From: Verrucomicrobium sp. BvORR034
Lineage (GTDB): Bacteria; Verrucomicrobiota; Verrucomicrobiia; Verrucomicrobiales; Verrucomicrobiaceae
Direction of reading: 5' to 3'
DNA: 58,552 nucleotides
NCBI RefSeq assembly: GCF_000739635.1
Contig: NZ_BATQ01000140.1
Location: 1-58,552, forward strand
This document shows, piece after piece, positions 1-58,552 of the stretch (position 1 is its first letter; every line of letters begins with the position of its first letter). Under the pieces are notes generated by a model. It worked only from the letters and a program-made list of their open reading frames with translations, had not been told where the DNA came from and did not search any database. A program made the translations under genes and the position numbers.

Positions 1-3
1 GGC

Positions 4-28
4 CGCAGTTGCCTGCGTCGCTTTTTTT
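4..28 (+). terminator. possible terminator of a gene upstream of the window
   Basis: A short stem CGCAG (4-8) and CTGCG (13-17) with loop TTGC is followed by TCGC and a run of seven T. It could end a plus-strand gene lying left of the window. The stem is only 5 bp, so this is weak. The rest of 29-169 shows no gene. Confidence 0.3.
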
Positions 29-169
29 GTCTCAGCCGCTCGTTTTCGGTGCGGGTGTTGATACTACCCCACATCCTCTTTTCGTCAACAACAGGAGGCT
101 CTTTTTTTGAAGATTTTTAAACTCCCCTCCTTTTGAGCCTTGAGTCCCTCACTCCTGCTATGGAGTCCC

Positions 170-1174
170 TCACCCCACCACCCCCCGGCCGTGCTTCTCA
201 ACGAACTTCGTCACAGCCTCCACCTGGGCCTGCCAGAACTCCTTCTCCATGGGCGGGAGGCCATCGTGGACGATCGCGGCAAAGGCACTGAGCAGGGGGA
301 TGGGAGTGGACTCCCCGTCATTTGACGGTGCCTTCAAGCATTCACAAATCTGCTGAGCCACCTCCGCCGCCGGCAGATCATCCGGAAGCGCCCACGAGAT
401 CTCCCGCAGAGCCTTATCCCCCATGAGGCCAGCGGGCAGGGCATACAGCGGGTTTTCTGGAAACAACCAGCGGTGCACACACCGCAATAGTGCCGCGTGC
501 ACCCAGCGGAAGGAAGACGGGAACGGTCCCAGGAGCGTGGTATTGACCGGCTCTGCATCTGGTGGCGGGATACCCGGCACACCTCCCACAAGATCTCCTG
601 CCTCCGAGTTTCCCTTGCCGGTGCCATGATGCAGGGCGGCATCCGCCCAAAGCTCAATCCGGAGCATTGTTTGGTGGATCCCTGAATCCTCCGTCCGCTC
701 CCCTACCCCGACCCTCAGCCACCAGGGCGGCGGTTTCCAGACGCCCGCACGGTTGAAGCCGGGGCGGAGCTCCAGAAGAAGCACCCGCTCACGCTCAATG
801 GCAGCCTCGGGGCTCTCACAGATTTCCCACTCGATCTGCCGCACTTGATGCACCAGACGGACCAATCGGCGTGGATGACGATCGGGATGCACGTGGCGGT
901 AGCTGCCCACGCGCTTTCTCAGCTCATGCGACTGGCCGACATAGAGGAGTTTACCACTGGCGTCGCGGAAATAATACACCCCAGGCTCGCGCGGCACCGC
1001 CTGCATGAAATTGCGCGGGAACCGCGCACGCATGGGATTCTCCGCCGCGAAGAGGCGCAACTGGCGGAAGACCGGCACCGGAGCCACTTCTTCAACGCGG
1101 TCCGAAGGCCCTCCCGACGACGCCCCTGCTGAAAGGCCGTCTGGAAGCGGAAAATCAACCGGGAGAGGGATCAT
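170..1174 (-). CDS. GIY-YIG nuclease domain protein
   Basis: Predicted DNA endonuclease of the GIY-YIG superfamily, 334 aa. Seen: the two motif strands GVYYF (residues 65-69) and LYVG (77-80), the following arginine in LRKR (about 86), a glutamate in AIERERVLLLE (about 128) in the usual metal-binding position, and FN (140-141). This block resembles the N-terminal nuclease domain of UvrC and of stand-alone Cho-like proteins. The first 55 residues and the last 180 residues match nothing I recognise, and there is no helix-hairpin-helix or UvrC endonuclease domain, so it is not a full UvrC. The ATG at 1174 is the first in frame. It stands alone with its own leader. Role in repair or in a mobile context is unknown. 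Confidence 0.8.
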   Translation of the reverse strand: MIPLPVDFPLPDGLSAGASSGGPSDRVEEVAPVPVFRQLRLFAAENPMRARFPRNFMQAVPREPGVYYFRDASGKLLYVGQSHELRKRVGSYRHVHPDRHPRRLVRLVHQVRQIEWEICESPEAAIERERVLLLELRPGFNRAGVWKPPPWWLRVGVGERTEDSGIHQTMLRIELWADAALHHGTGKGNSEAGDLVGGVPGIPPPDAEPVNTTLLGPFPSSFRWVHAALLRCVHRWLFPENPLYALPAGLMGDKALREISWALPDDLPAAEVAQQICECLKAPSNDGESTPIPLLSAFAAIVHDGLPPMEKEFWQAQVEAVTKFVEKHGRGVVG

Positions 1175-1261
1175 GACGCTGGCAGGAGAACTCGAACAAA
1201 TGCCACGTCACTGGGCGTTCGTCCACTCTCCTGGGGAGTGAGGAGGCCTCGACCTGTCGGC

Positions 1262-1299
1262 AAAAACAAACGTGGCCGCCCCAGGGAGGGACGGCCACG
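1262..1299 (-). terminator. rho-independent terminator
   Basis: Perfect 8-bp stem CGTGGCCG (1271-1278) with CGGCCACG (1292-1299). On the minus strand it is followed by TTTGTTTTTG. It lies 60 bp downstream of the lipoprotein gene at 1362 and fits as its terminator. Confidence 0.7.
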
Positions 1300-1361
1300 C
1301 AAGGACTTGGTCGATGAGCCAAGCTGGAATCGAATCGAATCGGCCAGGAAGCCGCGACGGC

Positions 1362-1661
1362 TTAGTACCCGCCGTAGCCGCCACCATATCCGCCGTAGCC
1401 ACCGCCGCGGCGGTAGTACTCACGACGCTCATAGTTGCGCTGATCCTGCGCGCCGCCGATCATATTTCCGCCAAGGCCGCCAAGGCCGGCACCGATGGCG
1501 GCACCTTCCAGGCCACGGCCGCTCTGGTGTCCGATGATGCCGCCCGCAGCGGCACCGCCGAGGGCGCCGAGTACCGTACCGGTCTGGGCGTTGGGGCCGC
1601 TGCTACAGGAAACGAGGCCGACCGTGAGAGCGGCCAGCAAGGAGCAAAGGGTTGTTTTCAT
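1362..1661 (-). CDS. glycine-zipper lipoprotein
   Basis: Small outer-envelope lipoprotein, 99 aa. A lipoprotein signal peptide ends in the lipobox LVSC, with Cys19 as the lipidated residue. It is followed by a glycine-zipper segment of GxxxG type repeats (LGALGGAAAGG, IGAGLGGLGGN, residues about 30-70), as in YMGG/OmpA-like glycine-zipper proteins that insert in or associate with membranes. The C-terminus is a low-complexity Tyr/Gly/Arg tail of GGYGGY units. The last nine codons are nearly repetitive (TACGGCGG-like), so this tail may vary in length between strains. The gene is single and has a good terminator downstream. Function beyond envelope association is not predictable. Confidence 0.85.
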   Translation of the reverse strand: MKTTLCSLLAALTVGLVSCSSGPNAQTGTVLGALGGAAAGGIIGHQSGRGLEGAAIGAGLGGLGGNMIGGAQDQRNYERREYYRRGGGYGGYGGGYGGY

Positions 1662-1842
1662 AAGATGGTTCAGGGGTTCAAGGTGGGTGGTTTAGAGAAA
1701 GAGCCGCGAGACAGGAATGCAACGGGCACGCGAGATTGGACGATAAAATGCTATCCGCCTTCAACCATAAAGTTCACTATATCTTGTGCGGTCAAGCGTC
1801 CGGATGGACGGTCTCAAACGTACGCGAGCGGCCCAATAAGAC

Positions 1843-2607
1843 TCACCGCCAACCAGACACTCCATTGGCATCGTCTTCAGCCGCTGCCTCATCCGTCCAT
1901 TTCAGCCAGTTGTCCCTGCTGCGCTGAAGTCCCGCAGCGTAAGTCGCCAAATCAGGCACTTCCTGCCCAATGGCCAATCCGGCTTCATTGAGGGAGGCAG
2001 CCACAGCCAGCAGGTCCCCTCTCCCAAAGAATAGCGTGGGCACCCCGGGCCGGAGGAGGGTGTACCTCCGGCAAGTGAAGCACAACTCCACGACCCCGAC
2101 TGGCGAACCATGGGGATCATAGAACACTACAAGCTGCCGGGGAGAAAAGCACGCTGCAGGATCCAACTCCAGCCGACTGCCCAACAGCGACTTCATCACA
2201 CTGATGGCAACAGCATTCTGAAGCCGCACCTAGTGTGCTACGCGGCTCACCAAGTCACCGACGTTGAGTTCACCTTTGGAGTTCCGGATCGAATAGTCCG
2301 ACCGGGAACCCATTTTCCCGACTGGATCATGCATCGAATAGGCCATCACGAAATTTCCCGGGGCCAGCAACTCCCGGAGGAATATATCGGCCACGTCTCC
2401 ACGAGAAGCCGTCATAGCACGACCGGCGGCCCATGAACCGGGACCAAAGACCGCTAAGCAGGCAGTGCGACCCCTCACTTCAGACGACACCTTGGGAACG
2501 ATGGGAATGCTGGCCGCCAACAAGACCGCCGTCGCGCCGGCCAAAAGCGCCAACGAAGCCCGGACGAGATCAGAGCCCATGGTGCTCCTTGGTTCGTTGA
2601 AACTCAT
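1843..2607 (-). pseudogene. broken paralog of the upstream gene (in-frame TAG)
   Basis: Two open frames, 2607-2230 and 2229-1843, lie in the same reading frame and are separated only by a TAG codon at 2232-2230. Joined, they align along their length with the neighbouring protein at 2604-3392: LLAPGNFVMAY matches FEPGDFIVAY, and FSPRQLVVFYDPHG matches YSPRHLVLFYDPFG. From LVS to FYDP both copies have exactly 47 positions, and the TAG sits where the paralog has Glu (GAG), so one G-to-T change explains it. The first ATG overlaps the paralog's stop as ATGA, indicating former translational coupling. A hydrophobic segment near the N-terminus suggests export. It is a pseudogene unless the TAG is read through or is a sequencing error. 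Function unknown. Confidence 0.7.
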
Positions 2608-3392
2608 CGGGCCGCCTTTTTATTTGCCCCTGCCTCAGGCGTTGCTGCCGACTTCCCTTCAGCACGCTCGCTGAGAATGAATTCCTCGTACGCTTTCAAG
2701 GTGTACTTTTCATTTCCCAGCGGAAGACCAAGTTTATCGAACAGACGAGCAACCGTGAGGAGGTCGCCTGTGTCCCAATTCCCTTCCCGGGCAGCAGGAG
2801 CAACCCGAAAACTCTCGCACTGAAAACAAATCTCCAGCCCCGCTTTCACCCTGCCAAAGGGATCGTAGAAAAGGACGAGGTGCCGTGGCGAGTAGCAGTC
2901 CTTCATATTGAGAAGCTCCTTGCTGTCCAGCAGCGCAGCCACCAGAGGAGCTGCGTCAGCCTCGCACACCCGCGCCTCTTTTACTTTGCGGCTGATCAGC
3001 GCAGCAATATCAACCATCACAGAGTGCTGCGAATTTGAAGTGTTCAGAACTCTATGCGTCAGGCTCCGGGAAGTCTCTGCCGCCAGAATCTTCTTCGGTG
3101 AAACGGCCCCCTTCTCTTCCGCCCAAGCTCCACCATCCCCACTGCCGAATGGATCGCCACCAGGAACTTGTGGACGGTTGTCTTTGTCTTCTGGATCGCG
3201 CAGATAGTAGGCAACGATGAAGTCGCCCGGCTCGAAAGCCGCCTTGAGCCACGCCCCGCTGGTCATACGGATCGTTGGCGCCATGTTGGCAGCATCGTTT
3301 ACCATGGCCTTGTCATCGGCGGCGATAGCCTGACGGACTAAGAGCGGGGCAAGGCCCGTACTGGCCAATGTGATAAGTGCGCGGCGATTCAT
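2604..3392 (-). CDS. secreted protein of unknown function (Tat-like signal)
   Basis: 262 aa from the ATG at 3392. The longer open frame reaching 3548 has an implausible N-terminus, and the chosen start gives MNRRALITLASTG and a cleavable signal ending near AIAADD, with a twin-arginine pattern that could indicate Tat export. No domain is recognised. The central part is rich in Asp/Gly, and the C-terminal half contains YSPRHLVLFYDPFG followed by a Cys-x-x-Cys-like ICFQCES segment, both shared with the broken copy directly downstream. The two genes overlap by ATGA and are probably a tandem duplication expressed together. Confidence 0.6.
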   Translation of the reverse strand: MNRRALITLASTGLAPLLVRQAIAADDKAMVNDAANMAPTIRMTSGAWLKAAFEPGDFIVAYYLRDPEDKDNRPQVPGGDPFGSGDGGAWAEEKGAVSPKKILAAETSRSLTHRVLNTSNSQHSVMVDIAALISRKVKEARVCEADAAPLVAALLDSKELLNMKDCYSPRHLVLFYDPFGRVKAGLEICFQCESFRVAPAAREGNWDTGDLLTVARLFDKLGLPLGNEKYTLKAYEEFILSERAEGKSAATPEAGANKKAAR

Positions 3393-3540
3393 GGGGGGGC
3401 AGGGGATATTTTTCGACAGAAGCACAGCCACCGTAGCGAAACAAAGAGGGCACTGGAAGGTGAAAGTGCGAGTTGGATCTAATGTGCCTACGAAAGCCCG
3501 GAGAATGGGAGGAGGAGGCATGCAGTCGGCTGGCGCAAAC

Positions 3541-3577
3541 GGTGTCAAGCCACCCTACTCCAAGACGCTTCGCGCGA
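3541..3577 (+). repeat. dispersed repeat, copy 1
   Basis: TGTCAAGCCACC (from 3543), two spacer bases, then ACTCCAAGACGCTTCGCGC. The same two blocks recur in reverse at 21640-21672 with a three-base spacer. It lies in the 340-bp gap 3393-3732, which holds only this repeat and the one at 3622. Confidence 0.75.
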
Positions 3578-3621
3578 GTGGGAAATGAGAGGCAGATTGA
3601 TATGTTTGGCCCCGCGAGACT

Positions 3622-3661
3622 TCAGGTCTTGAGTCTTCCATCTCCCGCGAAGCGGGCCTCA
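3622..3661 (-). repeat. GNA-hairpin repeat, copy 1
   Basis: Minus strand: TGAGG, hairpin CCCGC-TTC-GCGGG, then AGATGGAAGACTCAAGACCTGA. On the plus strand the triloop reads GAA closed by C-G. Sister copies lie at 5069-5116 and 26529-26580. Confidence 0.8.
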
Positions 3662-3732
3662 TGTTACCATAACACCACTTTGCACCCCATGGTCTGCGCG
3701 AAACCGCCGCTGGCCCCGTATTTGCCAGACGC

Positions 3733-4908
3733 ATGAAACACCTCGCACACTCACTTCATGGTCTGACCCGGCTGGCGATGGCCGCGGCCTTGTTTCCTCT
3801 TTCCCAGTTGAGCCCCCTTCTGGCCAAAGACTGGACCGTTCAGGCAGCGGAAGACGCGAAGCTGGACCGCACCTCCGTCCCCTACGAAGGCATCAAGCCG
3901 AACTCCATGGTGTGTGACACCACGTTGCGGGAACTTCCCGACACCTCATGGATTCTCTTCATCCTGGCTGGCGGCGACACCGAACCCTCCCCGCTCAACT
4001 ACACCGGCGTGACCCGCAGCAAGGATCAAGGTAAAACATGGACACCACTGGAGTCGTTCGACGTGGGCTTTCCCCGTGAGGGCAAGACGATCGGCCAGGG
4101 CCCAACGGAGCTCATGATCCGCGACGGGCGGGCCACGCTCTACTTCTCCACCCACTCCAAGCACTGGGCCAATGACTGGCGCTCGTGGTTCCTGACGAGC
4201 GATGACTCCTTCAAAACCTGGAGCAAGCCTCAGGAGGTGCCGGGCCGCCTGAAGGAGCGCACCTTCATTCGCAACCACATCATCACCAGGGACGGCAGAA
4301 TCCTCCTCCCCTTCCAGCACTACGTTGGCCCTGAGGCAGAGCAGGACAAAGCGCCCCTTGACCGCGCTTTCACAAATCCTCGCAATGGGGTAATCATGAG
4401 CAGTGATGGCGGCAAGACCTGGACAGAACACGGCAACATCCGCCTGACCACAGATGACAAATACTTCGGCTGGGCAGAGAACAACCTGGCAGAACTGAGT
4501 GACGGACGCATCGCCATGATCATCCGTGGCGACAAACTGGGAGGAGTCCTCTACTACACGGAGTCAAAAGACGGCGGCCGGACCTGGCCCGAGTTCGCGG
4601 AAAAGACAGACATCCCCAATCCTGGCAGCAAGGCTACTCTGTACTCGCTGGGCGGCGATACAGTGGCGATGCTGCACAACCCCAATCCGAAGCGCCGCAC
4701 GCCAATGGCTCTGTGGATCAGCTTTGATGGACTGAAGACCTGGCCCTACCAGCGCGTGCTGGTGCCGGAATCCAGCGACGGCCCGAAGGGCAACATGAAC
4801 TACCCGGACGGCTTCGTGAGCAAGGACAAGCAGTGGCTTCACTTCGCCTACGACGACAACCGCCACCGCGCAGTGCACTACAGTGCGAAGCTTCCGCCGC
4901 TGGAGTAG
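3733..4908 (+). CDS. secreted BNR/Asp-box sialidase-like protein
   Basis: 391 aa with a signal peptide ending near LLAKD (residue 31). Bacterial neuraminidase repeats (Asp boxes, SxDxGxTW) are visible at 96-103 (SKDQGKTW), 223-230 (SSDGGKTW) and 278-285 (SKDGGRTW), with a degenerate one at 155-163. This spacing indicates a six-bladed beta-propeller of the sialidase superfamily. NNLAELSDGRI (251-260) resembles the blade carrying the general Glu of exo-sialidases, but the arginine triad could not be assigned by eye, so the substrate is uncertain. Related proteins in Verrucomicrobia and Planctomycetes act on host or algal glycans. It has its own terminator and no partner genes. Confidence 0.8.
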   Translation: MKHLAHSLHGLTRLAMAAALFPLSQLSPLLAKDWTVQAAEDAKLDRTSVPYEGIKPNSMVCDTTLRELPDTSWILFILAGGDTEPSPLNYTGVTRSKDQGKTWTPLESFDVGFPREGKTIGQGPTELMIRDGRATLYFSTHSKHWANDWRSWFLTSDDSFKTWSKPQEVPGRLKERTFIRNHIITRDGRILLPFQHYVGPEAEQDKAPLDRAFTNPRNGVIMSSDGGKTWTEHGNIRLTTDDKYFGWAENNLAELSDGRIAMIIRGDKLGGVLYYTESKDGGRTWPEFAEKTDIPNPGSKATLYSLGGDTVAMLHNPNPKRRTPMALWISFDGLKTWPYQRVLVPESSDGPKGNMNYPDGFVSKDKQWLHFAYDDNRHRAVHYSAKLPPLE

Positions 4909-4921
4909 AGGCTTCCTTTTT

Positions 4922-4963
4922 GGACAGGATTGACAAGATTTTCAGAAGATTAACAAGATTGGG
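4922..4963 (+). repeat. GATTAACAAGATT repeat, copy 1
   Basis: A 40-nt degenerate direct-repeat unit built from GACAGGATTGACAAGATT and AGATTAACAAGATT. A copy with three mismatches over 40 nt lies in reverse at 25824-25863, and a shorter one at 26703-26735. Confidence 0.8.
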
Positions 4964-4978
4964 TTTTGCGGAATTTTG

Positions 4979-5021
4979 AGCCCCAACTCTGACTGGCAAC
5001 GCTGGCAGGGTTGGGGCTTTT
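4979..5021 (+). terminator. terminator of the sialidase-like gene
   Basis: AGCCCCAAC (4979-4987) pairs perfectly with GTTGGGGCT (5010-5018), and the stem is followed by TTTT (5018-5021). It sits 70 bp past the stop at 4908 and separates it from the convergent gene at 5114. Confidence 0.7.
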
Positions 5022-5068
5022 GGTTGAGGGAGTGAAGCGCCCCCCATCACAACCAAACCGGCGACAGC

Positions 5069-5116
5069 TCAGGTCTTGAGTCTTCAAGTCTTCTGTCTCC
5101 CGCGCAGCGGGCCTCA
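5069..5116 (-). repeat. GNA-hairpin repeat, copy 2, supplying a stop codon
   Basis: Minus strand: TGAGG, hairpin CCCGC-TGC-GCGGG, then the GAAGACTTGAAGACTCAAGA-type tail. The first three bases (5116-5114) are the TGA stop of the prepilin-cassette gene A. Confidence 0.8.
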
Positions 5117-8100
5117 CTTCGCAAAATTCCGGACCTGGCGGATGCGCCAGGTGTAGAGCGTGTCCAGAGACTTGAGAGCGCCAGAGTCGAGATCAGTGGC
5201 GAAGGTCCCCGCATTGAGCTTGGCCATGTAGTCATACTGACTGGTGGAGAGCGCAGGATCATTGGGGTCAATGGCGCGCTCCACAAGCGCATCACCTTGC
5301 GCTGCCCCCGTCACGACGTCCTTGGCGGGATCGAAGGTCAGCGGATCACTGGTGCGGGCTTTCCTCAGGCTCTGGACGAGGTAGTGCACCCGGAAGGTGT
5401 TGGACCGGGTGGTGAGACGTGGATAGAGGTTGGCGTAGGGACGCTCCAGAGTGTTGTCCCCGGTGAGCCTGTGATTGTCCCAGTACTGCGTCATCTCCAC
5501 ACGCAGGGCGTTGGTGCTGGTCGCGGAGATGCCCTGGCCTTCAGGTACGAGGAATTGCTCGCAGATCTCGCTGGCGTGCTTGAAGAAGCCGCCGCTGTTG
5601 AACTTGAGGTCCCACTGGAGGAGCGTCTTGTCCACATCCAGATAGTGCCGCCAGCCGGTATTGACGGAAGCGCTGGCATAGTCCTTGTAGGTCGCTCCAG
5701 CATCGTTGGGGATGGCCAATAGCCGCTCGCTCTTCAGGACCGCATGCAGGCCGGTGGCACGGCGGATGTTCGTGAAGGGCACAATGCGATAGTTCATGTT
5801 GATCTTGCCTGCGGTAGAAAAAGGCTCGCTGATGGCATAGGGCTGCAACACCGGCATCCAGAACCAGTCCAGCACCGTGTGATCCGGTGGCGCATTGGGG
5901 TCGCTGCCAGCGACAGACTGCCCCCTCTCACCCACATGTCCAGTGGGTGAAAGATTCGGCCGGAAAAGATACGTCGTCCAAGGCAACCCCGTAACCACGC
6001 CCGAGGAGATCGAGCCAAACATGACGGCAGACGGGATGAGCTGATTGGGCGCGCTGGTTTGATTGAGCTCCTCCGGGCGCACTCCGTCCCAAGGCCGGGC
6101 AGAGAAGTAGGGCGGGATGGTGCCATCAGCGATCTTGGCCACGTCATCAGGTTTGTTCCAGTAGGCACCATCAGGCGCAATACCGGTGCCGTTATCCCAA
6201 TCCCGCGTATCACTGGGGTCCAGGCTGTAGGGATAGTTGGCTGGCTTGCCTGGGAAGTAGAAGGAGGACGTCGGAAGGCGCGTGAAGTCCGGTTGAGTCT
6301 TTTCCGCATACGTCACGCCCGCGGCAAGCCCACGCGCTGGACGGGCATCCACCGGTTGGGCCACAGCGGAGTTCGGGCTGCGAGGGTCACCCTGCTGCTG
6401 ACGCTCCCACTCGCCGCCTGCCTTGGTGAAGGAGTGGATCTGCAGCTTGTTCTGCGCTTCGCCACCCGCCTCGCCAGGATTCCAGTCCGGATGAGGCAGG
6501 AAGAGCTTGTTGGTCTCGTCATGGCTCTCTTCATACTCCCGCATGGAAACCAGGCGGTAGTCACCATGGCGTACCGTCCAGGTGCGGACAACATCCCCGC
6601 GGTCAATCACCTCTGGCGCACGCGCACGGTTGGCGCTGGCGGCAGCGATGCGCTCCCGCCAGGTGGGAAGCAGGGCCACCGGAGCCTTGGGCACCGGCAC
6701 CTCCATGCCCGTGGGAATGGTAATAAAATGCCGGATGCGGGCGTGTTCGGGACCATAGTTCACATAGCCACTGTGCAGCTCTATGGGCACGATCTTGGCA
6801 GGATCCTCATCGCTTGTGATGCCAACATGTGTGTCCGCACTGGGCACGAGGAAGTAGCCCCGACTGTAAATGCTTGCCTGCGTCTGGTTCGAGACCGTCT
6901 CTCCGAGTTGTGGCATGTAGAAGTTTGCCTCACCGATATTTGTGATGTTCTTGACATAACCTCCGGAGCTGCCGATACCGGTCTTGGTGGGAGCGTCCAC
7001 GTAGAGGCTGCGCCCGCCAGAGCCGCCCCACCCGATCCACCAGTCCGCACCTTTGGATACCTTGGTCGACGCCCCAGGCATGGGAATCCCGGTCAGATAG
7101 CAGAGGTGAGGCACGCTGTGATTCCAACGACCCCACCTGTTGAAGCCCGTCTGGGTGTAGGTGGGGTCCGCCCCGGTAACCACCCCTCCGGCCAATCGGC
7201 CAATTATCCCAGTTTGGCTGGTGACAAGGCGAAGCTTTTCCAGCCCCACCACCCGAACACCCGCAGACGGCGCAATCATAGAGTAGCCCTGGCTGGCGCA
7301 GAAGCCTTCAAAGACGGTGCCGATTTGCACAGCCTTGTAGCCGACTGGTAGCTCTAGAAGATTGCAGAGAGGCTCATTAAACTTGGGGCCTGAGGTGGGG
7401 TTCTCCGCAGCAAGGCTGAGCACAAGGCCAAACTCCGAGAGCGTATAGATGCGGTTGAGCGCATTGGCCCGGATGAGCAGGTCCTCTTGGAGGTGAGTGG
7501 CAATCGGCGTGGGCAGCGCTGATGTGGCTACATTGATGATCTGCCCATGACTCTCGGTTCCAGGAAAGGATGTAGTGCCCCAGGCACCCTGGTCGTAAGA
7601 ATCCACCTTTTTGCCGCTGGTGGAGAGGGTGGTATCGTGGATGTTTGTCTGGCGGACGTACTCCAGCATGGAGATCAGACCAGCGGCCATGTTGGCCTGG
7701 CCGTACTTGTCCTTGAGTGAACCGGCGTAGCCTTGCTTCGTCAGCGTGCTCAGCGCCACGAGATAGCGGGACAGGTCCGCATTGCCACGCAAGTTTTCCG
7801 AATTGGCTGCCGTGCTGTTGGAAGAGCCGTATTCCGTGAGCGCACTGTTTGGATTAATGTACCGCCTGTAGTAGTAGGGCCTGCCACCCAGAGTGGCGGC
7901 GAACATGCCGAGACGGTCGAAGGAGGTGTAACGGTTCGAAGTGGTATCAGGATCCCAACTGGTCGGCCACAAGGAGATGCGCGCGGTGCCCGCCGCAGTA
8001 GTCTCCGGCGCACGGCTCTCCGCGGTGAGGAAGAAGCGCAAACGAGCAAGACGATCAGGGTCTCCCGCCAGGAGTGGCTGCATGGCCCTTTGGGCGGGCG

Positions 8101-9241
8101 GAGCGCTGCCGGGAGCCTGCAGGAGGAACTCATCAATGCTGGCGTAGAGGCGGTCCTTGTCAAACGCGACCGGACTGGCGCTGCCACCAAGAATGCCGGT
8201 GGCGGATGCCCCCGCGCCAGTACCGCTGCGGAAGTTCACCCGCGGCACCATATCATAGATCTGCTGCAGACGGGCATTCCCCTGCCCCACACCAGGAGTC
8301 AGACGCTCACGGGGAAAGAAGACACTGCTGAGGCTGGTGGAGGCAGGGTGCCCACCAAAACGCTGCACCTCATTCCTCACCGGGGTCTGCGTCGCATAGG
8401 CCACATCCTCCGGAGTGGCAGCGCGGGGAGTGTCCCAATGAATGCCCTCGCTCGCAGTGTTCACGTTCACCTTGCTCGTTTCGTCATCCGTCCAGAAGGC
8501 GATGCGGCCAATGATGGGATTGTCCACACTGGGCGTGGTGCCGCTGCCCTGATCCAGGAAAGGCACAAACTGCTTCGTCGCGGGGTCCAGCACTCCATAC
8601 GTTCCGTTGGCGAGTTGGTAGATCCACCTTACCGGCATGGGCAGCCGCTGATCTTCCGGGAAAGTACCGGGCAGGTGCACTCCATCCACTGAGGAGCCCC
8701 CCACTGCCAGGTTCGCGGTATAACGGAACCCCTCAGGCGTGGTATCACCAGGTGGAGGGACCCCGGCATTGCCCGCCATGGCGCGCGGGTCAAGCACGGG
8801 AAACGCCAGCTCCCCGGTATCTCGAATCGCGGGCTCATTGAGATCGGCATAAACCTCCGGCAGACTCTGCCAGGAGGGCGGAATGTCCGTCTCCAGATTG
8901 AGCGCAGCGGCAGTGAGTCCTGTGGCAGAGGTCACCATCTCCCCTGCGCTGTAGAGCTTGTAGATGCGGGAGGGCGCACCGGAATTGGAGGCATAGGTGC
9001 GCACGGCACCGGGCTGGGAGATCCAGACGGCATTGCTCTCTGTGGTACCCTGACGGAGTTGGCCAATCGCGAGATTCACCGCCATGTCCCGCAAACTGCC
9101 AACATCCTGCGCGGCGGCCTGCTGGGTGGAGGACTGATACTGCACGGTTGAGAGTCCGAAGAACATCACCACCACGATGGTGATGAGGGCAATAATGAAA
9201 AGGACCGGAAGGAGGGTCATTCCTGATGGACGGGGGGTCAT
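5114..9241 (-). CDS. Verru_Chthon cassette protein A (GspK-like large prepilin)
   Basis: 1375 aa from the ATG at 9241; an in-frame TTG at 9271 is less likely. The N-terminus TPRPSG|MTLLPVLFIIALITIVVV looks like a prepilin cleavage site (after Gly7) followed by a single hydrophobic helix. The usual Glu at mature position 5 is a Pro, as it is absent in GspK/PilX-type tip pseudopilins. The long exported part contains no recognised enzyme motif. Size, position and company with three short prepilins match the Verru_Chthon cassette protein A family of Verrucomicrobium and Chthoniobacter. It is the last gene of the minus-strand run B-C-D-A, 96 bp behind D. A role in a pseudopilus-like exporter or surface fibre is inferred, not shown. 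Confidence 0.85.
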   Translation of the reverse strand: MTPRPSGMTLLPVLFIIALITIVVVMFFGLSTVQYQSSTQQAAAQDVGSLRDMAVNLAIGQLRQGTTESNAVWISQPGAVRTYASNSGAPSRIYKLYSAGEMVTSATGLTAAALNLETDIPPSWQSLPEVYADLNEPAIRDTGELAFPVLDPRAMAGNAGVPPPGDTTPEGFRYTANLAVGGSSVDGVHLPGTFPEDQRLPMPVRWIYQLANGTYGVLDPATKQFVPFLDQGSGTTPSVDNPIIGRIAFWTDDETSKVNVNTASEGIHWDTPRAATPEDVAYATQTPVRNEVQRFGGHPASTSLSSVFFPRERLTPGVGQGNARLQQIYDMVPRVNFRSGTGAGASATGILGGSASPVAFDKDRLYASIDEFLLQAPGSAPPAQRAMQPLLAGDPDRLARLRFFLTAESRAPETTAAGTARISLWPTSWDPDTTSNRYTSFDRLGMFAATLGGRPYYYRRYINPNSALTEYGSSNSTAANSENLRGNADLSRYLVALSTLTKQGYAGSLKDKYGQANMAAGLISMLEYVRQTNIHDTTLSTSGKKVDSYDQGAWGTTSFPGTESHGQIINVATSALPTPIATHLQEDLLIRANALNRIYTLSEFGLVLSLAAENPTSGPKFNEPLCNLLELPVGYKAVQIGTVFEGFCASQGYSMIAPSAGVRVVGLEKLRLVTSQTGIIGRLAGGVVTGADPTYTQTGFNRWGRWNHSVPHLCYLTGIPMPGASTKVSKGADWWIGWGGSGGRSLYVDAPTKTGIGSSGGYVKNITNIGEANFYMPQLGETVSNQTQASIYSRGYFLVPSADTHVGITSDEDPAKIVPIELHSGYVNYGPEHARIRHFITIPTGMEVPVPKAPVALLPTWRERIAAASANRARAPEVIDRGDVVRTWTVRHGDYRLVSMREYEESHDETNKLFLPHPDWNPGEAGGEAQNKLQIHSFTKAGGEWERQQQGDPRSPNSAVAQPVDARPARGLAAGVTYAEKTQPDFTRLPTSSFYFPGKPANYPYSLDPSDTRDWDNGTGIAPDGAYWNKPDDVAKIADGTIPPYFSARPWDGVRPEELNQTSAPNQLIPSAVMFGSISSGVVTGLPWTTYLFRPNLSPTGHVGERGQSVAGSDPNAPPDHTVLDWFWMPVLQPYAISEPFSTAGKINMNYRIVPFTNIRRATGLHAVLKSERLLAIPNDAGATYKDYASASVNTGWRHYLDVDKTLLQWDLKFNSGGFFKHASEICEQFLVPEGQGISATSTNALRVEMTQYWDNHRLTGDNTLERPYANLYPRLTTRSNTFRVHYLVQSLRKARTSDPLTFDPAKDVVTGAAQGDALVERAIDPNDPALSTSQYDYMAKLNAGTFATDLDSGALKSLDTLYTWRIRQVRNFAK

Positions 9242-9337
9242 CGGCAGCAGGTGTGAGGGGGTTTTTCGCAAAAGCGGGGTTGGAGTTGTGGGATTGGAGG
9301 GAAGAGAACGAGGGCGGCTGGCGATCCCGGCAGCACC

Positions 9338-10039
9338 TCAACGGCGGTACACGCGGGCACGCGCCGTGCGGCTGTCGATCTGGATCGTGGCGAAGTCTGC
9401 GGGCAGATCGTCCGCGGAAGCGGTCACGTCTCTTTCCCGCACCACAGTGAGCGTCCATGACTGGCCCGCGGGCAGAGCGCAACGGCCGTCAGGAAGGAAG
9501 ACGAACTCCTGATATTTCCTCAATCCCCCATCCGGGCCCGCCACTGTGCCGCTGGCCACGGAAGGATGTTCCCCCAGCAAGGTGGAGTAGGCGTCGGAAG
9601 GATGAAACACAAAGCCAGATGGCAGCCGCTCCGGCGATGAGGCAGCTTTGAATTCCGGCTCGTAGCTGCCTGGCAGAGGGCGCTGGTAACCGGTGGCGGA
9701 GGGATCTACAACTGCCTCCACCATGCCGATCTGCACGCCCCGCCATGAGAGAGCCCCCAGATCATCCCTCTCCTCAGTGATCCGCACGATGACCGGGCGG
9801 TTCTTCGTCATCGCGGTCTGGCGGGCCGTGTCCAGCTGAGTCTTCACATTCTGAATGGCCTGACGGAAGTTCATAGAATTCACCACCCCCTGGGAGACAC
9901 CTGCTGTAAGTGAGAGCATGAGAGCCATGATGGTAACCACCAGCAGCAGCTCGATGAGAGTGAATCCGGCCTGACAGCGCGCAGAACTCCTTCTTCGATC
10001 TAACCACAAAACAGCTCGGGAGGTCGGAGGGGTGCTCAT
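9338..10039 (-). CDS. Verru_Chthon cassette protein D (prepilin)
   Basis: 233 aa. Classical type IV prepilin N-terminus: basic leader, then CQAG|FTLIELLLVVTIMALM, with cleavage after Gly25, mature Phe1 and Glu5 (residue 30). The globular part is short and carries a GspH/FimT flavour (Q.....TARQTAMTKNRPVIVRI), a region typical of minor pseudopilins. It matches the D member of the Verru_Chthon cassette by position and size. It lies 38 bp downstream of C. Processing would need a prepilin peptidase encoded elsewhere. Confidence 0.85.
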   Translation of the reverse strand: MSTPPTSRAVLWLDRRRSSARCQAGFTLIELLLVVTIMALMLSLTAGVSQGVVNSMNFRQAIQNVKTQLDTARQTAMTKNRPVIVRITEERDDLGALSWRGVQIGMVEAVVDPSATGYQRPLPGSYEPEFKAASSPERLPSGFVFHPSDAYSTLLGEHPSVASGTVAGPDGGLRKYQEFVFLPDGRCALPAGQSWTLTVVRERDVTASADDLPADFATIQIDSRTARARVYRR

Positions 10040-10077
10040 GAGACTTTGAGGCAGAGGGTTGGAATGCCTCGCGAGGC

Positions 10078-11187
10078 TTAGGGGAGTTCATTCCACCGGG
10101 CGTTGCGCAGCCGGATGGTCGTGGAGAAGGTGCGAAAACGCAGATTCCTGTCTGTGAGGGCGCTTTCGAACTGCTCAAGATCGGCATCAAACTTCGTGGC
10201 GTCCTGGAAGATCCCCGAGGGATGGAGATTGGGCATCGCTGAGCCGCTCTCCTCGGCGAGCCGCTGGGCGGAAGGCTCATCCAATGCCACCAGCGTGACC
10301 CGCAGCATGGGCGGGAGCTGATGGCGGGTGCGCTGCATCAAGGCAATGCTGGTGGCTGCGTGTTGATAGGCCCGCGTGTCATAGAAGTAGGTCGGTGCGA
10401 TACCCGTCTCCTTTTCCGTGGTGGCGGTCTCCGGCACGGGGCTCAGGGGACTGACGACGAGCGCCACCACATTCTCCGCCAGAGTGTGCGAATGTCCCGC
10501 AGCAGCAGCTGTTCGGAACCAGGAGTAGAGCCCGGCAGCACTGGTCTGGTTGTTCAATCCCGCGGCATAGGTTCGCAAGGCCTCTGCAGGCACCTGCAGT
10601 TCCTTAAGCCGGAAGCGATGCCGGCGAGGCGAGGTGGATCCCGCATTCAGGAATCCGGCCCGTTGACCGTCATCGTCGCCGAATTCGAGATAGTAACCCC
10701 AGCTGTTCAACAAGGTGCCAAGCTCACTCCAGGCCGGGTTGTCGGTGAGACCAAAGGTCCCGTGAAAAAAGATGGCATGTCCTGGGTGAGATCCAGCAGA
10801 AAGCAGGGCATTGGGCCCGCTGGTGGCAGGACCGCTCACGAAGTGCAGATCGGACTCCAGATCATAGCGAGTGGGCACCGCGCTGGTGTCTGGCGGAGAA
10901 CCTGGATACTGAAAATCATAGTAGGGATTCAACTCACAGGTGGAGAGCCGGCGGGTGATGCTGTCAAAGGCCGCCTGTGACTCCTGAAACTGACTGAAAC
11001 GGGCTTCACCGATGCGCAGCTGATTGAGCACGGCGCCCACCATCTCGCCCATGGCAACCAGGACGATGGAGAAGATCGCCAGACTGGTCAGGAGTTCCAC
11101 CAGACTGAATCCGCGTGAAGGTGGCCGCTGGAGATGGGGACACAGTGGGGGCTTTGCGCCCCAGGAGGCGGGGATCGGGGGCTTCAT
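10078..11187 (-). CDS. Verru_Chthon cassette protein C (prepilin)
   Basis: 369 aa. Prepilin signal PSRG|FSLVELLTSLAIFSIVLVAM with cleavage after Gly26 and Glu5 at residue 31. A GspJ-like pattern follows (QESQAAFDSITRRLSTCEL), in which a long helix precedes a beta-rich domain. It matches cassette protein C. The start lies 12 bp after the stop of B, so the genes are surely cotranscribed. No enzymatic motif is seen. Confidence 0.85.
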   Translation of the reverse strand: MKPPIPASWGAKPPLCPHLQRPPSRGFSLVELLTSLAIFSIVLVAMGEMVGAVLNQLRIGEARFSQFQESQAAFDSITRRLSTCELNPYYDFQYPGSPPDTSAVPTRYDLESDLHFVSGPATSGPNALLSAGSHPGHAIFFHGTFGLTDNPAWSELGTLLNSWGYYLEFGDDDGQRAGFLNAGSTSPRRHRFRLKELQVPAEALRTYAAGLNNQTSAAGLYSWFRTAAAAGHSHTLAENVVALVVSPLSPVPETATTEKETGIAPTYFYDTRAYQHAATSIALMQRTRHQLPPMLRVTLVALDEPSAQRLAEESGSAMPNLHPSGIFQDATKFDADLEQFESALTDRNLRFRTFSTTIRLRNARWNELP

Positions 11188-11199
11188 GGGTGGAGGAGG

Positions 11200-11853
11200 T
11201 CAGGCACCCTTGCCAGTATTGATGATGAGCCCATGCCCCACCCTCACCGAGGCCGGAGTGGGTTTCCCCTGCTCGAGCGCGGTGAGCGCCTCCGTCAGCA
11301 GGCGCTCACCATGGCGGGCACCGGCGGGTGAGATGAGCGTCGTAACCTTCCGCTGCATCCCGTTGCTCACCGGAGCATTGCCGGTGGTAAGCGTGAGTCC
11401 AGGTGGTGCAATGTGCACCTTGGCCACAAAGGCAACCTCAGGGCTGTTCTCCCCATCCTTCACGAGATGGCCTTGATCATTGAAGTAGAGGGTGTCCCGC
11501 CCCCAGTTATCCAGGTCCTTCCAGCGGGCCTGTTGCATCTCACCGAGGAGTTGGTTGGTGATGCGGGAGCCGATCGTGTTGACGCCGGCCTTGAGGCTCG
11601 TTTCCATGCCCATGGTAAGCATGCCCACCAGAGGCAGCATGACGGAGACCACGAGCCCCACGGTGACAACCATTTCCACCAGGGTGGAGCCAGCAGCGTG
11701 GGATCTGCGGCGTCCTGCGCAGACGCGCAGTCCGGGCTTGTCAGCAGCGGATGCGGCAATCGCCGGAACATCCCACATGGGAGTGAATGACGGGGCATCT
11801 GCCGGCTCCAGGCCTGTCGCAGCACTACGGGGGTCGTGGATTTCCAGTTTCAT
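11200..11853 (-). CDS. Verru_Chthon cassette protein B (prepilin)
   Basis: 217 aa from ATG 11853. The open frame continues to 11964, but that stretch is AT-rich, holds the motif shared with 14563-14584 and reads as non-coding leader. Cleavage would follow Gly55 in HAAG|STLVEMVVTVGLVVSVMLPLVGM, with Glu5 at residue 60, so the leader peptide is unusually long (55 residues). GspI-like features follow (TNQLLGEMQQARW). It is the first gene of the cassette and is transcribed away from the PEP-CTERM gene at 12348. Confidence 0.8.
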   Translation of the reverse strand: MKLEIHDPRSAATGLEPADAPSFTPMWDVPAIAASAADKPGLRVCAGRRRSHAAGSTLVEMVVTVGLVVSVMLPLVGMLTMGMETSLKAGVNTIGSRITNQLLGEMQQARWKDLDNWGRDTLYFNDQGHLVKDGENSPEVAFVAKVHIAPPGLTLTTGNAPVSNGMQRKVTTLISPAGARHGERLLTEALTALEQGKPTPASVRVGHGLIINTGKGA

Positions 11854-12347
11854 AGGAGGGTGAATTTTGAAACCACCTGGCATCATAGCGGAACGCGTGC
11901 CGAAATGAATAATATTTATCAATGCAAACTGGACCCAAAATGATGCAAAAGTGATCCAAGGCACTCATCACCCGCTTTTTCACACGCCATTTTCAGCTCA
12001 CTTTCCGCCGCCGATCCTTGTTTCAAAGGGCTCCATTGGGTTCCTCCCCATAACACATCACCACCCTTGTCCACCACGAAAAAACAGGGACACCAGCGGC
12101 ATCCAGGGCCATTTTTTCACTTATAAGACCCTGTTTTTAGACCAAATCTCACCACCAACCCCTGGAGTCAAGCCCCGCACCAGCGGGCCTCCGAACCCCA
12201 TCACTCCACGGCTCACATCCTATTAACGCACTTAATGGTATGAATATGACCTGACAAAAGTCTACAACTCAGCCACCGGCGAAACGGCTCCACACTGGCA
12301 AGGGGCACGCATTCCGCTACCATACGGCGGCATCATCAACTCCTGAA
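11854..12347. other. divergent intergenic region
   Basis: About 490 bp between the prepilin cassette and the PEP-CTERM gene. It holds a shared motif (11919-11951) and an inverted repeat AAAACAGGG (12081-12089) / CCCTGTTTT (12129-12137), and it is AT-richer than its surroundings. It must contain both promoters. On the minus strand TTGGGT, 18 bases, TATTAT is a possible promoter for cassette B. No gene is seen. Confidence 0.5.
11919..11951 (+). promoter_or_regulatory. shared ATGCAAA-type motif, copy 1
   Basis: TCAATGCAAACTG, ten bases, then GATGCAAAAG. The same two blocks, fused without the spacer, lie at 14563-14584. This copy is 66 bp upstream of cassette gene B. A common regulator is possible but unproven. 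Confidence 0.35.
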
Positions 12348-14486
12348 ATGCGCATGATGCCTAGAACCCTCTCCCGTCGGCCCATTCCCTGTGTTCCACG
12401 GAAACCCCTCCGCAGCCGGGCTGCACGGTTGCTTCTCAATACCCTGCTCCTGGGTCTGACCGCGGTCGCAACCCATGGCCAGTCAGTCTGGCAGGGCACG
12501 GTCAACAATTCGTGGGCGACGGCCGGCAACTGGTCAGGCGGCGCACCGAGCACGACCTCCGGCAGCCCGTCGAACATCAGCATGGGAGGCTTTGACCTCA
12601 ACGGGGACACGCTGACACTGGATGGCACCTATCACGTCAACAGCCTCGTCGTTTTGGGCGCGGACTACGGGCTCACCGACAAGCAGCTGGCAGCTGCGGG
12701 CACGGCGGGATCCAAACTGGTATTTCAAGCCACAGCAGGCGGCACGAACCCCTCACTTACTCTTAACATGCTGGGGACTGGCACAGTGACAGATCACCGC
12801 AGCCTCACACTGGGGGCTGACATGGTGCTGGAGGACGACCTCACGCTCACCCGCGTCGGCGGAGGCTCCACCAGCACTTTCCGCCGGGTGACGCTGGATG
12901 GGGTGATCAGCGGAGACGGGGCTTTGACCCTTACCAGCAACACCACCTCCAGCGGTGGACGCATCCTCTTCAACCGGCACAACACCTTCACCGGCGACGT
13001 GCACATCCTGGCGGGGTATGTGGCCCAGGCCTATGCTGACAGTTTGGGTGCGGGAAACAAGACGCTGTACTTTGCCGACACGGGAGCGGTTACCTGGGAT
13101 CTGACGGCAAGCACCATCAGCGCCGCCAACGGGGGCACCACCATCAGCTACAACATCGCCCTCTCCACCCTCAGCGGAGCGCGCGCCCTCCTGCTGCATG
13201 GTGGCACCACGCAACGCCAGCTCAGATTTACCGGCAACTTGACTGGCGGCTCGGCAATTCCGTCCGTGGTCTCGCTCTGGCTGATCGCACAGAACAACCA
13301 GCAGCTCATCTTCGAGGGGGCAAACATGTCCTTTGGTGGCAAGGTGACGGCGCGATACGGGTCTGAAGTGGTGATCGCCGCGGCCAATGCCAGCGGCGTG
13401 GCGTGGGAGAACGTCTCAGAGATCTCGTGGAGCGAGACGCTGCTGGCTGGCACCCACCAGTCAGGCTTTCTGCTGCGGGGAGACTTCACCTTTCATGGAG
13501 ATGTGTCGGTGATGAACACGACATCCGACTACACCGACAAACTAAGTGTGGGGCAAATCAACCACAACGGTGCCGCGTATGACGCCACATTCACCGGAGA
13601 CATCCGCATTCTGGAGAGCGACTACCGCTCGGTTAACCTTGTGTCAGAGAGCGGGGGCAGCGCGACCTTTCAAGGCAACATCGTGATCGCGGGGGAGCAG
13701 GGCATGGATGTGAATCAACTGGTCAATCCCACGACAAGCGGAGGCACCATCAGATACTATGAAGCGGCCCCCACGGGCACTGTGGTGCTGGGGGCAACAT
13801 CCCGAGTCGCGTCAACGCTGAACGGCACGGGTTCCATCGGAGTTGCGGAAGTCATGCGAGGCACCCTGTTGGTTAACACCTCGCACTTCTACGGCAATTT
13901 GGATGTGTACGCAGGAGCTCGCGCGGGCGGCACCGGCAAAGTCACGGGAGATGTCTTCTTGTACGGCGGCGCACCAGGTGGTGAACTTTCCGCAGGCGGT
14001 GGCGCGACTTCGCCAGTGGGGAGTCTGGAGGTGACTGGCACTGTGTATGTGAATGCCGGAGCCCGGGTGGTGTTTGACGTGGCCGGGGCGACCTTCAACG
14101 TCGGCGGCACGTCAGTGGAGGACATCGCCACTCTGTTTGCCTCGCAATTGGAAGACGTGGGAGATCATGACCATCTGGAGATAACAGGGGCCTTGAACCT
14201 GTCAGCCGTCCAAAGCCTCCACTTCAACCCGCTCAACGGCTACAAGCCAACCTGGGGCGATGCCTTCCACCTGCTGGACTTTGGCGTCCTGAACGCCGGT
14301 GCACTGACAGCGGAACAGATGTGGCTCCTGCCAACCCTGGCGGATGCAAACTGGGAATGGAACTTTGACCTCTTTGCCCAGCACGGCATCCTGGTGGTGA
14401 CACCCGAGCCGACGCGGGGTGTGCTGTTGCTGCTGGCAGCTATGGGAGCCATCCTGCGCCGAAATCGGATGAAGCGCACATTCTAA
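12348..14486 (+). CDS. PEP-CTERM beta-helix surface protein
   Basis: 712 aa. The long basic leader ends in a hydrophobic stretch (LLLNTLLLGLTAVATHG) for Sec export. The body is low in charge and rich in Gly/Thr/Ser, with repeated beta-strand units. GDGALTLTS...NTFTGDVHILAG (about residues 185-225) matches the autotransporter-associated beta-strand repeat. There is no C-terminal beta-barrel. Instead the last 28 residues form a PEP-CTERM sorting signal: TPEPTR, a hydrophobic stretch, then RRNRMKR, which in known systems is processed by an exosortase. It is divergent from the prepilin cassette, an association seen in related genomes. It is probably an exported surface or matrix protein and perhaps a client of the cassette machinery. 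Confidence 0.85.
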   Translation: MRMMPRTLSRRPIPCVPRKPLRSRAARLLLNTLLLGLTAVATHGQSVWQGTVNNSWATAGNWSGGAPSTTSGSPSNISMGGFDLNGDTLTLDGTYHVNSLVVLGADYGLTDKQLAAAGTAGSKLVFQATAGGTNPSLTLNMLGTGTVTDHRSLTLGADMVLEDDLTLTRVGGGSTSTFRRVTLDGVISGDGALTLTSNTTSSGGRILFNRHNTFTGDVHILAGYVAQAYADSLGAGNKTLYFADTGAVTWDLTASTISAANGGTTISYNIALSTLSGARALLLHGGTTQRQLRFTGNLTGGSAIPSVVSLWLIAQNNQQLIFEGANMSFGGKVTARYGSEVVIAAANASGVAWENVSEISWSETLLAGTHQSGFLLRGDFTFHGDVSVMNTTSDYTDKLSVGQINHNGAAYDATFTGDIRILESDYRSVNLVSESGGSATFQGNIVIAGEQGMDVNQLVNPTTSGGTIRYYEAAPTGTVVLGATSRVASTLNGTGSIGVAEVMRGTLLVNTSHFYGNLDVYAGARAGGTGKVTGDVFLYGGAPGGELSAGGGATSPVGSLEVTGTVYVNAGARVVFDVAGATFNVGGTSVEDIATLFASQLEDVGDHDHLEITGALNLSAVQSLHFNPLNGYKPTWGDAFHLLDFGVLNAGALTAEQMWLLPTLADANWEWNFDLFAQHGILVVTPEPTRGVLLLLAAMGAILRRNRMKRTF

Positions 14487-14562
14487 GCAGACGGAATGCG
14501 GGTGACCGAATTGAATGGCTTGGCCATCACGCCCTTCTTTTGCATTTCAAACGTCGTCTCAT

Positions 14563-14584
14563 TCAATGTAAACTGATGCAAAAA
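14563..14584 (+). promoter_or_regulatory. shared ATGCAAA-type motif, copy 2
   Basis: TCAATGTAAACTG joined directly to GATGCAAAA, 46 bp upstream of the start chosen for the lipoprotein at 14630. With an upstream TTTTGCAT (about 14538) it forms an inverted pair. See the copy at 11919. Confidence 0.35.
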
Positions 14585-14629
14585 CGGGCTACACCCTCAG
14601 GGTGGGTCCGCACTTCCGCTTCCGTTTGC

Positions 14630-15373
14630 ATGTCTCAAACCTCCATCATCTGCCTGCGCTTCGCCCTTCTCACGCTACTGCTTACGGCATGTGATCCCAA
14701 GTCCTCCCCGGCCCCCACCCCTCCTGTAGCACAGCCCGCCGCACCCACTCTATCCGAGCCTTCCCCGACCACGCCCCTTGCCGCGGTGCAGTCCATTATC
14801 GCCCGGCAGCTCAAGGTCCCCGTTGCGAGCATCAAGCCCGAGTCCACCCTCGCCTCCCTCGGTGCCGATGACCTTGACGTCGTCGAGATCGTGATGGCCA
14901 CCGAGGAAGCGCTGGACATCACCATCCCCGACGAGGCCCTCGGTCCGATCCAGGCCCCGCCTGGCACCCCGCCCCTGCCAGCCCGGCTCACTGTTGGAGC
15001 ATTTGTCGGCATTGCCTCCGAAGCCCCCCAGGCCAAATTCACCTCCCCCAAGCTCGACGAACCCCACGACGGCACCCTGCGCCTCGCCCAAGTCGGAGCC
15101 TATCAAGACCTCAGCCAGCTTCCCAACCCCCGGGGATATGAGCTCGTGTTCGTACCAGAGCTCTCCGCACTCGAAGCCGCTGCCGCACAAAAGCTCGGCC
15201 AGAAACTCACCGGGCCGGAACGCCTCACGCTCAAAAACAAGGCCATCGTCATGGCCATGCCTCCCGCTGACGCTGCCAAGTTCAAGGAACAACGCAGCCG
15301 TCCAGCAGCCACCGGGGTGACTACCGCCCCGCATGCACCTGAGTCTGTCGCCCCAGCGACTCCGCTGAAATGA
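14630..15373 (+). CDS. lipoprotein with a serine-less acyl-carrier-protein-like domain
   Basis: 247 aa from ATG 14630, which places a lipoprotein signal peptide (lipobox LLTAC, Cys21) at the N-terminus. A frame open from 14540 would bury it. After a Pro-rich linker, residues about 50-130 read like an acyl carrier protein: VQSIIARQLKV, then LGADDLDVVEIVMATEEALDIT, IPDEA, and LTVGAFV. In true ACPs the motif is GADSL and Ser carries phosphopantetheine. Here that residue is Asp81 (GAC at 14870-14872), so it cannot be loaded. The ACP-like helix II and III pattern is otherwise intact. The C-terminal 110 residues are unrecognised. A lipid-anchored periplasmic ACP fold suggests a binding or scaffolding role. 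The next gene encodes a membrane protein 36 bp downstream. Confidence 0.7.
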   Translation: MSQTSIICLRFALLTLLLTACDPKSSPAPTPPVAQPAAPTLSEPSPTTPLAAVQSIIARQLKVPVASIKPESTLASLGADDLDVVEIVMATEEALDITIPDEALGPIQAPPGTPPLPARLTVGAFVGIASEAPQAKFTSPKLDEPHDGTLRLAQVGAYQDLSQLPNPRGYELVFVPELSALEAAAAQKLGQKLTGPERLTLKNKAIVMAMPPADAAKFKEQRSRPAATGVTTAPHAPESVAPATPLK

Positions 15374-15409
15374 GGAACCTCGTCGCATCTGCGACATCAC
15401 CCCTTCACC

Positions 15410-16378
15410 ATGCAGCCCTTGCTCGCCGGCGGCGCCCCCACCAGTTTCCCTGATCAACTGGCTCTCACGGTCACGGCACTCATACTGGTCTTCCCGGCGG
15501 CATGCCTTCTCGCAGCGTTGCTACAGCCTGCACCCCTTTCAGCCCGGGCTCTTGAGATCCTTAACACTTCCACCCGTTGGTGCCGATATGCCCTCGGCCT
15601 CGCCATTTTCGGCATTGCCATGGTCGAGCTTTCCATGCTCCTGCAGGGCTACGCCATCTACGACAACCTCAGTAGCCATGTCTTCTGGGTCCACCCGCAT
15701 CTTGGCACTGGCACCGTCTCTCTGCTCCTCATACTTGGCTGCCACCTGCTTCGCCGCAGGGCCTCCCCTTTGCCGCATTCCCAGACTCTCACCGCGACTT
15801 CAACCTTCGTCACTCCCTACAAGGCGTGGGCCCTTCTTCTCATCATCGCAGCGGGTGCTGCTCTGCTCTTCCACCGCCATCCGTTGTTTCACATCCCCGT
15901 CGCCATTTGGGCCATCGTCATCATCACAGCCTCCGCTATCGCCGCAGGCGACTTCCTGGTGCCATTGCCGGTCCTCACCGATCCCGCCCACCCGTCCACT
16001 CATGCCTCCACTCTCTGGCGCACACTCTCTCGCACCCTTCTTGTCGCCGTTCCCAGCGTGCTGACTCTCGCACTCACCATCGCCGCCTCCCTGGGCCTCG
16101 CCCGCTGGCAAGAACATCTGGCCCGCCGCCATGGTGATCACCTCGTCAGCCAGCTTGAGGAAATCACCCGCCACGGCACCCAGCACTATCCGGCGGCACT
16201 CCCCCACGCTCCCGAGTTCATCGCCCCTTGGTATCTCACTGTGTCCGTCACCTACCTGCCCGACGACTCTCGACGGGGCTACCACCTCAGCCACCCCCTC
16301 GCCCTCCATCCAGGTGCCCAGATGCGCCGCGACACCCATTCCCCCAACTGGTACTGGTGGGGCTCGTCCGACTGGTAA
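15410..16378 (+). CDS. multi-pass membrane protein, unknown function
   Basis: 322 aa with about six predicted membrane segments (near residues 17-38, 60-79, 99-112, 139-155, 160-178 and 210-232). A C-terminal soluble part of about 90 residues is rich in His, Tyr and Trp and ends in SPNWYWWGSSDW. No family was recognised. It follows the ACP-like lipoprotein by 36 bp on the same strand and is probably cotranscribed. The start at ATG 15410 gives a short periplasmic or cytoplasmic lead before the first helix. Confidence 0.65.
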   Translation: MQPLLAGGAPTSFPDQLALTVTALILVFPAACLLAALLQPAPLSARALEILNTSTRWCRYALGLAIFGIAMVELSMLLQGYAIYDNLSSHVFWVHPHLGTGTVSLLLILGCHLLRRRASPLPHSQTLTATSTFVTPYKAWALLLIIAAGAALLFHRHPLFHIPVAIWAIVIITASAIAAGDFLVPLPVLTDPAHPSTHASTLWRTLSRTLLVAVPSVLTLALTIAASLGLARWQEHLARRHGDHLVSQLEEITRHGTQHYPAALPHAPEFIAPWYLTVSVTYLPDDSRRGYHLSHPLALHPGAQMRRDTHSPNWYWWGSSDW

Positions 16379-16554
16379 GGCCCTGGCCTTCAAGCCCCTG
16401 CAAGCGTGACGTCTCAGCCTCCGCGCGGTTCTGGAAACCATACAAAAAATCCCCTTCCCTTGCTCCGCCTCTGCATTACAATTGCGCCCGGCCAGGAGGC
16501 TCAGCGCACAGGGTATCTTACATACACCGCTGAACCTCCGGCGTTCAATGGTCT

Positions 16555-16752
16555 ATGTCCAGTGATGGGATTCAACCTGACTCCACTCCAGAACTTAATA
16601 GCTACGAACTGACACTCACAGACGGGACCCTCCTCGTGGTACATGCCCACCGAGTGAGGGTGCTCCATGAGAAACTGCGCTTCGAGACAGACGGCCAGGA
16701 GCCGCTCGTCATCCCTGCCAGTTCCATCGTCTGTTGGGAAGCCTCCCGGTAA
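16555..16752 (+). CDS. small hypothetical protein
   Basis: 65 aa. The residues YELTLTDGTLLVVHAHRVRV, then LRFETDGQEPLVIPASSIVCWEA, alternate in a way that suggests a small beta-barrel fold, with the pattern x-DGT-x-VxAxRV seen in many short hypothetical proteins. That makes it more credible than the antisense frame over the same DNA. No family is assigned. It may be a stand-alone gene. Confidence 0.45.
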   Translation: MSSDGIQPDSTPELNSYELTLTDGTLLVVHAHRVRVLHEKLRFETDGQEPLVIPASSIVCWEASR

Positions 16753-16862
16753 GCGAATCGAACATTCTCGCTCTGCCTGTTCGATCATCCTTGTTTCCCG
16801 TCGTCACCACCAATCGCTGTTGGCGACTGCCTGACCAATCCGTTCCTGTTGCTCAGTCATTC

Positions 16863-17192
16863 ATGCAATCCGTCACTTACGCGATCAACCGACCGGTCGC
16901 CCTTCTCATTCGCGAAATCCTGCGGAGCACTCCACTCGAGCACGAGTGGGAGAGTGCCGTGATGTGGGATGGCAACCACGACTCACCCGCCGCAGCCTCG
17001 ACGCTCGACTCCGATGCCCCAAAGCTTCACGCCACCGTCAGTGTCGACCTCCTGGAACGGCTCACGGAAGCTGTCTTCAACACGGGCCAAATTCCCACCT
17101 GCGCAGGGAACGATGTGGACCGTCGCGAAGTGGCCAACTTCGTTCACCGCATGAACATCACCGCGAGACGGCGGTTGAACGCATGGGACTGA
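16863..17192 (+). CDS. small hypothetical protein
   Basis: 109 aa from ATG 16863; the frame is open from 16734, but the first 43 residues look non-coding. The sequence is predicted to be mostly helical (PVALLIREILRSTPLEHEWESAV and DLLERLTEAVFN), and the C-terminus RREVANFVHRMNITARRRLNAWD is basic. No homologous family is recognised. It lies 110 bp downstream of the small gene at 16555 on the same strand. Confidence 0.4.
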   Translation: MQSVTYAINRPVALLIREILRSTPLEHEWESAVMWDGNHDSPAAASTLDSDAPKLHATVSVDLLERLTEAVFNTGQIPTCAGNDVDRREVANFVHRMNITARRRLNAWD

Positions 17193-17328
17193 GAAACAAT
17201 GAGGGCGCCCCACCTGCTTACTTACACACTACCCAAAAGGATAGGCGAATTTCACCGACCCCATGAAGTAAAGTCTTGATCTATGTGGAAAAACCGGATT
17301 TTTATGAGGGCTCAGTTATTCCACGCAT

Positions 17329-17961
17329 ATGAAAATCAAACTCTTCATTCCAATGGTTCAGGGAACCCATTTCAGGTTCCTGGCAAAAGGCTTGCTCGTC
17401 ACAGCAGGACTGATGGCTTTTGCGGTCACGAGCGCATTTGCGGACTCGGACACAGACGGGGACGGGATCAATGATGACATCGACCCCTATCCCGAAGACA
17501 GCAGCAACTACAGCTCTGCGAATGCCGTTTCCTGGTACGGCGATGTACTGGGCGATGCTGATGGAGACTCAATCCCCAACTATCAGGACAGCAGCCCCTA
17601 TCCTCAAGACAGTGATGGAGATGGGCTTTCGGATTCCGTTGATCCTGCGCCTAACGATCCGTACAACTTCAGCGGCGTCAATTCGACAACTTGGTACGGC
17701 GACGCGAATGGCGATTCGGATGGCGACGGCATTTCCAACTTCTCCGACTCGTACCCTTATGACTACTGGAACGGATGGGGCGATCCAAATGTAGACAGCG
17801 ACAGTGACGGCCTCATAGACAACCAGGATCCCGCCCCCTACGACCAGAGCAACTGGAGCCCATGGAACAGTCTAACCTGGCCAGGCTCCTCAGTGAATGG
17901 CGACGCCGACAGCGATGGGATTTACAACTTCTGGGACTACTCACCCTATCCTGAGCCCTGA
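17329..17961 (+). CDS. secreted protein with thrombospondin type 3-like calcium repeats
   Basis: 210 aa. A signal peptide ends near SAFADSD (residue 38). The remainder consists of about eight acidic units of the form DSDGDGLSDSVDPAPNDP and DADGDSIPNYQDSSPYP, i.e. DxDxDG-type calcium loops as in thrombospondin type 3 repeats. Each unit carries Asp at positions 1, 3, 5 and 9 and a Pro-rich end. Aromatic stretches between the units (WYGDVLGD, WYGDANGD) recur. The protein is very acidic, so it likely folds on binding Ca2+. A strong hairpin terminator follows. A surface or spacer role is inferred. Confidence 0.75.
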   Translation: MKIKLFIPMVQGTHFRFLAKGLLVTAGLMAFAVTSAFADSDTDGDGINDDIDPYPEDSSNYSSANAVSWYGDVLGDADGDSIPNYQDSSPYPQDSDGDGLSDSVDPAPNDPYNFSGVNSTTWYGDANGDSDGDGISNFSDSYPYDYWNGWGDPNVDSDSDGLIDNQDPAPYDQSNWSPWNSLTWPGSSVNGDADSDGIYNFWDYSPYPEP

Positions 17962-17988
17962 TTCTTTTTATCGAACCAGCTCCGACAT

Positions 17989-18025
17989 GGGCTCCTGGCG
18001 CTAGGCTGGGAGCCCTTCTTGTTGT
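17989..18025 (+). terminator. terminator of the calcium-repeat gene
   Basis: GGGCTCC (17989-17995) pairs with GGAGCCC (18009-18015); the loop is about 13 nt, and TTCTTGTTGTT follows. It is 28 bp past the stop at 17961. Confidence 0.6.
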
Positions 18026-18494
18026 TGAAGCTGACTTACTCATGAGCGCAGGGCACCAACCGCCCCTTTTCACAAAACAGGGCACCCTTGTTCATGCAGA
18101 GAGTCATGATGGACTCCTGCCCCGCCCCAGTTCAATCTTGGGCCCCGAGACATTCCGAGGGTACCTGATGTTGATAAACCATGACGTGATGGTTCGGAGG
18201 CACAACTTGGAAGCGGTTGGGGCGGCATGATTTGCAATCCTTCCCGATCTCAAGGCAGCCAATGTCCACCCGCCATGGGCCAGGCCAGTGGACGATGGAA
18301 TGTGGCGACTTCCATGGTGGAAGCAGGGGGTGTTGGCGACTCGAACCGTGTCGCCACCGAGGGGTTGCTCCGTTCGGAAGAAGCGGCCAAGGAAGACGCC
18401 GAACGTTGCATGCGGCGACAACTGCACTTTTAATCGGGAGTCCCAGCTACTCCTGAAACCCTTCCAGAACACGAGTCATAACTCGTTCATTCTG
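18026..18494. other. gap of about 470 bp without a supported gene
   Basis: Short open frames exist on both strands, but none has a credible start, composition or domain. It may hold decayed coding sequence. It ends next to tRNA-Gly. Confidence 0.4.
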
Positions 18495-18568
18495 TGGAGC
18501 GGGCGATGAGAATCGAACTCACGTATCAAGCTTGGGAAGCTCGTGTTCTACCATTGAACTACGCCCGC
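18495..18568 (-). tRNA. tRNA-Gly(CCC)
   Basis: The minus strand folds as a full cloverleaf: acceptor GCGGGCG with CGCCCGC, a D arm with GTTC...GAAC, anticodon stem CGAGC/GCTTG with loop TTCCCAA (anticodon CCC, reading GGG), and a T arm GTGAG-TTCGATT-CTCAT with one G-T pair. The 3' CCA is encoded (18495-18497). Confidence 0.92.
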
Positions 18569-18828
18569 ATTCGCACAGCGACACCATCTCTGGCACCTGC
18601 GTGGGAGGGATTCTGCCCGCCAGGCTAGAATTGTCAAACCAAAAGAAAGAGGAGAGGCACCAGATAAGGGAATTCCCGCTGCCGACCCGAAAATGCACCC
18701 CATCTCCCCACCCTGCATCCGCCGTACTATCGGTTTGCGGAACTGGTCGTCACCGCTTCTACCATTCATCCATTCTCATTTGCAATTTTTCATTCCGAAT
18801 TCCTAATTCCCCATTCTGCATTTACCCC

Positions 18829-19692
18829 ATGTCCGCTCCTGCTCCCGCCTCCCTGCCTGTCGCAGCCAGCCCCGCTGACACTTCAGCCACTGAATACAAG
18901 AAGCAGCACGCGCTCGGCAGTCTCCCTCTGCTGGCGTACGATCGCACCCATCGCATCAAGCCCGCCGCCACGCCTCTGGGCCAGAAGCTGGAGGCCCTGC
19001 AGGACTGGGTGGAAGACGTCATCGCCCGCTTCTCGCCCTTGGGAGATCCCCCGGTGTACAGCAACAAGCACTTCCCCTGGGTGGACGACGTGGAGGCCGA
19101 CTGGCAGAGCGTTCGTGCCGAGCTGGACCAAGTCATGAAGTTTCGCGACGCCATGCCCAGCTTCCAGGACATCATGAAGGAAGTGGGCGATATCCAGACG
19201 GACGACAACTGGAAGACCTTTTTCCTCAAGGCTGTGGGCATGGACTGTGGCGAGAACTCCGCCCGCTGCCCGGAGACGATGAAGCTCCTGGACAAAATCC
19301 CCGGGCTCACCACTGCCTTCTTCAGCATCCTTTCCCCCGGTAAACATATCCCCTCCCACCGTGGCGCGTGGGCTGGAGTGCTGCGCCTGCACGTGGGGCT
19401 GCTCGTCCCCGAACCTCGCGAGCAATGCCGCATTCGCATCGCCAATCAGATTCACACCTGGCAGGAAGGCAAGTGCCTCATCTTTGACGACACGTGGAAC
19501 CACGAAGTCTGGAACGATACCGACGGGTATCGTGTTGTCCTTTTCATCGACTTCGAGCGCCCCCTCAAGTGGCCGCTCAGCTGGCTCAACCACCTCATCA
19601 TGAATCTCGCCCCCCTCGCCCCCTTCCTCCGTGAAGCAAAGGGTAAACAGAAGGCTTGGGAAAAGAAGATGTGGGGTGGGAAAGGTGCTTAG
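18829..19692 (+). CDS. aspartyl/asparaginyl beta-hydroxylase family protein
   Basis: 287 aa from ATG 18829; the frame is open into the tRNA, so the start was chosen by composition. Residues about 150-270 match the Fe(II)/2-oxoglutarate Asp_Arg hydroxylase domain: the first metal-site motif lies in HIPSHRGAWAGVLRLHVGL, and the distal block WQEGKCLIFDDTWNHEVWND ends with RVVLFIDFERP. The His in WNHEV and the early His of HIPSHRG are the expected metal ligands. The C-terminal tail is basic (KGKQKAWEKK). Related enzymes hydroxylate lipid A or peptide substrates. The substrate here is unknown. The stop TAG falls in a tandem repeat. Confidence 0.85.
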   Translation: MSAPAPASLPVAASPADTSATEYKKQHALGSLPLLAYDRTHRIKPAATPLGQKLEALQDWVEDVIARFSPLGDPPVYSNKHFPWVDDVEADWQSVRAELDQVMKFRDAMPSFQDIMKEVGDIQTDDNWKTFFLKAVGMDCGENSARCPETMKLLDKIPGLTTAFFSILSPGKHIPSHRGAWAGVLRLHVGLLVPEPREQCRIRIANQIHTWQEGKCLIFDDTWNHEVWNDTDGYRVVLFIDFERPLKWPLSWLNHLIMNLAPLAPFLREAKGKQKAWEKKMWGGKGA

Positions 19693-19716
19693 TGCTTGGT
19701 GCTTGGTGCTTGGTGC
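19684..19716 (+). repeat. GTGCTTG tandem repeat
   Basis: A 7-nt unit (GTGCTTA once, GTGCTTG three times, then GTGCGG) begins in the last codons of the hydroxylase gene. The TAG stop (19690-19692) arises inside the first unit. Confidence 0.8.
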
Positions 19717-19755
19717 GGCTGCTTGAACTTTGAAGTTCGGCGGGCGCACCGTCTG

Positions 19756-20193
19756 TTACTCGGTCGCACCATCCCCGCCGCCGGCCGCCACCCGGGTTTT
19801 CGTACGGCCTTTGACCTTGAACTGCCGGTCGTAGATCAGCACCTCCCCCGCATGGTCTTCAGTGTTCTGGATCAGCGACGAGCCCATTTGCAGCTTGAAG
19901 TTGTTTCCTATCTCAATCCGGTCCCCCAGCACCAACGCCCGGCCGGCGCGAAAGGACATACTGCCCGCCGGCTCGCCTCCATTTAGCCTGACGCCCGTCA
20001 CATCGACCAGGCTTCCGTCCGCGTTCACACCCTGGTACTCCAGCTTCCAGCGCGCCCCGCCTATCTGCACCTCCCTCACCCCCTCTGTCTTTGCCTCGTG
20101 GGGTACCGCCGGCTTCCCCTCCGCCCAGACCGGGGTCAAATTTGCAGCGGTCAGGACACAACCCATCAGCATACATGGAAGGAGTACTTTCAT
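19756..20193 (-). CDS. small secreted protein, unknown function
   Basis: 145 aa from ATG 20193; the frame is open to 20220, but this start gives the signal peptide MKVLLPCMLMGCVLTA...VWAEG. The mature part contains two repeats of a beta-strand type (VREVQIGGARWKLEYQGV and GEVLIYDRQFKVKGRT), and the C-terminus is Gly/Asp rich. No family was recognised. Confidence 0.55.
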   Translation of the reverse strand: MKVLLPCMLMGCVLTAANLTPVWAEGKPAVPHEAKTEGVREVQIGGARWKLEYQGVNADGSLVDVTGVRLNGGEPAGSMSFRAGRALVLGDRIEIGNNFKLQMGSSLIQNTEDHAGEVLIYDRQFKVKGRTKTRVAAGGGDGATE

Positions 20194-20385
20194 GCCGCTC
20201 AGGCTAATTCCGCTCCACAATCCAGCAACAAAAATAATATCACCCCCCCAGCCCGCTCCTGCCCGGAACCATTAGACAAGCCGTCCCGCGCCCGCCTTCA
20301 GACCCCGTTGCTTTTCTCCATTTCACACCCATCATTCCCCACCCGCCCCTTTCCCAAAAAGGTTTCCCCCTAAAAAGACCGCCCG

Positions 20386-21003
20386 ATGTCCCCAGACTCG
20401 CCCCCTCCGCTCCCCCAGCCAAAGTCGCCACCGGACTTACCCGCTCCACACACCGTCGCGGCCACAGCCACAACCACGCCGCCCGCAGCCGCCCCCCGCC
20501 CTCCCAGGGCACTGCTGGCATTCGGGATCATGAATCTGTGCTTCGCGGTTTCTGGCATCGGCTCCAGCCTCTTCCCCATCATCAGCTCGGGTCAGAATCC
20601 TGTATCAGGAACGCCGGGAACCTCGGCACATCTGTGGCTCTTCGGCATCGGCACCCTTGTGGTCGCGTTACAAATTGTCGCCTCTATCGGCCTCATCCGG
20701 CTGCGGGAATGGGCGCGGCAGACCACTGTCGTTCTCGCCAGCCTGCAATTCCTTGTTTGCACCGGCGGCATTGCCGTGATCACCGGCATCCTCCCTCTGC
20801 CAGGAGGCCCACAGGCATCCGCTCCCGTGACTTCCACAGATCCTTCCATTCAGGGAAAGCTGGAGATTCTGAATGCTGTCTTCGGCACCTTGGGAGCCAT
20901 TTTCAAGGTTGTCCTGCTCACGCTCTTCACTCTATCTCTCACTTACAGTCTCCTGCAGATCATCCTCCTCACCCGCCCCCGCGCTCGCCAGGCCTGCCAG
21001 TAG
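20386..21003 (+). CDS. four-helix membrane protein (tandem paralog 1)
   Basis: 205 aa. A Pro/Ala-rich cytoplasmic lead of about 40 residues (APHTVAATATTTPPAA) precedes four membrane segments near 43-66, 85-107, 113-137 and 170-195. The second is followed by RLREWARQ, a basic loop found again in the next gene as RGREWARK, and the overall helix spacing is the same. No known domain. It lies 23 bp upstream of its paralog. Confidence 0.65.
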   Translation: MSPDSPPPLPQPKSPPDLPAPHTVAATATTTPPAAAPRPPRALLAFGIMNLCFAVSGIGSSLFPIISSGQNPVSGTPGTSAHLWLFGIGTLVVALQIVASIGLIRLREWARQTTVVLASLQFLVCTGGIAVITGILPLPGGPQASAPVTSTDPSIQGKLEILNAVFGTLGAIFKVVLLTLFTLSLTYSLLQIILLTRPRARQACQ

Positions 21004-21026
21004 AACACTCTCACCTCCCATTCCCC

Positions 21027-21566
21027 ATGCAACCTCCTACTCTCCCCATCCAGAAGCCGAAGACACTCCTCGTCATCGGCATCCTCAATCTGGCCTTTGC
21101 CGCGTTTGGCATCTTCGGCCTTCTTTCCAGCATCATGATGCTGGTCAAGCCGGAGATGTACCCCGGCAATCCCGTGCCGGCCATTCTGCAAAATGACGCC
21201 ACTTACGCCGCCTACTACAAGGTCCTCATGGGCTTTTCGTTAGTCCTCATTCCTGTGCAACTGGCTTCTGCCATCGGCCTCATCCGCGGACGCGAATGGG
21301 CGCGCAAACTCACCCTGGTTCTGGCCGTCCTCGCCGTGGTGGTGGCCACCGTGAACGGATGGGTCAGTCACACGCATCTGTCCGGCCCGGTCATGGTTGA
21401 GGCGATGAAAGGTGCCGGTGGCGACGCCACTACACAAAAGATCATGGAAGTGACCATGACCATCTCCCTGATCATCGGCCTCATCGTCTCCGCTGCCTGG
21501 GCCATCGTCCAGTTCGCGTTGCTGTGCCGCGCCAAGGTGCGGGCTTATTGCAAGATGGCGAAGTAG
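21027..21566 (+). CDS. four-helix membrane protein (tandem paralog 2)
   Basis: 179 aa from ATG 21027; the frame open from 20538 is an extension through the previous gene and is rejected. It is similar to the preceding gene in its first helix (LLVIGILNLAFAAFGI against LLAFGIMNLCFAVSGI), in LASAIGLIRGREWARK, and in four helices at matching distances. It lacks the Pro-rich N-terminal lead. Likely a tandem duplicate cotranscribed with its partner. Confidence 0.65.
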   Translation: MQPPTLPIQKPKTLLVIGILNLAFAAFGIFGLLSSIMMLVKPEMYPGNPVPAILQNDATYAAYYKVLMGFSLVLIPVQLASAIGLIRGREWARKLTLVLAVLAVVVATVNGWVSHTHLSGPVMVEAMKGAGGDATTQKIMEVTMTISLIIGLIVSAAWAIVQFALLCRAKVRAYCKMAK

Positions 21567-21639
21567 CTCGGTTCTGGGTTCTCAAAGCTTCGAACCACCA
21601 GTCCCACCAAGGGTTCGATCTACTCCTCACATTCTTCGG

Positions 21640-21672
21640 CGCGAAGCGTCTTGGAGTGCTGGTGGCTTGACA
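21640..21672 (-). repeat. dispersed repeat, copy 2
   Basis: The minus strand reads TGTCAAGCCACC, three spacer bases, then ACTCCAAGACGCTTCGCGC, the same blocks as at 3541-3577. On the plus strand GGCGC-GAA-GCGTC again makes a GNA triloop hairpin with one G-T pair. Confidence 0.75.
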
Positions 21673-21794
21673 CAGCCTTCGCCTGCCGACGTCAATTTCC
21701 TTAACCCTTCCGACTCCAGCAGATCGTTGAGATTCATTCGGCACCGAAGGCCAGCCATGATGAGTTCCCCCTGCGGAAAGAGCAGCTGGAGCTC

Positions 21795-22682
21795 TCAACC
21801 CACCAGTCCTGCCCACAATTTGTGAATTGGGGCCCGACTCAGACCGGAGAACTGAGCATCCCCCACTTCGATCACCCTCCATTCACCTGTCTCCAGCTGT
21901 CCCACGTCGACGGCCACATACGGTACTGCCAGCCTTTGGGACACCTCCAGGGCCAAGTCTGTGACTGCCGCACCCTCTGATTCTGCAAGCCCGGCGAGAT
22001 CATCATCCCCTTCCCAGTAGTACCCCATGGCCAGCACCTGCTCACGATAGACAAACACCCGGTACTCCCGCCCCAACGGAAATCCACCTGGGCCCACCCG
22101 ACCATGCCTCAGCTTCATCAGCCTCCGAATGATGACCCGCCCGAGCGACTTTCGCCGATTCTTCAAAACCCGGCTCACAATCTCCCGCAGTTCCGCTGCA
22201 TCCTTGGCCACACAGGCCGCCAAGCCTTTGGCTTTCAGTGACTGTACCGTCCCTTTCACGAACACAGGATACCCCAATTGAGCCGCTGCCGCCTCACAGG
22301 CCCCTGCGTCCGCCTCGTCCACACAGACACTCTCTGCCGTGAGATCTGCCAGTAGGGGATAGAACCGATCAAACTCCTCAGCTCTTCGGAACTCGTCGGG
22401 CGAATTCACAAGGCGGATATTCTTCCGCAATGCGGCGTCATAGACCGACCCGTAGTGTTCTGGCAGAGGAATGTATCCAATCCACACTGCTGGCACCGGA
22501 TCCGGACCGGCCTGTACGGGCACATGCCACAGCGCATCATCTGCCGTCACCCCCTCCGGCAACTCCTGTGGAATGTGATAGATCCTGCAACCCGCGATCC
22601 GCGCGGCTTCCGTGGCCCGATGGAGATCCCTCAAGCTCGCGCTATCAGGCAGCTGAGGGGAATATTCGCTGAGAGCAATCAT
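21795..22682 (-). CDS. ATP-grasp domain protein
   Basis: 295 aa from ATG 22682, which has a good SD-like GAGGTG six bases upstream; an upstream GTG at 22691 is possible. The pattern fits an ATP-grasp fold: an N-terminal Rossmann-like part, then FVKGTVQSLKAKG (lysine of the nucleotide site, about residue 145-158), a Glu/Asp-rich region, and EWRVIEVGDAQFSG near the C-terminus as the metal-binding strand. It is unlike a complete ligase of known pathway, and the substrate cannot be told. It is about 265 bp from purT, also an ATP-grasp enzyme, on the same strand. Confidence 0.75.
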   Translation of the reverse strand: MIALSEYSPQLPDSASLRDLHRATEAARIAGCRIYHIPQELPEGVTADDALWHVPVQAGPDPVPAVWIGYIPLPEHYGSVYDAALRKNIRLVNSPDEFRRAEEFDRFYPLLADLTAESVCVDEADAGACEAAAAQLGYPVFVKGTVQSLKAKGLAACVAKDAAELREIVSRVLKNRRKSLGRVIIRRLMKLRHGRVGPGGFPLGREYRVFVYREQVLAMGYYWEGDDDLAGLAESEGAAVTDLALEVSQRLAVPYVAVDVGQLETGEWRVIEVGDAQFSGLSRAPIHKLWAGLVG

Positions 22683-22947
22683 GAAACCCACCTCAATACT
22701 CGATGTTCAACGATGCCGATTTGTCGCGTGACATGCACCTGAATTTTGCAGCGACATTGACCTTCATGATCCTCCATTGGAGCGGGAATTTCTGGAAGGT
22801 TAGCGGGTCGTGAGCCGACCATTCCAACGCCGCAGCCCCTTTTCCCCCGACTACTGAAGACTCCGTCGCGCACGCCGGATTAACCGACGAAGCGTTAGCA
22901 ATTCACTTGCTTGTGCACTCTTCAATCAACGGCGGCGCACATCCCAC
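22683..22947. other. intergenic, nothing recognised
   Basis: 265 bp between purT and the ATP-grasp gene, both on the minus strand. No hairpin, repeat or credible small gene was seen. Confidence 0.4.
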
Positions 22948-24135
22948 TCAGAGCCTCACATCCACAGCCCCCGCCGCATTGCGAGCTTTCTCGCGTGCAG
23001 CCTCAATGCTCTCCGCCCGAGCCGCCACCACGCCCATGCGACGCTTGCCTTTGACCTCGGGTTTGCCAAAGAGCCGCAGAGCCGTATCCGGCTCACTCAG
23101 CGCTGCCGTGAGATTGCCGAACTGGACGTTCTGCGAATGCCCTTCCACCAAGATCACTGCGGAGGCGCTGGGGCCGTGCTGGGCAATGTTGGGGATCGGC
23201 AACCCGAGAATCGCACGCGCATGCAGCGCGAACTCACTGAGGTCCTGAGAAATAATCGTCACCAATCCCGTGTCATGCGGCCGCGGGGAGACCTCGCTGA
23301 ACCACACCACATCATCCTTCACAAAAAGCTCCACACCGAAGAGCCCCCATCCACCCAGGGCGGTGGTGATGGCCTCGGCGATGCGCTTGGACTCCGCCAG
23401 CGCTGTTGCCGTCATCGGCTGCGGCTGCCAGCTTTCGCGATAGTCCCCGTCGATCTGCAAGTGCCCGATCGGCTCGCAGAAGGACGTGCCGCCGGCATGG
23501 CGCACCGTCAGCATGGTTATTTCATAGTCGAAGTCCACAAAGCCTTCCACGATCACCTTGCCCTTGCCAGCCCGACCGCCCTCCTGCGCGTACTTCCAGG
23601 AATAGGCCAGATCGCCCTCACTGCGCACCACGCTCTGCCCTTTGCCGGAGCTGCTCATGATCGGCTTCACCACGCAGGGCATCCCGATCTCTGCCACTGC
23701 CGCACGGAATTCTTCTTCCGTCGCGGCAAACTTGTACGGCGAAGAACGGAGCCCCAGCTCTTCCGTCGCCAGGCGACGGATGCCTTCCCGATTCATCGTC
23801 AGCTTCGCCGCCCGCGCCGTCGGCACCACCTTGTAACCCTCCGCCTCCAGCTCGACCAAAACATCCGTGGCAATCGCCTCCACCTCAGGCACGATCAAAT
23901 TCGGCTTCTCCGCCACCAGCACTGCCCGCAGCGCCTCCGCGTCCAGCATGGAGACGACGTGCGCCCGATCAGCTACCTGCATGGCAGGAGCATTTTCATA
24001 AGAATCCACGGCGATCACCTCACACCCGAACCGTTGCAGCTCAATCACCACCTCCTTGCCCAGCTCTCCAGAGCCAAGCATGAGAACACGGATTGCCGAA
24101 GATGTGAAGGGGGTGCCGATGGACGGGGAGGACAT
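22948..24135 (-). CDS. purT: formate-dependent phosphoribosylglycinamide formyltransferase
   Basis: 395 aa (E. coli PurT 392). It makes formyl-GAR from GAR, formate and ATP in purine synthesis. Seen: N-terminal nucleotide fold [50 protein letters not shown]-type ATP-grasp entry, [18 protein letters not shown] for ATP binding (about residues 150-170), then [17 protein letters not shown], and [14 protein letters not shown] near the C-terminus, all in the expected order. The start ATG is at 24135. It is the downstream partner of an Fe-S assembly run with 241 bp of repeat-filled spacing, so cotranscription is not clear. Confidence 0.92.
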
Positions 24136-24376
24136 GGGAAAGAGAGAAAGAACTTGCTGGGTGAGATGGACGATGAGTGAAAAGTAAAAAGTGAAAAGTA
24201 AAAAGTAAAAAGTCGAGCGGCTTCCTGCGAAGGCACCCCTGGACTCAGCCTACCGCGGCCACGAAGTTTCCACCCCGTAGTCCTTGGCGCTAAAAACGAA
24301 AAGGGAGAGCCTGTGACTCAAGCTCCCCACTTTTCACTTTTTACTATCCACTTTTTACTCTTTTGGCGCTTCGCGC
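24136..24376. other. repeat-filled spacer between sufT and purT
   Basis: Contains two stretches of GTGAAAAGTAAAAAGT-type low-complexity repeat (24174-24213 and 24327-24361) and a GNA hairpin at the sufT stop. No gene. Confidence 0.6.
24174..24213 (+). repeat. GAAAAGTAAAAAGT repeat
   Basis: Units of GTGAAAAGTAAAAAGT and GTAAAAAGT in tandem. Similar runs lie at 24327-24361 (reverse) and 24998-25032, and a vestige at 27640-27670. Confidence 0.8.
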
Positions 24377-24377
24377 C
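24327..24377 (-). repeat. GNA hairpin plus GTAAAAAGT repeat at the sufT stop
   Basis: On the minus strand the sufT stop TAG runs into GGCGC-GAA-GCGCC (24377-24365), followed by AAAAGAGTAAAAAGTGG and GTAAAAAGTGAAAAGTGG. The hairpin resembles that of the 3622/5069/26529 family. It could also work as a terminator. Confidence 0.6.
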
Positions 24378-24934
24378 TAAATCATCCCCAGCTTCATTTT
24401 CCCCTCTTCGGAGATCATGCTCTGGTTCCATGGCGGATCCCAGACGAGTTCCACGGCGGCATCGTCCATGTGCTCGATGGTCATGATACGAGCTTGGGCG
24501 TCAGCTGCGATAGTGGGGCCCATGCCACAGCCGGGGGCGGTGAGGGTCATCTTCACCAAGGCCTTGGTCTTGCCCTCCTCGTCGTTGCTCACGGCACAAT
24601 CATACACCAGGCCCAGGTCCACGATGTTCACCGGAATTTCGGGGTCGTAGACTCCGCGGAGCTGCTGCCACACCTGCATCTCCAGATCGCTCGCATCGCC
24701 CGGAATGTTGGAGGAGCTCTGCGTTTCCTGCTTTTTGTCCTCCTCAGGGTCGATTCCCAGTGCATCGGCGTCTTTGGCCGAGATACGGGCCAATCCGTGG
24801 TCTGTCGCCACGGTATAGGTTCCGCCCAACGACTGCGTGATGATCACCCTTGTCCCCGCTGGCAGGCGGATGGCATCCCCACTCGGGATCTGGATGGCTT
24901 CTACTTCTCGATTCAGGTCTATGTCAGTGTGCAT
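24377..24934 (-). CDS. sufT: Fe-S cluster assembly protein SufT (MIP18/DUF59)
   Basis: 185 aa. The N-terminal half is a beta-rich domain (RLPAGTRVIITQSLGGTYTVATDHGLARI, residues 20-50), and the C-terminal half is a DUF59 domain: DPEIPVNIVDLGLVYD (about 98-113), VKMTLTAPGCGMGP (128-141) and WDPPWNQSMISEEGKMKLG at the end. This two-part architecture is that of SufT, an auxiliary factor for Fe-S cluster maturation. The catalytic-type Cys in TAPGCGMG is present. It is downstream of an NifU-like scaffold and a rhodanese-like gene on the same strand, which fits an assembly set. Confidence 0.85.
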   Translation of the reverse strand: MHTDIDLNREVEAIQIPSGDAIRLPAGTRVIITQSLGGTYTVATDHGLARISAKDADALGIDPEEDKKQETQSSSNIPGDASDLEMQVWQQLRGVYDPEIPVNIVDLGLVYDCAVSNDEEGKTKALVKMTLTAPGCGMGPTIAADAQARIMTIEHMDDAAVELVWDPPWNQSMISEEGKMKLGMI

Positions 24935-24997
24935 GGCAGTGGAGGGAGGGGAAAGAAAGGGGTGGCGTCAGGCTGCTTGGCTCTAAGAAGCTGCGAA

Positions 24998-25032
24998 CCA
25001 GTGAAAAGTAAAAAGTAAAAGGTGAAAAGTAG
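24998..25032 (+). repeat. GAAAAGTAAAAAGT repeat
   Basis: Tandem GTGAAAAGTAAAAAGTAAAA and GGTGAAAAGTAGG. See 24174-24213. Confidence 0.75.
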
Positions 25033-25170
25033 GGGCAGAGCTCCTGCCCGGGGTTGCCGGGGCAGCCTGCTCGGACAGCTCGAGTTCAGAAAAAGGGTAC
25101 GCGGGCGGCAGTAGAACGGTCGTCGTGCGAATGTCCGCAGCCAGCTTGGGGAGCAGAAGCGGTCGCGCGT

Positions 25171-25189
25171 GGCAAGCGGGGCGCTTGCC
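25171..25189. other. perfect palindromic hairpin
   Basis: GGCAAGCG and CGCTTGCC flank a GGG loop. It sits in the spacer between the Fe-S genes. No T-run follows, so it is more a repeat remnant than a terminator. Confidence 0.4.
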
Positions 25190-25232
25190 CCACAACGTTC
25201 AGGGAAAAAACGTGACGGCTCGCCCAAGGCGA

Positions 25233-25739
25233 TTAGAACTTCACGATCTTGATCTTGGCAGCCTGCTTCTTCCCAGCCGCCGCCAATGCATCATGCAACG
25301 TGGGCGCGTGCTCCACAGGCGTTGTCGGTTGCAAGGAGGCCGCAGGTTGCGGTTGAGCGTTCGCTTTCCCCGCAGTCTCTGCTTCGAGGGCCGCCTTCAG
25401 CGCCCCTTCCACCATTTGACCGCAGTGGATCTTCATCGGCGGCAGGGGTCCGAGCGGCTTGGAGAGTTCTTCAGCACTCAGATCAAGCGCCTCCTCCCGC
25501 GTCTTCCCCTTGATGAGCTGCGTGGCCAGGCTCGCCACTGCGATTGCCGTCTGGCAGCCGAAGCTCTGGAAGGTGGCCTTGTCGATGACCTTCTTGCCGT
25601 CCTGCTCCTTGTACTTGATCCACATGCGCACCATGTCCCCGCAATCCGGGCTGCCTACGGTGCCCACAGCATCCGCATCCGGGATCTCCCCTACATTCTG
25701 GGGATTGGCCAGGGCGTCCTGCAAAACTTCTTCGTTCAT
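25233..25739 (-). CDS. NifU/IscU-like iron-sulfur scaffold
   Basis: 168 aa from ATG 25739; an ATG at 25754 is also in frame. The IscU/NifU N-terminal-type domain shows its three cluster cysteines: Cys33 in SPDCGD, Cys62 in SFGCQT and Cys106 in KIHCGQM. The first carries the Asp two residues later (Asp35), the second follows the usual Q/G context, and His105 precedes the third. Length to the end of the domain is about 125 residues. The remaining 40 are a Pro/Gln-rich linker with a basic, Lys-rich end. It is probably a scaffold for cluster assembly, with the adjacent sufT and rhodanese-like genes on the same strand. Confidence 0.85.
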   Translation of the reverse strand: MNEEVLQDALANPQNVGEIPDADAVGTVGSPDCGDMVRMWIKYKEQDGKKVIDKATFQSFGCQTAIAVASLATQLIKGKTREEALDLSAEELSKPLGPLPPMKIHCGQMVEGALKAALEAETAGKANAQPQPAASLQPTTPVEHAPTLHDALAAAGKKQAAKIKIVKF

Positions 25740-25823
25740 AATATAAAAAGACAAAAGACGGGAAGACCAAAGACTGAAGACATGAACTTCACCACCGGCG
25801 ACCGAGCTATTCGTCCAGAAGGT

Positions 25824-25863
25824 CCAATCCTGTTAATCTCCTGAAAATCTTGTTAATCCTGTC
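25824..25863 (-). repeat. GATTAACAAGATT repeat, copy 2
   Basis: Three mismatches over 40 nt with the copy at 4922-4963. Next to it, 25749-25786, is an AGAC/GAAGAC-rich stretch like the tail of the GNA-hairpin repeats. Confidence 0.75.
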
Positions 25864-25886
25864 AAAACGATATCATCAGCCCCTGG

Positions 25887-26486
25887 CTAGTCCTCAATTT
25901 CAAGGCGATACCGTGGGATGCTGGGATCCACTTCCAGGCTGTAGGCATCGATTCCGCCCTTCAGGCACTTCGTCTCCACGAAGCCATGTCCCAGGAAGTA
26001 CGCGGCCGCGTCCATGGCGCTGTTTCCCTGGTGGTCATAGATCACCACTGGGTCGGTCTTGTTCCACTGGTCAAAGATCACCTGGATGAGTTCCTGCGAG
26101 ACCAGATGGGAGCCTGGGATGGCCACCGCCTCGTGCTCCTCGCGGGAGCGCACATCCAGCAGCTTGGTGTTCGGGTTCGCCTCGCGCAGCTTCACCAGAG
26201 CCTCCGGGGTGATTTGCAGGCTGGCATCGCTCTGGTAACTCTCCTGAATGAAGGCAACCGCCTCCTCCACCGGGATGTTTTCGTTGCGGGCGCACACCTC
26301 CGCCAACGTCTCCCCTGGCTGGAAGCCGCAACTCCGGCATCCGCCGATGTGATACTTCGCAAACAGTGCCCGCTGCGCCCCTGGGTAAGATTCCAACAGC
26401 GCTCCCATCTTGGTGGCCCCGCTCAGCGGCGGCAACTCAGTGACAACATCAGAGGAAACAGGATCGGCGACAGTCGCAGTGCTCAT
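25887..26486 (-). CDS. DUF1858-like plus rhodanese-like protein without catalytic Cys
   Basis: 199 aa. Residues 25-82 resemble a DUF1858-type redox domain (MGALLESYPGAQRALF, Cys50-x-x-Cys53 in GGCRSCGF, then GETLAEVC). Residues 93-190 form a rhodanese-like domain: LLDVRSREEHEAVAIPGSHLV (109-129) and VVIYDHQGNSAMDAAAYF (147-164). The active-site loop normally starts with Cys (Cx4R type), but here the position is Asp151 (DHQGNS), so sulfurtransferase activity is unlikely. The protein probably works as a binding or regulatory factor for the NifU-like and SufT neighbours, though another sulfur-transfer role is possible. Confidence 0.75.
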   Translation of the reverse strand: MSTATVADPVSSDVVTELPPLSGATKMGALLESYPGAQRALFAKYHIGGCRSCGFQPGETLAEVCARNENIPVEEAVAFIQESYQSDASLQITPEALVKLREANPNTKLLDVRSREEHEAVAIPGSHLVSQELIQVIFDQWNKTDPVVIYDHQGNSAMDAAAYFLGHGFVETKCLKGGIDAYSLEVDPSIPRYRLEIED

Positions 26487-26528
26487 TATAGAGAGACCAT
26501 ACGCCCGCCAACCGCAGGAGGCAACCCT

Positions 26529-26580
26529 GACCGGCTACGCCGGAGACAGAAGACTTGAAGACTCAAGACTCAAGACCCGA
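26529..26580 (+). repeat. GNA-hairpin repeat, copy 3
   Basis: TGA, hairpin CCGGC-TAC-GCCGG (26531-26543), then AGACAGAAGACTTGAAGACTC-type tail. The stem differs from that of copies 1 and 2 by paired changes. In the other orientation the loop is GTA closed by C-G. Confidence 0.8.
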
Positions 26581-26622
26581 ACCTTCTCCCAAGTGCCCCC
26601 CTCAAAGTCTGAAGGCATTCGG

Positions 26623-26674
26623 AGCGCCAGCATCTCAACCAGCGCCAGCGTCTCAACCAGCGTAGCGTCTCAAC
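26623..26674 (+). repeat. imperfect CAGCATCTCAAC tandem repeat
   Basis: Three units close to CGCCAGCATCTCAACCAG, with CAGCGTCTCAACC variants. It resembles the perfect 18-nt array at 58471-58552. Confidence 0.6.
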
Positions 26675-26702
26675 CAGACCAGGCGCCCAAACTGGCCGCA
26701 GG

Positions 26703-26735
26703 CCGCAATCTCTTAAAAATCTTGTCAATCTTGTC
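26703..26735 (-). repeat. GATTGACAAGATT repeat, copy 3 (short)
   Basis: Minus strand GACAAGATTGACAAGATTTTTAAGAGATTG, related to the copies at 4922 and 25824. It lies 30 bp upstream of pssA. Confidence 0.6.
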
Positions 26736-26763
26736 AAAAAAACGCGCTACAGTCGCGGCCACC

Positions 26764-27657
26764 ATGTCCACGTCCCCCACCGACGACCGCGACCGCGAGC
26801 CTCGCATCTACGTCCTGCCCAATCTCATGACGGCAGGGAACCTGCTCTGTGGGTTCATGGCCATCCTCCACATCGTCGGTCGTTTCCAGCCTGACACCGG
26901 TCATCAGCGGTACATGTGGGCCATTGGTTTCATCCTCGTTGCCTGTTTGTTCGACCTCCTTGATGGCCGCCTGGCACGCCTCAGTGGTCAGAGTTCCGAC
27001 TTCGGCCGCGAGTTCGACTCCTTGGCGGACATCGTTTCCTTCGGCATGGCACCTGCACTCCTCGTGCACGACATCGTGCTGGCTGAGTTTGAGAAAACGT
27101 TCGGCGGGCTCGGCTGGCTCATTGCTTGCATCTACCTCGTCTGCGGTGCCATGCGCCTCGCCCGGTTCAACTGTCTGGCCGCCATCGAGACCGAAACCGG
27201 AAAGAAATCCTCCACCTCCTTCCGCGGCTGCCCCATCCCCGCTGCGGCCGGCGTCATCGTCTCCCTCACCATGACCCTGATGTGGCTGGACGGCATGGAC
27301 CGCGAAATCGGACGGTGGAAGTACACCCTGCCCGCCCTCATGCTCCTGCTCTCCTACCTCATGGTCAGCAGTCTGGAGTACCCTAGTTTCAAGTCCATCA
27401 ACTGGCGCACCCGCCGTTCCTTCCACTGGGTGCTCATCAGCATCATCGTCCTCGCCTTTACCGTAAAGGCCTGGCAGTGGATGCCCACCGTCCTCTTTGT
27501 CTCCTACCTTCTCTACGGTCTCGTCCGCCCTTGGATCTCCCGCAAATGGCGCCGGGAGATCGAAGACACGAGCGATGGGGAAATCGAAACCGAAGGCGAG
27601 GGAAACACCTTCAACAGCGAGACAGAAGCCGTAGCCCGCGTGAAAAGTGATAAGTAG
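26764..27657 (+). CDS. pssA: CDP-diacylglycerol--serine O-phosphatidyltransferase
   Basis: 297 aa from ATG 26764; the frame is open to 26410 through repeat DNA and the upstream gene, so the extension is rejected. The CDP-alcohol phosphotransferase motif DG(x)2AR(x)8G(x)3D(x)3D is present: LDGRLARLSGQSSDFGREFDSLAD. It is followed by multiple membrane helices and SFGMAPA, as in bacterial PssA of the integral membrane class. It makes phosphatidylserine from CDP-diacylglycerol and serine, the precursor of phosphatidylethanolamine. The C-terminal tail is Glu-rich and ends in SDK, where the last codons look repeat-derived. It precedes a glycosyltransferase gene at 124 bp. Confidence 0.88.
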   Translation: MSTSPTDDRDREPRIYVLPNLMTAGNLLCGFMAILHIVGRFQPDTGHQRYMWAIGFILVACLFDLLDGRLARLSGQSSDFGREFDSLADIVSFGMAPALLVHDIVLAEFEKTFGGLGWLIACIYLVCGAMRLARFNCLAAIETETGKKSSTSFRGCPIPAAAGVIVSLTMTLMWLDGMDREIGRWKYTLPALMLLLSYLMVSSLEYPSFKSINWRTRRSFHWVLISIIVLAFTVKAWQWMPTVLFVSYLLYGLVRPWISRKWRREIEDTSDGEIETEGEGNTFNSETEAVARVKSDK

Positions 27658-27781
27658 AGTGAAAACCGTTAGTCGAGAGACGTCCAAAGTCCAGACACCA
27701 GACTCCCGGCCTGAGCCCCTGACTGACGCACTGTCCCTTTCCCACCTTATCCCTTACCCCTCCCTTTTCCCTCTCTAACGC

Positions 27782-29008
27782 GTGCCCGACTTCCACCAGC
27801 CCATCCTGCTCCCAACGCTGCACCATCTCGCCGAGACTGCCCTCGAAGAGCGTGAGGCGCTGCTCAAGGAGCTCTCGCTGGAGAAACCCGTCGCGCTCGT
27901 CATTCCCGCCCTCTACGCCGAGCTCCAGCGTCCCGCCCTGCCGCGCATGCTGAAGCAGCTCACCGGGGTTCCCTACATCAGTCAGGTCATTTTCACCATG
28001 AACGGCATGAACCGTCGTGAGTATGACCGCGCCCGTGCTTTTTATGCCAAGCGCCTCCCCAATCTCCGCCACACGGTCCTCTGGAATGACGGCCCGGAGC
28101 TCACCAGCCTCCACCGTGAGGTGGATACCCTCGGTGCCCGCCGCAGCGGTCCGGGCAAGGGCGGAAACGTCTGGATGGGTGTCGCCGCCCTGCATGCCAC
28201 CGGTCACCGCGGCGTCATCGCCTGCCACGACAGTGACATCTTGAACTACGATCGCGAGATGCTCTGGCGCCTCTGCCTGCCCGTGGTCCACCCCGGCATG
28301 GGCTACGTCTTTGCCAAGAGCTACTACGGCCGGGTGCGTGAGCGCATGTACGGCCGGGTCACCCGTCTCCTCGTCTTCCCCCTCATCCAGGCGCTACGGG
28401 AGATCTTCGGCTCCACGCCTCTTCTGCGCTTCCTCGCCATGTGCCGGTATCCGCTCTCTGGCGAGTTCGCCGCGGACTCCGAGTTCCTTCGCAAGATCCC
28501 CCTCGCCGCCGACTGGGGCCTGGAGATTGGCATGCTCTGCGACGTCTTCCGCCACGCCCCCGCCCAGCGCTTCTGCCAGGTGGACCTTGGCAGCAACTTC
28601 GAGCATAAGCACCAGCATCTCGGCTACGACCCAGTCACCGGCATCCCTGATGCCACCAGCGGCCTCATGCGCATGGCCCGCGAGGTCACCCGCGCCCTGC
28701 TTGACCACCTCTGGGCCGACCTCGGCTTTTCCGCAGAACCCCGCAAGCTGGAGCGCCTGGCAGACACCTACCTCGCCATTGCCCGCATGCTCCTCACCCG
28801 GTATGCCCATGAAGCCATGTTCAACGGTCTTGAAGAGACCTCTGCAGAGGAAATGGGTGCCATCACCGTCTTCGCGAAGATGATCGAAGAGGTCACCAGC
28901 GAGTGCCCTCCCGCCCCTCCCTCGCCCAGCACCCTGCCCTCCTGGAACACGGTCTCCCAACGCCTTCCCGACCTGGGCCCCAAGCTCTGTAGCATCGCGG
29001 TGAGTTGA
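27782..29008 (+). CDS. GT81-like glycosyltransferase
   Basis: 408 aa with a GTG start. It shows a GT-A fold pattern: VALVIPALYAELQ at the N-terminus, GPGKGGNVWMGVAAL, and an acidic DxD-like site HDSDILNY in the middle (about residue 147-153), then CRYPLSGEFA and DWGLEIGML as acceptor-site blocks. These features resemble glucosyl-3-phosphoglycerate synthase (GpgS, GT81), which transfers glucose from an NDP-sugar to 3-phosphoglycerate. The product would be a compatible solute or glycolipid precursor. Its position after pssA could hint at a lipid-related acceptor, but this is only inference. The C-terminal 60 residues have no match. Confidence 0.7.
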   Translation: MPDFHQPILLPTLHHLAETALEEREALLKELSLEKPVALVIPALYAELQRPALPRMLKQLTGVPYISQVIFTMNGMNRREYDRARAFYAKRLPNLRHTVLWNDGPELTSLHREVDTLGARRSGPGKGGNVWMGVAALHATGHRGVIACHDSDILNYDREMLWRLCLPVVHPGMGYVFAKSYYGRVRERMYGRVTRLLVFPLIQALREIFGSTPLLRFLAMCRYPLSGEFAADSEFLRKIPLAADWGLEIGMLCDVFRHAPAQRFCQVDLGSNFEHKHQHLGYDPVTGIPDATSGLMRMAREVTRALLDHLWADLGFSAEPRKLERLADTYLAIARMLLTRYAHEAMFNGLEETSAEEMGAITVFAKMIEEVTSECPPAPPSPSTLPSWNTVSQRLPDLGPKLCSIAVS

Positions 29009-29085
29009 GGGTTGAGGCACCGGACACAAGATAATGCTGGTCCTCACGGGAACGCAAACAGGCCCCGCTGATTGGGAAGCGGGAC

Positions 29086-29850
29086 TCAGTTTTCCTCAAT
29101 TTCCACCACCATCTCTGGCTGGAACCCCGGATTGACGTCCTCCGGGTAAGCTTGGGGATTCGCCAGCACCCGCGTCTTTCCAATCCAGTAGTCGTTGCTG
29201 TGGTGGATATGCCCATGGATCCACAGCCTCGGCTGGTGCTCCAGCACGAGTTCATCCAGGTGTGAGGCATAGGCGCAGCTGATCGGCCTCACCCGTCGAT
29301 GTTCCGGCAGGGAGAGCAGGGACGGGGCGTGATGCGTCACCACCACGGTGCGGTGCGCATCATGCGACTCAAAAAAAGCCCGCATCTTTCTCACGCTTTC
29401 CAGATGCGCTGCACGCGTGTCCACCGGACGCAATTTCCTATATCCCATTCGGGAGTTCCGCACCCGCTTGTAGTCATTCATCTTCTCCGCCGCCAGTGCG
29501 GCCCCTTCCTGCCAGGGATCCATGAGAGACAGGTCCGTCCAGAGGGTGCAGCCGTACACGAACCACCCCTGCAGTTCAAAAAAGCCATCCTCCAACACGT
29601 GCACAGGGGTCCCCTGGGTTGCCTCTTGCAGGCGCTCAATCACCCGCGGATACCTGTCACCATAGAACTCGTGATTCCCACATACATACGCCGTTGGCGT
29701 ACTACCACAGAACTCACGGATCCATGGCAGCCCATTTTGTTTGGTCGCGATGTCCCCGGCAAGCACCACCAAATCCACATCCCCTCCCAGGGGAGGAATC
29801 GCCGTCGGACCAAACTCGCGGTGCAAGTCGCTCAGCACTCGTATGCGCAT
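29086..29850 (-). CDS. calcineurin-like metallophosphoesterase
   Basis: 254 aa. All five dimetal motifs of the calcineurin-like family are present in order: SDLH (residues 7-10), AGDI (31-34), CGNHE (57-61), VTHHAPS in the middle and HGHIHH near the C-terminus. They bind two metal ions and hydrolyse phosphate esters or cyclic nucleotides; the specific substrate is unknown. No signal peptide, so cytoplasmic. The gene starts 12 bp downstream of the stop of a membrane protein gene, with which it is probably cotranscribed. Confidence 0.88.
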   Translation of the reverse strand: MRIRVLSDLHREFGPTAIPPLGGDVDLVVLAGDIATKQNGLPWIREFCGSTPTAYVCGNHEFYGDRYPRVIERLQEATQGTPVHVLEDGFFELQGWFVYGCTLWTDLSLMDPWQEGAALAAEKMNDYKRVRNSRMGYRKLRPVDTRAAHLESVRKMRAFFESHDAHRTVVVTHHAPSLLSLPEHRRVRPISCAYASHLDELVLEHQPRLWIHGHIHHSNDYWIGKTRVLANPQAYPEDVNPGFQPEMVVEIEEN

Positions 29851-29862
29851 ATCCTTCTCCGA

Positions 29863-30294
29863 TCATGCCGCATCAGCAGCCTTGGGCTTGCCCACCAACC
29901 TGTGCAGTGCCGTCACCCCCAAGCCCAGCACGACAAACAGCGATGAACCGGCTGCTGCGAAGGCGATAAAATTGTAACTTGTCGACAAAAACACCTCCCA
30001 ACGTCTCGCAACCTCTGGAGCCACAAATTCCAGATCTCTCCAATGAGAATCGCCAATGTACACGGCCAGTTCGTGCAAGACGCCCGCGCACGGCAGCAAG
30101 AACAGCAACGCACATACTCCAAAATAAAACGCCCCTGGTGAGGTCGTCCGGATCTTGATCAACCGCCACAACAACATCATCAGCAAAATCACCACCAGAA
30201 CCAGCAGGGTCCACATCGCCCAAGGGCAAACATCCATCATCGACATCCGCTGCATGTAAATAACCTGGGGTTCGCTGCTAGGGGTGGGCTCCAT
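29863..30294 (-). CDS. three-helix membrane protein, unknown function
   Basis: 143 aa from ATG 30294; the frame extends to 30348, but the chosen start gives a short Pro/Ser-rich N-terminus before the first helix. Membrane segments occur near residues 27-47 (WAMWTLLVLVVILLMMLLW), 58-78 and 108-130. No family motif was recognised. It is the likely first gene of a two-gene unit with the phosphoesterase downstream. Confidence 0.6.
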   Translation of the reverse strand: MEPTPSSEPQVIYMQRMSMMDVCPWAMWTLLVLVVILLMMLLWRLIKIRTTSPGAFYFGVCALLFLLPCAGVLHELAVYIGDSHWRDLEFVAPEVARRWEVFLSTSYNFIAFAAAGSSLFVVLGLGVTALHRLVGKPKAADAA

Positions 30295-30760
30295 TGGAGA
30301 AAATACGCGTCGATCCTGCAACTGCAAGTTCGGGGGTGAGGGACACACAGAGCGCTTTCTTTCCTAAAACCTTGAGCAATAACGCCTTCGGATGCAATGA
30401 TTATTTTCGATCAGCATCTATAAACCTCCGCCCACTCACTCCTCCTTCAGAGATCCCTTTCCTCGAACTTCGTTGCTCTAAAGCGGTTCTATTCTCCCTC
30501 GTGCCACTCACAATTGAGTCCCACATCTAGTTTCTCAAGACCACAACCAAACCTTGCGCAAATATTGCGCAACTTTTTGATGCATTCGCTTGTTTTATAC
30601 GAAATAGGCGTGGAAGGAACGTTTGCGTCTATCCCTTTGTGACCAGTTGCAGCCGTCCGGCTCATTCCCGCCAGCGCCTCCGCCTAGGGGATGAGACCTG
30701 TTTCTCCAGGCCGATTCCCTTCTTGGCATCGGCAGTGTCCACCTCGACTCCCACTCCCAC
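30295..30760. other. long leader of the inverse autotransporter gene
   Basis: 466 bp without a gene, AT-richer than its surroundings, including a double TTGCGCAA site (30554-30572). It probably holds the promoters for both divergent genes. Confidence 0.45.
30554..30572. promoter_or_regulatory. double TTGCGCAA site
   Basis: Two copies of the 8-nt palindrome TTGCGCAA separated by three bases (ATA). Such a pair is a good binding-site shape for a dimeric or tetrameric regulator. It is about 190 bp upstream of the autotransporter start. Confidence 0.4.
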
Positions 30761-33628
30761 TTGAAAACATCCTCTCCCCGCACTCGTCATGTGGGCTCCA
30801 GACGCGCCCCTTGGGCGCAGTTCCTGAGCTCGCTGGTTACCGCCACCCCGCTCCTCACCCTTGGCTTTGCCTTGGGCCAGTCCACCCTTGCAGGGCCATT
30901 GGACAAAAATCCGGTCAAGAACCCGAACCTTGTCCCTGTTCAGGAAAATCACCCCATGTACTTGGGCACCGTCACTGGTGGGGTGAAAACCAGCGATGTG
31001 TACACGGAGGGCAACTTCTCCATCGTTGCCCCTGTTTTCAGCACCCTGGGGGCGGATGCCACCCTCTCCGGTGACGTCATCTACCTCGAGCCCTACACTT
31101 CCTGGGGTGAGGGTGGCGAGATCGCCGCCTCCCTCGGCCTCGGCTGGCGCCACCTCTTCGGCTCCCAGCCCGTCTCCGCACTCACCCGCAAAGATTCGCC
31201 CCAAGCGGGCTTCCTTGAAGAAGGCTTCTTCGTCGGAGCCAATGTCTTCATCGACATGCTCGACACCGAGGCCAACAACCAGTTCTGGCAGCTTGGTGTG
31301 GGCATCGAGGCTGGCACCCGCTACCTCGAAGTTCGCGGCAACTACTACATCCCCCTCTCGGACAAGCAGCTCGCCGAGCAGACCCGCACCCGCGAGATCC
31401 TGCGCAACTCCTCCAGTCGCGATGCCACTTCCGTCACCGCCCTGAGCGACCCCTACGCCACGGGCAACACCGTCTCGCAGGACGTTTCCTACCGTACCCT
31501 GCGCACCACCACGACCACCACCACCACCATCGAGCGCCTCTTCAGCCGCTATGAAGAAGGCATGGAAGGCTGGGACACAGAGGTGGCCGTCCTCATCCCC
31601 GGGCTGGACAAATACTTCGATCTCCGCCTCATCGGTGGCTATTACAGCTTTGACAACCAGCCCTTCGGCCCGCAGACCGGCGGCACCGGCAATGTGGAAG
31701 GCTGGAAGGCCGGCGTGGAGGTCCGCCCCGTGCCCGCCGTCATCCTCACCGGCACCTGGTACGAGGACGACCGCCTCACGGGCAGCGACTGGACCGCAGG
31801 CGTCCAGCTTCAACTTCCCTTTGAATTGGGAGATCTGGGAGACGGCAAAGGCTTCTGGGGACGCATCGGTGACTCTTTCAAGCCCCGTCGCCGCCACCTC
31901 GCCGAGCGTCTGGCCGAGCCTGTGCACCGTCAAAATGCCGCCATCAAGGTGGCCAACACGGTGGATGTCGACACCGACACCTCCACCAGTGTGAAGAAGG
32001 TGACCAAGGTGGTCTCCCAGACCCCGGGTAAGATCGTGCTGGCGGACGACATCGTCTTCGTGAACAACGGCGGCCCCGTGGGCAACGGCATCCAGGCTGG
32101 TGACACCTCCGAAAACGGTGCCGATGGCACGGCGGAGAAGCCCTTCAACAACCTCTATGAGGGCTCTCTCACCGCTGGTGAAAACAGCATCATCTCCTCC
32201 AAACTGTGGACCGTGTACACCCAGGGCGGCACAGGCATCGACTACAACGAGGAAGTCCTCAGTGGCGGCATGACCCGCTTCACCAGCAGCTACCTTCCCA
32301 TCGCTGGCGTAGGCGGCCGCAACTTCGGTGGCAATACCGAGCGCCCAGTCCTCTACGGAGGCATCTACTCGCTCTTTTTCAGCCAGACCCTCATGGTTGA
32401 AGGTTACGATTTCCGCAGTGGATTCAACGAGCTCGGTTTTGCCATCCTGGGCTTCAATACCACCAATGCCCTCATCCGTCACAACCTCTTCTCCGACATC
32501 GGAGAATTCCAAAGCGAAGAAGGCACTGGTGCCGTTACCTTCTACGTGGAAGACGGCCAGCCACATAACTTCGTCGTGGAGAACAACGAATTCCGTGATG
32601 TGTACAACGCCATCGGCCTCGTGGCAGATACCGACTCGCTCTCCGACCCTCTGAACGTCACGCTGGACGTGCGGGACAACCTTTTCGCGGCAGAAGGCTA
32701 TGCCATCTTTACCACCAGTGCCTACGGCTCCGGCAAGGTCACGACCACCTTCACCAACAACGTGATCTCCGGTGACTTTTACATTCCCTTCATCTCCATC
32801 GCAGAGGGCGATGTCACCCTGGACTCAACCTTCGCGAATAACCTCTTCACCTCCTCCAGTGATGTGGAGTACATGTTCGGAGCAGAGACCCGGGACGACG
32901 CCAAGCTCCTCCTCACCGTCAAAAACAACCAGTTCCTCGGCGAGACTTGGCACACTCACTTCGACCTCTACTCCCACGAAAACTCCACGCTCACGGCCGA
33001 CATCCGGAACAACACCTTCTCGAATGAGATCGATCAGTTGATCTACGTCGAGCAGGTTGACGATTCCACGCTCGACATCACCTTCGCCAGCAACTTGGTG
33101 AACGCCGAACTCCACAGTGACGCCATCTCCCTCAATGTCTATGGCAGCTCCATGGGCAAACTGGTCGCCAAGATCGAGAACAACGTCTTCAGCGGCCATT
33201 TCTCGGATGACGTCATCGACGCCCGCCTTTGGGACGAAGATTCAGATGGCGTTCTGAATCTCACGGTCGCCGGCAACCAGTTTACCGACTACATCGGTGA
33301 CTCCGCCATCTACATTGAAGCGACTGACGGCAGCACCGCCAACATCAAGGTGTACAACAACACCGTCGCCGAAGACGCCTACATCGACGACAGCTTCCTG
33401 GCCATCTCCACCATCGGAGCAGCCACTGTGGCGGTGACGGAACTCGACAACAACCTCATCTTTGGTGATGTGGACTATGGGTTCGACTTCTTTGAGGACG
33501 CCGGCGCCACCTTCTCGGTGTTTGGCACCAAGAACAACCTCGTGACCGACCCGGCATCCAGCGATATCCAGCTGAACTTCGGCATCACGGGTAGCTTCTT
33601 CATCAACGGATTCGAGTACCCCTTCTAA
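30761..33628 (+). CDS. inverse autotransporter with beta-helix passenger
   Basis: 955 aa from a TTG start; a GTG at 30791 is an alternative. A signal peptide ends near GFALGQSTLAG (residues 35-45). Residues about 60-395 fit an inverse-autotransporter (intimin/invasin type) beta-barrel: TLSGDVIYLEPYTSW, FFVGANVFIDML, LGVGIEAGTRYLEVRGNYYIPL, and the end of the barrel with RRHLAERLAEPVHRQNAAI (about 378-396). It is followed by a passenger of some 550 residues whose repeated VENNEFRDVYN-, VRDNLFAAEG- and TFANNLF-type strands are those of a right-handed parallel beta-helix. Most known members carry Ig-like domains. It is likely surface-exposed. A strong terminator follows. Confidence 0.82.
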   Translation: MKTSSPRTRHVGSRRAPWAQFLSSLVTATPLLTLGFALGQSTLAGPLDKNPVKNPNLVPVQENHPMYLGTVTGGVKTSDVYTEGNFSIVAPVFSTLGADATLSGDVIYLEPYTSWGEGGEIAASLGLGWRHLFGSQPVSALTRKDSPQAGFLEEGFFVGANVFIDMLDTEANNQFWQLGVGIEAGTRYLEVRGNYYIPLSDKQLAEQTRTREILRNSSSRDATSVTALSDPYATGNTVSQDVSYRTLRTTTTTTTTIERLFSRYEEGMEGWDTEVAVLIPGLDKYFDLRLIGGYYSFDNQPFGPQTGGTGNVEGWKAGVEVRPVPAVILTGTWYEDDRLTGSDWTAGVQLQLPFELGDLGDGKGFWGRIGDSFKPRRRHLAERLAEPVHRQNAAIKVANTVDVDTDTSTSVKKVTKVVSQTPGKIVLADDIVFVNNGGPVGNGIQAGDTSENGADGTAEKPFNNLYEGSLTAGENSIISSKLWTVYTQGGTGIDYNEEVLSGGMTRFTSSYLPIAGVGGRNFGGNTERPVLYGGIYSLFFSQTLMVEGYDFRSGFNELGFAILGFNTTNALIRHNLFSDIGEFQSEEGTGAVTFYVEDGQPHNFVVENNEFRDVYNAIGLVADTDSLSDPLNVTLDVRDNLFAAEGYAIFTTSAYGSGKVTTTFTNNVISGDFYIPFISIAEGDVTLDSTFANNLFTSSSDVEYMFGAETRDDAKLLLTVKNNQFLGETWHTHFDLYSHENSTLTADIRNNTFSNEIDQLIYVEQVDDSTLDITFASNLVNAELHSDAISLNVYGSSMGKLVAKIENNVFSGHFSDDVIDARLWDEDSDGVLNLTVAGNQFTDYIGDSAIYIEATDGSTANIKVYNNTVAEDAYIDDSFLAISTIGAATVAVTELDNNLIFGDVDYGFDFFEDAGATFSVFGTKNNLVTDPASSDIQLNFGITGSFFINGFEYPF

Positions 33629-33660
33629 CTCCCAGAGAACTCACTGCCAGCCTCCCTTGA

Positions 33661-33697
33661 GGGCATCTCCGTCTCGTCGGAGATGCCCTTTTGCTTT
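33661..33697 (+). terminator. terminator of the inverse autotransporter gene
   Basis: Perfect 11-bp stem GGGCATCTCCG (33661-33671) and CGGAGATGCCC (33678-33688), loop TCTCGT, followed by TTTTGCTTT. 33 bp past the stop. Confidence 0.9.
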
Positions 33698-33744
33698 CCT
33701 CTACCCCCCACCCCTCCTTTTTAGCCTGAAGCCGCCGAACGAAC

Positions 33745-34137
33745 TCACCATTCCTGCCAAAACGTCCGGCCGTCGCCATAGTCAAGCTTCCAGGATGCCG
33801 TCCCAGAATCCGGTCCCGCGCGGTGGAGCCAGACTTCATACTCCAACAGGAAGTTGAACTGATCCATCACCACAAGGGTCAGTAGCAACGCAAGCCAACA
33901 GACACATGCCACCCGGCTCCATCGGCTACGCTGAAGCCCGTGCACAATCCATACGCCCAAGGCAGGCACCAGCAGCAACCCCACCAGTCGCGGATTGGGG
34001 CCCACATGCGGCACCGGATACCGGTCCACCGCCTGCCAGACTAGGAACAACACCACCCCTCCCAAGACTGCCACGCACCCCAGAAGGTACACCACCAACA
34101 GACACCGCCAGATCATGGAGAAAAACGACAACTTCAT
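33745..34137 (-). CDS. small membrane protein, unknown function
   Basis: 130 aa from ATG 34137; the frame is open to 34242, but that start lies over a hairpin and looks non-coding. Three membrane segments are predicted near residues 13-34, 51-63 and 72-90. The C-terminal third is polar with the pattern EYEVWLHRAGPDSG. Not assigned to a family. Confidence 0.55.
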   Translation of the reverse strand: MKLSFFSMIWRCLLVVYLLGCVAVLGGVVLFLVWQAVDRYPVPHVGPNPRLVGLLLVPALGVWIVHGLQRSRWSRVACVCWLALLLTLVVMDQFNFLLEYEVWLHRAGPDSGTASWKLDYGDGRTFWQEW

Positions 34138-34207
34138 CGTCAATTCATAGGATCTCCAAGCCCTTCCTCTTCCGCAAGGCCAAACCGCGCCCCCTCGTCC
34201 AAGGAGC

Positions 34208-34235
34208 GGCGGTTTGTGCCTCCAGCACAACCGCC
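34208..34235. other. imperfect hairpin in a spacer
   Basis: GGCGGTTTGTGC (34208-34219) can pair with GCACAACCGCC (34225-34235) with one bulged T. No T-run follows. Possible repeat element or transcript stabilising hairpin. Confidence 0.35.
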
Positions 34236-34299
34236 GGCCCAAGCCCCCGATTCTCCACCAACTCCGCTTCCTCGAACCGCTCAGCTCACCGCCGACTCC

Positions 34300-34941
34300 T
34301 CACTTCGCAATCGCAAGCTTCAACCGCTTCGCAGCATCAGTGAACTTCACCTTGCCAGGCGTAAACTTCACCGGATCAAACGCCTTGCCATCCTCCAGAT
34401 TTTCGCCCAGCCATTCCGTCATTTCTTCGTGATCGGGATGATCGGGATCCGCCACGGCTTCGCGCATCTGCTCATAGCCAAACACTCCACCGCTGTCTTC
34501 CGGAGGGCACGCCATCGCACCTCCGATGCAAACAGGGTACTTGACCTTCGCATCCGCCAGGAAGGCCCCTTCCAGCAGCACTGTGTGCCTCCAGTCATCG
34601 CCAAAGTCATACAGATAGCTCACCTGATCACCCGGGCGACTCAGATGCGTGGTCACCGCCACCTTCCATCCCGGCAGGACATCATCATCAATCTCAGCGT
34701 CGGGCAGGCCGATCCGCACCCGCTCGCCCGTCTCCGTTGACAGCTCAAACTCATGCAGGTGGCAGTCGAGCCAGCCCATCGCGTCCTGAATGGCCACGTG
34801 CAGCTCCCAGAATGTGCACTCTTCCGGCATCAGGATTCTCCTCCATACCTCCGGTTCCGAGCCATCAAGCGCCACCCGGATCTGGTACACGACCTTGCGC
34901 TTCGCTGACTTGGCCTCCTTCGCCGAAACCTTTTTCTTCAT
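34300..34941 (-). CDS. plasmid pRiA4b ORF-3 family protein
   Basis: 213 aa from ATG 34941; an ATG at 34959 is in frame. It has a basic lead (KKKVSAKEAKSAKRK) and then the family pattern: VYQIRVALDGSEPEVWRRILMP, ECTFWELHVAIQDAMGWLDCHLHEF, YLYDFGDDWRHTVLLEG and YPVCIGGAMACPPEDSGG. These are diagnostic for the pRiA4b ORF-3 family, a widespread group of unknown molecular function often found near mobile or defence genes. Nothing else in the neighbourhood supports such a role here. Single gene, no visible operon. Confidence 0.85.
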   Translation of the reverse strand: MKKKVSAKEAKSAKRKVVYQIRVALDGSEPEVWRRILMPEECTFWELHVAIQDAMGWLDCHLHEFELSTETGERVRIGLPDAEIDDDVLPGWKVAVTTHLSRPGDQVSYLYDFGDDWRHTVLLEGAFLADAKVKYPVCIGGAMACPPEDSGGVFGYEQMREAVADPDHPDHEEMTEWLGENLEDGKAFDPVKFTPGKVKFTDAAKRLKLAIAK

Positions 34942-35287
34942 AGTAGTCTTCAGTGACATCAACAGCCGACATCCGCAATCAGGAATCCAACCCCAACAGC
35001 CCGCCCCCCTTTCCAACTCAACCCTTGCTACGCCCAAAATGGAGGTGGGACTTCCAATTCCCCAAAATCGTCAGAGCCTCCCTCGACTCATTCCCCATAT
35101 CGCCCCACTAGGCAACCGCAGACCGGGCACTACCCAGCCCGCTATGCCGTGTGGCAGCCATCGCCGGATCCTTCTCAATCCGCACAAAAAAACACCCGGC
35201 CTTTCGACCGGGTGTTGTACTGAACCCCAATTAACTATGACTGACTAACTAACTGACTGAATCAATAACAAAGGCCGAATCCTGGCA
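34942..35287. other. intergenic, terminator and a GACT-rich stretch
   Basis: 346 bp holding the terminator at 35184-35216 and a GACTAACT/GACTGACT low-complexity run (35231-35260). No gene. Confidence 0.5.
35184..35216 (-). terminator. terminator of the DUF1501 gene
   Basis: AACACCCGG (35191-35199) and CCGGGTGTT (35208-35216) pair over nine bases. On the minus strand a run of T follows (TTTTTTG). It is 72 bp past the DUF1501 stop. Confidence 0.85.
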
Positions 35288-36565
35288 TCAGGCGAAGATG
35301 TCGCCGACAACCTTGCCCTTGTCGCCCACAGTGAAGGGGCGGCCGGAGGGGGACATCACCACCTCGCTCACCGGCAGGCCCATGGCCGCGCCGATGGTGG
35401 CAATGAAGTCCTGCACCGTCACTTGTTTGTCGGCCACTTCCTTACCGTCCTTGTCGGAGGAACCGTAGACGTAGCCACCCTTCACGCCGCCACCGGCGAA
35501 CACGGTGGAGTACACCTTCGGATAGTGGTCGCGACCGCTGTTCTCGTTGATGTTCGGCGTACGACCGAACTCGGAGCCCAGCACCACGAGCGTGGAGTCA
35601 AGCAGGCCGGTGCGCTTAAGGTCGGTGAGCAGCGCCGCGAAGGCGTTGTCCATACCGTTACCCGTGCGCTCCATGGCTTCGTCGATGTAGTTGTGCATGT
35701 CCCAACCGCCGGAACGCACTTCCACGAAACGGACCCCGCTCTGCACGAGGCGACGGGCCAAAAGGCAGCCCTGGCCGAAGCCGTTCCCGTAAAGCTGACG
35801 GGTTGCGGCGTCTTCCTTCGTCAGGTCGAACGCTTCGAGGTCCTTGCTCGTAAGCAGGTTCATCGTTTCGTCGTAGAACTCAGTGTATGCACGCACTTCT
35901 GGGCTGCGGAACTTGTCGCGGAAGGCGCTGTCGAACTCGTTCATGAGGGACACACGCTTCTTGAACATGTCGTCCGTCACGCTGGACTTGGCGTTCTGCA
36001 GGCCGGACTCCGGGCTGCTGATCGGCACAGGAGCCAGCGCTGGCGGGAAGAAGCCCGCGTTGGCGGTGCCAGCACCGATCGTCACACTGGAGGGAAGCGT
36101 AGCGTGGGAGCGCCCCTTGAAGTGCTGAGCCCAAGAGCCAAGCGTGGGGTGAACGATCGTGCCACGGGGATCATAACCCGTGTGCATGATGTAGGTGCCT
36201 GCCTCATGCACACCCGTCTTGGAGGACATGGAGCGGACGATGGAGATCTTGTCGGCCTGCTTGGCCATCTTGGTCATGTAGCCACCCAGTTGAATGCCGG
36301 AGGCATTCGTGCTGATCGGGTCTTTGAAGCCCTTCGTCTCACCCGTTTTCGGGTCAAACGTGTCGATGTGGCTCATGCCGCCACCCATATACAGGTAGAT
36401 CACGGCTTTGGCCTTGCCACCCTTGCCAGTAGGGGCGGCTTCGGCAGCGCCGAAAGCCTCGTTGTCCAGTCCAGAGAGGACGCTGACGCCCAGCGCAGCC
36501 TTGGCCGTGCGGAGCATGAACTCACGGCGGGAAGCCGGATCGAGCTTGAGGTACGCATTCTTCAT
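35288..36565 (-). CDS. DUF1501 family protein (Tat exported)
   Basis: 425 aa. The N-terminus SRREFMLRTAKAALG is a Tat-type twin-arginine signal. The body belongs to DUF1501, related to sulfatase/alkaline phosphatase-type hydrolases: AVIYLYMGGGMSHIDTFDPK, VRSMSSKTGVHEAGTYIMHTG, RLVQSGVRFVEVRSGGWDMH, LVVLGSEFGRTPNIN and GRDHYPKVYSTVFAGGG, with His and Asp residues in the usual places. This gene and the upstream DUF1549/DUF1553 gene form the pair commonly found together in Planctomycetes and Verrucomicrobia, where they are thought to act on exported polymers. The actual substrate is unknown. Confidence 0.88.
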   Translation of the reverse strand: MKNAYLKLDPASRREFMLRTAKAALGVSVLSGLDNEAFGAAEAAPTGKGGKAKAVIYLYMGGGMSHIDTFDPKTGETKGFKDPISTNASGIQLGGYMTKMAKQADKISIVRSMSSKTGVHEAGTYIMHTGYDPRGTIVHPTLGSWAQHFKGRSHATLPSSVTIGAGTANAGFFPPALAPVPISSPESGLQNAKSSVTDDMFKKRVSLMNEFDSAFRDKFRSPEVRAYTEFYDETMNLLTSKDLEAFDLTKEDAATRQLYGNGFGQGCLLARRLVQSGVRFVEVRSGGWDMHNYIDEAMERTGNGMDNAFAALLTDLKRTGLLDSTLVVLGSEFGRTPNINENSGRDHYPKVYSTVFAGGGVKGGYVYGSSDKDGKEVADKQVTVQDFIATIGAAMGLPVSEVVMSPSGRPFTVGDKGKVVGDIFA

Positions 36566-36693
36566 GGGAAAAAACCTTTCGTAGGGTTGGAGGAGCTAAT
36601 CGGGAGGTGAGAGAAAACTAAAGAGGATATCAGGCAAGACGGGAGGGGCGTCTGGGGGCCAGCCGCCCCTCCGTCAGTGTGAAGGGGTCTGGC

Positions 36694-38931
36694 TTACTGG
36701 ATGAAGCTGAACTCGCGGGTGTTCACGAGCGCCCAGATCATGTTGGCATAACCTGCGTCGCCGTTGGAGCCGAGCTGCTTCTTCGCAATGTCCTTCTCAC
36801 GCAGCGTGGGGCGGCGGTTCAGGATGCTCAGGAACATGGCCTCCACCTTGTCGGCGGGGGAGCTCACTTTCTCCATGTTGCGGAAGATGAGAGAGGTCGG
36901 GTCCGTCAGCATCTTCTGCGCGCTGCCGTTCATCATCATCAGCACCTGGGGCACACTGCCTTCCTTGGAGCCGCCGTCGATGAGGATACGCTCAGACTGA
37001 CCGAACTCGCGGAGGAAGTGACCGCCAGGAGCGGGCTGTTCCAGCTCAGAGGCACGCATCAACTTCATGTTGCCGTACTTCATCACCTTGCCTTCCATCA
37101 TCTCGTCGTCCTTGCCGGCCATCTCCAGGCCACCACCAGCCATCATCATGGCGTTCTGCTTCTTGCCGATCTCCTGCACGGCGTTCACCTTGCGGAGCAC
37201 GTCGGTGGCAGTGAGTTTCGGGTTGGTCAGGTCCATGTCGATGGAGCGCATGTACAGATCAGCCTCGTTGTTCTTGACGGTGTCCGGGTTGCCCATCACC
37301 AGGGTCATGTAGGAGTCCCAAGCCTGCTCTGCGCTCATGCGGCGCAGAACGGGGCCCTGGAAGTAGTACGGCTCACCCATGGCCAGCTCGGCGGTCGTCG
37401 CCTCGCGCTGATAGGTCTTGGTGTTGTAGAGGATGCGCAGGTACTCCTTCATGTTGAACTTCACACGCACCATCTCATTGGACAGGTGCTGCAGGAGTTC
37501 AGGATTGTAGGACTCTTCCGGATGGTCGAGGTTGCGAACGGTCGGCGTCAGGCCCATGCCGAAGGTGTGAGCCCAGAGGCGGTTGGCGATCGTCATCGCG
37601 AAACGCGGGTTCGAGGGATGCGTCATCCACTTCGCGAAGTTGTCGCGCAGGTTTTCCGCATTCTTCACGCCGCCTTCTTCCTTCTTGCTCTTCTTGACAC
37701 CGGCGCTGACCACGTCGTAAGCCGGGTTCTTCTTGTCCTTCTCATTCCACATGATGAGCTTGGGAGCCACGGCATCGCCAGGGTTGCCATCTTTGTACTT
37801 GTAGTCATGCGGGAGCTTGAGGCGGTTCTCGCTCACGTCATTCACCAGGTAGCGGTTCGCACCCAGCACGTTGCCGAGCAGGTTGCGGTAGCGCTGCGGA
37901 TCCACGCCATTGCTCTCCATGATCTGGGAGGCATCTTCAATCAGCTTCCGGGTGGGGTTGCCATTGGGGAAGTCTTTGTTGCCCATCTGCGTGCTCGTCG
38001 CACCGAAGAAGGCGGCCATTTCGTAGAACTGGCGCTGAGTCCAGTCCGAGAAGGGGTGGTCATGGCACTGGGCGCAGGAGACGTCCGTACCGAGGAACAC
38101 CGTCAGGGTGTTGGCCAGGTTGTCCAAAAGCATGCCGGAGTCACGAAGGAGGTAGCCGGTGGCACCGTTGTCCCAGGCCTTGCCGTCGGCGGTGATCATC
38201 TTGTAGACGATCTGGTCCCAACCTTCGTTCTTCTTGATCTCGTCCTTCATCCACTGGATGTAGGGAGTACCACGCACGAAGTCGGCCCCGTCCAGCCGGT
38301 CCTTGATGCGGAGCATCTCGGCGAGGTAGTTGTACATGTTGCTCGAGAAGCCTTCGCTATCCAGAAGCTTGTCGATCAACTTGGCACGCTTGTCGGCGGC
38401 ATTGTCCTTCAGGAAAGCCATCGTCTCGTCGTAGTTCGGAATGCGACCCGCGACATCCAGGAACACGCGGCGCACGAACTGCTCGTCCGACATCAGCGGG
38501 TTGGGTCCCACCGGCTGGAAGGGCTTGGCTTGCTTGCCAGCCTTCATATCATCGACAGCCTGCTTTTTGTGGGCTTCCGCTATCTTGATGTTGCCCTTCT
38601 GCAGGCCCATCTCGACGAGCTGGTCGATCTTCGCCGCCGCTTGAGCCGCGGAGGCGTTGGTCGGCACCGCCATCATGGCGTTCGCATTTTCCGCCGGGGG
38701 CAGCGTCTTGGCAATCTGCTGGTCTTCCGCAGCCAGCTTGTTCAGAGGCAGCGGGAAGACCGTGCCATTGGCCAGCTGGATGTAAACCGTGTCTCCGTCC
38801 AGCTTGACGAAGGTGGCTTCGACTTTACGGCCTTGGCTGTCCGTCCACACGCGGGTGGACGCAGCCGAGACCGTCATCGTTCCGAACAGGGCAGCGACGC
38901 CGAGTCCGAGAAGCAGAGTATTGGTTTTCAT
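36694..38931 (-). CDS. DUF1549/DUF1553 protein with SHD1-like N-terminus and heme site
   Basis: 745 aa from ATG 38931; a longer frame to 38973 is rejected because the signal peptide MKTNTLLLGLGVAALFG would be internal. After the signal, residues 25-75 resemble an SHD1 (SLA1 homology) domain: RVWTDSQGRKVEATFVKLDGDTVYIQL...PLNKLAAEDQQ. Then come the DUF1549 and DUF1553 domains. CAQCH at 286-290 is a c-type heme motif and part of the DUF1549 signature CAQCHDHPFSDWTQ. DUF1553 includes HPSNPRFAMTIANRLWAHTFG. It precedes the DUF1501 gene by 128 bp on the same strand, so both are exported partners. No cytochrome domain (PSCyt1) is seen ahead of it. Confidence 0.88.
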   Translation of the reverse strand: MKTNTLLLGLGVAALFGTMTVSAASTRVWTDSQGRKVEATFVKLDGDTVYIQLANGTVFPLPLNKLAAEDQQIAKTLPPAENANAMMAVPTNASAAQAAAKIDQLVEMGLQKGNIKIAEAHKKQAVDDMKAGKQAKPFQPVGPNPLMSDEQFVRRVFLDVAGRIPNYDETMAFLKDNAADKRAKLIDKLLDSEGFSSNMYNYLAEMLRIKDRLDGADFVRGTPYIQWMKDEIKKNEGWDQIVYKMITADGKAWDNGATGYLLRDSGMLLDNLANTLTVFLGTDVSCAQCHDHPFSDWTQRQFYEMAAFFGATSTQMGNKDFPNGNPTRKLIEDASQIMESNGVDPQRYRNLLGNVLGANRYLVNDVSENRLKLPHDYKYKDGNPGDAVAPKLIMWNEKDKKNPAYDVVSAGVKKSKKEEGGVKNAENLRDNFAKWMTHPSNPRFAMTIANRLWAHTFGMGLTPTVRNLDHPEESYNPELLQHLSNEMVRVKFNMKEYLRILYNTKTYQREATTAELAMGEPYYFQGPVLRRMSAEQAWDSYMTLVMGNPDTVKNNEADLYMRSIDMDLTNPKLTATDVLRKVNAVQEIGKKQNAMMMAGGGLEMAGKDDEMMEGKVMKYGNMKLMRASELEQPAPGGHFLREFGQSERILIDGGSKEGSVPQVLMMMNGSAQKMLTDPTSLIFRNMEKVSSPADKVEAMFLSILNRRPTLREKDIAKKQLGSNGDAGYANMIWALVNTREFSFIQ

Positions 38932-39234
38932 TTGGGTTATCAGTGTGTCAATGCGATGGTCGGAGAAAATCAAACCAAAGGGCCGTCAGCGCGGGGCGCA
39001 TCGCCTCTTCGGGTTTTGAACGATTCCGAAAGAATAATATTAGAAATTCGACAGCTTTTTGCACGAATTTTCAGTCTCTGACGGTAGCAACTGGCCATAT
39101 GGTGCCACAGACACCCTTTTTGCCCCTGCCAGCGCGTTTCCTCCCAAGAAGAAGTACGTCCCGCGGGTCAGCCTTCGGCGGGCAAAGAGGCAGTGTGAGG
39201 CAATGCATCAGCCTTCTCCACCGAGCCTCTGGCC
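38932..39234. other. divergent intergenic region
   Basis: About 300 bp between the DUF1549 gene and the TPR gene, AT-rich around 39020-39060. It must contain both promoters; none is clear. No gene. Confidence 0.4.
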
Positions 39235-39936
39235 ATGACCCAATTCAAGAAAACCCACTTCGACTGCGACAGCTGGCACCAGACCGATGAAGGCTGCGAC
39301 TTGCGGAGCCGTCACCTCGACTCGCTTGCCCGCTGGCTCTGGCTGCCGGGACGCCGTTTCCGCCTTGCCGACGAGCGTTTCACCCTCGCCAATGCGTTCC
39401 GTATCCGAGGCAAAATCTCTCCTGCCGAAGCCAACTACCGCCATGCCCTGTGCCTGTTGGAGGGACGGCCCCGCCCCCTCCGATCCAAGGAACTTCTACG
39501 TCGACATTCCCTGATCGCCGCCTGTCACAACCACCTCGGGATGATGTGGCTGGAACATGGCCCTGCGGAGCGCGCCGCCGCCGCATTTGATGAAGCCATT
39601 TCCTATCGGCGGAATCTCCTGCGTCACTTCCCAAAAGATCGGGAAAACCAAGTCTATTTGGGCGGAGCCTTGTGCAACAGGGGCCACGCTGCCGCCGACT
39701 CCGATCCTGCATCTGCCGCTGCATTCTATCACGAGAGCCTCCAAATCCTGCGCCAGCCCACCCAGACCTGTGACTGTAGCTACTGGGATGAAGAACGGCA
39801 GTCATGGTGGTGTTCCCAACTCGAGTCCCTGGCCCAACTCCTGGGACTGCCCTGGGTGGAGTTGGCCCCCCAATTCATCGACAACGCCATGCGCGGTCTG
39901 GCTTCATTGAAACCAACGCCTACAGAAGAGCACTGA
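39235..39936 (+). CDS. tetratricopeptide-like protein
   Basis: 233 aa. Several degenerate TPR-type helical pairs are visible: FTLANAFRIRGKISPAEANYRHALCLLEG, HNHLGMMWLEHGPAERAAAAFDEAISYRR and YLGGALCNRGHAAADSDPASAAAFYHESLQIL, with the expected small and aromatic positions. The C-terminus is Trp-rich (SWWCSQLESL). No enzyme motif, no signal peptide, so probably a cytoplasmic interaction protein. Its partner is unknown. It stands convergent with the enolase-family gene at 40030. Confidence 0.6.
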   Translation: MTQFKKTHFDCDSWHQTDEGCDLRSRHLDSLARWLWLPGRRFRLADERFTLANAFRIRGKISPAEANYRHALCLLEGRPRPLRSKELLRRHSLIAACHNHLGMMWLEHGPAERAAAAFDEAISYRRNLLRHFPKDRENQVYLGGALCNRGHAAADSDPASAAAFYHESLQILRQPTQTCDCSYWDEERQSWWCSQLESLAQLLGLPWVELAPQFIDNAMRGLASLKPTPTEEH

Positions 39937-40029
39937 CCAACCGCCACCCAATGCAATGGGTTGGGCAGCGCAGCCCCACCCAAATTGCGAGATCTGTCGA
40001 AGCTCTCCCTTGGAAGAGATCCATCCGGA

Positions 40030-41427
40030 CTACGAGCGACTTTTCGGCAGCTCCCTCACCATCTCGTCCAGTCGATACCCCATCCCGGGTCCACCCAGCG
40101 TGCTCAGATCCACAATACCCCCACGTCGAGCATAAATCCCCGGATGGACAGCCGCCTCGGGCAGACTCGCGTCGGGGTAGAACTGCATCGCGTTGCACTC
40201 CACGCCCTGAATCGTCCCGGCATGGGCCGCCAGACGCACATGCGGCAGGATGGCCAACATGGGATTCGTGAGATCCTGCACCATGAGAGGCATGCCGTGG
40301 GCCTTGGCCCAGCACAGGCTCAACAGAGCGCCGGTTTGGGTCTTGCAAGTCTTCAGCGCCACCCCGCTCCAGCCCAGAGAACGGCCCAGTTTCACAAATT
40401 CCCAGTCATGCGCACTTTCGTCCAGGAAGAGAGGCTTGCGCGCGGAGACGCTGCGCACGTCCAGCATGTCGTGCTCCAGTTCGTAGGCGAAGGGCTGCTC
40501 CACATACAGTGTGCGGGCATAGATCTCCGGCTCATCACGTAGCAGGCGGTCCAGAATCTCATTCACGTACCCAGGCTCCGCCACCGTGCAGTTGAAATCC
40601 GCGCTCATCCAGCGCATGCCGCTGGCAAGGCCCAGGTGGCCCACACGCAAGAGCCGCTCATAGTCCCAGCGCGAGTCCGTCCCACGCAATTTCACCTTCA
40701 GGCAGGTCAGCCCGTCCTGGGCAATCCAGTCCAGAAGGGTCACTGGGTGGCCATCATTCGGCTCGCTTCCCGTCAGATCTGCCGTCTCCAATGGATCCAG
40801 CCCTCCCACGAGGTGCCACACTGGCAGCTTCGTCGGTGCCGGACGCACCAGGAAATCTTGCACAAACCGCCCCTTGAAAGACACGCCGCTCTTCTCTGCT
40901 GGCTCTACGAACTCAGACAGATCCCGCGAGACATGCTCCGGTCCGTAGCAGTCATAGATGTCCCTCTCGTGCAGCTTGCCATACGCATCGTGCACGGCAA
41001 TGTCGAACGCGCTCAGGGACACCAGCGCCGCGAGATAGGGCATCGGCTCCCCCCCCTCCTTCGTGTTGTGGTCCGCCACTGCTGGCAGCAAGGCCAGCTT
41101 TTGGAAATCATACCCGATCTCCAGGGGATGCCCCCACTGGTCAAACGCCGCCAATTTTTCTGCCAGCACCAGGGAAAATTCCTGCATGCGCCGTCCGCGT
41201 TCCGCCACGGTCGTCACGGTTGACGGCCAGGTCCAGGAAACGCTAAGCGGCGTCTCGCCCCAACCCACCGCCGTCTTCCCCGACTCGTCTCTTACCGTCA
41301 CTGCCGTGCGCAGGCAGACCACGCTCGTTGTCGTCTCAGGTCCAAACTTCAGCGGCACTCGCAGCGTGACGGGCAAAAAATACACCTGGGCGGAAACAAC
41401 ACGGACGTCGGTAGGCAGCATGGGCAT
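40030..41427 (-). CDS. enolase superfamily (mandelate racemase/MLE) protein
   Basis: 465 aa, longer than the usual 350-400. The C-terminal barrel shows the superfamily residues: KVKLRG (Lys-x-Lys) on strand 2, SADFNCT with the first metal Asp, YVEQPF with the Glu, and LDESAHD with the third Asp, then ALKTCKTQTG with a Lys on strand 6. This set is closer to the MLE/dipeptide epimerase subgroup than to the His-Asp dehydratases, but the sequence after strand 6 (MVQDLTNPMLA) is unusual. The substrate is likely a carboxylate. It is near genes of the FAH and SMP-30 families on either side, suggesting a sugar-acid route. Confidence 0.8.
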   Translation of the reverse strand: MPMLPTDVRVVSAQVYFLPVTLRVPLKFGPETTTSVVCLRTAVTVRDESGKTAVGWGETPLSVSWTWPSTVTTVAERGRRMQEFSLVLAEKLAAFDQWGHPLEIGYDFQKLALLPAVADHNTKEGGEPMPYLAALVSLSAFDIAVHDAYGKLHERDIYDCYGPEHVSRDLSEFVEPAEKSGVSFKGRFVQDFLVRPAPTKLPVWHLVGGLDPLETADLTGSEPNDGHPVTLLDWIAQDGLTCLKVKLRGTDSRWDYERLLRVGHLGLASGMRWMSADFNCTVAEPGYVNEILDRLLRDEPEIYARTLYVEQPFAYELEHDMLDVRSVSARKPLFLDESAHDWEFVKLGRSLGWSGVALKTCKTQTGALLSLCWAKAHGMPLMVQDLTNPMLAILPHVRLAAHAGTIQGVECNAMQFYPDASLPEAAVHPGIYARRGGIVDLSTLGGPGMGYRLDEMVRELPKSRS

Positions 41428-41579
41428 GGTGAATCAAGTCTCTCCGGGGCAACCCCGGATTCAAGCAGCGAATGTCGAAAGTCCAGAGGCGTTTCAAAAT
41501 GCGGAGGACATTTTGCCCAAAGCCAGACACAAACCCACCAAGACTCAATCGAGTGTCCAGGCAGGGAGACTGCACCGAG

Positions 41580-42245
41580 TCACTTCTCACCGTCTTCCAA
41601 CTCCGCTGCCATTTTCCTCAGTTCATCCAGTCGATAGGCCGAAGCAAGGTGGCGACGAAGCCAGATCAACACCGGCACGCTGATCAGCACCAGCGGGGTG
41701 CTGATGACATGCCCCAGCAGGAGATTGATGGCAAAGCCGAAGTCCTTCGCGGCGGCATCGTGGCCCAGCCCATGGGACCAACTGGCGTGTGGTTCAGTCC
41801 GCAGCTGCGCCAAAATAATCACCACCAGTCCCAATACTCCACCCACCAGAATGCGACTCATCAAGAGCGCCATGGGATCTGGGAAATAATGCTCCCGGGA
41901 TTCCACCTCCACCTCCGTCTTTGCGGTCTCCAGAGCATCCGCTGCCCCACCCATGCGCCCTGCATCTCCAGACTCTGCAGAGAACCCCTCCCCCACTCCA
42001 CGCGCTGGCAATGGCGGCGGTACGGGTGCCGAATCCACCGCCACGGGCTCGGCCCGCAAAATTTCGACGGCATCCGCCCAATCCTCCTCTTCCACCAGCA
42101 GGGTGCATGGCATCACCGATCCCGGCGCATACAGGTGCATCGCCTGCTCATGCACCACATTCACCTCCACCCCGTGCGCTCCGAGCAGCGCTTTTGCCAT
42201 GTGCGCCCAGATCGGATTGTAGGTGTGGCACAAGCGGATCAGCAT
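41580..42245 (-). CDS. DUF2007-like membrane protein
   Basis: 221 aa. The N-terminal 65 residues resemble a DUF2007 domain (MLIRLCHTYNPIWAHMAKALLGAHGVEVNVV... SVMPCTLLVEEEDWADAVEILRAEP), a small alpha-beta fold proposed for signalling or ligand binding. An acidic, Pro-rich linker follows, then two membrane helices (about 139-160 and 175-198) and a C-terminal tail rich in Lys/Glu. It lies between the FAH and enolase-family genes on the same strand. Function unknown. Confidence 0.65.
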   Translation of the reverse strand: MLIRLCHTYNPIWAHMAKALLGAHGVEVNVVHEQAMHLYAPGSVMPCTLLVEEEDWADAVEILRAEPVAVDSAPVPPPLPARGVGEGFSAESGDAGRMGGAADALETAKTEVEVESREHYFPDPMALLMSRILVGGVLGLVVIILAQLRTEPHASWSHGLGHDAAAKDFGFAINLLLGHVISTPLVLISVPVLIWLRRHLASAYRLDELRKMAAELEDGEK

Positions 42246-42328
42246 GAAGAGTCAGGTGGTTCTATGGTTCTTGCGTTACTCCTGAGACTTGGTTCTTCCG
42301 CATTCCGAACTCGCCTTTCGGCGTTGGC

Positions 42329-43165
42329 TCAATCCATCCCATTCACCAGCGTTCCAATGCCTCCAATTGTGATCTTCACCACATCCCCGGGCTGGAGACA
42401 AAAGTCATCAGGCGGCACCACGCCGGTGCCCGTCATGAGATAGCACCCTACAGGGAAACTCTCTTCCTTGAACAACCAGCCCACCAACTCCTCAGGCGTA
42501 CGTTTCATCTGTGCCAGCGTCGTCTCCCCATGGAACACAGGCACCGCAGCATCCCTCCTCCAGATTTCGCACTGGATCGGCGTCTCGGCGGGAATCGGCC
42601 CCTCCGCCACCAACACGCCAGGCCCCAGCGCAGCACAGCGGGCAAAGACCTTCGCTTGCGGAAGATACAGCGGATTCTCTCCCTCGATGTCGCGGCAGCT
42701 CAAGTCATTGCCACAGGTATAGCCCACAATCTCCCCCCGCCGGTTGATCACCAGTGTCAGCTCAGGCTCTGGCACGATCCACTTCGAATCCAGGCGACGA
42801 TGCATTACCCCACCTGGGCCCACGACGCGGGATGGCGTCGCTTTAAAAAACAACTCTGGTCGATCCGCTTCATACACCCGCTGGTAAAAATCGGCCCCAC
42901 CCGCGTCCTTGCTTTCCTCCATCCGCGCGTTGCGGCTCCGGTAGTAGGTCACTCCGGATGCCCACACCTCCTGCGTCCCCAGCGGAGCTTGTAGATCCTC
43001 CACTGCGGGTGCAGCTACCTCCGCCTCCGATCCTGAATCCAATCCGCGCAGCCATGCCGCGAGGTTCTCCCGATTCAGAAGCTCATCCCAGTCCCCCACG
43101 GGTACCGCATGGTACCGACCATCACGTTCAACAACAGGACCTTGGGCAGTGCGATAGAGGATCAT
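42329..43165 (-). CDS. fumarylacetoacetate hydrolase family protein
   Basis: 278 aa from ATG 43165; the frame is open to 43195. The FAH-fold pattern is clear: FYQRVYEADRPELFFKATPSRVVGPGG, then VPEPELTLVINRRGEIVGYTCGNDLSCRDIEG, with the metal-binding Glu in EPEL and the Asp in GNDLS. The C-terminus has a typical VVPPDDFCLQPGDVVKITIGGIGTLVN. Family members hydrolyse or dehydrate 2-oxo acids. The length and pattern fit 2-keto-3-deoxy sugar acid dehydratases or acylpyruvate hydrolases equally well. It is divergent from the SMP-30 gene at 43341 by 175 bp. Confidence 0.85.
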   Translation of the reverse strand: MILYRTAQGPVVERDGRYHAVPVGDWDELLNRENLAAWLRGLDSGSEAEVAAPAVEDLQAPLGTQEVWASGVTYYRSRNARMEESKDAGGADFYQRVYEADRPELFFKATPSRVVGPGGVMHRRLDSKWIVPEPELTLVINRRGEIVGYTCGNDLSCRDIEGENPLYLPQAKVFARCAALGPGVLVAEGPIPAETPIQCEIWRRDAAVPVFHGETTLAQMKRTPEELVGWLFKEESFPVGCYLMTGTGVVPPDDFCLQPGDVVKITIGGIGTLVNGMD

Positions 43166-43340
43166 AACTTCGGCAAAAAAGTGCAAAAAACTCACTCCAT
43201 CACTACCCGTCCCCCGACCTCAGAGCAAGACCTCTGCACCTACTCGCCGTTTTATTTTGTCTCGACACCCCTTCCTCCACCCGATTTTCTAAGACACCCC
43301 CCTTCCGCCTCACCCTTTCCTCCCCATTATCCCTCTCACC

Positions 43341-44423
43341 ATGAACCGTCGCACCTTCCTCTCACTGTCCGCCCTGGCCGCCGCCACTCCCGCCATGGCC
43401 CGTGATTTCGGCCCGCATGCCGAGCCTGCTGGTTATCCGGACCCGGACCTCGTCGCGCTCGATTCCACCTTCAACAAGTACCTCATCGGCAACACCCCCA
43501 TCAAAAGGCTCCACACCGGCTGCCTCTGGGCTGAGGGTCCGGCATGGAACGGTACAGGAAATTACCTCATCTGGAGCGACATCCCCAACAACGCCCAGAT
43601 GCGCTACCTGCCCGAGGACGGCCATGTCAGCACGCTACGCAGCTCCAACAACAGCAACGGAAACACCTTTGACACTCACGGCCGCCAGGTCAGCGCTGAG
43701 CACGGCACCCGCCGCGTGGCCCGCTATGAACTGGATGGCAAGATCACTGTCCTGGCGGACACTTTCGACGGGAAGCCCTTCAATGCCCCCAATGACGTCG
43801 TCGTCCACCCCGACGGCAGCGTCTGGTTCACCGACCCCGGCTACGGAAGCATGGGCGAATACGAAGGCAACAAGGGTGAGCTCCAGCTCAAGACTGCCGT
43901 GTATCGCATTGACCCCTCCGGCAAAGTGGAAAAAGTCTGCGACGACGCCGAGCGGCCCAATGGGCTCTGCTTCACTCCCGACTACAAGAAGCTCTACGTC
44001 GTGGACACCGGCTCCGCCAAAAACATCCTCGCCTACGACCTCCAGGCTGACGGCACCAAGCTCGGAAAGCCGAGTGTCTTCGTCGCCAATGCCAACACCG
44101 ACTGGCAACTGTATGAAGGCGGCCCCAAGTACACACGCGGCTCATGGAACAAGGAAGAACAGTACCGCCTCAAAAACGGGGGCTCTGATGGCGTCCGCTG
44201 TGACGTGGACGGCAACGTCTGGGCCAGTGCCGGCTGGGCGGGCGAAGGCTACAACGGCGTGCACATCTTCAATCCTGAGGGACAGCTTATCGGCCTCATC
44301 CGCCTGCCGGAAACGGGCAGCAACATTTGCTTTGGCGGCCCCAAGCGCAACCGCCTCTTCATCACCGCCAGCCAGTCCCTCTACAGCGTCTATGTGAACA
44401 CGCAGGGCGCACATTGGTGTTGA
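43341..44423 (+). CDS. SMP-30/gluconolactonase family protein
   Basis: 360 aa. The N-terminus MNRRTFLSLSALAAATPAMA is a twin-arginine-type signal peptide, so it is probably exported. The six-bladed propeller with the SMP-30 metal residues is visible: WAEGPAWNG (Glu), NAPNDVVVHPDG (Asn), and GSDGVRCDVDGNVW (Asp). The fourth ligand is not certain. Members hydrolyse sugar lactones such as glucono- or xylonolactone. It faces a FAH-family gene across a short divergent region, and an enolase-superfamily gene is 3 kb away, so the three could process a sugar acid. The two enzymes downstream of the lactone would be cytoplasmic, so this compartment question is open. Confidence 0.85.
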   Translation: MNRRTFLSLSALAAATPAMARDFGPHAEPAGYPDPDLVALDSTFNKYLIGNTPIKRLHTGCLWAEGPAWNGTGNYLIWSDIPNNAQMRYLPEDGHVSTLRSSNNSNGNTFDTHGRQVSAEHGTRRVARYELDGKITVLADTFDGKPFNAPNDVVVHPDGSVWFTDPGYGSMGEYEGNKGELQLKTAVYRIDPSGKVEKVCDDAERPNGLCFTPDYKKLYVVDTGSAKNILAYDLQADGTKLGKPSVFVANANTDWQLYEGGPKYTRGSWNKEEQYRLKNGGSDGVRCDVDGNVWASAGWAGEGYNGVHIFNPEGQLIGLIRLPETGSNICFGGPKRNRLFITASQSLYSVYVNTQGAHWC

Positions 44424-44562
44424 GTCAATCTCCAATCGCGTCCCGCCAACTGGCAGCCTGTCTGGCTGGCAGCCGCCCTCGCGGACAAACTCAGATTTCA
44501 TTCCTCCGACTCTGGTCTTGCTGTCTCAAGCTCCATCCCTTCCTGAGCAAACACAAGAAGGG

Positions 44563-44700
44563 ATGGCAAAATGCCACCCGACGGCCAGAATTCATTCCGC
44601 ACCCGCCCAAGCCACCCGGGCCGAAATGGAGGCCCGCGAGGTGGAATCAAAAATCCTCCAGCTTCAAGGCGAACTGTATCACGTGCGCCGGGCGAAGTAG
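44563..44700 (+). CDS. possible small coiled-coil protein
   Basis: 45 aa from ATG 44563; a start at 44518 is also in frame. The second half TRAEMEAREVESKILQLQGELYHVRRAK reads as an amphipathic coiled coil, a plausible real segment. The first half is Pro/Ala rich. Evidence is only this composition. Confidence 0.35.
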   Translation: MAKCHPTARIHSAPAQATRAEMEAREVESKILQLQGELYHVRRAK

Positions 44701-44846
44701 TCCAGAGCGCTAGCAGACGGAGATTCCCCTGCGCAGAGGAATTATTTGCCGGGGTTGCGCTTGCGCACCACCCGCTTTGTTCCCACCCGCCACGTCCATT
44801 GCGCAGACGTCGAGCTCCCGGTAAACTCACTGGAAAAACCCGTCAG

Positions 44847-45920
44847 ATGACTTCTCCGCCGCCCCTTCCAGACCTCTTCCTCGCCAACATGGGCACGCCA
44901 CTCATGTGGATGACCCTGCTTCACCTTTTCATTGGCAACGCAGTGATCGCGCTCCTCGAAGGGCTCGTGCTGGCCGGATGCTTCAAGATTCGACGGCTCA
45001 CTGCTGTCGGATGTGCCCTCCTTGCCAACTACTCCTCCGCCTGGCTGGGCGTATGGCTCTTTCCAGAGCACTTCCCAGGGTCTGAAGACGTAAACATCAC
45101 GAACCTCCAGACCTGGTTGTGGCGGGGCGTCATCCTGGCCTTCATGCTCACCTTGGTGGTCGAAGCGCCCTTCTTCTGGCTGGGCCTGCGCAAACGTCCA
45201 CGCCCAATTCGTTCGACCGTGCTCGGGACCCTCCTGGTCAACGCCATCACCTACCCCATGCTGGCGTATGTCTTCTGGAGTTCCAGCAGCACCAGCATGC
45301 TCACGCGCCTTGAGATCGCAGCCCCACCCACCATGGAAGCGCCCAAGGACCTGCGCCTGTTTTTCCTCTCCCCAGAAGGCAACCAGGTGATGCAGACCGA
45401 TCTCACCGGGGCCAACCCCGTCGCGGTGAATGCCCTTCCGGAGCTCCCAGCTGAATTCAAGCGACATCTCTACGCAATGCCCACCACCCCGCGCAGCTAC
45501 AACCTCATGCTTTTGACTGGCCCCTACCGCGAGCAAAAGGAGGAGTGGCAACCGCAACTGCTGCTGGCCGACTTTTCTTCCGATGCTGGAGTGGAGTACA
45601 TGGTTGCTGAAGATTTGCCATCTCCCGGCCCCTTCGCTCATCGCGGTCCGGCAATCAGGATGGCATCATCAGCAGCAGATGCCGAGGACAGCTACCAAGT
45701 CGGTTTGTATCCCAATGAAGGAATCAGAAAAGGTGGCGCACGTCCCTTTCGTTTCGCCTTGGAGGCTCCTTTCGCCATGTGGCCGGTGCGCCACGCCACC
45801 CAAATCAGTGATGACATGGTGATTTTCCAGTTGGGCAACGACCAGATCTGCCTCCTCCGCCCCTATTCCAGGAAAATCGCCCTGATCGCCAGGGGCCATA
45901 GTCCAGTGGTAGCACGGTGA
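44847..45920 (+). CDS. membrane protein with large C-terminal domain
   Basis: 357 aa from ATG 44847. The open frame extends to 44571, but the first part overlaps the small coiled-coil ORF in a different frame and is Pro/Arg rich, so it is rejected. Membrane segments occur near residues 20-45, 50-73, 90-111 and 125-147. The C-terminal 200 residues appear beta-rich and may form a propeller-like exported domain (LRLFFLSPEGNQVMQTDLTG; APFAMWPVRHA). No family recognised. It converges with the TPR gene at 45940 with only 19 bp between the stops. Confidence 0.55.
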   Translation: MTSPPPLPDLFLANMGTPLMWMTLLHLFIGNAVIALLEGLVLAGCFKIRRLTAVGCALLANYSSAWLGVWLFPEHFPGSEDVNITNLQTWLWRGVILAFMLTLVVEAPFFWLGLRKRPRPIRSTVLGTLLVNAITYPMLAYVFWSSSSTSMLTRLEIAAPPTMEAPKDLRLFFLSPEGNQVMQTDLTGANPVAVNALPELPAEFKRHLYAMPTTPRSYNLMLLTGPYREQKEEWQPQLLLADFSSDAGVEYMVAEDLPSPGPFAHRGPAIRMASSAADAEDSYQVGLYPNEGIRKGGARPFRFALEAPFAMWPVRHATQISDDMVIFQLGNDQICLLRPYSRKIALIARGHSPVVAR

Positions 45921-45939
45921 GGGTGCAAGACGCCGCATC

Positions 45940-47886
45940 CTACAGTGCTTTTTGCAGAAAGGCCGCCTCTTCCTTCATCAACAGCACCGGAGAAATTTTC
46001 TCTGCAATCGCGAAGGCCCGGGCGGTCTCCCCGCAATCGGCCAACAGACCGGCCAGGACCGCCCGCTGGCCCGTAGGCAGCGCTTCCGCATCCACCTTGG
46101 CAGCCAGGGAACGCACACGCTCCGGATCCAGTTCGCGATAGGCGGAAAATGCCCCCACAAACGCCGCAGCATTGGCCGTGAGCAATCCCTCAGTCTCGCT
46201 GCGTTTGGACTCGAATGCGCACACCTCCATCTCCCGCCCGAGCAGGAGTTTCAGGTAAAAACGTGCCGCCTGTTGTTCCCGGGAATTCGGCTGAGCCTTG
46301 AGGAGATCTTCCACCGTCAGCAGGATGGACTCGGCGTCCTGTCCCCGCTGCTGCTGAAGTTGCAACAATCGTTCCATCACTGCTGGATCCTTCGAGGAAG
46401 CTGCCGCAGAACGGTACGCTTCCAGCGCCACATCGGCAAAACCCGCCTCCTCGGAGAACGCAGCAGCCCGCAACAATCCGCGGTAGTCCCGCATCGCCCC
46501 GGCATGACGGCAGGCCTCGCGGAAATAACCTTTCACCGTTTCCACCGGCTCACCCAGCCCGCGCGCCAGACGCGCCTGCAACAGTGCCTTCTCCGCCGCA
46601 TTCAGCGGCATGATGGAGGTACGGTTCATTGCCTCCTTCAGGTCCTGCCAGCGGCCGGAGCCGGCCAGAGCCTCAACATAGAGGGGGAAAAGCTCCCGCA
46701 TCAGCAGCGCCTTGTCGCGCGGAACCAGCTTGAGAAAACGCTCGTGGTCGCCGCCCGTCGCCAGCCAGCGCAGGAAATCCATGCGATCCTCCAATGGACG
46801 CCCTTCCAGCCGCGTAGCCTCCTCCTCGATCATCTCATCCCGCCTCTCAGGCCGGGCTCTCACATACGCACCCAGCACTGCCAACTCACGCCTCGGGGAG
46901 GCGAAGGGATGATCACGGACCAGTTTCCAAAGTTCATCCGCCTGAGCGGGAGTAAGCGGGATGGCGACGCCCGCCTGACCTGAGAGCAGTTCCATCGCAA
47001 GCAACGCAGCACGATCCTTCCCCCGTGCCACTGACCACACCTGATCCTCCGCCCGCTGCTGCACCTCCTTGAAGGGATTTCTCAACTCCAGCGTCGCCAG
47101 ACGCAGCCGGCACTCAGGGTCTTCCGGCGCTTTCTCCCAAGAACGGCGCAGGAGCGCCAGGGCTTCAGCCTGCCTGCCATCCGCCCGCGCCAGCAGGGAC
47201 CGCAGTTCCAACCCATAACGCCCCTCCTGATCTGCCGGGGACATCTTGCCCAGAAGTTGCCTGGCCTCGTCGGGCTGGCGCAAGGCCAGATGACTCTCCG
47301 CCATCCGCACTTGGTCCTCAGCCGTGGAATGCCCGCCAGCGCTCAGCTGGCGCAAGAAGAAAAGCTGCCGCTCGGCGCTGGGGCTGGTGCGCCGCACCAG
47401 TTCCATGAGGGCGCGCAACACGTCCTCCTGGTCGGGGGATTTTTGGTAAGCCTCCCCCAGAAGTTTCGAGGCATCCTCCCAACGCTCAGCATCCAGATGT
47501 TGACGCGCCTGCGCCACCATCGCCGAGGCCTCACGGCGCTCCCATGCATGATACAACGGACGTCCCACCAGTGCTGCTGCGGCCGCCGCCCCCACGACCA
47601 ACATCAAAGCCAGTCCCCACTTCCACCACCGCCGCCAGAATCGCCGACCCCCACCCCGCTGGGTGGGCAGCCCGCCGGGCATGATCACCGCCGCCGAAAC
47701 GGTAGAGGCCATCCCCATGCCAGATGGAGAAGCCGCGACTTTGCTGGCACCAGTCGCTCCCGTGCCCTCAGTTGGCCCCATCGGTCCAGATGCCTTTGAC
47801 CCGGGCGAAGGCACCACAGGAGCCCCTCCCTCCGGCGGATCAGACGGTGGGGGCATAGGGGGCTGCGGGGTATTTCCTCCGGACAT
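45940..47886 (-). CDS. single-pass membrane protein with TPR-like repeats
   Basis: 648 aa from ATG 47886; a TTG start at 47895 is not preferred. A Pro/Gly-rich N-terminal domain of about 75 residues is followed by a basic stretch (RRFWRRWWKW) and one membrane helix (about 90-108). The rest is helical with TPR-like repeats (EASAMVAQARQHLDAERWEDASKLLGEAYQKSPDQ; DEARQLLGKMS). The C-terminal region is probably periplasmic and without an enzyme motif. It lies 117 bp downstream of a double-FGE domain protein on the same strand, which may be its partner. Confidence 0.75.
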   Translation of the reverse strand: MSGGNTPQPPMPPPSDPPEGGAPVVPSPGSKASGPMGPTEGTGATGASKVAASPSGMGMASTVSAAVIMPGGLPTQRGGGRRFWRRWWKWGLALMLVVGAAAAAALVGRPLYHAWERREASAMVAQARQHLDAERWEDASKLLGEAYQKSPDQEDVLRALMELVRRTSPSAERQLFFLRQLSAGGHSTAEDQVRMAESHLALRQPDEARQLLGKMSPADQEGRYGLELRSLLARADGRQAEALALLRRSWEKAPEDPECRLRLATLELRNPFKEVQQRAEDQVWSVARGKDRAALLAMELLSGQAGVAIPLTPAQADELWKLVRDHPFASPRRELAVLGAYVRARPERRDEMIEEEATRLEGRPLEDRMDFLRWLATGGDHERFLKLVPRDKALLMRELFPLYVEALAGSGRWQDLKEAMNRTSIMPLNAAEKALLQARLARGLGEPVETVKGYFREACRHAGAMRDYRGLLRAAAFSEEAGFADVALEAYRSAAASSKDPAVMERLLQLQQQRGQDAESILLTVEDLLKAQPNSREQQAARFYLKLLLGREMEVCAFESKRSETEGLLTANAAAFVGAFSAYRELDPERVRSLAAKVDAEALPTGQRAVLAGLLADCGETARAFAIAEKISPVLLMKEEAAFLQKAL

Positions 47887-48003
47887 CTCGGGCAACTTAG
47901 GTTTTCCTGGCTTGGACGGCTGTGTCTCTATCCTGGCTCACCCGCCGCCCCACCCAGCGAGCAATCCCGCTTCGAGCAGTACGACAGGCAGACCCATCTC
48001 TTC

Positions 48004-49785
48004 TTACGGCGAGCCAAGATCCAGCAGCACGCGGAAGCCCACGTGAGGCCGCACCGAGTCTGCTGGCAAATGGCTGCGGTACGAGGAAAGAAGCGCCTCC
48101 TGCTCCGACGTCAGCCAGGAGCTGCCGCGCAGTGTGCGCTCCCCGGTCGAACCAGGCCACTCATCCTGACACCACTCCAGAACATTTCCTGCCAGATCCT
48201 TGAACCTGCCGGCATCCCCTGTGAAACTCGCTACGGGAGAGGTGTAGGAGTGGCTGTCCTGGTAGCCCTGCATGCGGGACGTATCCAAGTTCACGCTGTA
48301 GGGGGGCGGCGTGGTCGAGTCACCCCATGGGTAGTACACCTTGTCAGCCAGGTGTTTCTCCGCTGGCGTAGCGCCTTTTTCATCCTTCAGCCCCACAGCC
48401 TCGCTCCATTCCGCATCCGTCGGCAGGCGATACACCGCATTCGCCGGGATCAAGCCCGCGGCGCGATCATGCTCAGTCAGCCACCGGCAGAAGTCAACGG
48501 CCTCGCTCCAGGTGACATTCACGATCGGGTAGTTTTCCCGTACGGCAAAGGGCGGCTTGTTCGTCCAGCTCTTGCCCTGTTGCGCCATGGCCAGTTCATA
48601 GTCCTGCACCCGCACCTCCGTCTCACCCAGGAGCTTTCGGCCCGCCCCCGTCGCATCCAGTGGCAGCAGATTCATTGCCAGCGTGTTCGTGTACGGCTTG
48701 TCGGCCGTCGCGGCCTTCAGTGACTTGGCATCCGGCAGTTGCCGTCCCGCCACCGTGCCATCTGGGCTGCGTCCTGCCAGCTCCGCCATACGGCGCTTCA
48801 CATCTTCTGCCGAGACCGAAGGCGTGGCCGTGAGCTGTTCCCGCCGGGCCTGAGCTGCCGCCTTGTTGGCTTTGTCTGTCTCCGTCAAGAACACCGACGT
48901 GCGGCGCTTGTCTTCCAGCACACAGCGGAATCCCACACTCGGAGCCCGTAGCTCTCCAGAAACCTTGTATTCAAAGGAAGAGAGGAGCGTCTCCGGCCGG
49001 TAGTACATCCACGATCCACCGCGAAGCACGCCGTAGCTTTGAGCCGTGAGTTCATTCACCCAGGTCCACTCCCATACATTCCCCCCAAGATCATAGAGCC
49101 CCTCCTTGGACGGGCGGAAGCTCCCAACCGGCGCGGTATGCGTGAAGCCGTCGTCAGAACCATTGATCTCCCGGGAGTTGTAATTCCCCGCATCCGACGG
49201 TGGCGGCCACTCTGGGCCCCATGGATGAGCCTCCTTGTCCGTCACCCGTTGGGAAACGGCCAGGTCCGTCACCCGCCCCACAGCCAGTCCCACGGCCGTG
49301 GTCCATTCGTCCGTCGTCGGCAGCCGATAGGATTGATTGGCATCCAGCGTGCCCTCGGTTCGCTCCTTTTCGGTAAGCCAGTTACAAAACGCCAACGCTT
49401 CCTGTAGCGTCACATTTACCACCGGATGATCTCCCGTCTGAGTGAATGATGGCGGATGGTTCCACACCCGGCCCGTCGCCTTAAGAAATGCCTCAAAATC
49501 CGACACCCTGGTCTCCCACCGGGCGAAAAGCACCGGCGAGCCTGGCATGGTGGAGAAGCTCATCCCCAGGCTGTTTTTCAAAAGCACCTGCACAGGCTCA
49601 TCCAACGATCCCGGGAGGTACTTCCCAGCCGGAGCCGCCGCTGCGGGGGCGACCTCCGCGCCAGTCTGGCCTTGATCTTGGGCCCAAACCGATGCCCCGC
49701 CCCAACCGCCTACGACGATGGTTGCCGCCCCTCCTAGTAACAGGTGACGAAATGCGGGAGGCAGATAATTGGAAAACACTGACAT
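48004..49785 (-). CDS. secreted protein with two FGE-sulfatase (SUMF1) domains
   Basis: 593 aa from ATG 49785. The signal peptide is HLLLGGAATIVVGGWGGASVWAQ. Two copies of the formylglycine-generating enzyme fold: the first has YRLPTTDEWTTAVGLAVG, PVGSFRPSKEGLYDLGGNVWEW and VLRGGSWMYYRPE, and the second has YRLPTDAEWSEAVGLKDEKG, PVASFTGDAGRFKDLAGNVLEW and TLRGSSWLTSEQE. The copper-binding Cys pair of true FGE is not visible at the usual place, so this is probably a binding or structural member rather than a sulfatase activator. It sits immediately upstream of the TPR membrane protein. Confidence 0.85.
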   Translation of the reverse strand: MSVFSNYLPPAFRHLLLGGAATIVVGGWGGASVWAQDQGQTGAEVAPAAAAPAGKYLPGSLDEPVQVLLKNSLGMSFSTMPGSPVLFARWETRVSDFEAFLKATGRVWNHPPSFTQTGDHPVVNVTLQEALAFCNWLTEKERTEGTLDANQSYRLPTTDEWTTAVGLAVGRVTDLAVSQRVTDKEAHPWGPEWPPPSDAGNYNSREINGSDDGFTHTAPVGSFRPSKEGLYDLGGNVWEWTWVNELTAQSYGVLRGGSWMYYRPETLLSSFEYKVSGELRAPSVGFRCVLEDKRRTSVFLTETDKANKAAAQARREQLTATPSVSAEDVKRRMAELAGRSPDGTVAGRQLPDAKSLKAATADKPYTNTLAMNLLPLDATGAGRKLLGETEVRVQDYELAMAQQGKSWTNKPPFAVRENYPIVNVTWSEAVDFCRWLTEHDRAAGLIPANAVYRLPTDAEWSEAVGLKDEKGATPAEKHLADKVYYPWGDSTTPPPYSVNLDTSRMQGYQDSHSYTSPVASFTGDAGRFKDLAGNVLEWCQDEWPGSTGERTLRGSSWLTSEQEALLSSYRSHLPADSVRPHVGFRVLLDLGSP

Positions 49786-50165
49786 GAGGATGAAATGGAA
49801 TCCAGACGGTGAACGCAAAGGAGCAGATGGACGAATTGCAGTAGTGGCAGAACCGGGACAGGGCAAAGGACGAGACCCGTGACAGTGTCAGGAGTCTCCG
49901 CGCAGCATTAGAAACCTGCGGGCTCGTAATGTTGCGAAAGGGATACGGAGAATCCAGTAAAGATATCAGTCAGAATTGCCCCCGGATGGCCTGAGTGGGG
50001 CAGACAGTGGAGCGTGAGCTGGGTCTTTTGCCCAAATTCGCCCTTTTCAATGGCTTGCACACTCACTCAGCAATGCTGGAGGGAGGCATCAGTCCCACAA
50101 ACAAAAGCCGCAGTCATTGCTGACTGCGGCTTTAAAGATCGGGTCACTCGCTCCTCACACTCTTA
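49786..50165. other. leader of the FGE gene and terminator of the discoidin-like gene
   Basis: 380 bp holding the terminator at 50098-50133 and the presumed promoter of the gene at 49785. Nothing else recognised. Confidence 0.5.
50098..50133 (-). terminator. terminator behind the discoidin-like gene
   Basis: Perfect 13-bp stem AAAGCCGCAGTCA (50104-50116) and TGACTGCGGCTTT (50121-50133), loop TTGC. On the minus strand TTTTGTTTG follows. It terminates the gene ending at 50166. Confidence 0.88.
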
Positions 50166-51545
50166 CTAGAGAGCCGTGTCGGAGGGCGGCGGCGTCGGGT
50201 TGTCGGTGTCGATATTGATGTCCGGCGGCGGGCTAGGGCTGAAGTTATTGTTGCCGTTATTGCCGTTGCCTTCCACGCTACCAGCAGCTCCGCCGGTTGC
50301 GCCGCGCGGACCAGTCATCATGTTGAAGGCACCGTAGTTGCCGGCAAACTGGCTCCAGAGAGCCTTTTCGTCTTCGGCATCAGGCTTCTCTTCGCTGTCT
50401 TCATTCTCTTCGTCGCCCTGTTCATTGCCGGAGGACTCGTAGTTGCCTTCGCCAGCGGCGTTGAGGCCGATGCCGGTCACAGAGAAACCACCATTGCCCT
50501 CAGCAGCAACGTGCTGGGAAGCCTCAGCGGGGTTCAGCAGGCTGACAACGCCATCCACTGGAAGCATGGCAAACTGGAGGAAGTCGGACATCGTGCCGCC
50601 CATGGAAGCATTGGCACCAGCGCCGAGCTCAAAACGAAGCACCACATAGCGGGCCTGGACCTGCTTGCTCGGCGTGAGTTTGATGTTGCCCAGACCACGA
50701 GCGTCCTGACCAGCAGCCACTGGGGTGGCCGAGTCGAGCAGGGCTGCGTCAAACGCGAGCTTGCCGCGCCAGTCTTTCTTTTCATCAAGTTGATTGAAAG
50801 CGAAAACCTCAAGACGCACCGGAGTGGCCGTGTAGGTGGCGGTGAACTGCTTCAGCTTCCGCGGAGCGCTCAGATCATAGATGATCGTGCGGTACTTCTC
50901 GCCAGAGGCAGGGAAGTGGAACACGTTCGTCGAAGCTTCCTTCTCACCGGCGTTCGTCGGGGTCGGGTAGGCATAGATGACGCGAGCACCACCCACACCA
51001 TCAGCGAGGTTCAAGCTCGATGCATTGGAGCTCTCGGAGAATTTCAGATGGAAGTCGCTCGACTTGGCAGAACCGTACAACGCGAGGCTGCGGACCACAC
51101 CGTTCTGGGAAGCCTGAATGGAGAGCTTCACAAACTTCACCTGCGCTCCGGCAAAGCTCACCGGAACAAGGCGGTCACTGCCCGTGATTTCCATCTGGCC
51201 AAGGCCGGTCCACTGATTGCCATCGGCACTGCCAGACACCGTGACCTTGCCCGCTACACCATCACTCAGGAAGCGGGCGGTATTGATCGTGTACTGCTTC
51301 GCCAGGCGGATCACCACCTCGCTCGCCCCCACTGGGACGCTAGCACCGTCAACGGGGTCGGCACTTAGAAGTGCGGAAGCATGGCCAATCCCCTGGCTGC
51401 TGCTAACCACCGTGCCGGGGATGGCACTGTTGGCAAGATCAACCGGCTGAGAGCCCGCGGACGGGAGGCGCGGCCAGGAAGCGGCCGCAGCGTCGCCAAC
51501 GAGGCCAGCGGTCGCCAAAATAAGCGCAATGGAGGCTGTTTTCAT
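50166..51545 (-). CDS. secreted discoidin-like protein with acidic linker
   Basis: 459 aa from ATG 51545; the frame extends to 51593. A signal peptide (MKTASIALILATAGLVGDAAAA) is followed by two beta-sandwich repeats like F5/8 type C domains: ARFLSDGVAGKVTVSGSADGNQWTGLG and VKLSIQASQNGVVRSLALYG in the first, and KYRTIIYDLSAPRKLKQFTATYTATPVRLEV and RYVVLRFELGAG in the second. A strongly acidic linker (EQGDEENEDSEEKPDAEDE) and a Gly/Asn/Pro-rich tail end the protein. It has a very good terminator and appears to be a single gene. Carbohydrate or surface binding is inferred. Confidence 0.7.
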   Translation of the reverse strand: MKTASIALILATAGLVGDAAAASWPRLPSAGSQPVDLANSAIPGTVVSSSQGIGHASALLSADPVDGASVPVGASEVVIRLAKQYTINTARFLSDGVAGKVTVSGSADGNQWTGLGQMEITGSDRLVPVSFAGAQVKFVKLSIQASQNGVVRSLALYGSAKSSDFHLKFSESSNASSLNLADGVGGARVIYAYPTPTNAGEKEASTNVFHFPASGEKYRTIIYDLSAPRKLKQFTATYTATPVRLEVFAFNQLDEKKDWRGKLAFDAALLDSATPVAAGQDARGLGNIKLTPSKQVQARYVVLRFELGAGANASMGGTMSDFLQFAMLPVDGVVSLLNPAEASQHVAAEGNGGFSVTGIGLNAAGEGNYESSGNEQGDEENEDSEEKPDAEDEKALWSQFAGNYGAFNMMTGPRGATGGAAGSVEGNGNNGNNNFSPSPPPDINIDTDNPTPPPSDTAL

Positions 51546-51692
51546 AGTCAAGAGAGAACGAAGGGAAGCAGATTCCTTTCCTAATTCCGGCAAATTATCT
51601 GGTTTTGTACCAGAATGTCAATCCAAGAGCCGCAAATCGTAGTCTGACAGACGATATTGTAACAGACTCTGGATCAACCCGTGCGGAAGGGA

Positions 51693-51721
51693 TTGATAAT
51701 TCGGTCATGTTATATTATTTT
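51693..51721 (+). promoter_or_regulatory. possible promoter of the TPM gene
   Basis: TTGATA (51693-51698), 17 bases, TATTTT (51716-51721). The gene starts 12 bases further, so the leader would be only a few bases. The match is modest. Confidence 0.35.
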
Positions 51722-51732
51722 CCATAGTTAAA

Positions 51733-52446
51733 ATGATGACGTGCCCCCGCTGCGGCTCACCCGTCGAACCGGCCCAGGCCGAGTGCGGCGGCTGCTCCTT
51801 CTCGCTGGCGGCCGTCATTGGCACCTTTGGTCACAAGTTGGTCCAACTGGACCGCCTTACAGATGCCGCCAATTGCCTGCGGCTCCGTGACGCCCAAGCC
51901 ATCGATGAGTACCTGGAAGATCTCGAGACTGACTTCCCCCAGGTGTTTTTCGCAGCGTACTTTGGGGTGTTGCCGCCATCCTTCTCCCCCGGGGAGCTGA
52001 GCTTCTGGCTGCTAAACCATGCCGCCTTCAACAACGAGGAACTCAAAAAGCTCAATGAGTTCGCCGTGTTGTTGATCGTCGATCCCGTGGGCAAATGTGC
52101 CGGGATCAATGTGGGCTACGCCTTGGAATCGGTCCTGACCACCAAGAAACTTCAAAAAGTGCTCCAGGGCATCCGCACTCCTCTCTGGCATGGGGAACTC
52201 GTCAATGCCGTGACCTCCGCTCTGGGCAAGGTGGCCAAACTCCTGCGTCAGTCTGGCAAACCCACCCGTGCCTCGACCAGCCTGGAAGCCCCCGGTTCCA
52301 CCCAGGAGTTCATGGGCCGCTCCGGGCTCCGATCCCTCCGCCCCGCTGACAGCCCCCCACCCGTCCGAGAGGCCGACTTCGAATGGCGCAACCGGGAGCG
52401 AGACCGTGATCGCGAACGGGACAGCGATGACCTTCCCTACATCTAG
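51733..52446 (+). CDS. zinc-ribbon plus TPM-domain protein
   Basis: 237 aa. Two CxxC pairs at the N-terminus (CPRC, residues 4-7, and CGGC, 18-21) form a zinc ribbon. Residues about 65-170 resemble a TPM domain, with PPSFSPGELSFWLLN, EFAVLLIVDPVGKCAGINVGYALES and PLWHGELVNAVTSALGKVAKLL in the expected order. The C-terminal 50 residues are charged (RNRERDRDRERDSDD). TPM domains are found in proteins linked to photosystem repair and in bacterial phosphatase-like proteins. It is 32 bp upstream of the frameshifted gene and probably in one unit with it. Confidence 0.75.
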   Translation: MMTCPRCGSPVEPAQAECGGCSFSLAAVIGTFGHKLVQLDRLTDAANCLRLRDAQAIDEYLEDLETDFPQVFFAAYFGVLPPSFSPGELSFWLLNHAAFNNEELKKLNEFAVLLIVDPVGKCAGINVGYALESVLTTKKLQKVLQGIRTPLWHGELVNAVTSALGKVAKLLRQSGKPTRASTSLEAPGSTQEFMGRSGLRSLRPADSPPPVREADFEWRNRERDRDRERDSDDLPYI

Positions 52447-52478
52447 ATCCCTCCCATTTCGCATTCCCAATTCCGTTC

Positions 52479-53612
52479 GTGCGCTCCCGGCTCACAGTCC
52501 TATCCCTGGCACTCCTCGCTACCGTGTCCCTTCATGGTGCTGCGGAGGAGGACTCACTGCCCCTCCCCAGGTGGACCGCAGAGGACGGGATCAGCGCCCT
52601 GCCGGCGGAGGGGAACTCCCCCTTGGAGAACGCACTCCTGCCCAACGACATGAATTTCATCCGCGAGATGGAAGGCATGGACTCGACCGGCAACAGTCTT
52701 TCTTCAACTGCCCCCGCGGCCCCCAAGAGCGCCTTCGATGGCTTTTTCTTTTTCATCCCGAAGGGCAACAAGGCCAAACCCAAACCCGCCCCCAGCCCTC
52801 CACCACTGCTCGCCGCCCCCCGCCGGCTCATTGAAGTGGGACCAGACTTCCTCGCAAAATGCGAAACCACTGACTCCGACGACCACCTCTTTGATCCCAA
52901 TCCCGTCCTGCCGGAAACTCAGGGGGAAAACCCTGCGCCGCCTGCTGAGCTACCACGCCGAGGAATCGGCCATGACGGCCAACATGTTGCTGTTGGACGA
53001 GAACCAAAAACTCCCGGCCGGCATGGACCTCGCCCGGATCGCCGGAGGGCGCCTCTTGGAAGGGAATCAGTGCCTCGTGGTGTACGCATTGGGCCAGCCG
53101 CTTCGGTCCCGTCTCTTCATGAGCCACAAGGTCACCGCGGTGGTACCCGCCAGCTACCTTCAGGCTCTCTTGCGTGCCTGCGTGGCGGATTCCCTCCAGG
53201 CCACGGAGCCTGAGGAGCAACTCCAACGCTTCGCCACCCAACTCTCCATTCGACTGATCTGGATGGAACGAGCCTACCCTGCCGCCTTCAAAGCCCCCCC
53301 CACGCTGAGCCGCCCCCCGTCCTCCAGGCTGCACAGCAGGATCCGATGCCCGAGGTGGCCGCTCCCCCATCCCCCGCTGCTCCACCTGTCCTTGATCAGG
53401 CCAGGGATTTGTGGAGCCGGTCCTGGCCCACGGCCGCGTGGTCCCTCAGCGGCCTGGCTGTTTTGGGCATCCTCACCTCTCTAGGTCTCAGATCTTTACG
53501 ACGCAAACGCAGCCAGACAGTCTGGATTCTGCCCGAACTCCCCGCCAAACACCAAACCCGCCTCGGTGGCCCCCATTGCGGCGGCGGCGGCGCGTGGGTC
53601 AAGTATGGGTGA
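52479..53612 (+). pseudogene. gene with two compensating frameshifts (TPM-like, membrane-anchored)
   Basis: Three coding segments fit only if two frame changes are allowed. Segment 1 starts at GTG 52479 with a signal peptide (VLSLALLATVSLHGAAEED) and runs to about 52920. Segment 2 continues in the +1 frame (KTLRRLLSYHAEESAMTANMLLLDENQKLP... ERAYPAAFKAP), and segment 3 returns to the first frame from about 53295 (PPVLQAAQQDPMPEVAAPP) to 53612 with a membrane helix (AWSLSGLAVLGILTSLGL). The first shift is explained by one extra base in G5A4 at 52921-52929, the second by one missing base in C8 at 53294-53301. Restored, the protein is about 377 aa. It is either a real double mutation, sequencing error in homopolymers, or a phase-variable gene. 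Confidence 0.7.
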
Positions 53613-53696
53613 GAGTTTTAAGTTTGAAGTTTTCAGCGCGCAGAGGGGCGTGGCCGCACGGTTCATGAGCCAACGTGCAGGAAGAACCAAGAACCC

Positions 53697-55769
53697 CTAC
53701 CCCCCAAACACCTTCTTCGCTTCCACGATTTGCCCCTCAGTTCCGAGCAACAACACGGTGTCTCCTGCCTTCAGTTCCTCGCTCACACCAGGATTAATCA
53801 CATTGGCCCCTTCTGCCACGCGCTCGATCCCGACGATACTCGCGCCGGTCAGAGTGCGAAGTTGAATCTCCGCGATCAACTTGCCGGCCACAGGCGAGGC
53901 GTCGGTTACCTGAACCATCACCAGTTGAGCCTCGCGCAACAAAGGAGGCAGCACAGGCGTCTCTGCCGCGTGACGATCCCCGTGTCCATGGCCTGACTCG
54001 CCCCCCTCCCGCTGAGCGGGAGGCTCGCTCAACGTCTGCTGCAGGGCTACTTGCGCCTTGGAGTGCACCCTGATGAACGCCCTGCGTAATAGCATCGCCG
54101 TGCCGACCAGCACCACCGCCAGCACCACGAGCAGGTTCCTGGAGGGCAGCAGCGCTGAGCTCAGCACCAGCAGGTAGAGCAACAGCCCCGCACATCCAGC
54201 CACGAAGAGAGTCTGGGAAATCACCGCCCGGATGGCCGGGGTGCGCTCACCGCCTGCTGCCCGGCTCACACTCATCTCACTCACCAGCATGCCGAAGGCC
54301 TGCCACTTCCGCACGGCGGCAATGATCATGGGCAGACTCACCACCATGGCTGCGAGCCAGATGGCCCCCTTCCATCCGTTCTGACCACCGGGGACTTCCG
54401 GCACCCACGCCCAGTCCCGGCCATGGTCCTTGAAATAAACCGCCGCAATGAACACCGCAGCGATCAAGAGAAGGTTCAAGGCGATCTGCCACCCCCATTT
54501 GCGCAGAAAAACTCCCCCAGACTTTCGCCCGCGGTTCGTGGAAAGCCCGCCCACCCATTCCGTGTACGCGTTCAGTGACGCCATGAGCCCTGGCGGCATC
54601 CACCGAACCAGCAGCCCCACGGCTGAGTCAGAGCTGCGGATGAGATAAGGTGTGGACAGGGTGGTCAGCGCCGACACGGCCACGGCGATGGGATACAGGA
54701 AACCGCTCGTCACCTTCAACGACAGCCCCAGTGCCGCGATGATGAACGAAAACTCTCCGATCTGCGCCAGTCCCATCCCCACCCGCATGGAAGACTTCAA
54801 GTCGTTCCCGGCAATGAAGGTGCCAAAAAAGCACGTCAGAACCTTCCCCACCACCACCGCCAGCGTGATCACCAGAATTGGCAGCCAGTACTGGGCGAGC
54901 AGCACCGGATCGATAAGGAGGCCGATGGAGACAAAGAACACCGCGCTGAAAAGATCCCGCACGGGATGCATCAGGTCCTCGATCTGGGCAATCTGCCGCG
55001 CTTCCGCAATGATGGCTCCGATAAGGAACGCGCCCAAAGCCACGCTGTAGCCCAGCTTCACCGCCAGGAGTGATACGCCAAAGCACAGGCCCGTCACCGT
55101 GACAAGGAGCATCTCGTTGCTCTTGAACTTGGCCACATAGTTCAAGAGTCGCGGCACCAGAATGAGCCCTGCGACCAGCAACACCCCCAGAAAGGCGCTG
55201 AGCCGCCCCACCGTGGCCGCCAGCTGCCCCATGCCCAGTTCACCCGTCGTGGCAAAGGCCGAAAGCATCGCAATCATGAGGATCGCCAGAATGTCCTCAA
55301 CGATCAGAATGCCAAAGATGAGCTGCGCAAACCGTTCTCGCGTCTTCCCAATCTCCTCGAGCGCCTTGATGATGATGGTGGTGGAGGAGATGGAGAGAAT
55401 GGCCCCAAGGAAAACGCTGTCCATCGTGTTCCATCCAAAGGCCAGCCCCAGCTGATACCCCACCCAGACCATAAACAAAATCTCGAAGGCCGCCGCCACC
55501 AGCGCCGTCACGCCTACCTGCGTGAGTTTTCTGAGACTGAACTCCAGCCCCAAAGCAAACATCAGAAAGATCACCCCCAATTCCGACAGCGTCTCAATCG
55601 TGTGCTGATCCGAGATCAACGGAAACGGCGGTGTATGCGGCCCAATGATCACCCCTGCCAGAATGTATCCCAGCACCACCGGCTGCTTGAGCTGACGAAA
55701 AATAATCGTAACCACCGCCGCGACGATCATCACAACGGCGAGGTCTTGAAGAAATGAGACGTGATGCAT
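53697..55769 (-). CDS. CPA2-type cation/proton antiporter with TrkA-C domain
   Basis: 690 aa from ATG 55769; an upstream frame to 55802 is rejected. The N-terminus starts directly with a membrane helix (DLAVVMIVAAVVTIIF), followed by about a dozen more in the arrangement of monovalent cation:proton antiporter-2 (KefB/YbaL-like) proteins: LGYILAGVIIGPHTPPF, LSELGVIFLMFALGLEFSL, AAAFEILFMVWVGYQLG and GAFLIGAIIAEARQIAQIEDLMHPVRDLFSAVFFVSIG. The C-terminal 80 residues form a TrkA-C domain (IQLRTLTGASIVGIERVAEGANVINPG; LKAGDTVLLLGTEGQ). There is no TrkA-N nucleotide domain. It likely exchanges K+ or Na+ for protons. Single gene. Confidence 0.88.
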   Translation of the reverse strand: MHHVSFLQDLAVVMIVAAVVTIIFRQLKQPVVLGYILAGVIIGPHTPPFPLISDQHTIETLSELGVIFLMFALGLEFSLRKLTQVGVTALVAAAFEILFMVWVGYQLGLAFGWNTMDSVFLGAILSISSTTIIIKALEEIGKTRERFAQLIFGILIVEDILAILMIAMLSAFATTGELGMGQLAATVGRLSAFLGVLLVAGLILVPRLLNYVAKFKSNEMLLVTVTGLCFGVSLLAVKLGYSVALGAFLIGAIIAEARQIAQIEDLMHPVRDLFSAVFFVSIGLLIDPVLLAQYWLPILVITLAVVVGKVLTCFFGTFIAGNDLKSSMRVGMGLAQIGEFSFIIAALGLSLKVTSGFLYPIAVAVSALTTLSTPYLIRSSDSAVGLLVRWMPPGLMASLNAYTEWVGGLSTNRGRKSGGVFLRKWGWQIALNLLLIAAVFIAAVYFKDHGRDWAWVPEVPGGQNGWKGAIWLAAMVVSLPMIIAAVRKWQAFGMLVSEMSVSRAAGGERTPAIRAVISQTLFVAGCAGLLLYLLVLSSALLPSRNLLVVLAVVLVGTAMLLRRAFIRVHSKAQVALQQTLSEPPAQREGGESGHGHGDRHAAETPVLPPLLREAQLVMVQVTDASPVAGKLIAEIQLRTLTGASIVGIERVAEGANVINPGVSEELKAGDTVLLLGTEGQIVEAKKVFGG

Positions 55770-56126
55770 GCGGACGATAGAAGGCGGAGATCCCAATGGC
55801 AATGTAACAGTTGCCTACGGAAACGAGTCCGGCACCCTTTTCGAGCGGGTCCCTTGGAGAAAAAGATGCCTCAGATTTCACACCCCCTCCACCATCGCAG
55901 GCCCCCCCAAAAAAACCAATCCGCCTCACCAACATCTGATCCCCTCCGCAGCGGGATTTTGGGACTACGGTGATCACCACCGCTTTTGCGCCCCACGTGA
56001 TTTCCTCCTGCCGTTCACCATCCAGCAGGACCGACACCATCGCCGCCCCAATCTTTCCCAATTCGTCCGACACCGTCCCCCCTGAAGCGGCAGTTCATGA
56101 GCCAACGCGCAAATAACCCGCCTCCC
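55770..56126. other. intergenic, no gene recognised
   Basis: 357 bp between the antiporter and the serine hydrolase gene. Short open frames exist but look non-coding. It contains GTTCATGAGCCAACG (56093-56107), identical over 15 nt to a stretch at 53661-53675 behind the antiporter gene. Confidence 0.4.
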
Positions 56127-57554
56127 TCACCTCCTCAACATCTTCGCCGCCAGCCCGTCCACAGACTCGCCGGAGTTGCTCAGCACCACCACTCCAAAAT
56201 CCCTGCTACGCACAATTCCGCAAAAGCTGCTGAATCCAAACGTCCCGCCATTGTGCCAGGTGAGTTCATCCCCGTTCTTCAGCCGGGTGATCTGCCAGCC
56301 CAATGCGGCAGCCTCACGGCCCTGTCCCATGGTTTTGGTCAGAGCCAGCCGCACCGTTTCCTCACGCGGATGCAGATGGGCTTCCAGGTACACCAGCATA
56401 TCCTTCATGGTCGAGCGCACGCCACCAGCAGGAGCCCAGTCGCCCAACTCCCAGGCCGGCGTCTTGTCCCCCTCCTCATCATAACCCGGCACGAATCTCG
56501 CGGGATCGCGGGTCCCCACCATGGTGTCCGCCATTTTGAGCGGCTGGCAGATGCGCTCCTCCACCAGTGCAGCATAGGGCTTCCCCCACACATTCTGCAT
56601 CAAGCGCCCAAGCACCGCCGCCCCCAGATTGGAATACTCCTCATGAGCCCCCGGCTCAGAGTTCAAGGAAACGCGTCCCAGAAACCCGGCGATCATCTTC
56701 CAATCGTGATTCACATACGGCTGCCGCGGATCGTAGTTGGGTTGTTTGTCAATATCATCCGCCAATCTCGGGAGGCCGGAAGTGTGATTGGCCAGTTGCA
56801 CCAGCCGGATCGGCTGATCCTTCTTCGCCAGATGGCTCCAGTCTCCCGGGCCGAGCAGGGGCCGGATGTCCGCGTCCAGTGCCACCTTCTTTTCCACCAC
56901 CGCCTGAGCCAGCAACAGCGCCGTGAACGTCTTCGTGATGGATCCGATCTCATAGATCGTCTCTCCCGTAGGCAGCTTGCCGCTGCCGGGAGACGTCTCG
57001 CCATAGTTGTAGATCCGGGTGCCCCAGTCCTCCAGCACTCCCACTGTCAAGCAGGGCACTTTGCTCTTGCGATAGAACTCCAGCACCGCCTCGTGCACCT
57101 TCTTGTCCGTCGCAGACTTTAGAGGGTTGTCATGTTTAGGCTCGGCCCGTAGGGCCTCCTCGCCGGGAGCTTTTGGTTTGCCAGGACGGAAGATCATTCC
57201 CGCGATCTTCCCCTGCCCATCAACCACCAGTCGCAGGGTGCAGACACCCTTCTCCCCTTGCACTTCATAGACGCGTGTCTCCTTGTCGGTGAAGACAAGG
57301 TTGATTGCTGTAAATTCCCCGTACGGCTGCCGCAGGGAAGTACCAAAGAACTTCTCCGTTGCCTCCAGGCTTAGTTGCTGTTGAAACTCCGCAGAAAGCA
57401 TCCTGTGCAGCGCTGCGTAGTCCCCGGCATTGTAGCGCTCCATGATCTTCTCGCACACTTCATCGTGTGCAGCGCGGTCGGCAAGTTGGGCAATGGCGGT
57501 CATAAGACTGGTAAACCAGGCAAACATAATCAAGACGATGCGATGAATCTTCAT
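56127..57554 (-). CDS. beta-lactamase-fold serine hydrolase with DUF3887-like N-terminal domain
   Basis: 475 aa. A signal peptide is followed by a DUF3887-like domain (about residues 30-130: MERYNAGDYAALHRMLSAEFQQQLS, FTAINLVFTDKETRVYEVQGEKG) and a class C beta-lactamase/penicillin-binding type domain. The catalytic motifs are present: EIGSITKTFTALL (SxxK), EEYSNLGAAVLG (YxN) and LTWHNGGTFGFSS (HxG). Such proteins act as esterases, D-aminopeptidases or resistance-unrelated hydrolases; a true lactamase is not implied. It is likely periplasmic. Its gene precedes the spacer with the XRE pair. Confidence 0.85.
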   Translation of the reverse strand: MKIHRIVLIMFAWFTSLMTAIAQLADRAAHDEVCEKIMERYNAGDYAALHRMLSAEFQQQLSLEATEKFFGTSLRQPYGEFTAINLVFTDKETRVYEVQGEKGVCTLRLVVDGQGKIAGMIFRPGKPKAPGEEALRAEPKHDNPLKSATDKKVHEAVLEFYRKSKVPCLTVGVLEDWGTRIYNYGETSPGSGKLPTGETIYEIGSITKTFTALLLAQAVVEKKVALDADIRPLLGPGDWSHLAKKDQPIRLVQLANHTSGLPRLADDIDKQPNYDPRQPYVNHDWKMIAGFLGRVSLNSEPGAHEEYSNLGAAVLGRLMQNVWGKPYAALVEERICQPLKMADTMVGTRDPARFVPGYDEEGDKTPAWELGDWAPAGGVRSTMKDMLVYLEAHLHPREETVRLALTKTMGQGREAAALGWQITRLKNGDELTWHNGGTFGFSSFCGIVRSRDFGVVVLSNSGESVDGLAAKMLRR

Positions 57555-57714
57555 ATTCGTGATGAACGGTGCACATGACGGCTGAACCGGTCACCTTCCG
57601 CCTCCACCAGGAGCGCGTGAACGCACCGGGAAGAGACCGCGAAAGAGATGACGGCGTTGTGGACTGAACTGAAAAACACAAAAATGTGGGTCCGGAGGCA
57701 CTCGGACGGCGGAC

Positions 57715-57915
57715 TCAATCCCCCTCTTCCAGGGCGAACAACTCCTCCACCCGGATCGTAAATCGCTGGGCCAGCTTCAACGCCAGCACCGTGGACGGCA
57801 CAAACTTGCCCGTCTCAATGGCATGGATCGTCTGGCGGGACACCTCCACGGCATCAGCCAAATCCTGCTGCGTCAGATTATGGCGGGCGCGCTCCACCTT
57901 AAGATGGTTCTTCAT
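57715..57915 (-). CDS. XRE-family helix-turn-helix regulator
   Basis: 66 aa, a single HTH domain: ARHNLTQQDLADAVEVSRQTIHAIETGKFVPSTVLALKLAQRF is the Cro/C1-type HTH (residues 10-52). The rest is a short acidic tail (EELFALEEGD). Its ATG overlaps the stop of the membrane protein gene at 57912 by ATGA, so the two are translated together. The perfect palindrome at 58363-58387 upstream of that pair is the natural operator, so autoregulation is probable. Confidence 0.85.
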   Translation of the reverse strand: MKNHLKVERARHNLTQQDLADAVEVSRQTIHAIETGKFVPSTVLALKLAQRFTIRVEELFALEEGD

Positions 57916-58331
57916 TCATCCGCGCCCTCCCTTCCCTTCCACCAGGCATAGAGCCGCCAGCCGTAGAGCTGCGAGTGGAAGACCAGCGCATACACCAACA
58001 GCATGAAGTTTGTCTGGTAGCCCACATCTACCGATGGATCCTGCTTTGCCCAGGCATAGGTTTTGACTGACATGCGCACGACAATCAGCACTACCACCGC
58101 CCACTGGAGCGATGTCAGTCGCAACCGCGCAATCCATTCGTCCTCCACCTTCTCCCGCGCACAGGTGATAAAGAGCAAACCCGCCATGCAAAGGCACTGC
58201 ACCAACAGCCCCACCCCAGAAGTGAGATCGTCCATCGGCGGCAGCGTCACCGCCACGTAAACGAACGTGCCCACATAGAGCAGAACGCCCAACCATTTGA
58301 ACCATCGAGGCAACAAAATGCGCGGAAGCAT
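57912..58331 (-). CDS. small membrane protein coupled to an XRE regulator
   Basis: 139 aa from ATG 58331; an in-frame start at 58355 is possible. Four membrane segments are predicted near residues 12-29, 40-55, 72-90 and 105-122, with Trp/Tyr-rich ends (YGWRLYAWWKG). No named family. The stop overlaps the regulator's start by ATGA. Pairs of a small XRE protein and a small membrane protein are common in bacteria; here the membrane protein may sense a signal for the regulator. Confidence 0.7.
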   Translation of the reverse strand: MLPRILLPRWFKWLGVLLYVGTFVYVAVTLPPMDDLTSGVGLLVQCLCMAGLLFITCAREKVEDEWIARLRLTSLQWAVVVLIVVRMSVKTYAWAKQDPSVDVGYQTNFMLLVYALVFHSQLYGWRLYAWWKGREGADE

Positions 58332-58362
58332 AGGGAAGTCGTGGTGACGCCACAACTACGCG

Positions 58363-58387
58363 CATACTTTACATCATGTAAAGTATG
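58363..58387. promoter_or_regulatory. perfect palindromic operator candidate
   Basis: CATACTTTACAT (58363-58374), one centre base C, then ATGTAAAGTATG (58376-58387), a perfect 12-bp inverted repeat. It lies 31 bp upstream of the membrane protein/XRE unit. A further half-site-like TTTTACAT follows at 58388. The XRE protein is the likely binder. Confidence 0.6.
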
Positions 58388-58403
58388 TTTTACATAAAAA
58401 GGA

Positions 58404-58447
58404 CGAGAGACTCCAGACAGCCAGACTCCAGACATCATATCTGAGCC
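58404..58447 (+). repeat. AGACTCCAGACA-type repeat
   Basis: Similar to 27678-27719 behind pssA (GTCCAGACACCAGACTCCC). It leads into the tandem array. Confidence 0.45.
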
Positions 58448-58470
58448 CTCTCACTTGGAGCCCACCATCC

Positions 58471-58552
58471 CAGCGCAGCCATCTCAACCAGCGCAGCCAT
58501 CTCAACCAGCGCAGCCATCTCAACCAGCGCAGCCATCTCAACCAGCGCAGCA
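58471..58552 (+). repeat. 18-nt tandem repeat array (cut by the window end)
   Basis: At least four perfect copies of CAGCGCAGCCATCTCAAC and a partial fifth, running past the window edge. Similar imperfect units lie at 26623-26674. Not a CRISPR: the units are contiguous with no spacers. Confidence 0.85.

Follow-up and report, generated by a model that had tools for sequence, protein, structure and literature searches.

Verrucomicrobium sp. BvORR034 encodes a predicted lipoprotein in which an acyl carrier protein (ACP)-like domain has aspartate in place of the serine that normally bears phosphopantetheine. Our analysis of the gene, its relatives and its predicted structure confirmed this observation, which a preliminary description of the DNA had put forward. 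The ACP fold, the LLTAC lipobox (cysteine 21 in the 247-aa numbering), and the conserved aspartate (residue 81) of that description all held up, whereas its candidate for a constant partner, the gene starting at 15410, did not. The window, by which we mean the whole stretch of DNA analyzed (58,552 nucleotides), is one contig of a genome of 8.58 Mb.

We hypothesize, with a probability of roughly 0.5, that the protein is a pseudo-carrier that is exported and serves for docking or as a structural module. Here we infer a periplasmic side, a docking function, a cation site, and a partner. The ACP fold would be exported via the lipoprotein route and lipid-tethered to a membrane that faces the periplasm, and it would carry no phosphopantetheine at the usual site because aspartate replaces that serine. 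A domain that lacks this serine cannot work as an ordinary carrier, and its export would remove it from CoA. Helix II is the surface of ordinary ACPs that is read by partner proteins. Its conservation in this family points to docking, and the most likely dock is a basic patch on an envelope protein. Aspartate replaces the modified serine where helix II begins, and once acidic residue 30 (numbering of Escherichia coli ACP) is lost, the carboxylate set would change from 30/35/38 to 35/36/38. This rebuilt set may keep the fold stable without a prosthetic group, perhaps with bound Ca2+ or Mg2+. With the C-terminal domain as a second module for binding, the entire protein would be an adaptor.

To our knowledge, known examples of the ACP fold are almost all carriers with a modified serine that act in the cytoplasm or in an organelle. 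A lipid-anchored, serine-less ACP that keeps its recognition helix would separate docking from carrying, and would offer a natural test of the role of helix II without the prosthetic group. That further ACP-like proteins with export signals bear the same aspartate suggests that a class of such proteins has possibly been overlooked, because profile annotation would name such genes acyl carrier proteins.

Domain architecture and ACP fold

The reading frame is open as far as the stop ending at 15373 (Table 1). Translation from 14630 gives 247 aa, and from the alternative start at 14576 it gives 265 aa. From the N-terminus, the protein comprises a signal ending in LLTAC, a linker rich in proline, the ACP-like domain that contains GADDLDVVEIVMATEE, and a C-terminal domain; a further helix region continues past the ACP-like domain to about residue 131. 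The N-terminal signal, lipobox, and cysteine (Cys21, codon 14690-14692) that define a bacterial lipoprotein are all present by motif and hydrophobicity. Asp81 occupies the phosphopantetheine-serine position. Orthologues were found in Verrucomicrobium sp. BvORR106 (G002), in G003, and in a LacPavin MAG of another genus (G037), and the orthologues span two genera. The lipobox cysteine and the DDLD motif with its aspartate are invariant in all four, including the window protein, and the C-terminal domain is also kept in 4/4.

Table 1. Coordinates of the pseudo-ACP gene, its parts and the gene that follows it in the window.
Feature	Position	Strand	Basis
Pseudo-ACP coding sequence	14630..15373	+	Open frame; orthologues in G002, G003, G037
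Lipoprotein signal peptide (predicted), lipobox LTAC	14630..14692	+	Sequence, hydrophobic core, Cys conservation
ACP-like domain, residues ~49-104	14774..14941	+	PF00550, pLDDT, fold matches
Helix II segment LGADDLDVVEIVMATEEAL, residues 77-95	14858..14914	+	Conservation above ACP-domain average
GAC, Asp81	14870..14872	+	Sequence; orthologue alignment
C-terminal domain core	15137..15298	+	hhalign to free-standing ~80-aa Verrucomicrobiota protein; structural match 9j9w_B
322-aa multi-span membrane protein	15410..16378	+	Homologue in G002

The PF00550 profile matched residues 70-122 of the 265-aa form at 39.6 bits (E 6.3e-10) against a curated cut-off of 20.8, which places the protein in the family. 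Scores for the NCBIfam ACP models fell below the equivalog or subfamily cut-offs (best 51.7 vs 71; TIGR00517 46.5 vs 70.45), and the serine that receives 4'-phosphopantetheine in functional carriers is aspartate in 4/4 orthologues. The best 60 of 101 matches in a PDB sequence search were all named ACPs or mitochondrial ACP subunits. An AlphaFold model built from four sequences (mean pLDDT 72, pTM 0.40 overall; pLDDT 89-94 across residues 51-100) displays the four-helix ACP fold, and the 50 Foldseek matches listed are, by title, ACP entries or ACP-containing complexes (target-length TM 0.73-0.86). Structure prediction, Foldseek, and the PF00550 comparison thus agree with the fold first proposed from the DNA. 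An ACP by fold, the protein is probably not a carrier by function. All six other PF00550 matches in the same genome have serine at the attachment position, and a lipobox was not seen in these six, three of whose frames were displayed whole.

The window protein shares with AcpP (PF00550; PDB 8jfn, 5h9h) the ACP fold, the GAD-x-LD helix II, and the residues D35, D38, and E41. It differs in having Asp for Ser, a lipoprotein signal, an extra C-terminal domain, a non-acidic position 30, and scores under the NCBIfam ACP cut-offs. The ACP fold also occurs in membrane-associated complexes (PDB 8xks and 8xqw, titled FtsHi motor complexes; mitochondrial complex I). However, those ACP subunits act inside an organelle, whereas the window protein is lipid-anchored, predicted to be periplasmic, and serine-less. 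A natural ACP-like protein that is periplasmic, lipid-anchored, or Asp-bearing did not appear in the titles and abstract starts of the open-licence PMC papers listed by our text searches. Within those listings, the earlier remark that no such system was known stands.

The C-terminal domain

The C-terminal domain had no match in Pfam or NCBIfam, and its profiles A4 and A5 matched no PDB sequence; a single-sequence PDB search returned one weak S-layer match (E 0.75). Searched against 288 genomes, profile A4 recovered its own gene and one match at E 0.0054, which is chance level alone. That match led to a family of ~80-aa proteins and to the hhalign result: the core of the C-terminal domain aligns with the ~80-aa protein at 93% probability (E 3.4e-7; 54 columns, 24% identity, gapless), with small alignments of 4 and 5 sequences as input. 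The core therefore resembles, and may be related to, a protein of other Verrucomicrobiota (L140, L141, L142, L144, L150). These relatives differ from the window protein in having no ACP domain and in carrying a C-terminal DIDPxxCWxxWQ motif that the window protein lacks. PDB searches with the ~80-aa family gave no chain at a useful E. The ~80-aa protein adjoins a lipobox-bearing DUF2314 gene in G036 and is fused to DUF2314 in G284; the module lies fused to or beside DUF2314 at L140:964-1635 and L142:858-1737.

A separate model of the C-terminal domain (mean pLDDT 73; 83-88 over residues 31-100) was nearest to PDB 9j9w chain B (Foldseek probability 0.97, E 0.036). Structural comparison with this chain gave Z 5.4 over 74 residues at 24% identity, and the next row scored 2.1. 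The entry is titled as an anti-fungal effector study, and it was absent from the sequence matches of the C-terminal domain.

Judged from the model, the resemblance somewhat favors an alternative in which the protein serves bacterial competition, for example as an immunity-type lipoprotein whose ACP fold and C-terminal module bind an incoming effector. The ~80-aa relatives beside or fused to DUF2314 proteins, one of which has a lipobox, are consistent with such a role, as is a distant Asp-ACP lipoprotein of G284 that by eye lies amid small genes and insertion-element-like genes. However, the Foldseek E of the 9j9w_B match exceeds 0.001, and a Z below 8 may reflect a common arrangement. Furthermore, among the neighbors of the window gene, part of which were searched in Pfam, no toxin gene stood out, and the gene is present in three of the four genomes of the genus (absent from G001, which is 76% complete). 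We therefore regard competition as unlikely, although it is the alternative that survives best.

Aspartate, export and position 30 in other ACP-like domains

We scanned 84 980 species genomes for a DNA-level version of the motif G-[AS]-D-D-[LF]-D-x-V-E-x-[VIM]-M. The scan yielded 13 stretches, all of which lie in an ACP-like frame, and two of these are the G037 and G002 orthologues (L119, L122). The scan requires an exact match and missed the motif-bearing genes of G003, G270, and G284, so it is not exhaustive. Read by eye, eight of the 13 have a lipobox (L119, L122, L123), a Sec signal peptide (L113 from Xanthobacteraceae, L118 from Pseudorhodoplanes), or two membrane spans ahead of the domain (L111, L112, L120). 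Three carry no export signal (L114 and L115, zinc-ribbon proteins of Bacteroidales, and L117 from Streptomyces), and in two the N-terminus lies off the contig (L116, from a MAG shared with L120, and L121). The motif was found in 0 stretches of viral contigs.

In a phylum sample of 387 genomes, a shorter pattern matched in six, and its reversed control gave none among the matches listed. Three of the six matches lie in the ACP frame (window, G270, G284), all of them in lipoproteins, and the other three lie in other frames. Aspartate and export thus tend to occur together in these motif-selected samples, from which a frequency among all exported ACP-like domains is not derivable.

The Alphaproteobacterial proteins (L113:6965-7276 and L118:5720-6031; ~104 aa, GADDLD) have a cysteine at each end of the domain, a pair that could form a disulfide. 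A search for plasmid relatives of L113 gave no match. In the Bacteroidales proteins (L114:714-2222 and L115:1-570), zinc ribbons and a glycine-rich hydrophobic stretch precede an ACP-like domain with GADDLD. The G284 lipoprotein and its neighbors, small genes and insertion-element-like genes, occupy L130:6271-9103, and close to it is another ACP-like frame, with serine (L130:6271-6531).

An ACP domain predicted to lie outside the cytoplasm is shared with a wider set of tethered or exported proteins, comprising lipoproteins (L098, L099, L123, L126), signal-peptide proteins (L113, L118), two-span proteins (L111, L112, L120, L100), and an Amidase_2 fusion (L097). We know of no function for any of them. 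In contrast to the window family, three of the set keep serine (the lipoprotein L098 in G325, the two-span L100 in G392, and L097 in G026), and none has its C-terminal domain. L097:1388-3184 combines DUF4062, one span, an N-acetylmuramoyl-L-alanine amidase (Amidase_2), and a C-terminal ACP-like domain with serine, and its ACP part is probably outside the cytoplasm. For the spanning proteins this placement follows from the positive-inside rule, and for L097 also from the amidase. The preliminary description had named two findings that would speak against its reading, the lack of an ACP fold and homologues with serine and a cytoplasmic start. Neither is true of the orthologues, but a lipid-anchored relative with serine does exist (L098).

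PMC12469350 places cation site A of E. coli ACP at Glu30/Asp35/Asp38, with Ser36 inside the site, and describes cations as stabilizing the fold, with thermal stability rising by >13 degrees C with Ca2+. Our residue comparison took in canonical-motif domains with Ser or Asp only. Among the fetched loci, all unique Ser domains but that of lipoprotein L098 have an acidic residue at position 30 (47/48), versus 2 of 17 unique Asp domains (Fisher p 1e-11, kinship ignored; counted in the 17 are four orthologues as well as several near-copies from the two-span group, L111, L112, L116, L120). The residue in the Asp domains is Lys in 7, Ala in 5, Asn in 3, and Glu in 2. Part of this contrast may stem from release from the fatty-acid pathway, because the Ser set is mostly fatty-acid AcpP and the Asp set consists of other paralogues. 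Asp35, Asp38, and Glu41 are kept in 17/17 Asp domains, whereas only 5/17 have an acidic residue at position 53 of site B, compared with 43/48 Ser domains. An acidic residue 30 is retained in L097 and L100, both tethered and with Ser, and exported L113 combines Asp36 with Glu at position 30. In more than one group, the aspartate goes with an altered pattern of charges around it. Export alone would force neither the aspartate nor the loss at position 30, given the tethered Ser cases and the account, in PMC3418276, of ACP fused to exported proteins that is modified in the cytosol, before Sec export, and then secreted.

The loss of acidic residue 30 together with Asp36 in 15/17 Asp domains, and the >13 degrees C stabilization by Ca2+ (PMC12469350), would also suit a protein that is mainly a cation-binding or cation-sensing unit, in which Asp36 rebuilds site A and periplasmic Ca2+ or Mg2+ switches the fold. 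However, Lys occupies position 30 in 7/17, where a Lys-Asp36 salt bridge would fit equally well or better, and the Asp domains have a weaker site B. This explanation ranks behind competition and is likewise improbable.

Of 34 rows, 32 entered a tree (L120 and L133 were dropped, as the motif search did not yield a usable domain for them). A group supported at 98/97 unites six lipid-anchored Asp rows (window, L122, L003, L119, L123, L126), with L126 on a very long branch, and groups were otherwise resolved weakly. The best tree requires one change for all Asp rows (support 50/79, 52% of bootstrap trees; bootstrap unsettled), and a single origin of the aspartate is neither shown nor excluded by these sequences. 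More broadly, the window protein could be the two-module member, with its own C-terminal binding domain, of an extracytoplasmic pseudo-ACP envelope module that recurs in several lineages (Verrucomicrobiota, Alphaproteobacteria), where Ser36 to Asp and loss of acidic residue 30 turn a carrier into an adaptor that docks or is gated by cations. We offer this wider proposal tentatively and consider it doubtful. Against the exported docking or structural module itself count the inconstant neighbors of the gene and the occurrence of the aspartate without an export signal in L114, L115, and L117.

Constraint, export signal and gene neighborhood

Long matches in 96 related genomes were confined to the window genome, G002, G003, and G037. 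A family sample contained a full-length match in 4/68 genomes; the other family matches listed span the ACP part only, and the sequences inspected are ordinary ACPs or tethered ones. In the phylum sample (387 genomes), the window gave the sole full-length match among the matches listed. This small number of genomes, together with the free variation of signal, linker, and tail among orthologues, is compatible with a decaying remnant, in which a signal peptide captured an acyl carrier gene whose function was then lost. Sequence constraint disfavors decay and makes it very unlikely. Helix II is identical between the window and G002 (19/19 residues) at a synonymous difference (pS) of 0.43; against G037 it retains 89% identity versus 54% for the whole ACP domain, with synonymous sites near or at saturation, and this conservation above the domain as a whole speaks against decay. 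Relative to G002, dN/dS is 0.204 in the ACP domain, 0.048 in the C-terminal domain, and 0.588 in the signal; the corresponding values relative to G003 are 0.262, 0.065, and 0.387. The conserved helix at this synonymous difference and the low dN/dS argue that the Asp-bearing helix is maintained, and distant lipoproteins show the same aspartate.

Export was read from motifs, and translation may start at either 14576 or 14630, which leaves some room for a cytoplasmic protein with a fortuitous lipobox. The lipoboxes of the four orthologues read LTAC, LASC, LTSC, and ATSC by motif and hydrophobicity, and a cysteine follows the hydrophobic core in all four, as well as in L099, L123, and L126, while the rest of the signal is variable. 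This shared lipobox speaks against a cytoplasmic location accessible to AcpS and CoA, and we rate that explanation as highly improbable. For the exported pseudo-carrier, the residue after the lipobox cysteine bears on which membrane would hold it: in E. coli, aspartate following the lipid-bearing cysteine retains lipoproteins in the inner membrane. If this rule applies, the window and G002 proteins, both with aspartate, would be on the inner membrane. The other two orthologues differ here, with Asn in G003 and Gly in G037, so the retention signal is not conserved.

A metabolic carrier was rejected on the change of Ser to Asp in 4/4 orthologues, and a true carrier with its cargo attached otherwise, for example via the aspartate or a non-standard transferase, is barely credible: the fold and recognition helix appear intact in the model, but we know of no such attachment chemistry, and the two membrane proteins of the G002 operon (241 aa and 322 aa) have no Pfam match.

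The membrane protein gene described earlier as following 36 bp downstream is indeed there, with its ATG at 15410. Its co-occurrence with the pseudo-ACP gene is not constant among the orthologues. The order in G002 is pseudo-ACP, 241-aa membrane protein, and 322-aa membrane protein (gaps 17 and 18 bp), and no homologue of the 322-aa protein was found at E 1e-3 in 18 kb around the G003 gene, where a short remnant is visible by eye. The 241-aa gene has no match anywhere in the window genome and has a relative in G041 without an adjoining ACP gene. Downstream membrane genes as an obligate partner were rejected as a rule, the 241-aa and 322-aa genes being variably present. Neighbors vary between the window, G002, and G003, so the operon is loose, and no neighbor shared across families was seen. 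A promoter scan found 0 where 0.3 were expected.

Directly upstream of the pseudo-ACP gene lies a gene for a 712-aa repeat protein (12348-14486, + strand) with a PEP-CTERM-like end by eye; it is 87% identical in G002 and has no match in 18 kb around the G003 gene. In G003 a sialidase-like gene occupies the upstream position, and in G037 a sulfatase-like gene does (names by eye). Elsewhere in the window, a tRNA-Gly (ccc) at 18495-18568 (- strand) is the sole tRNA found. A gene cluster at 8000-11964 (- strand) encodes prepilin-like N-termini (FTLIELLL, FSLVELL, by eye), and a similar prepilin-like cluster is present in the G002 region (L110).
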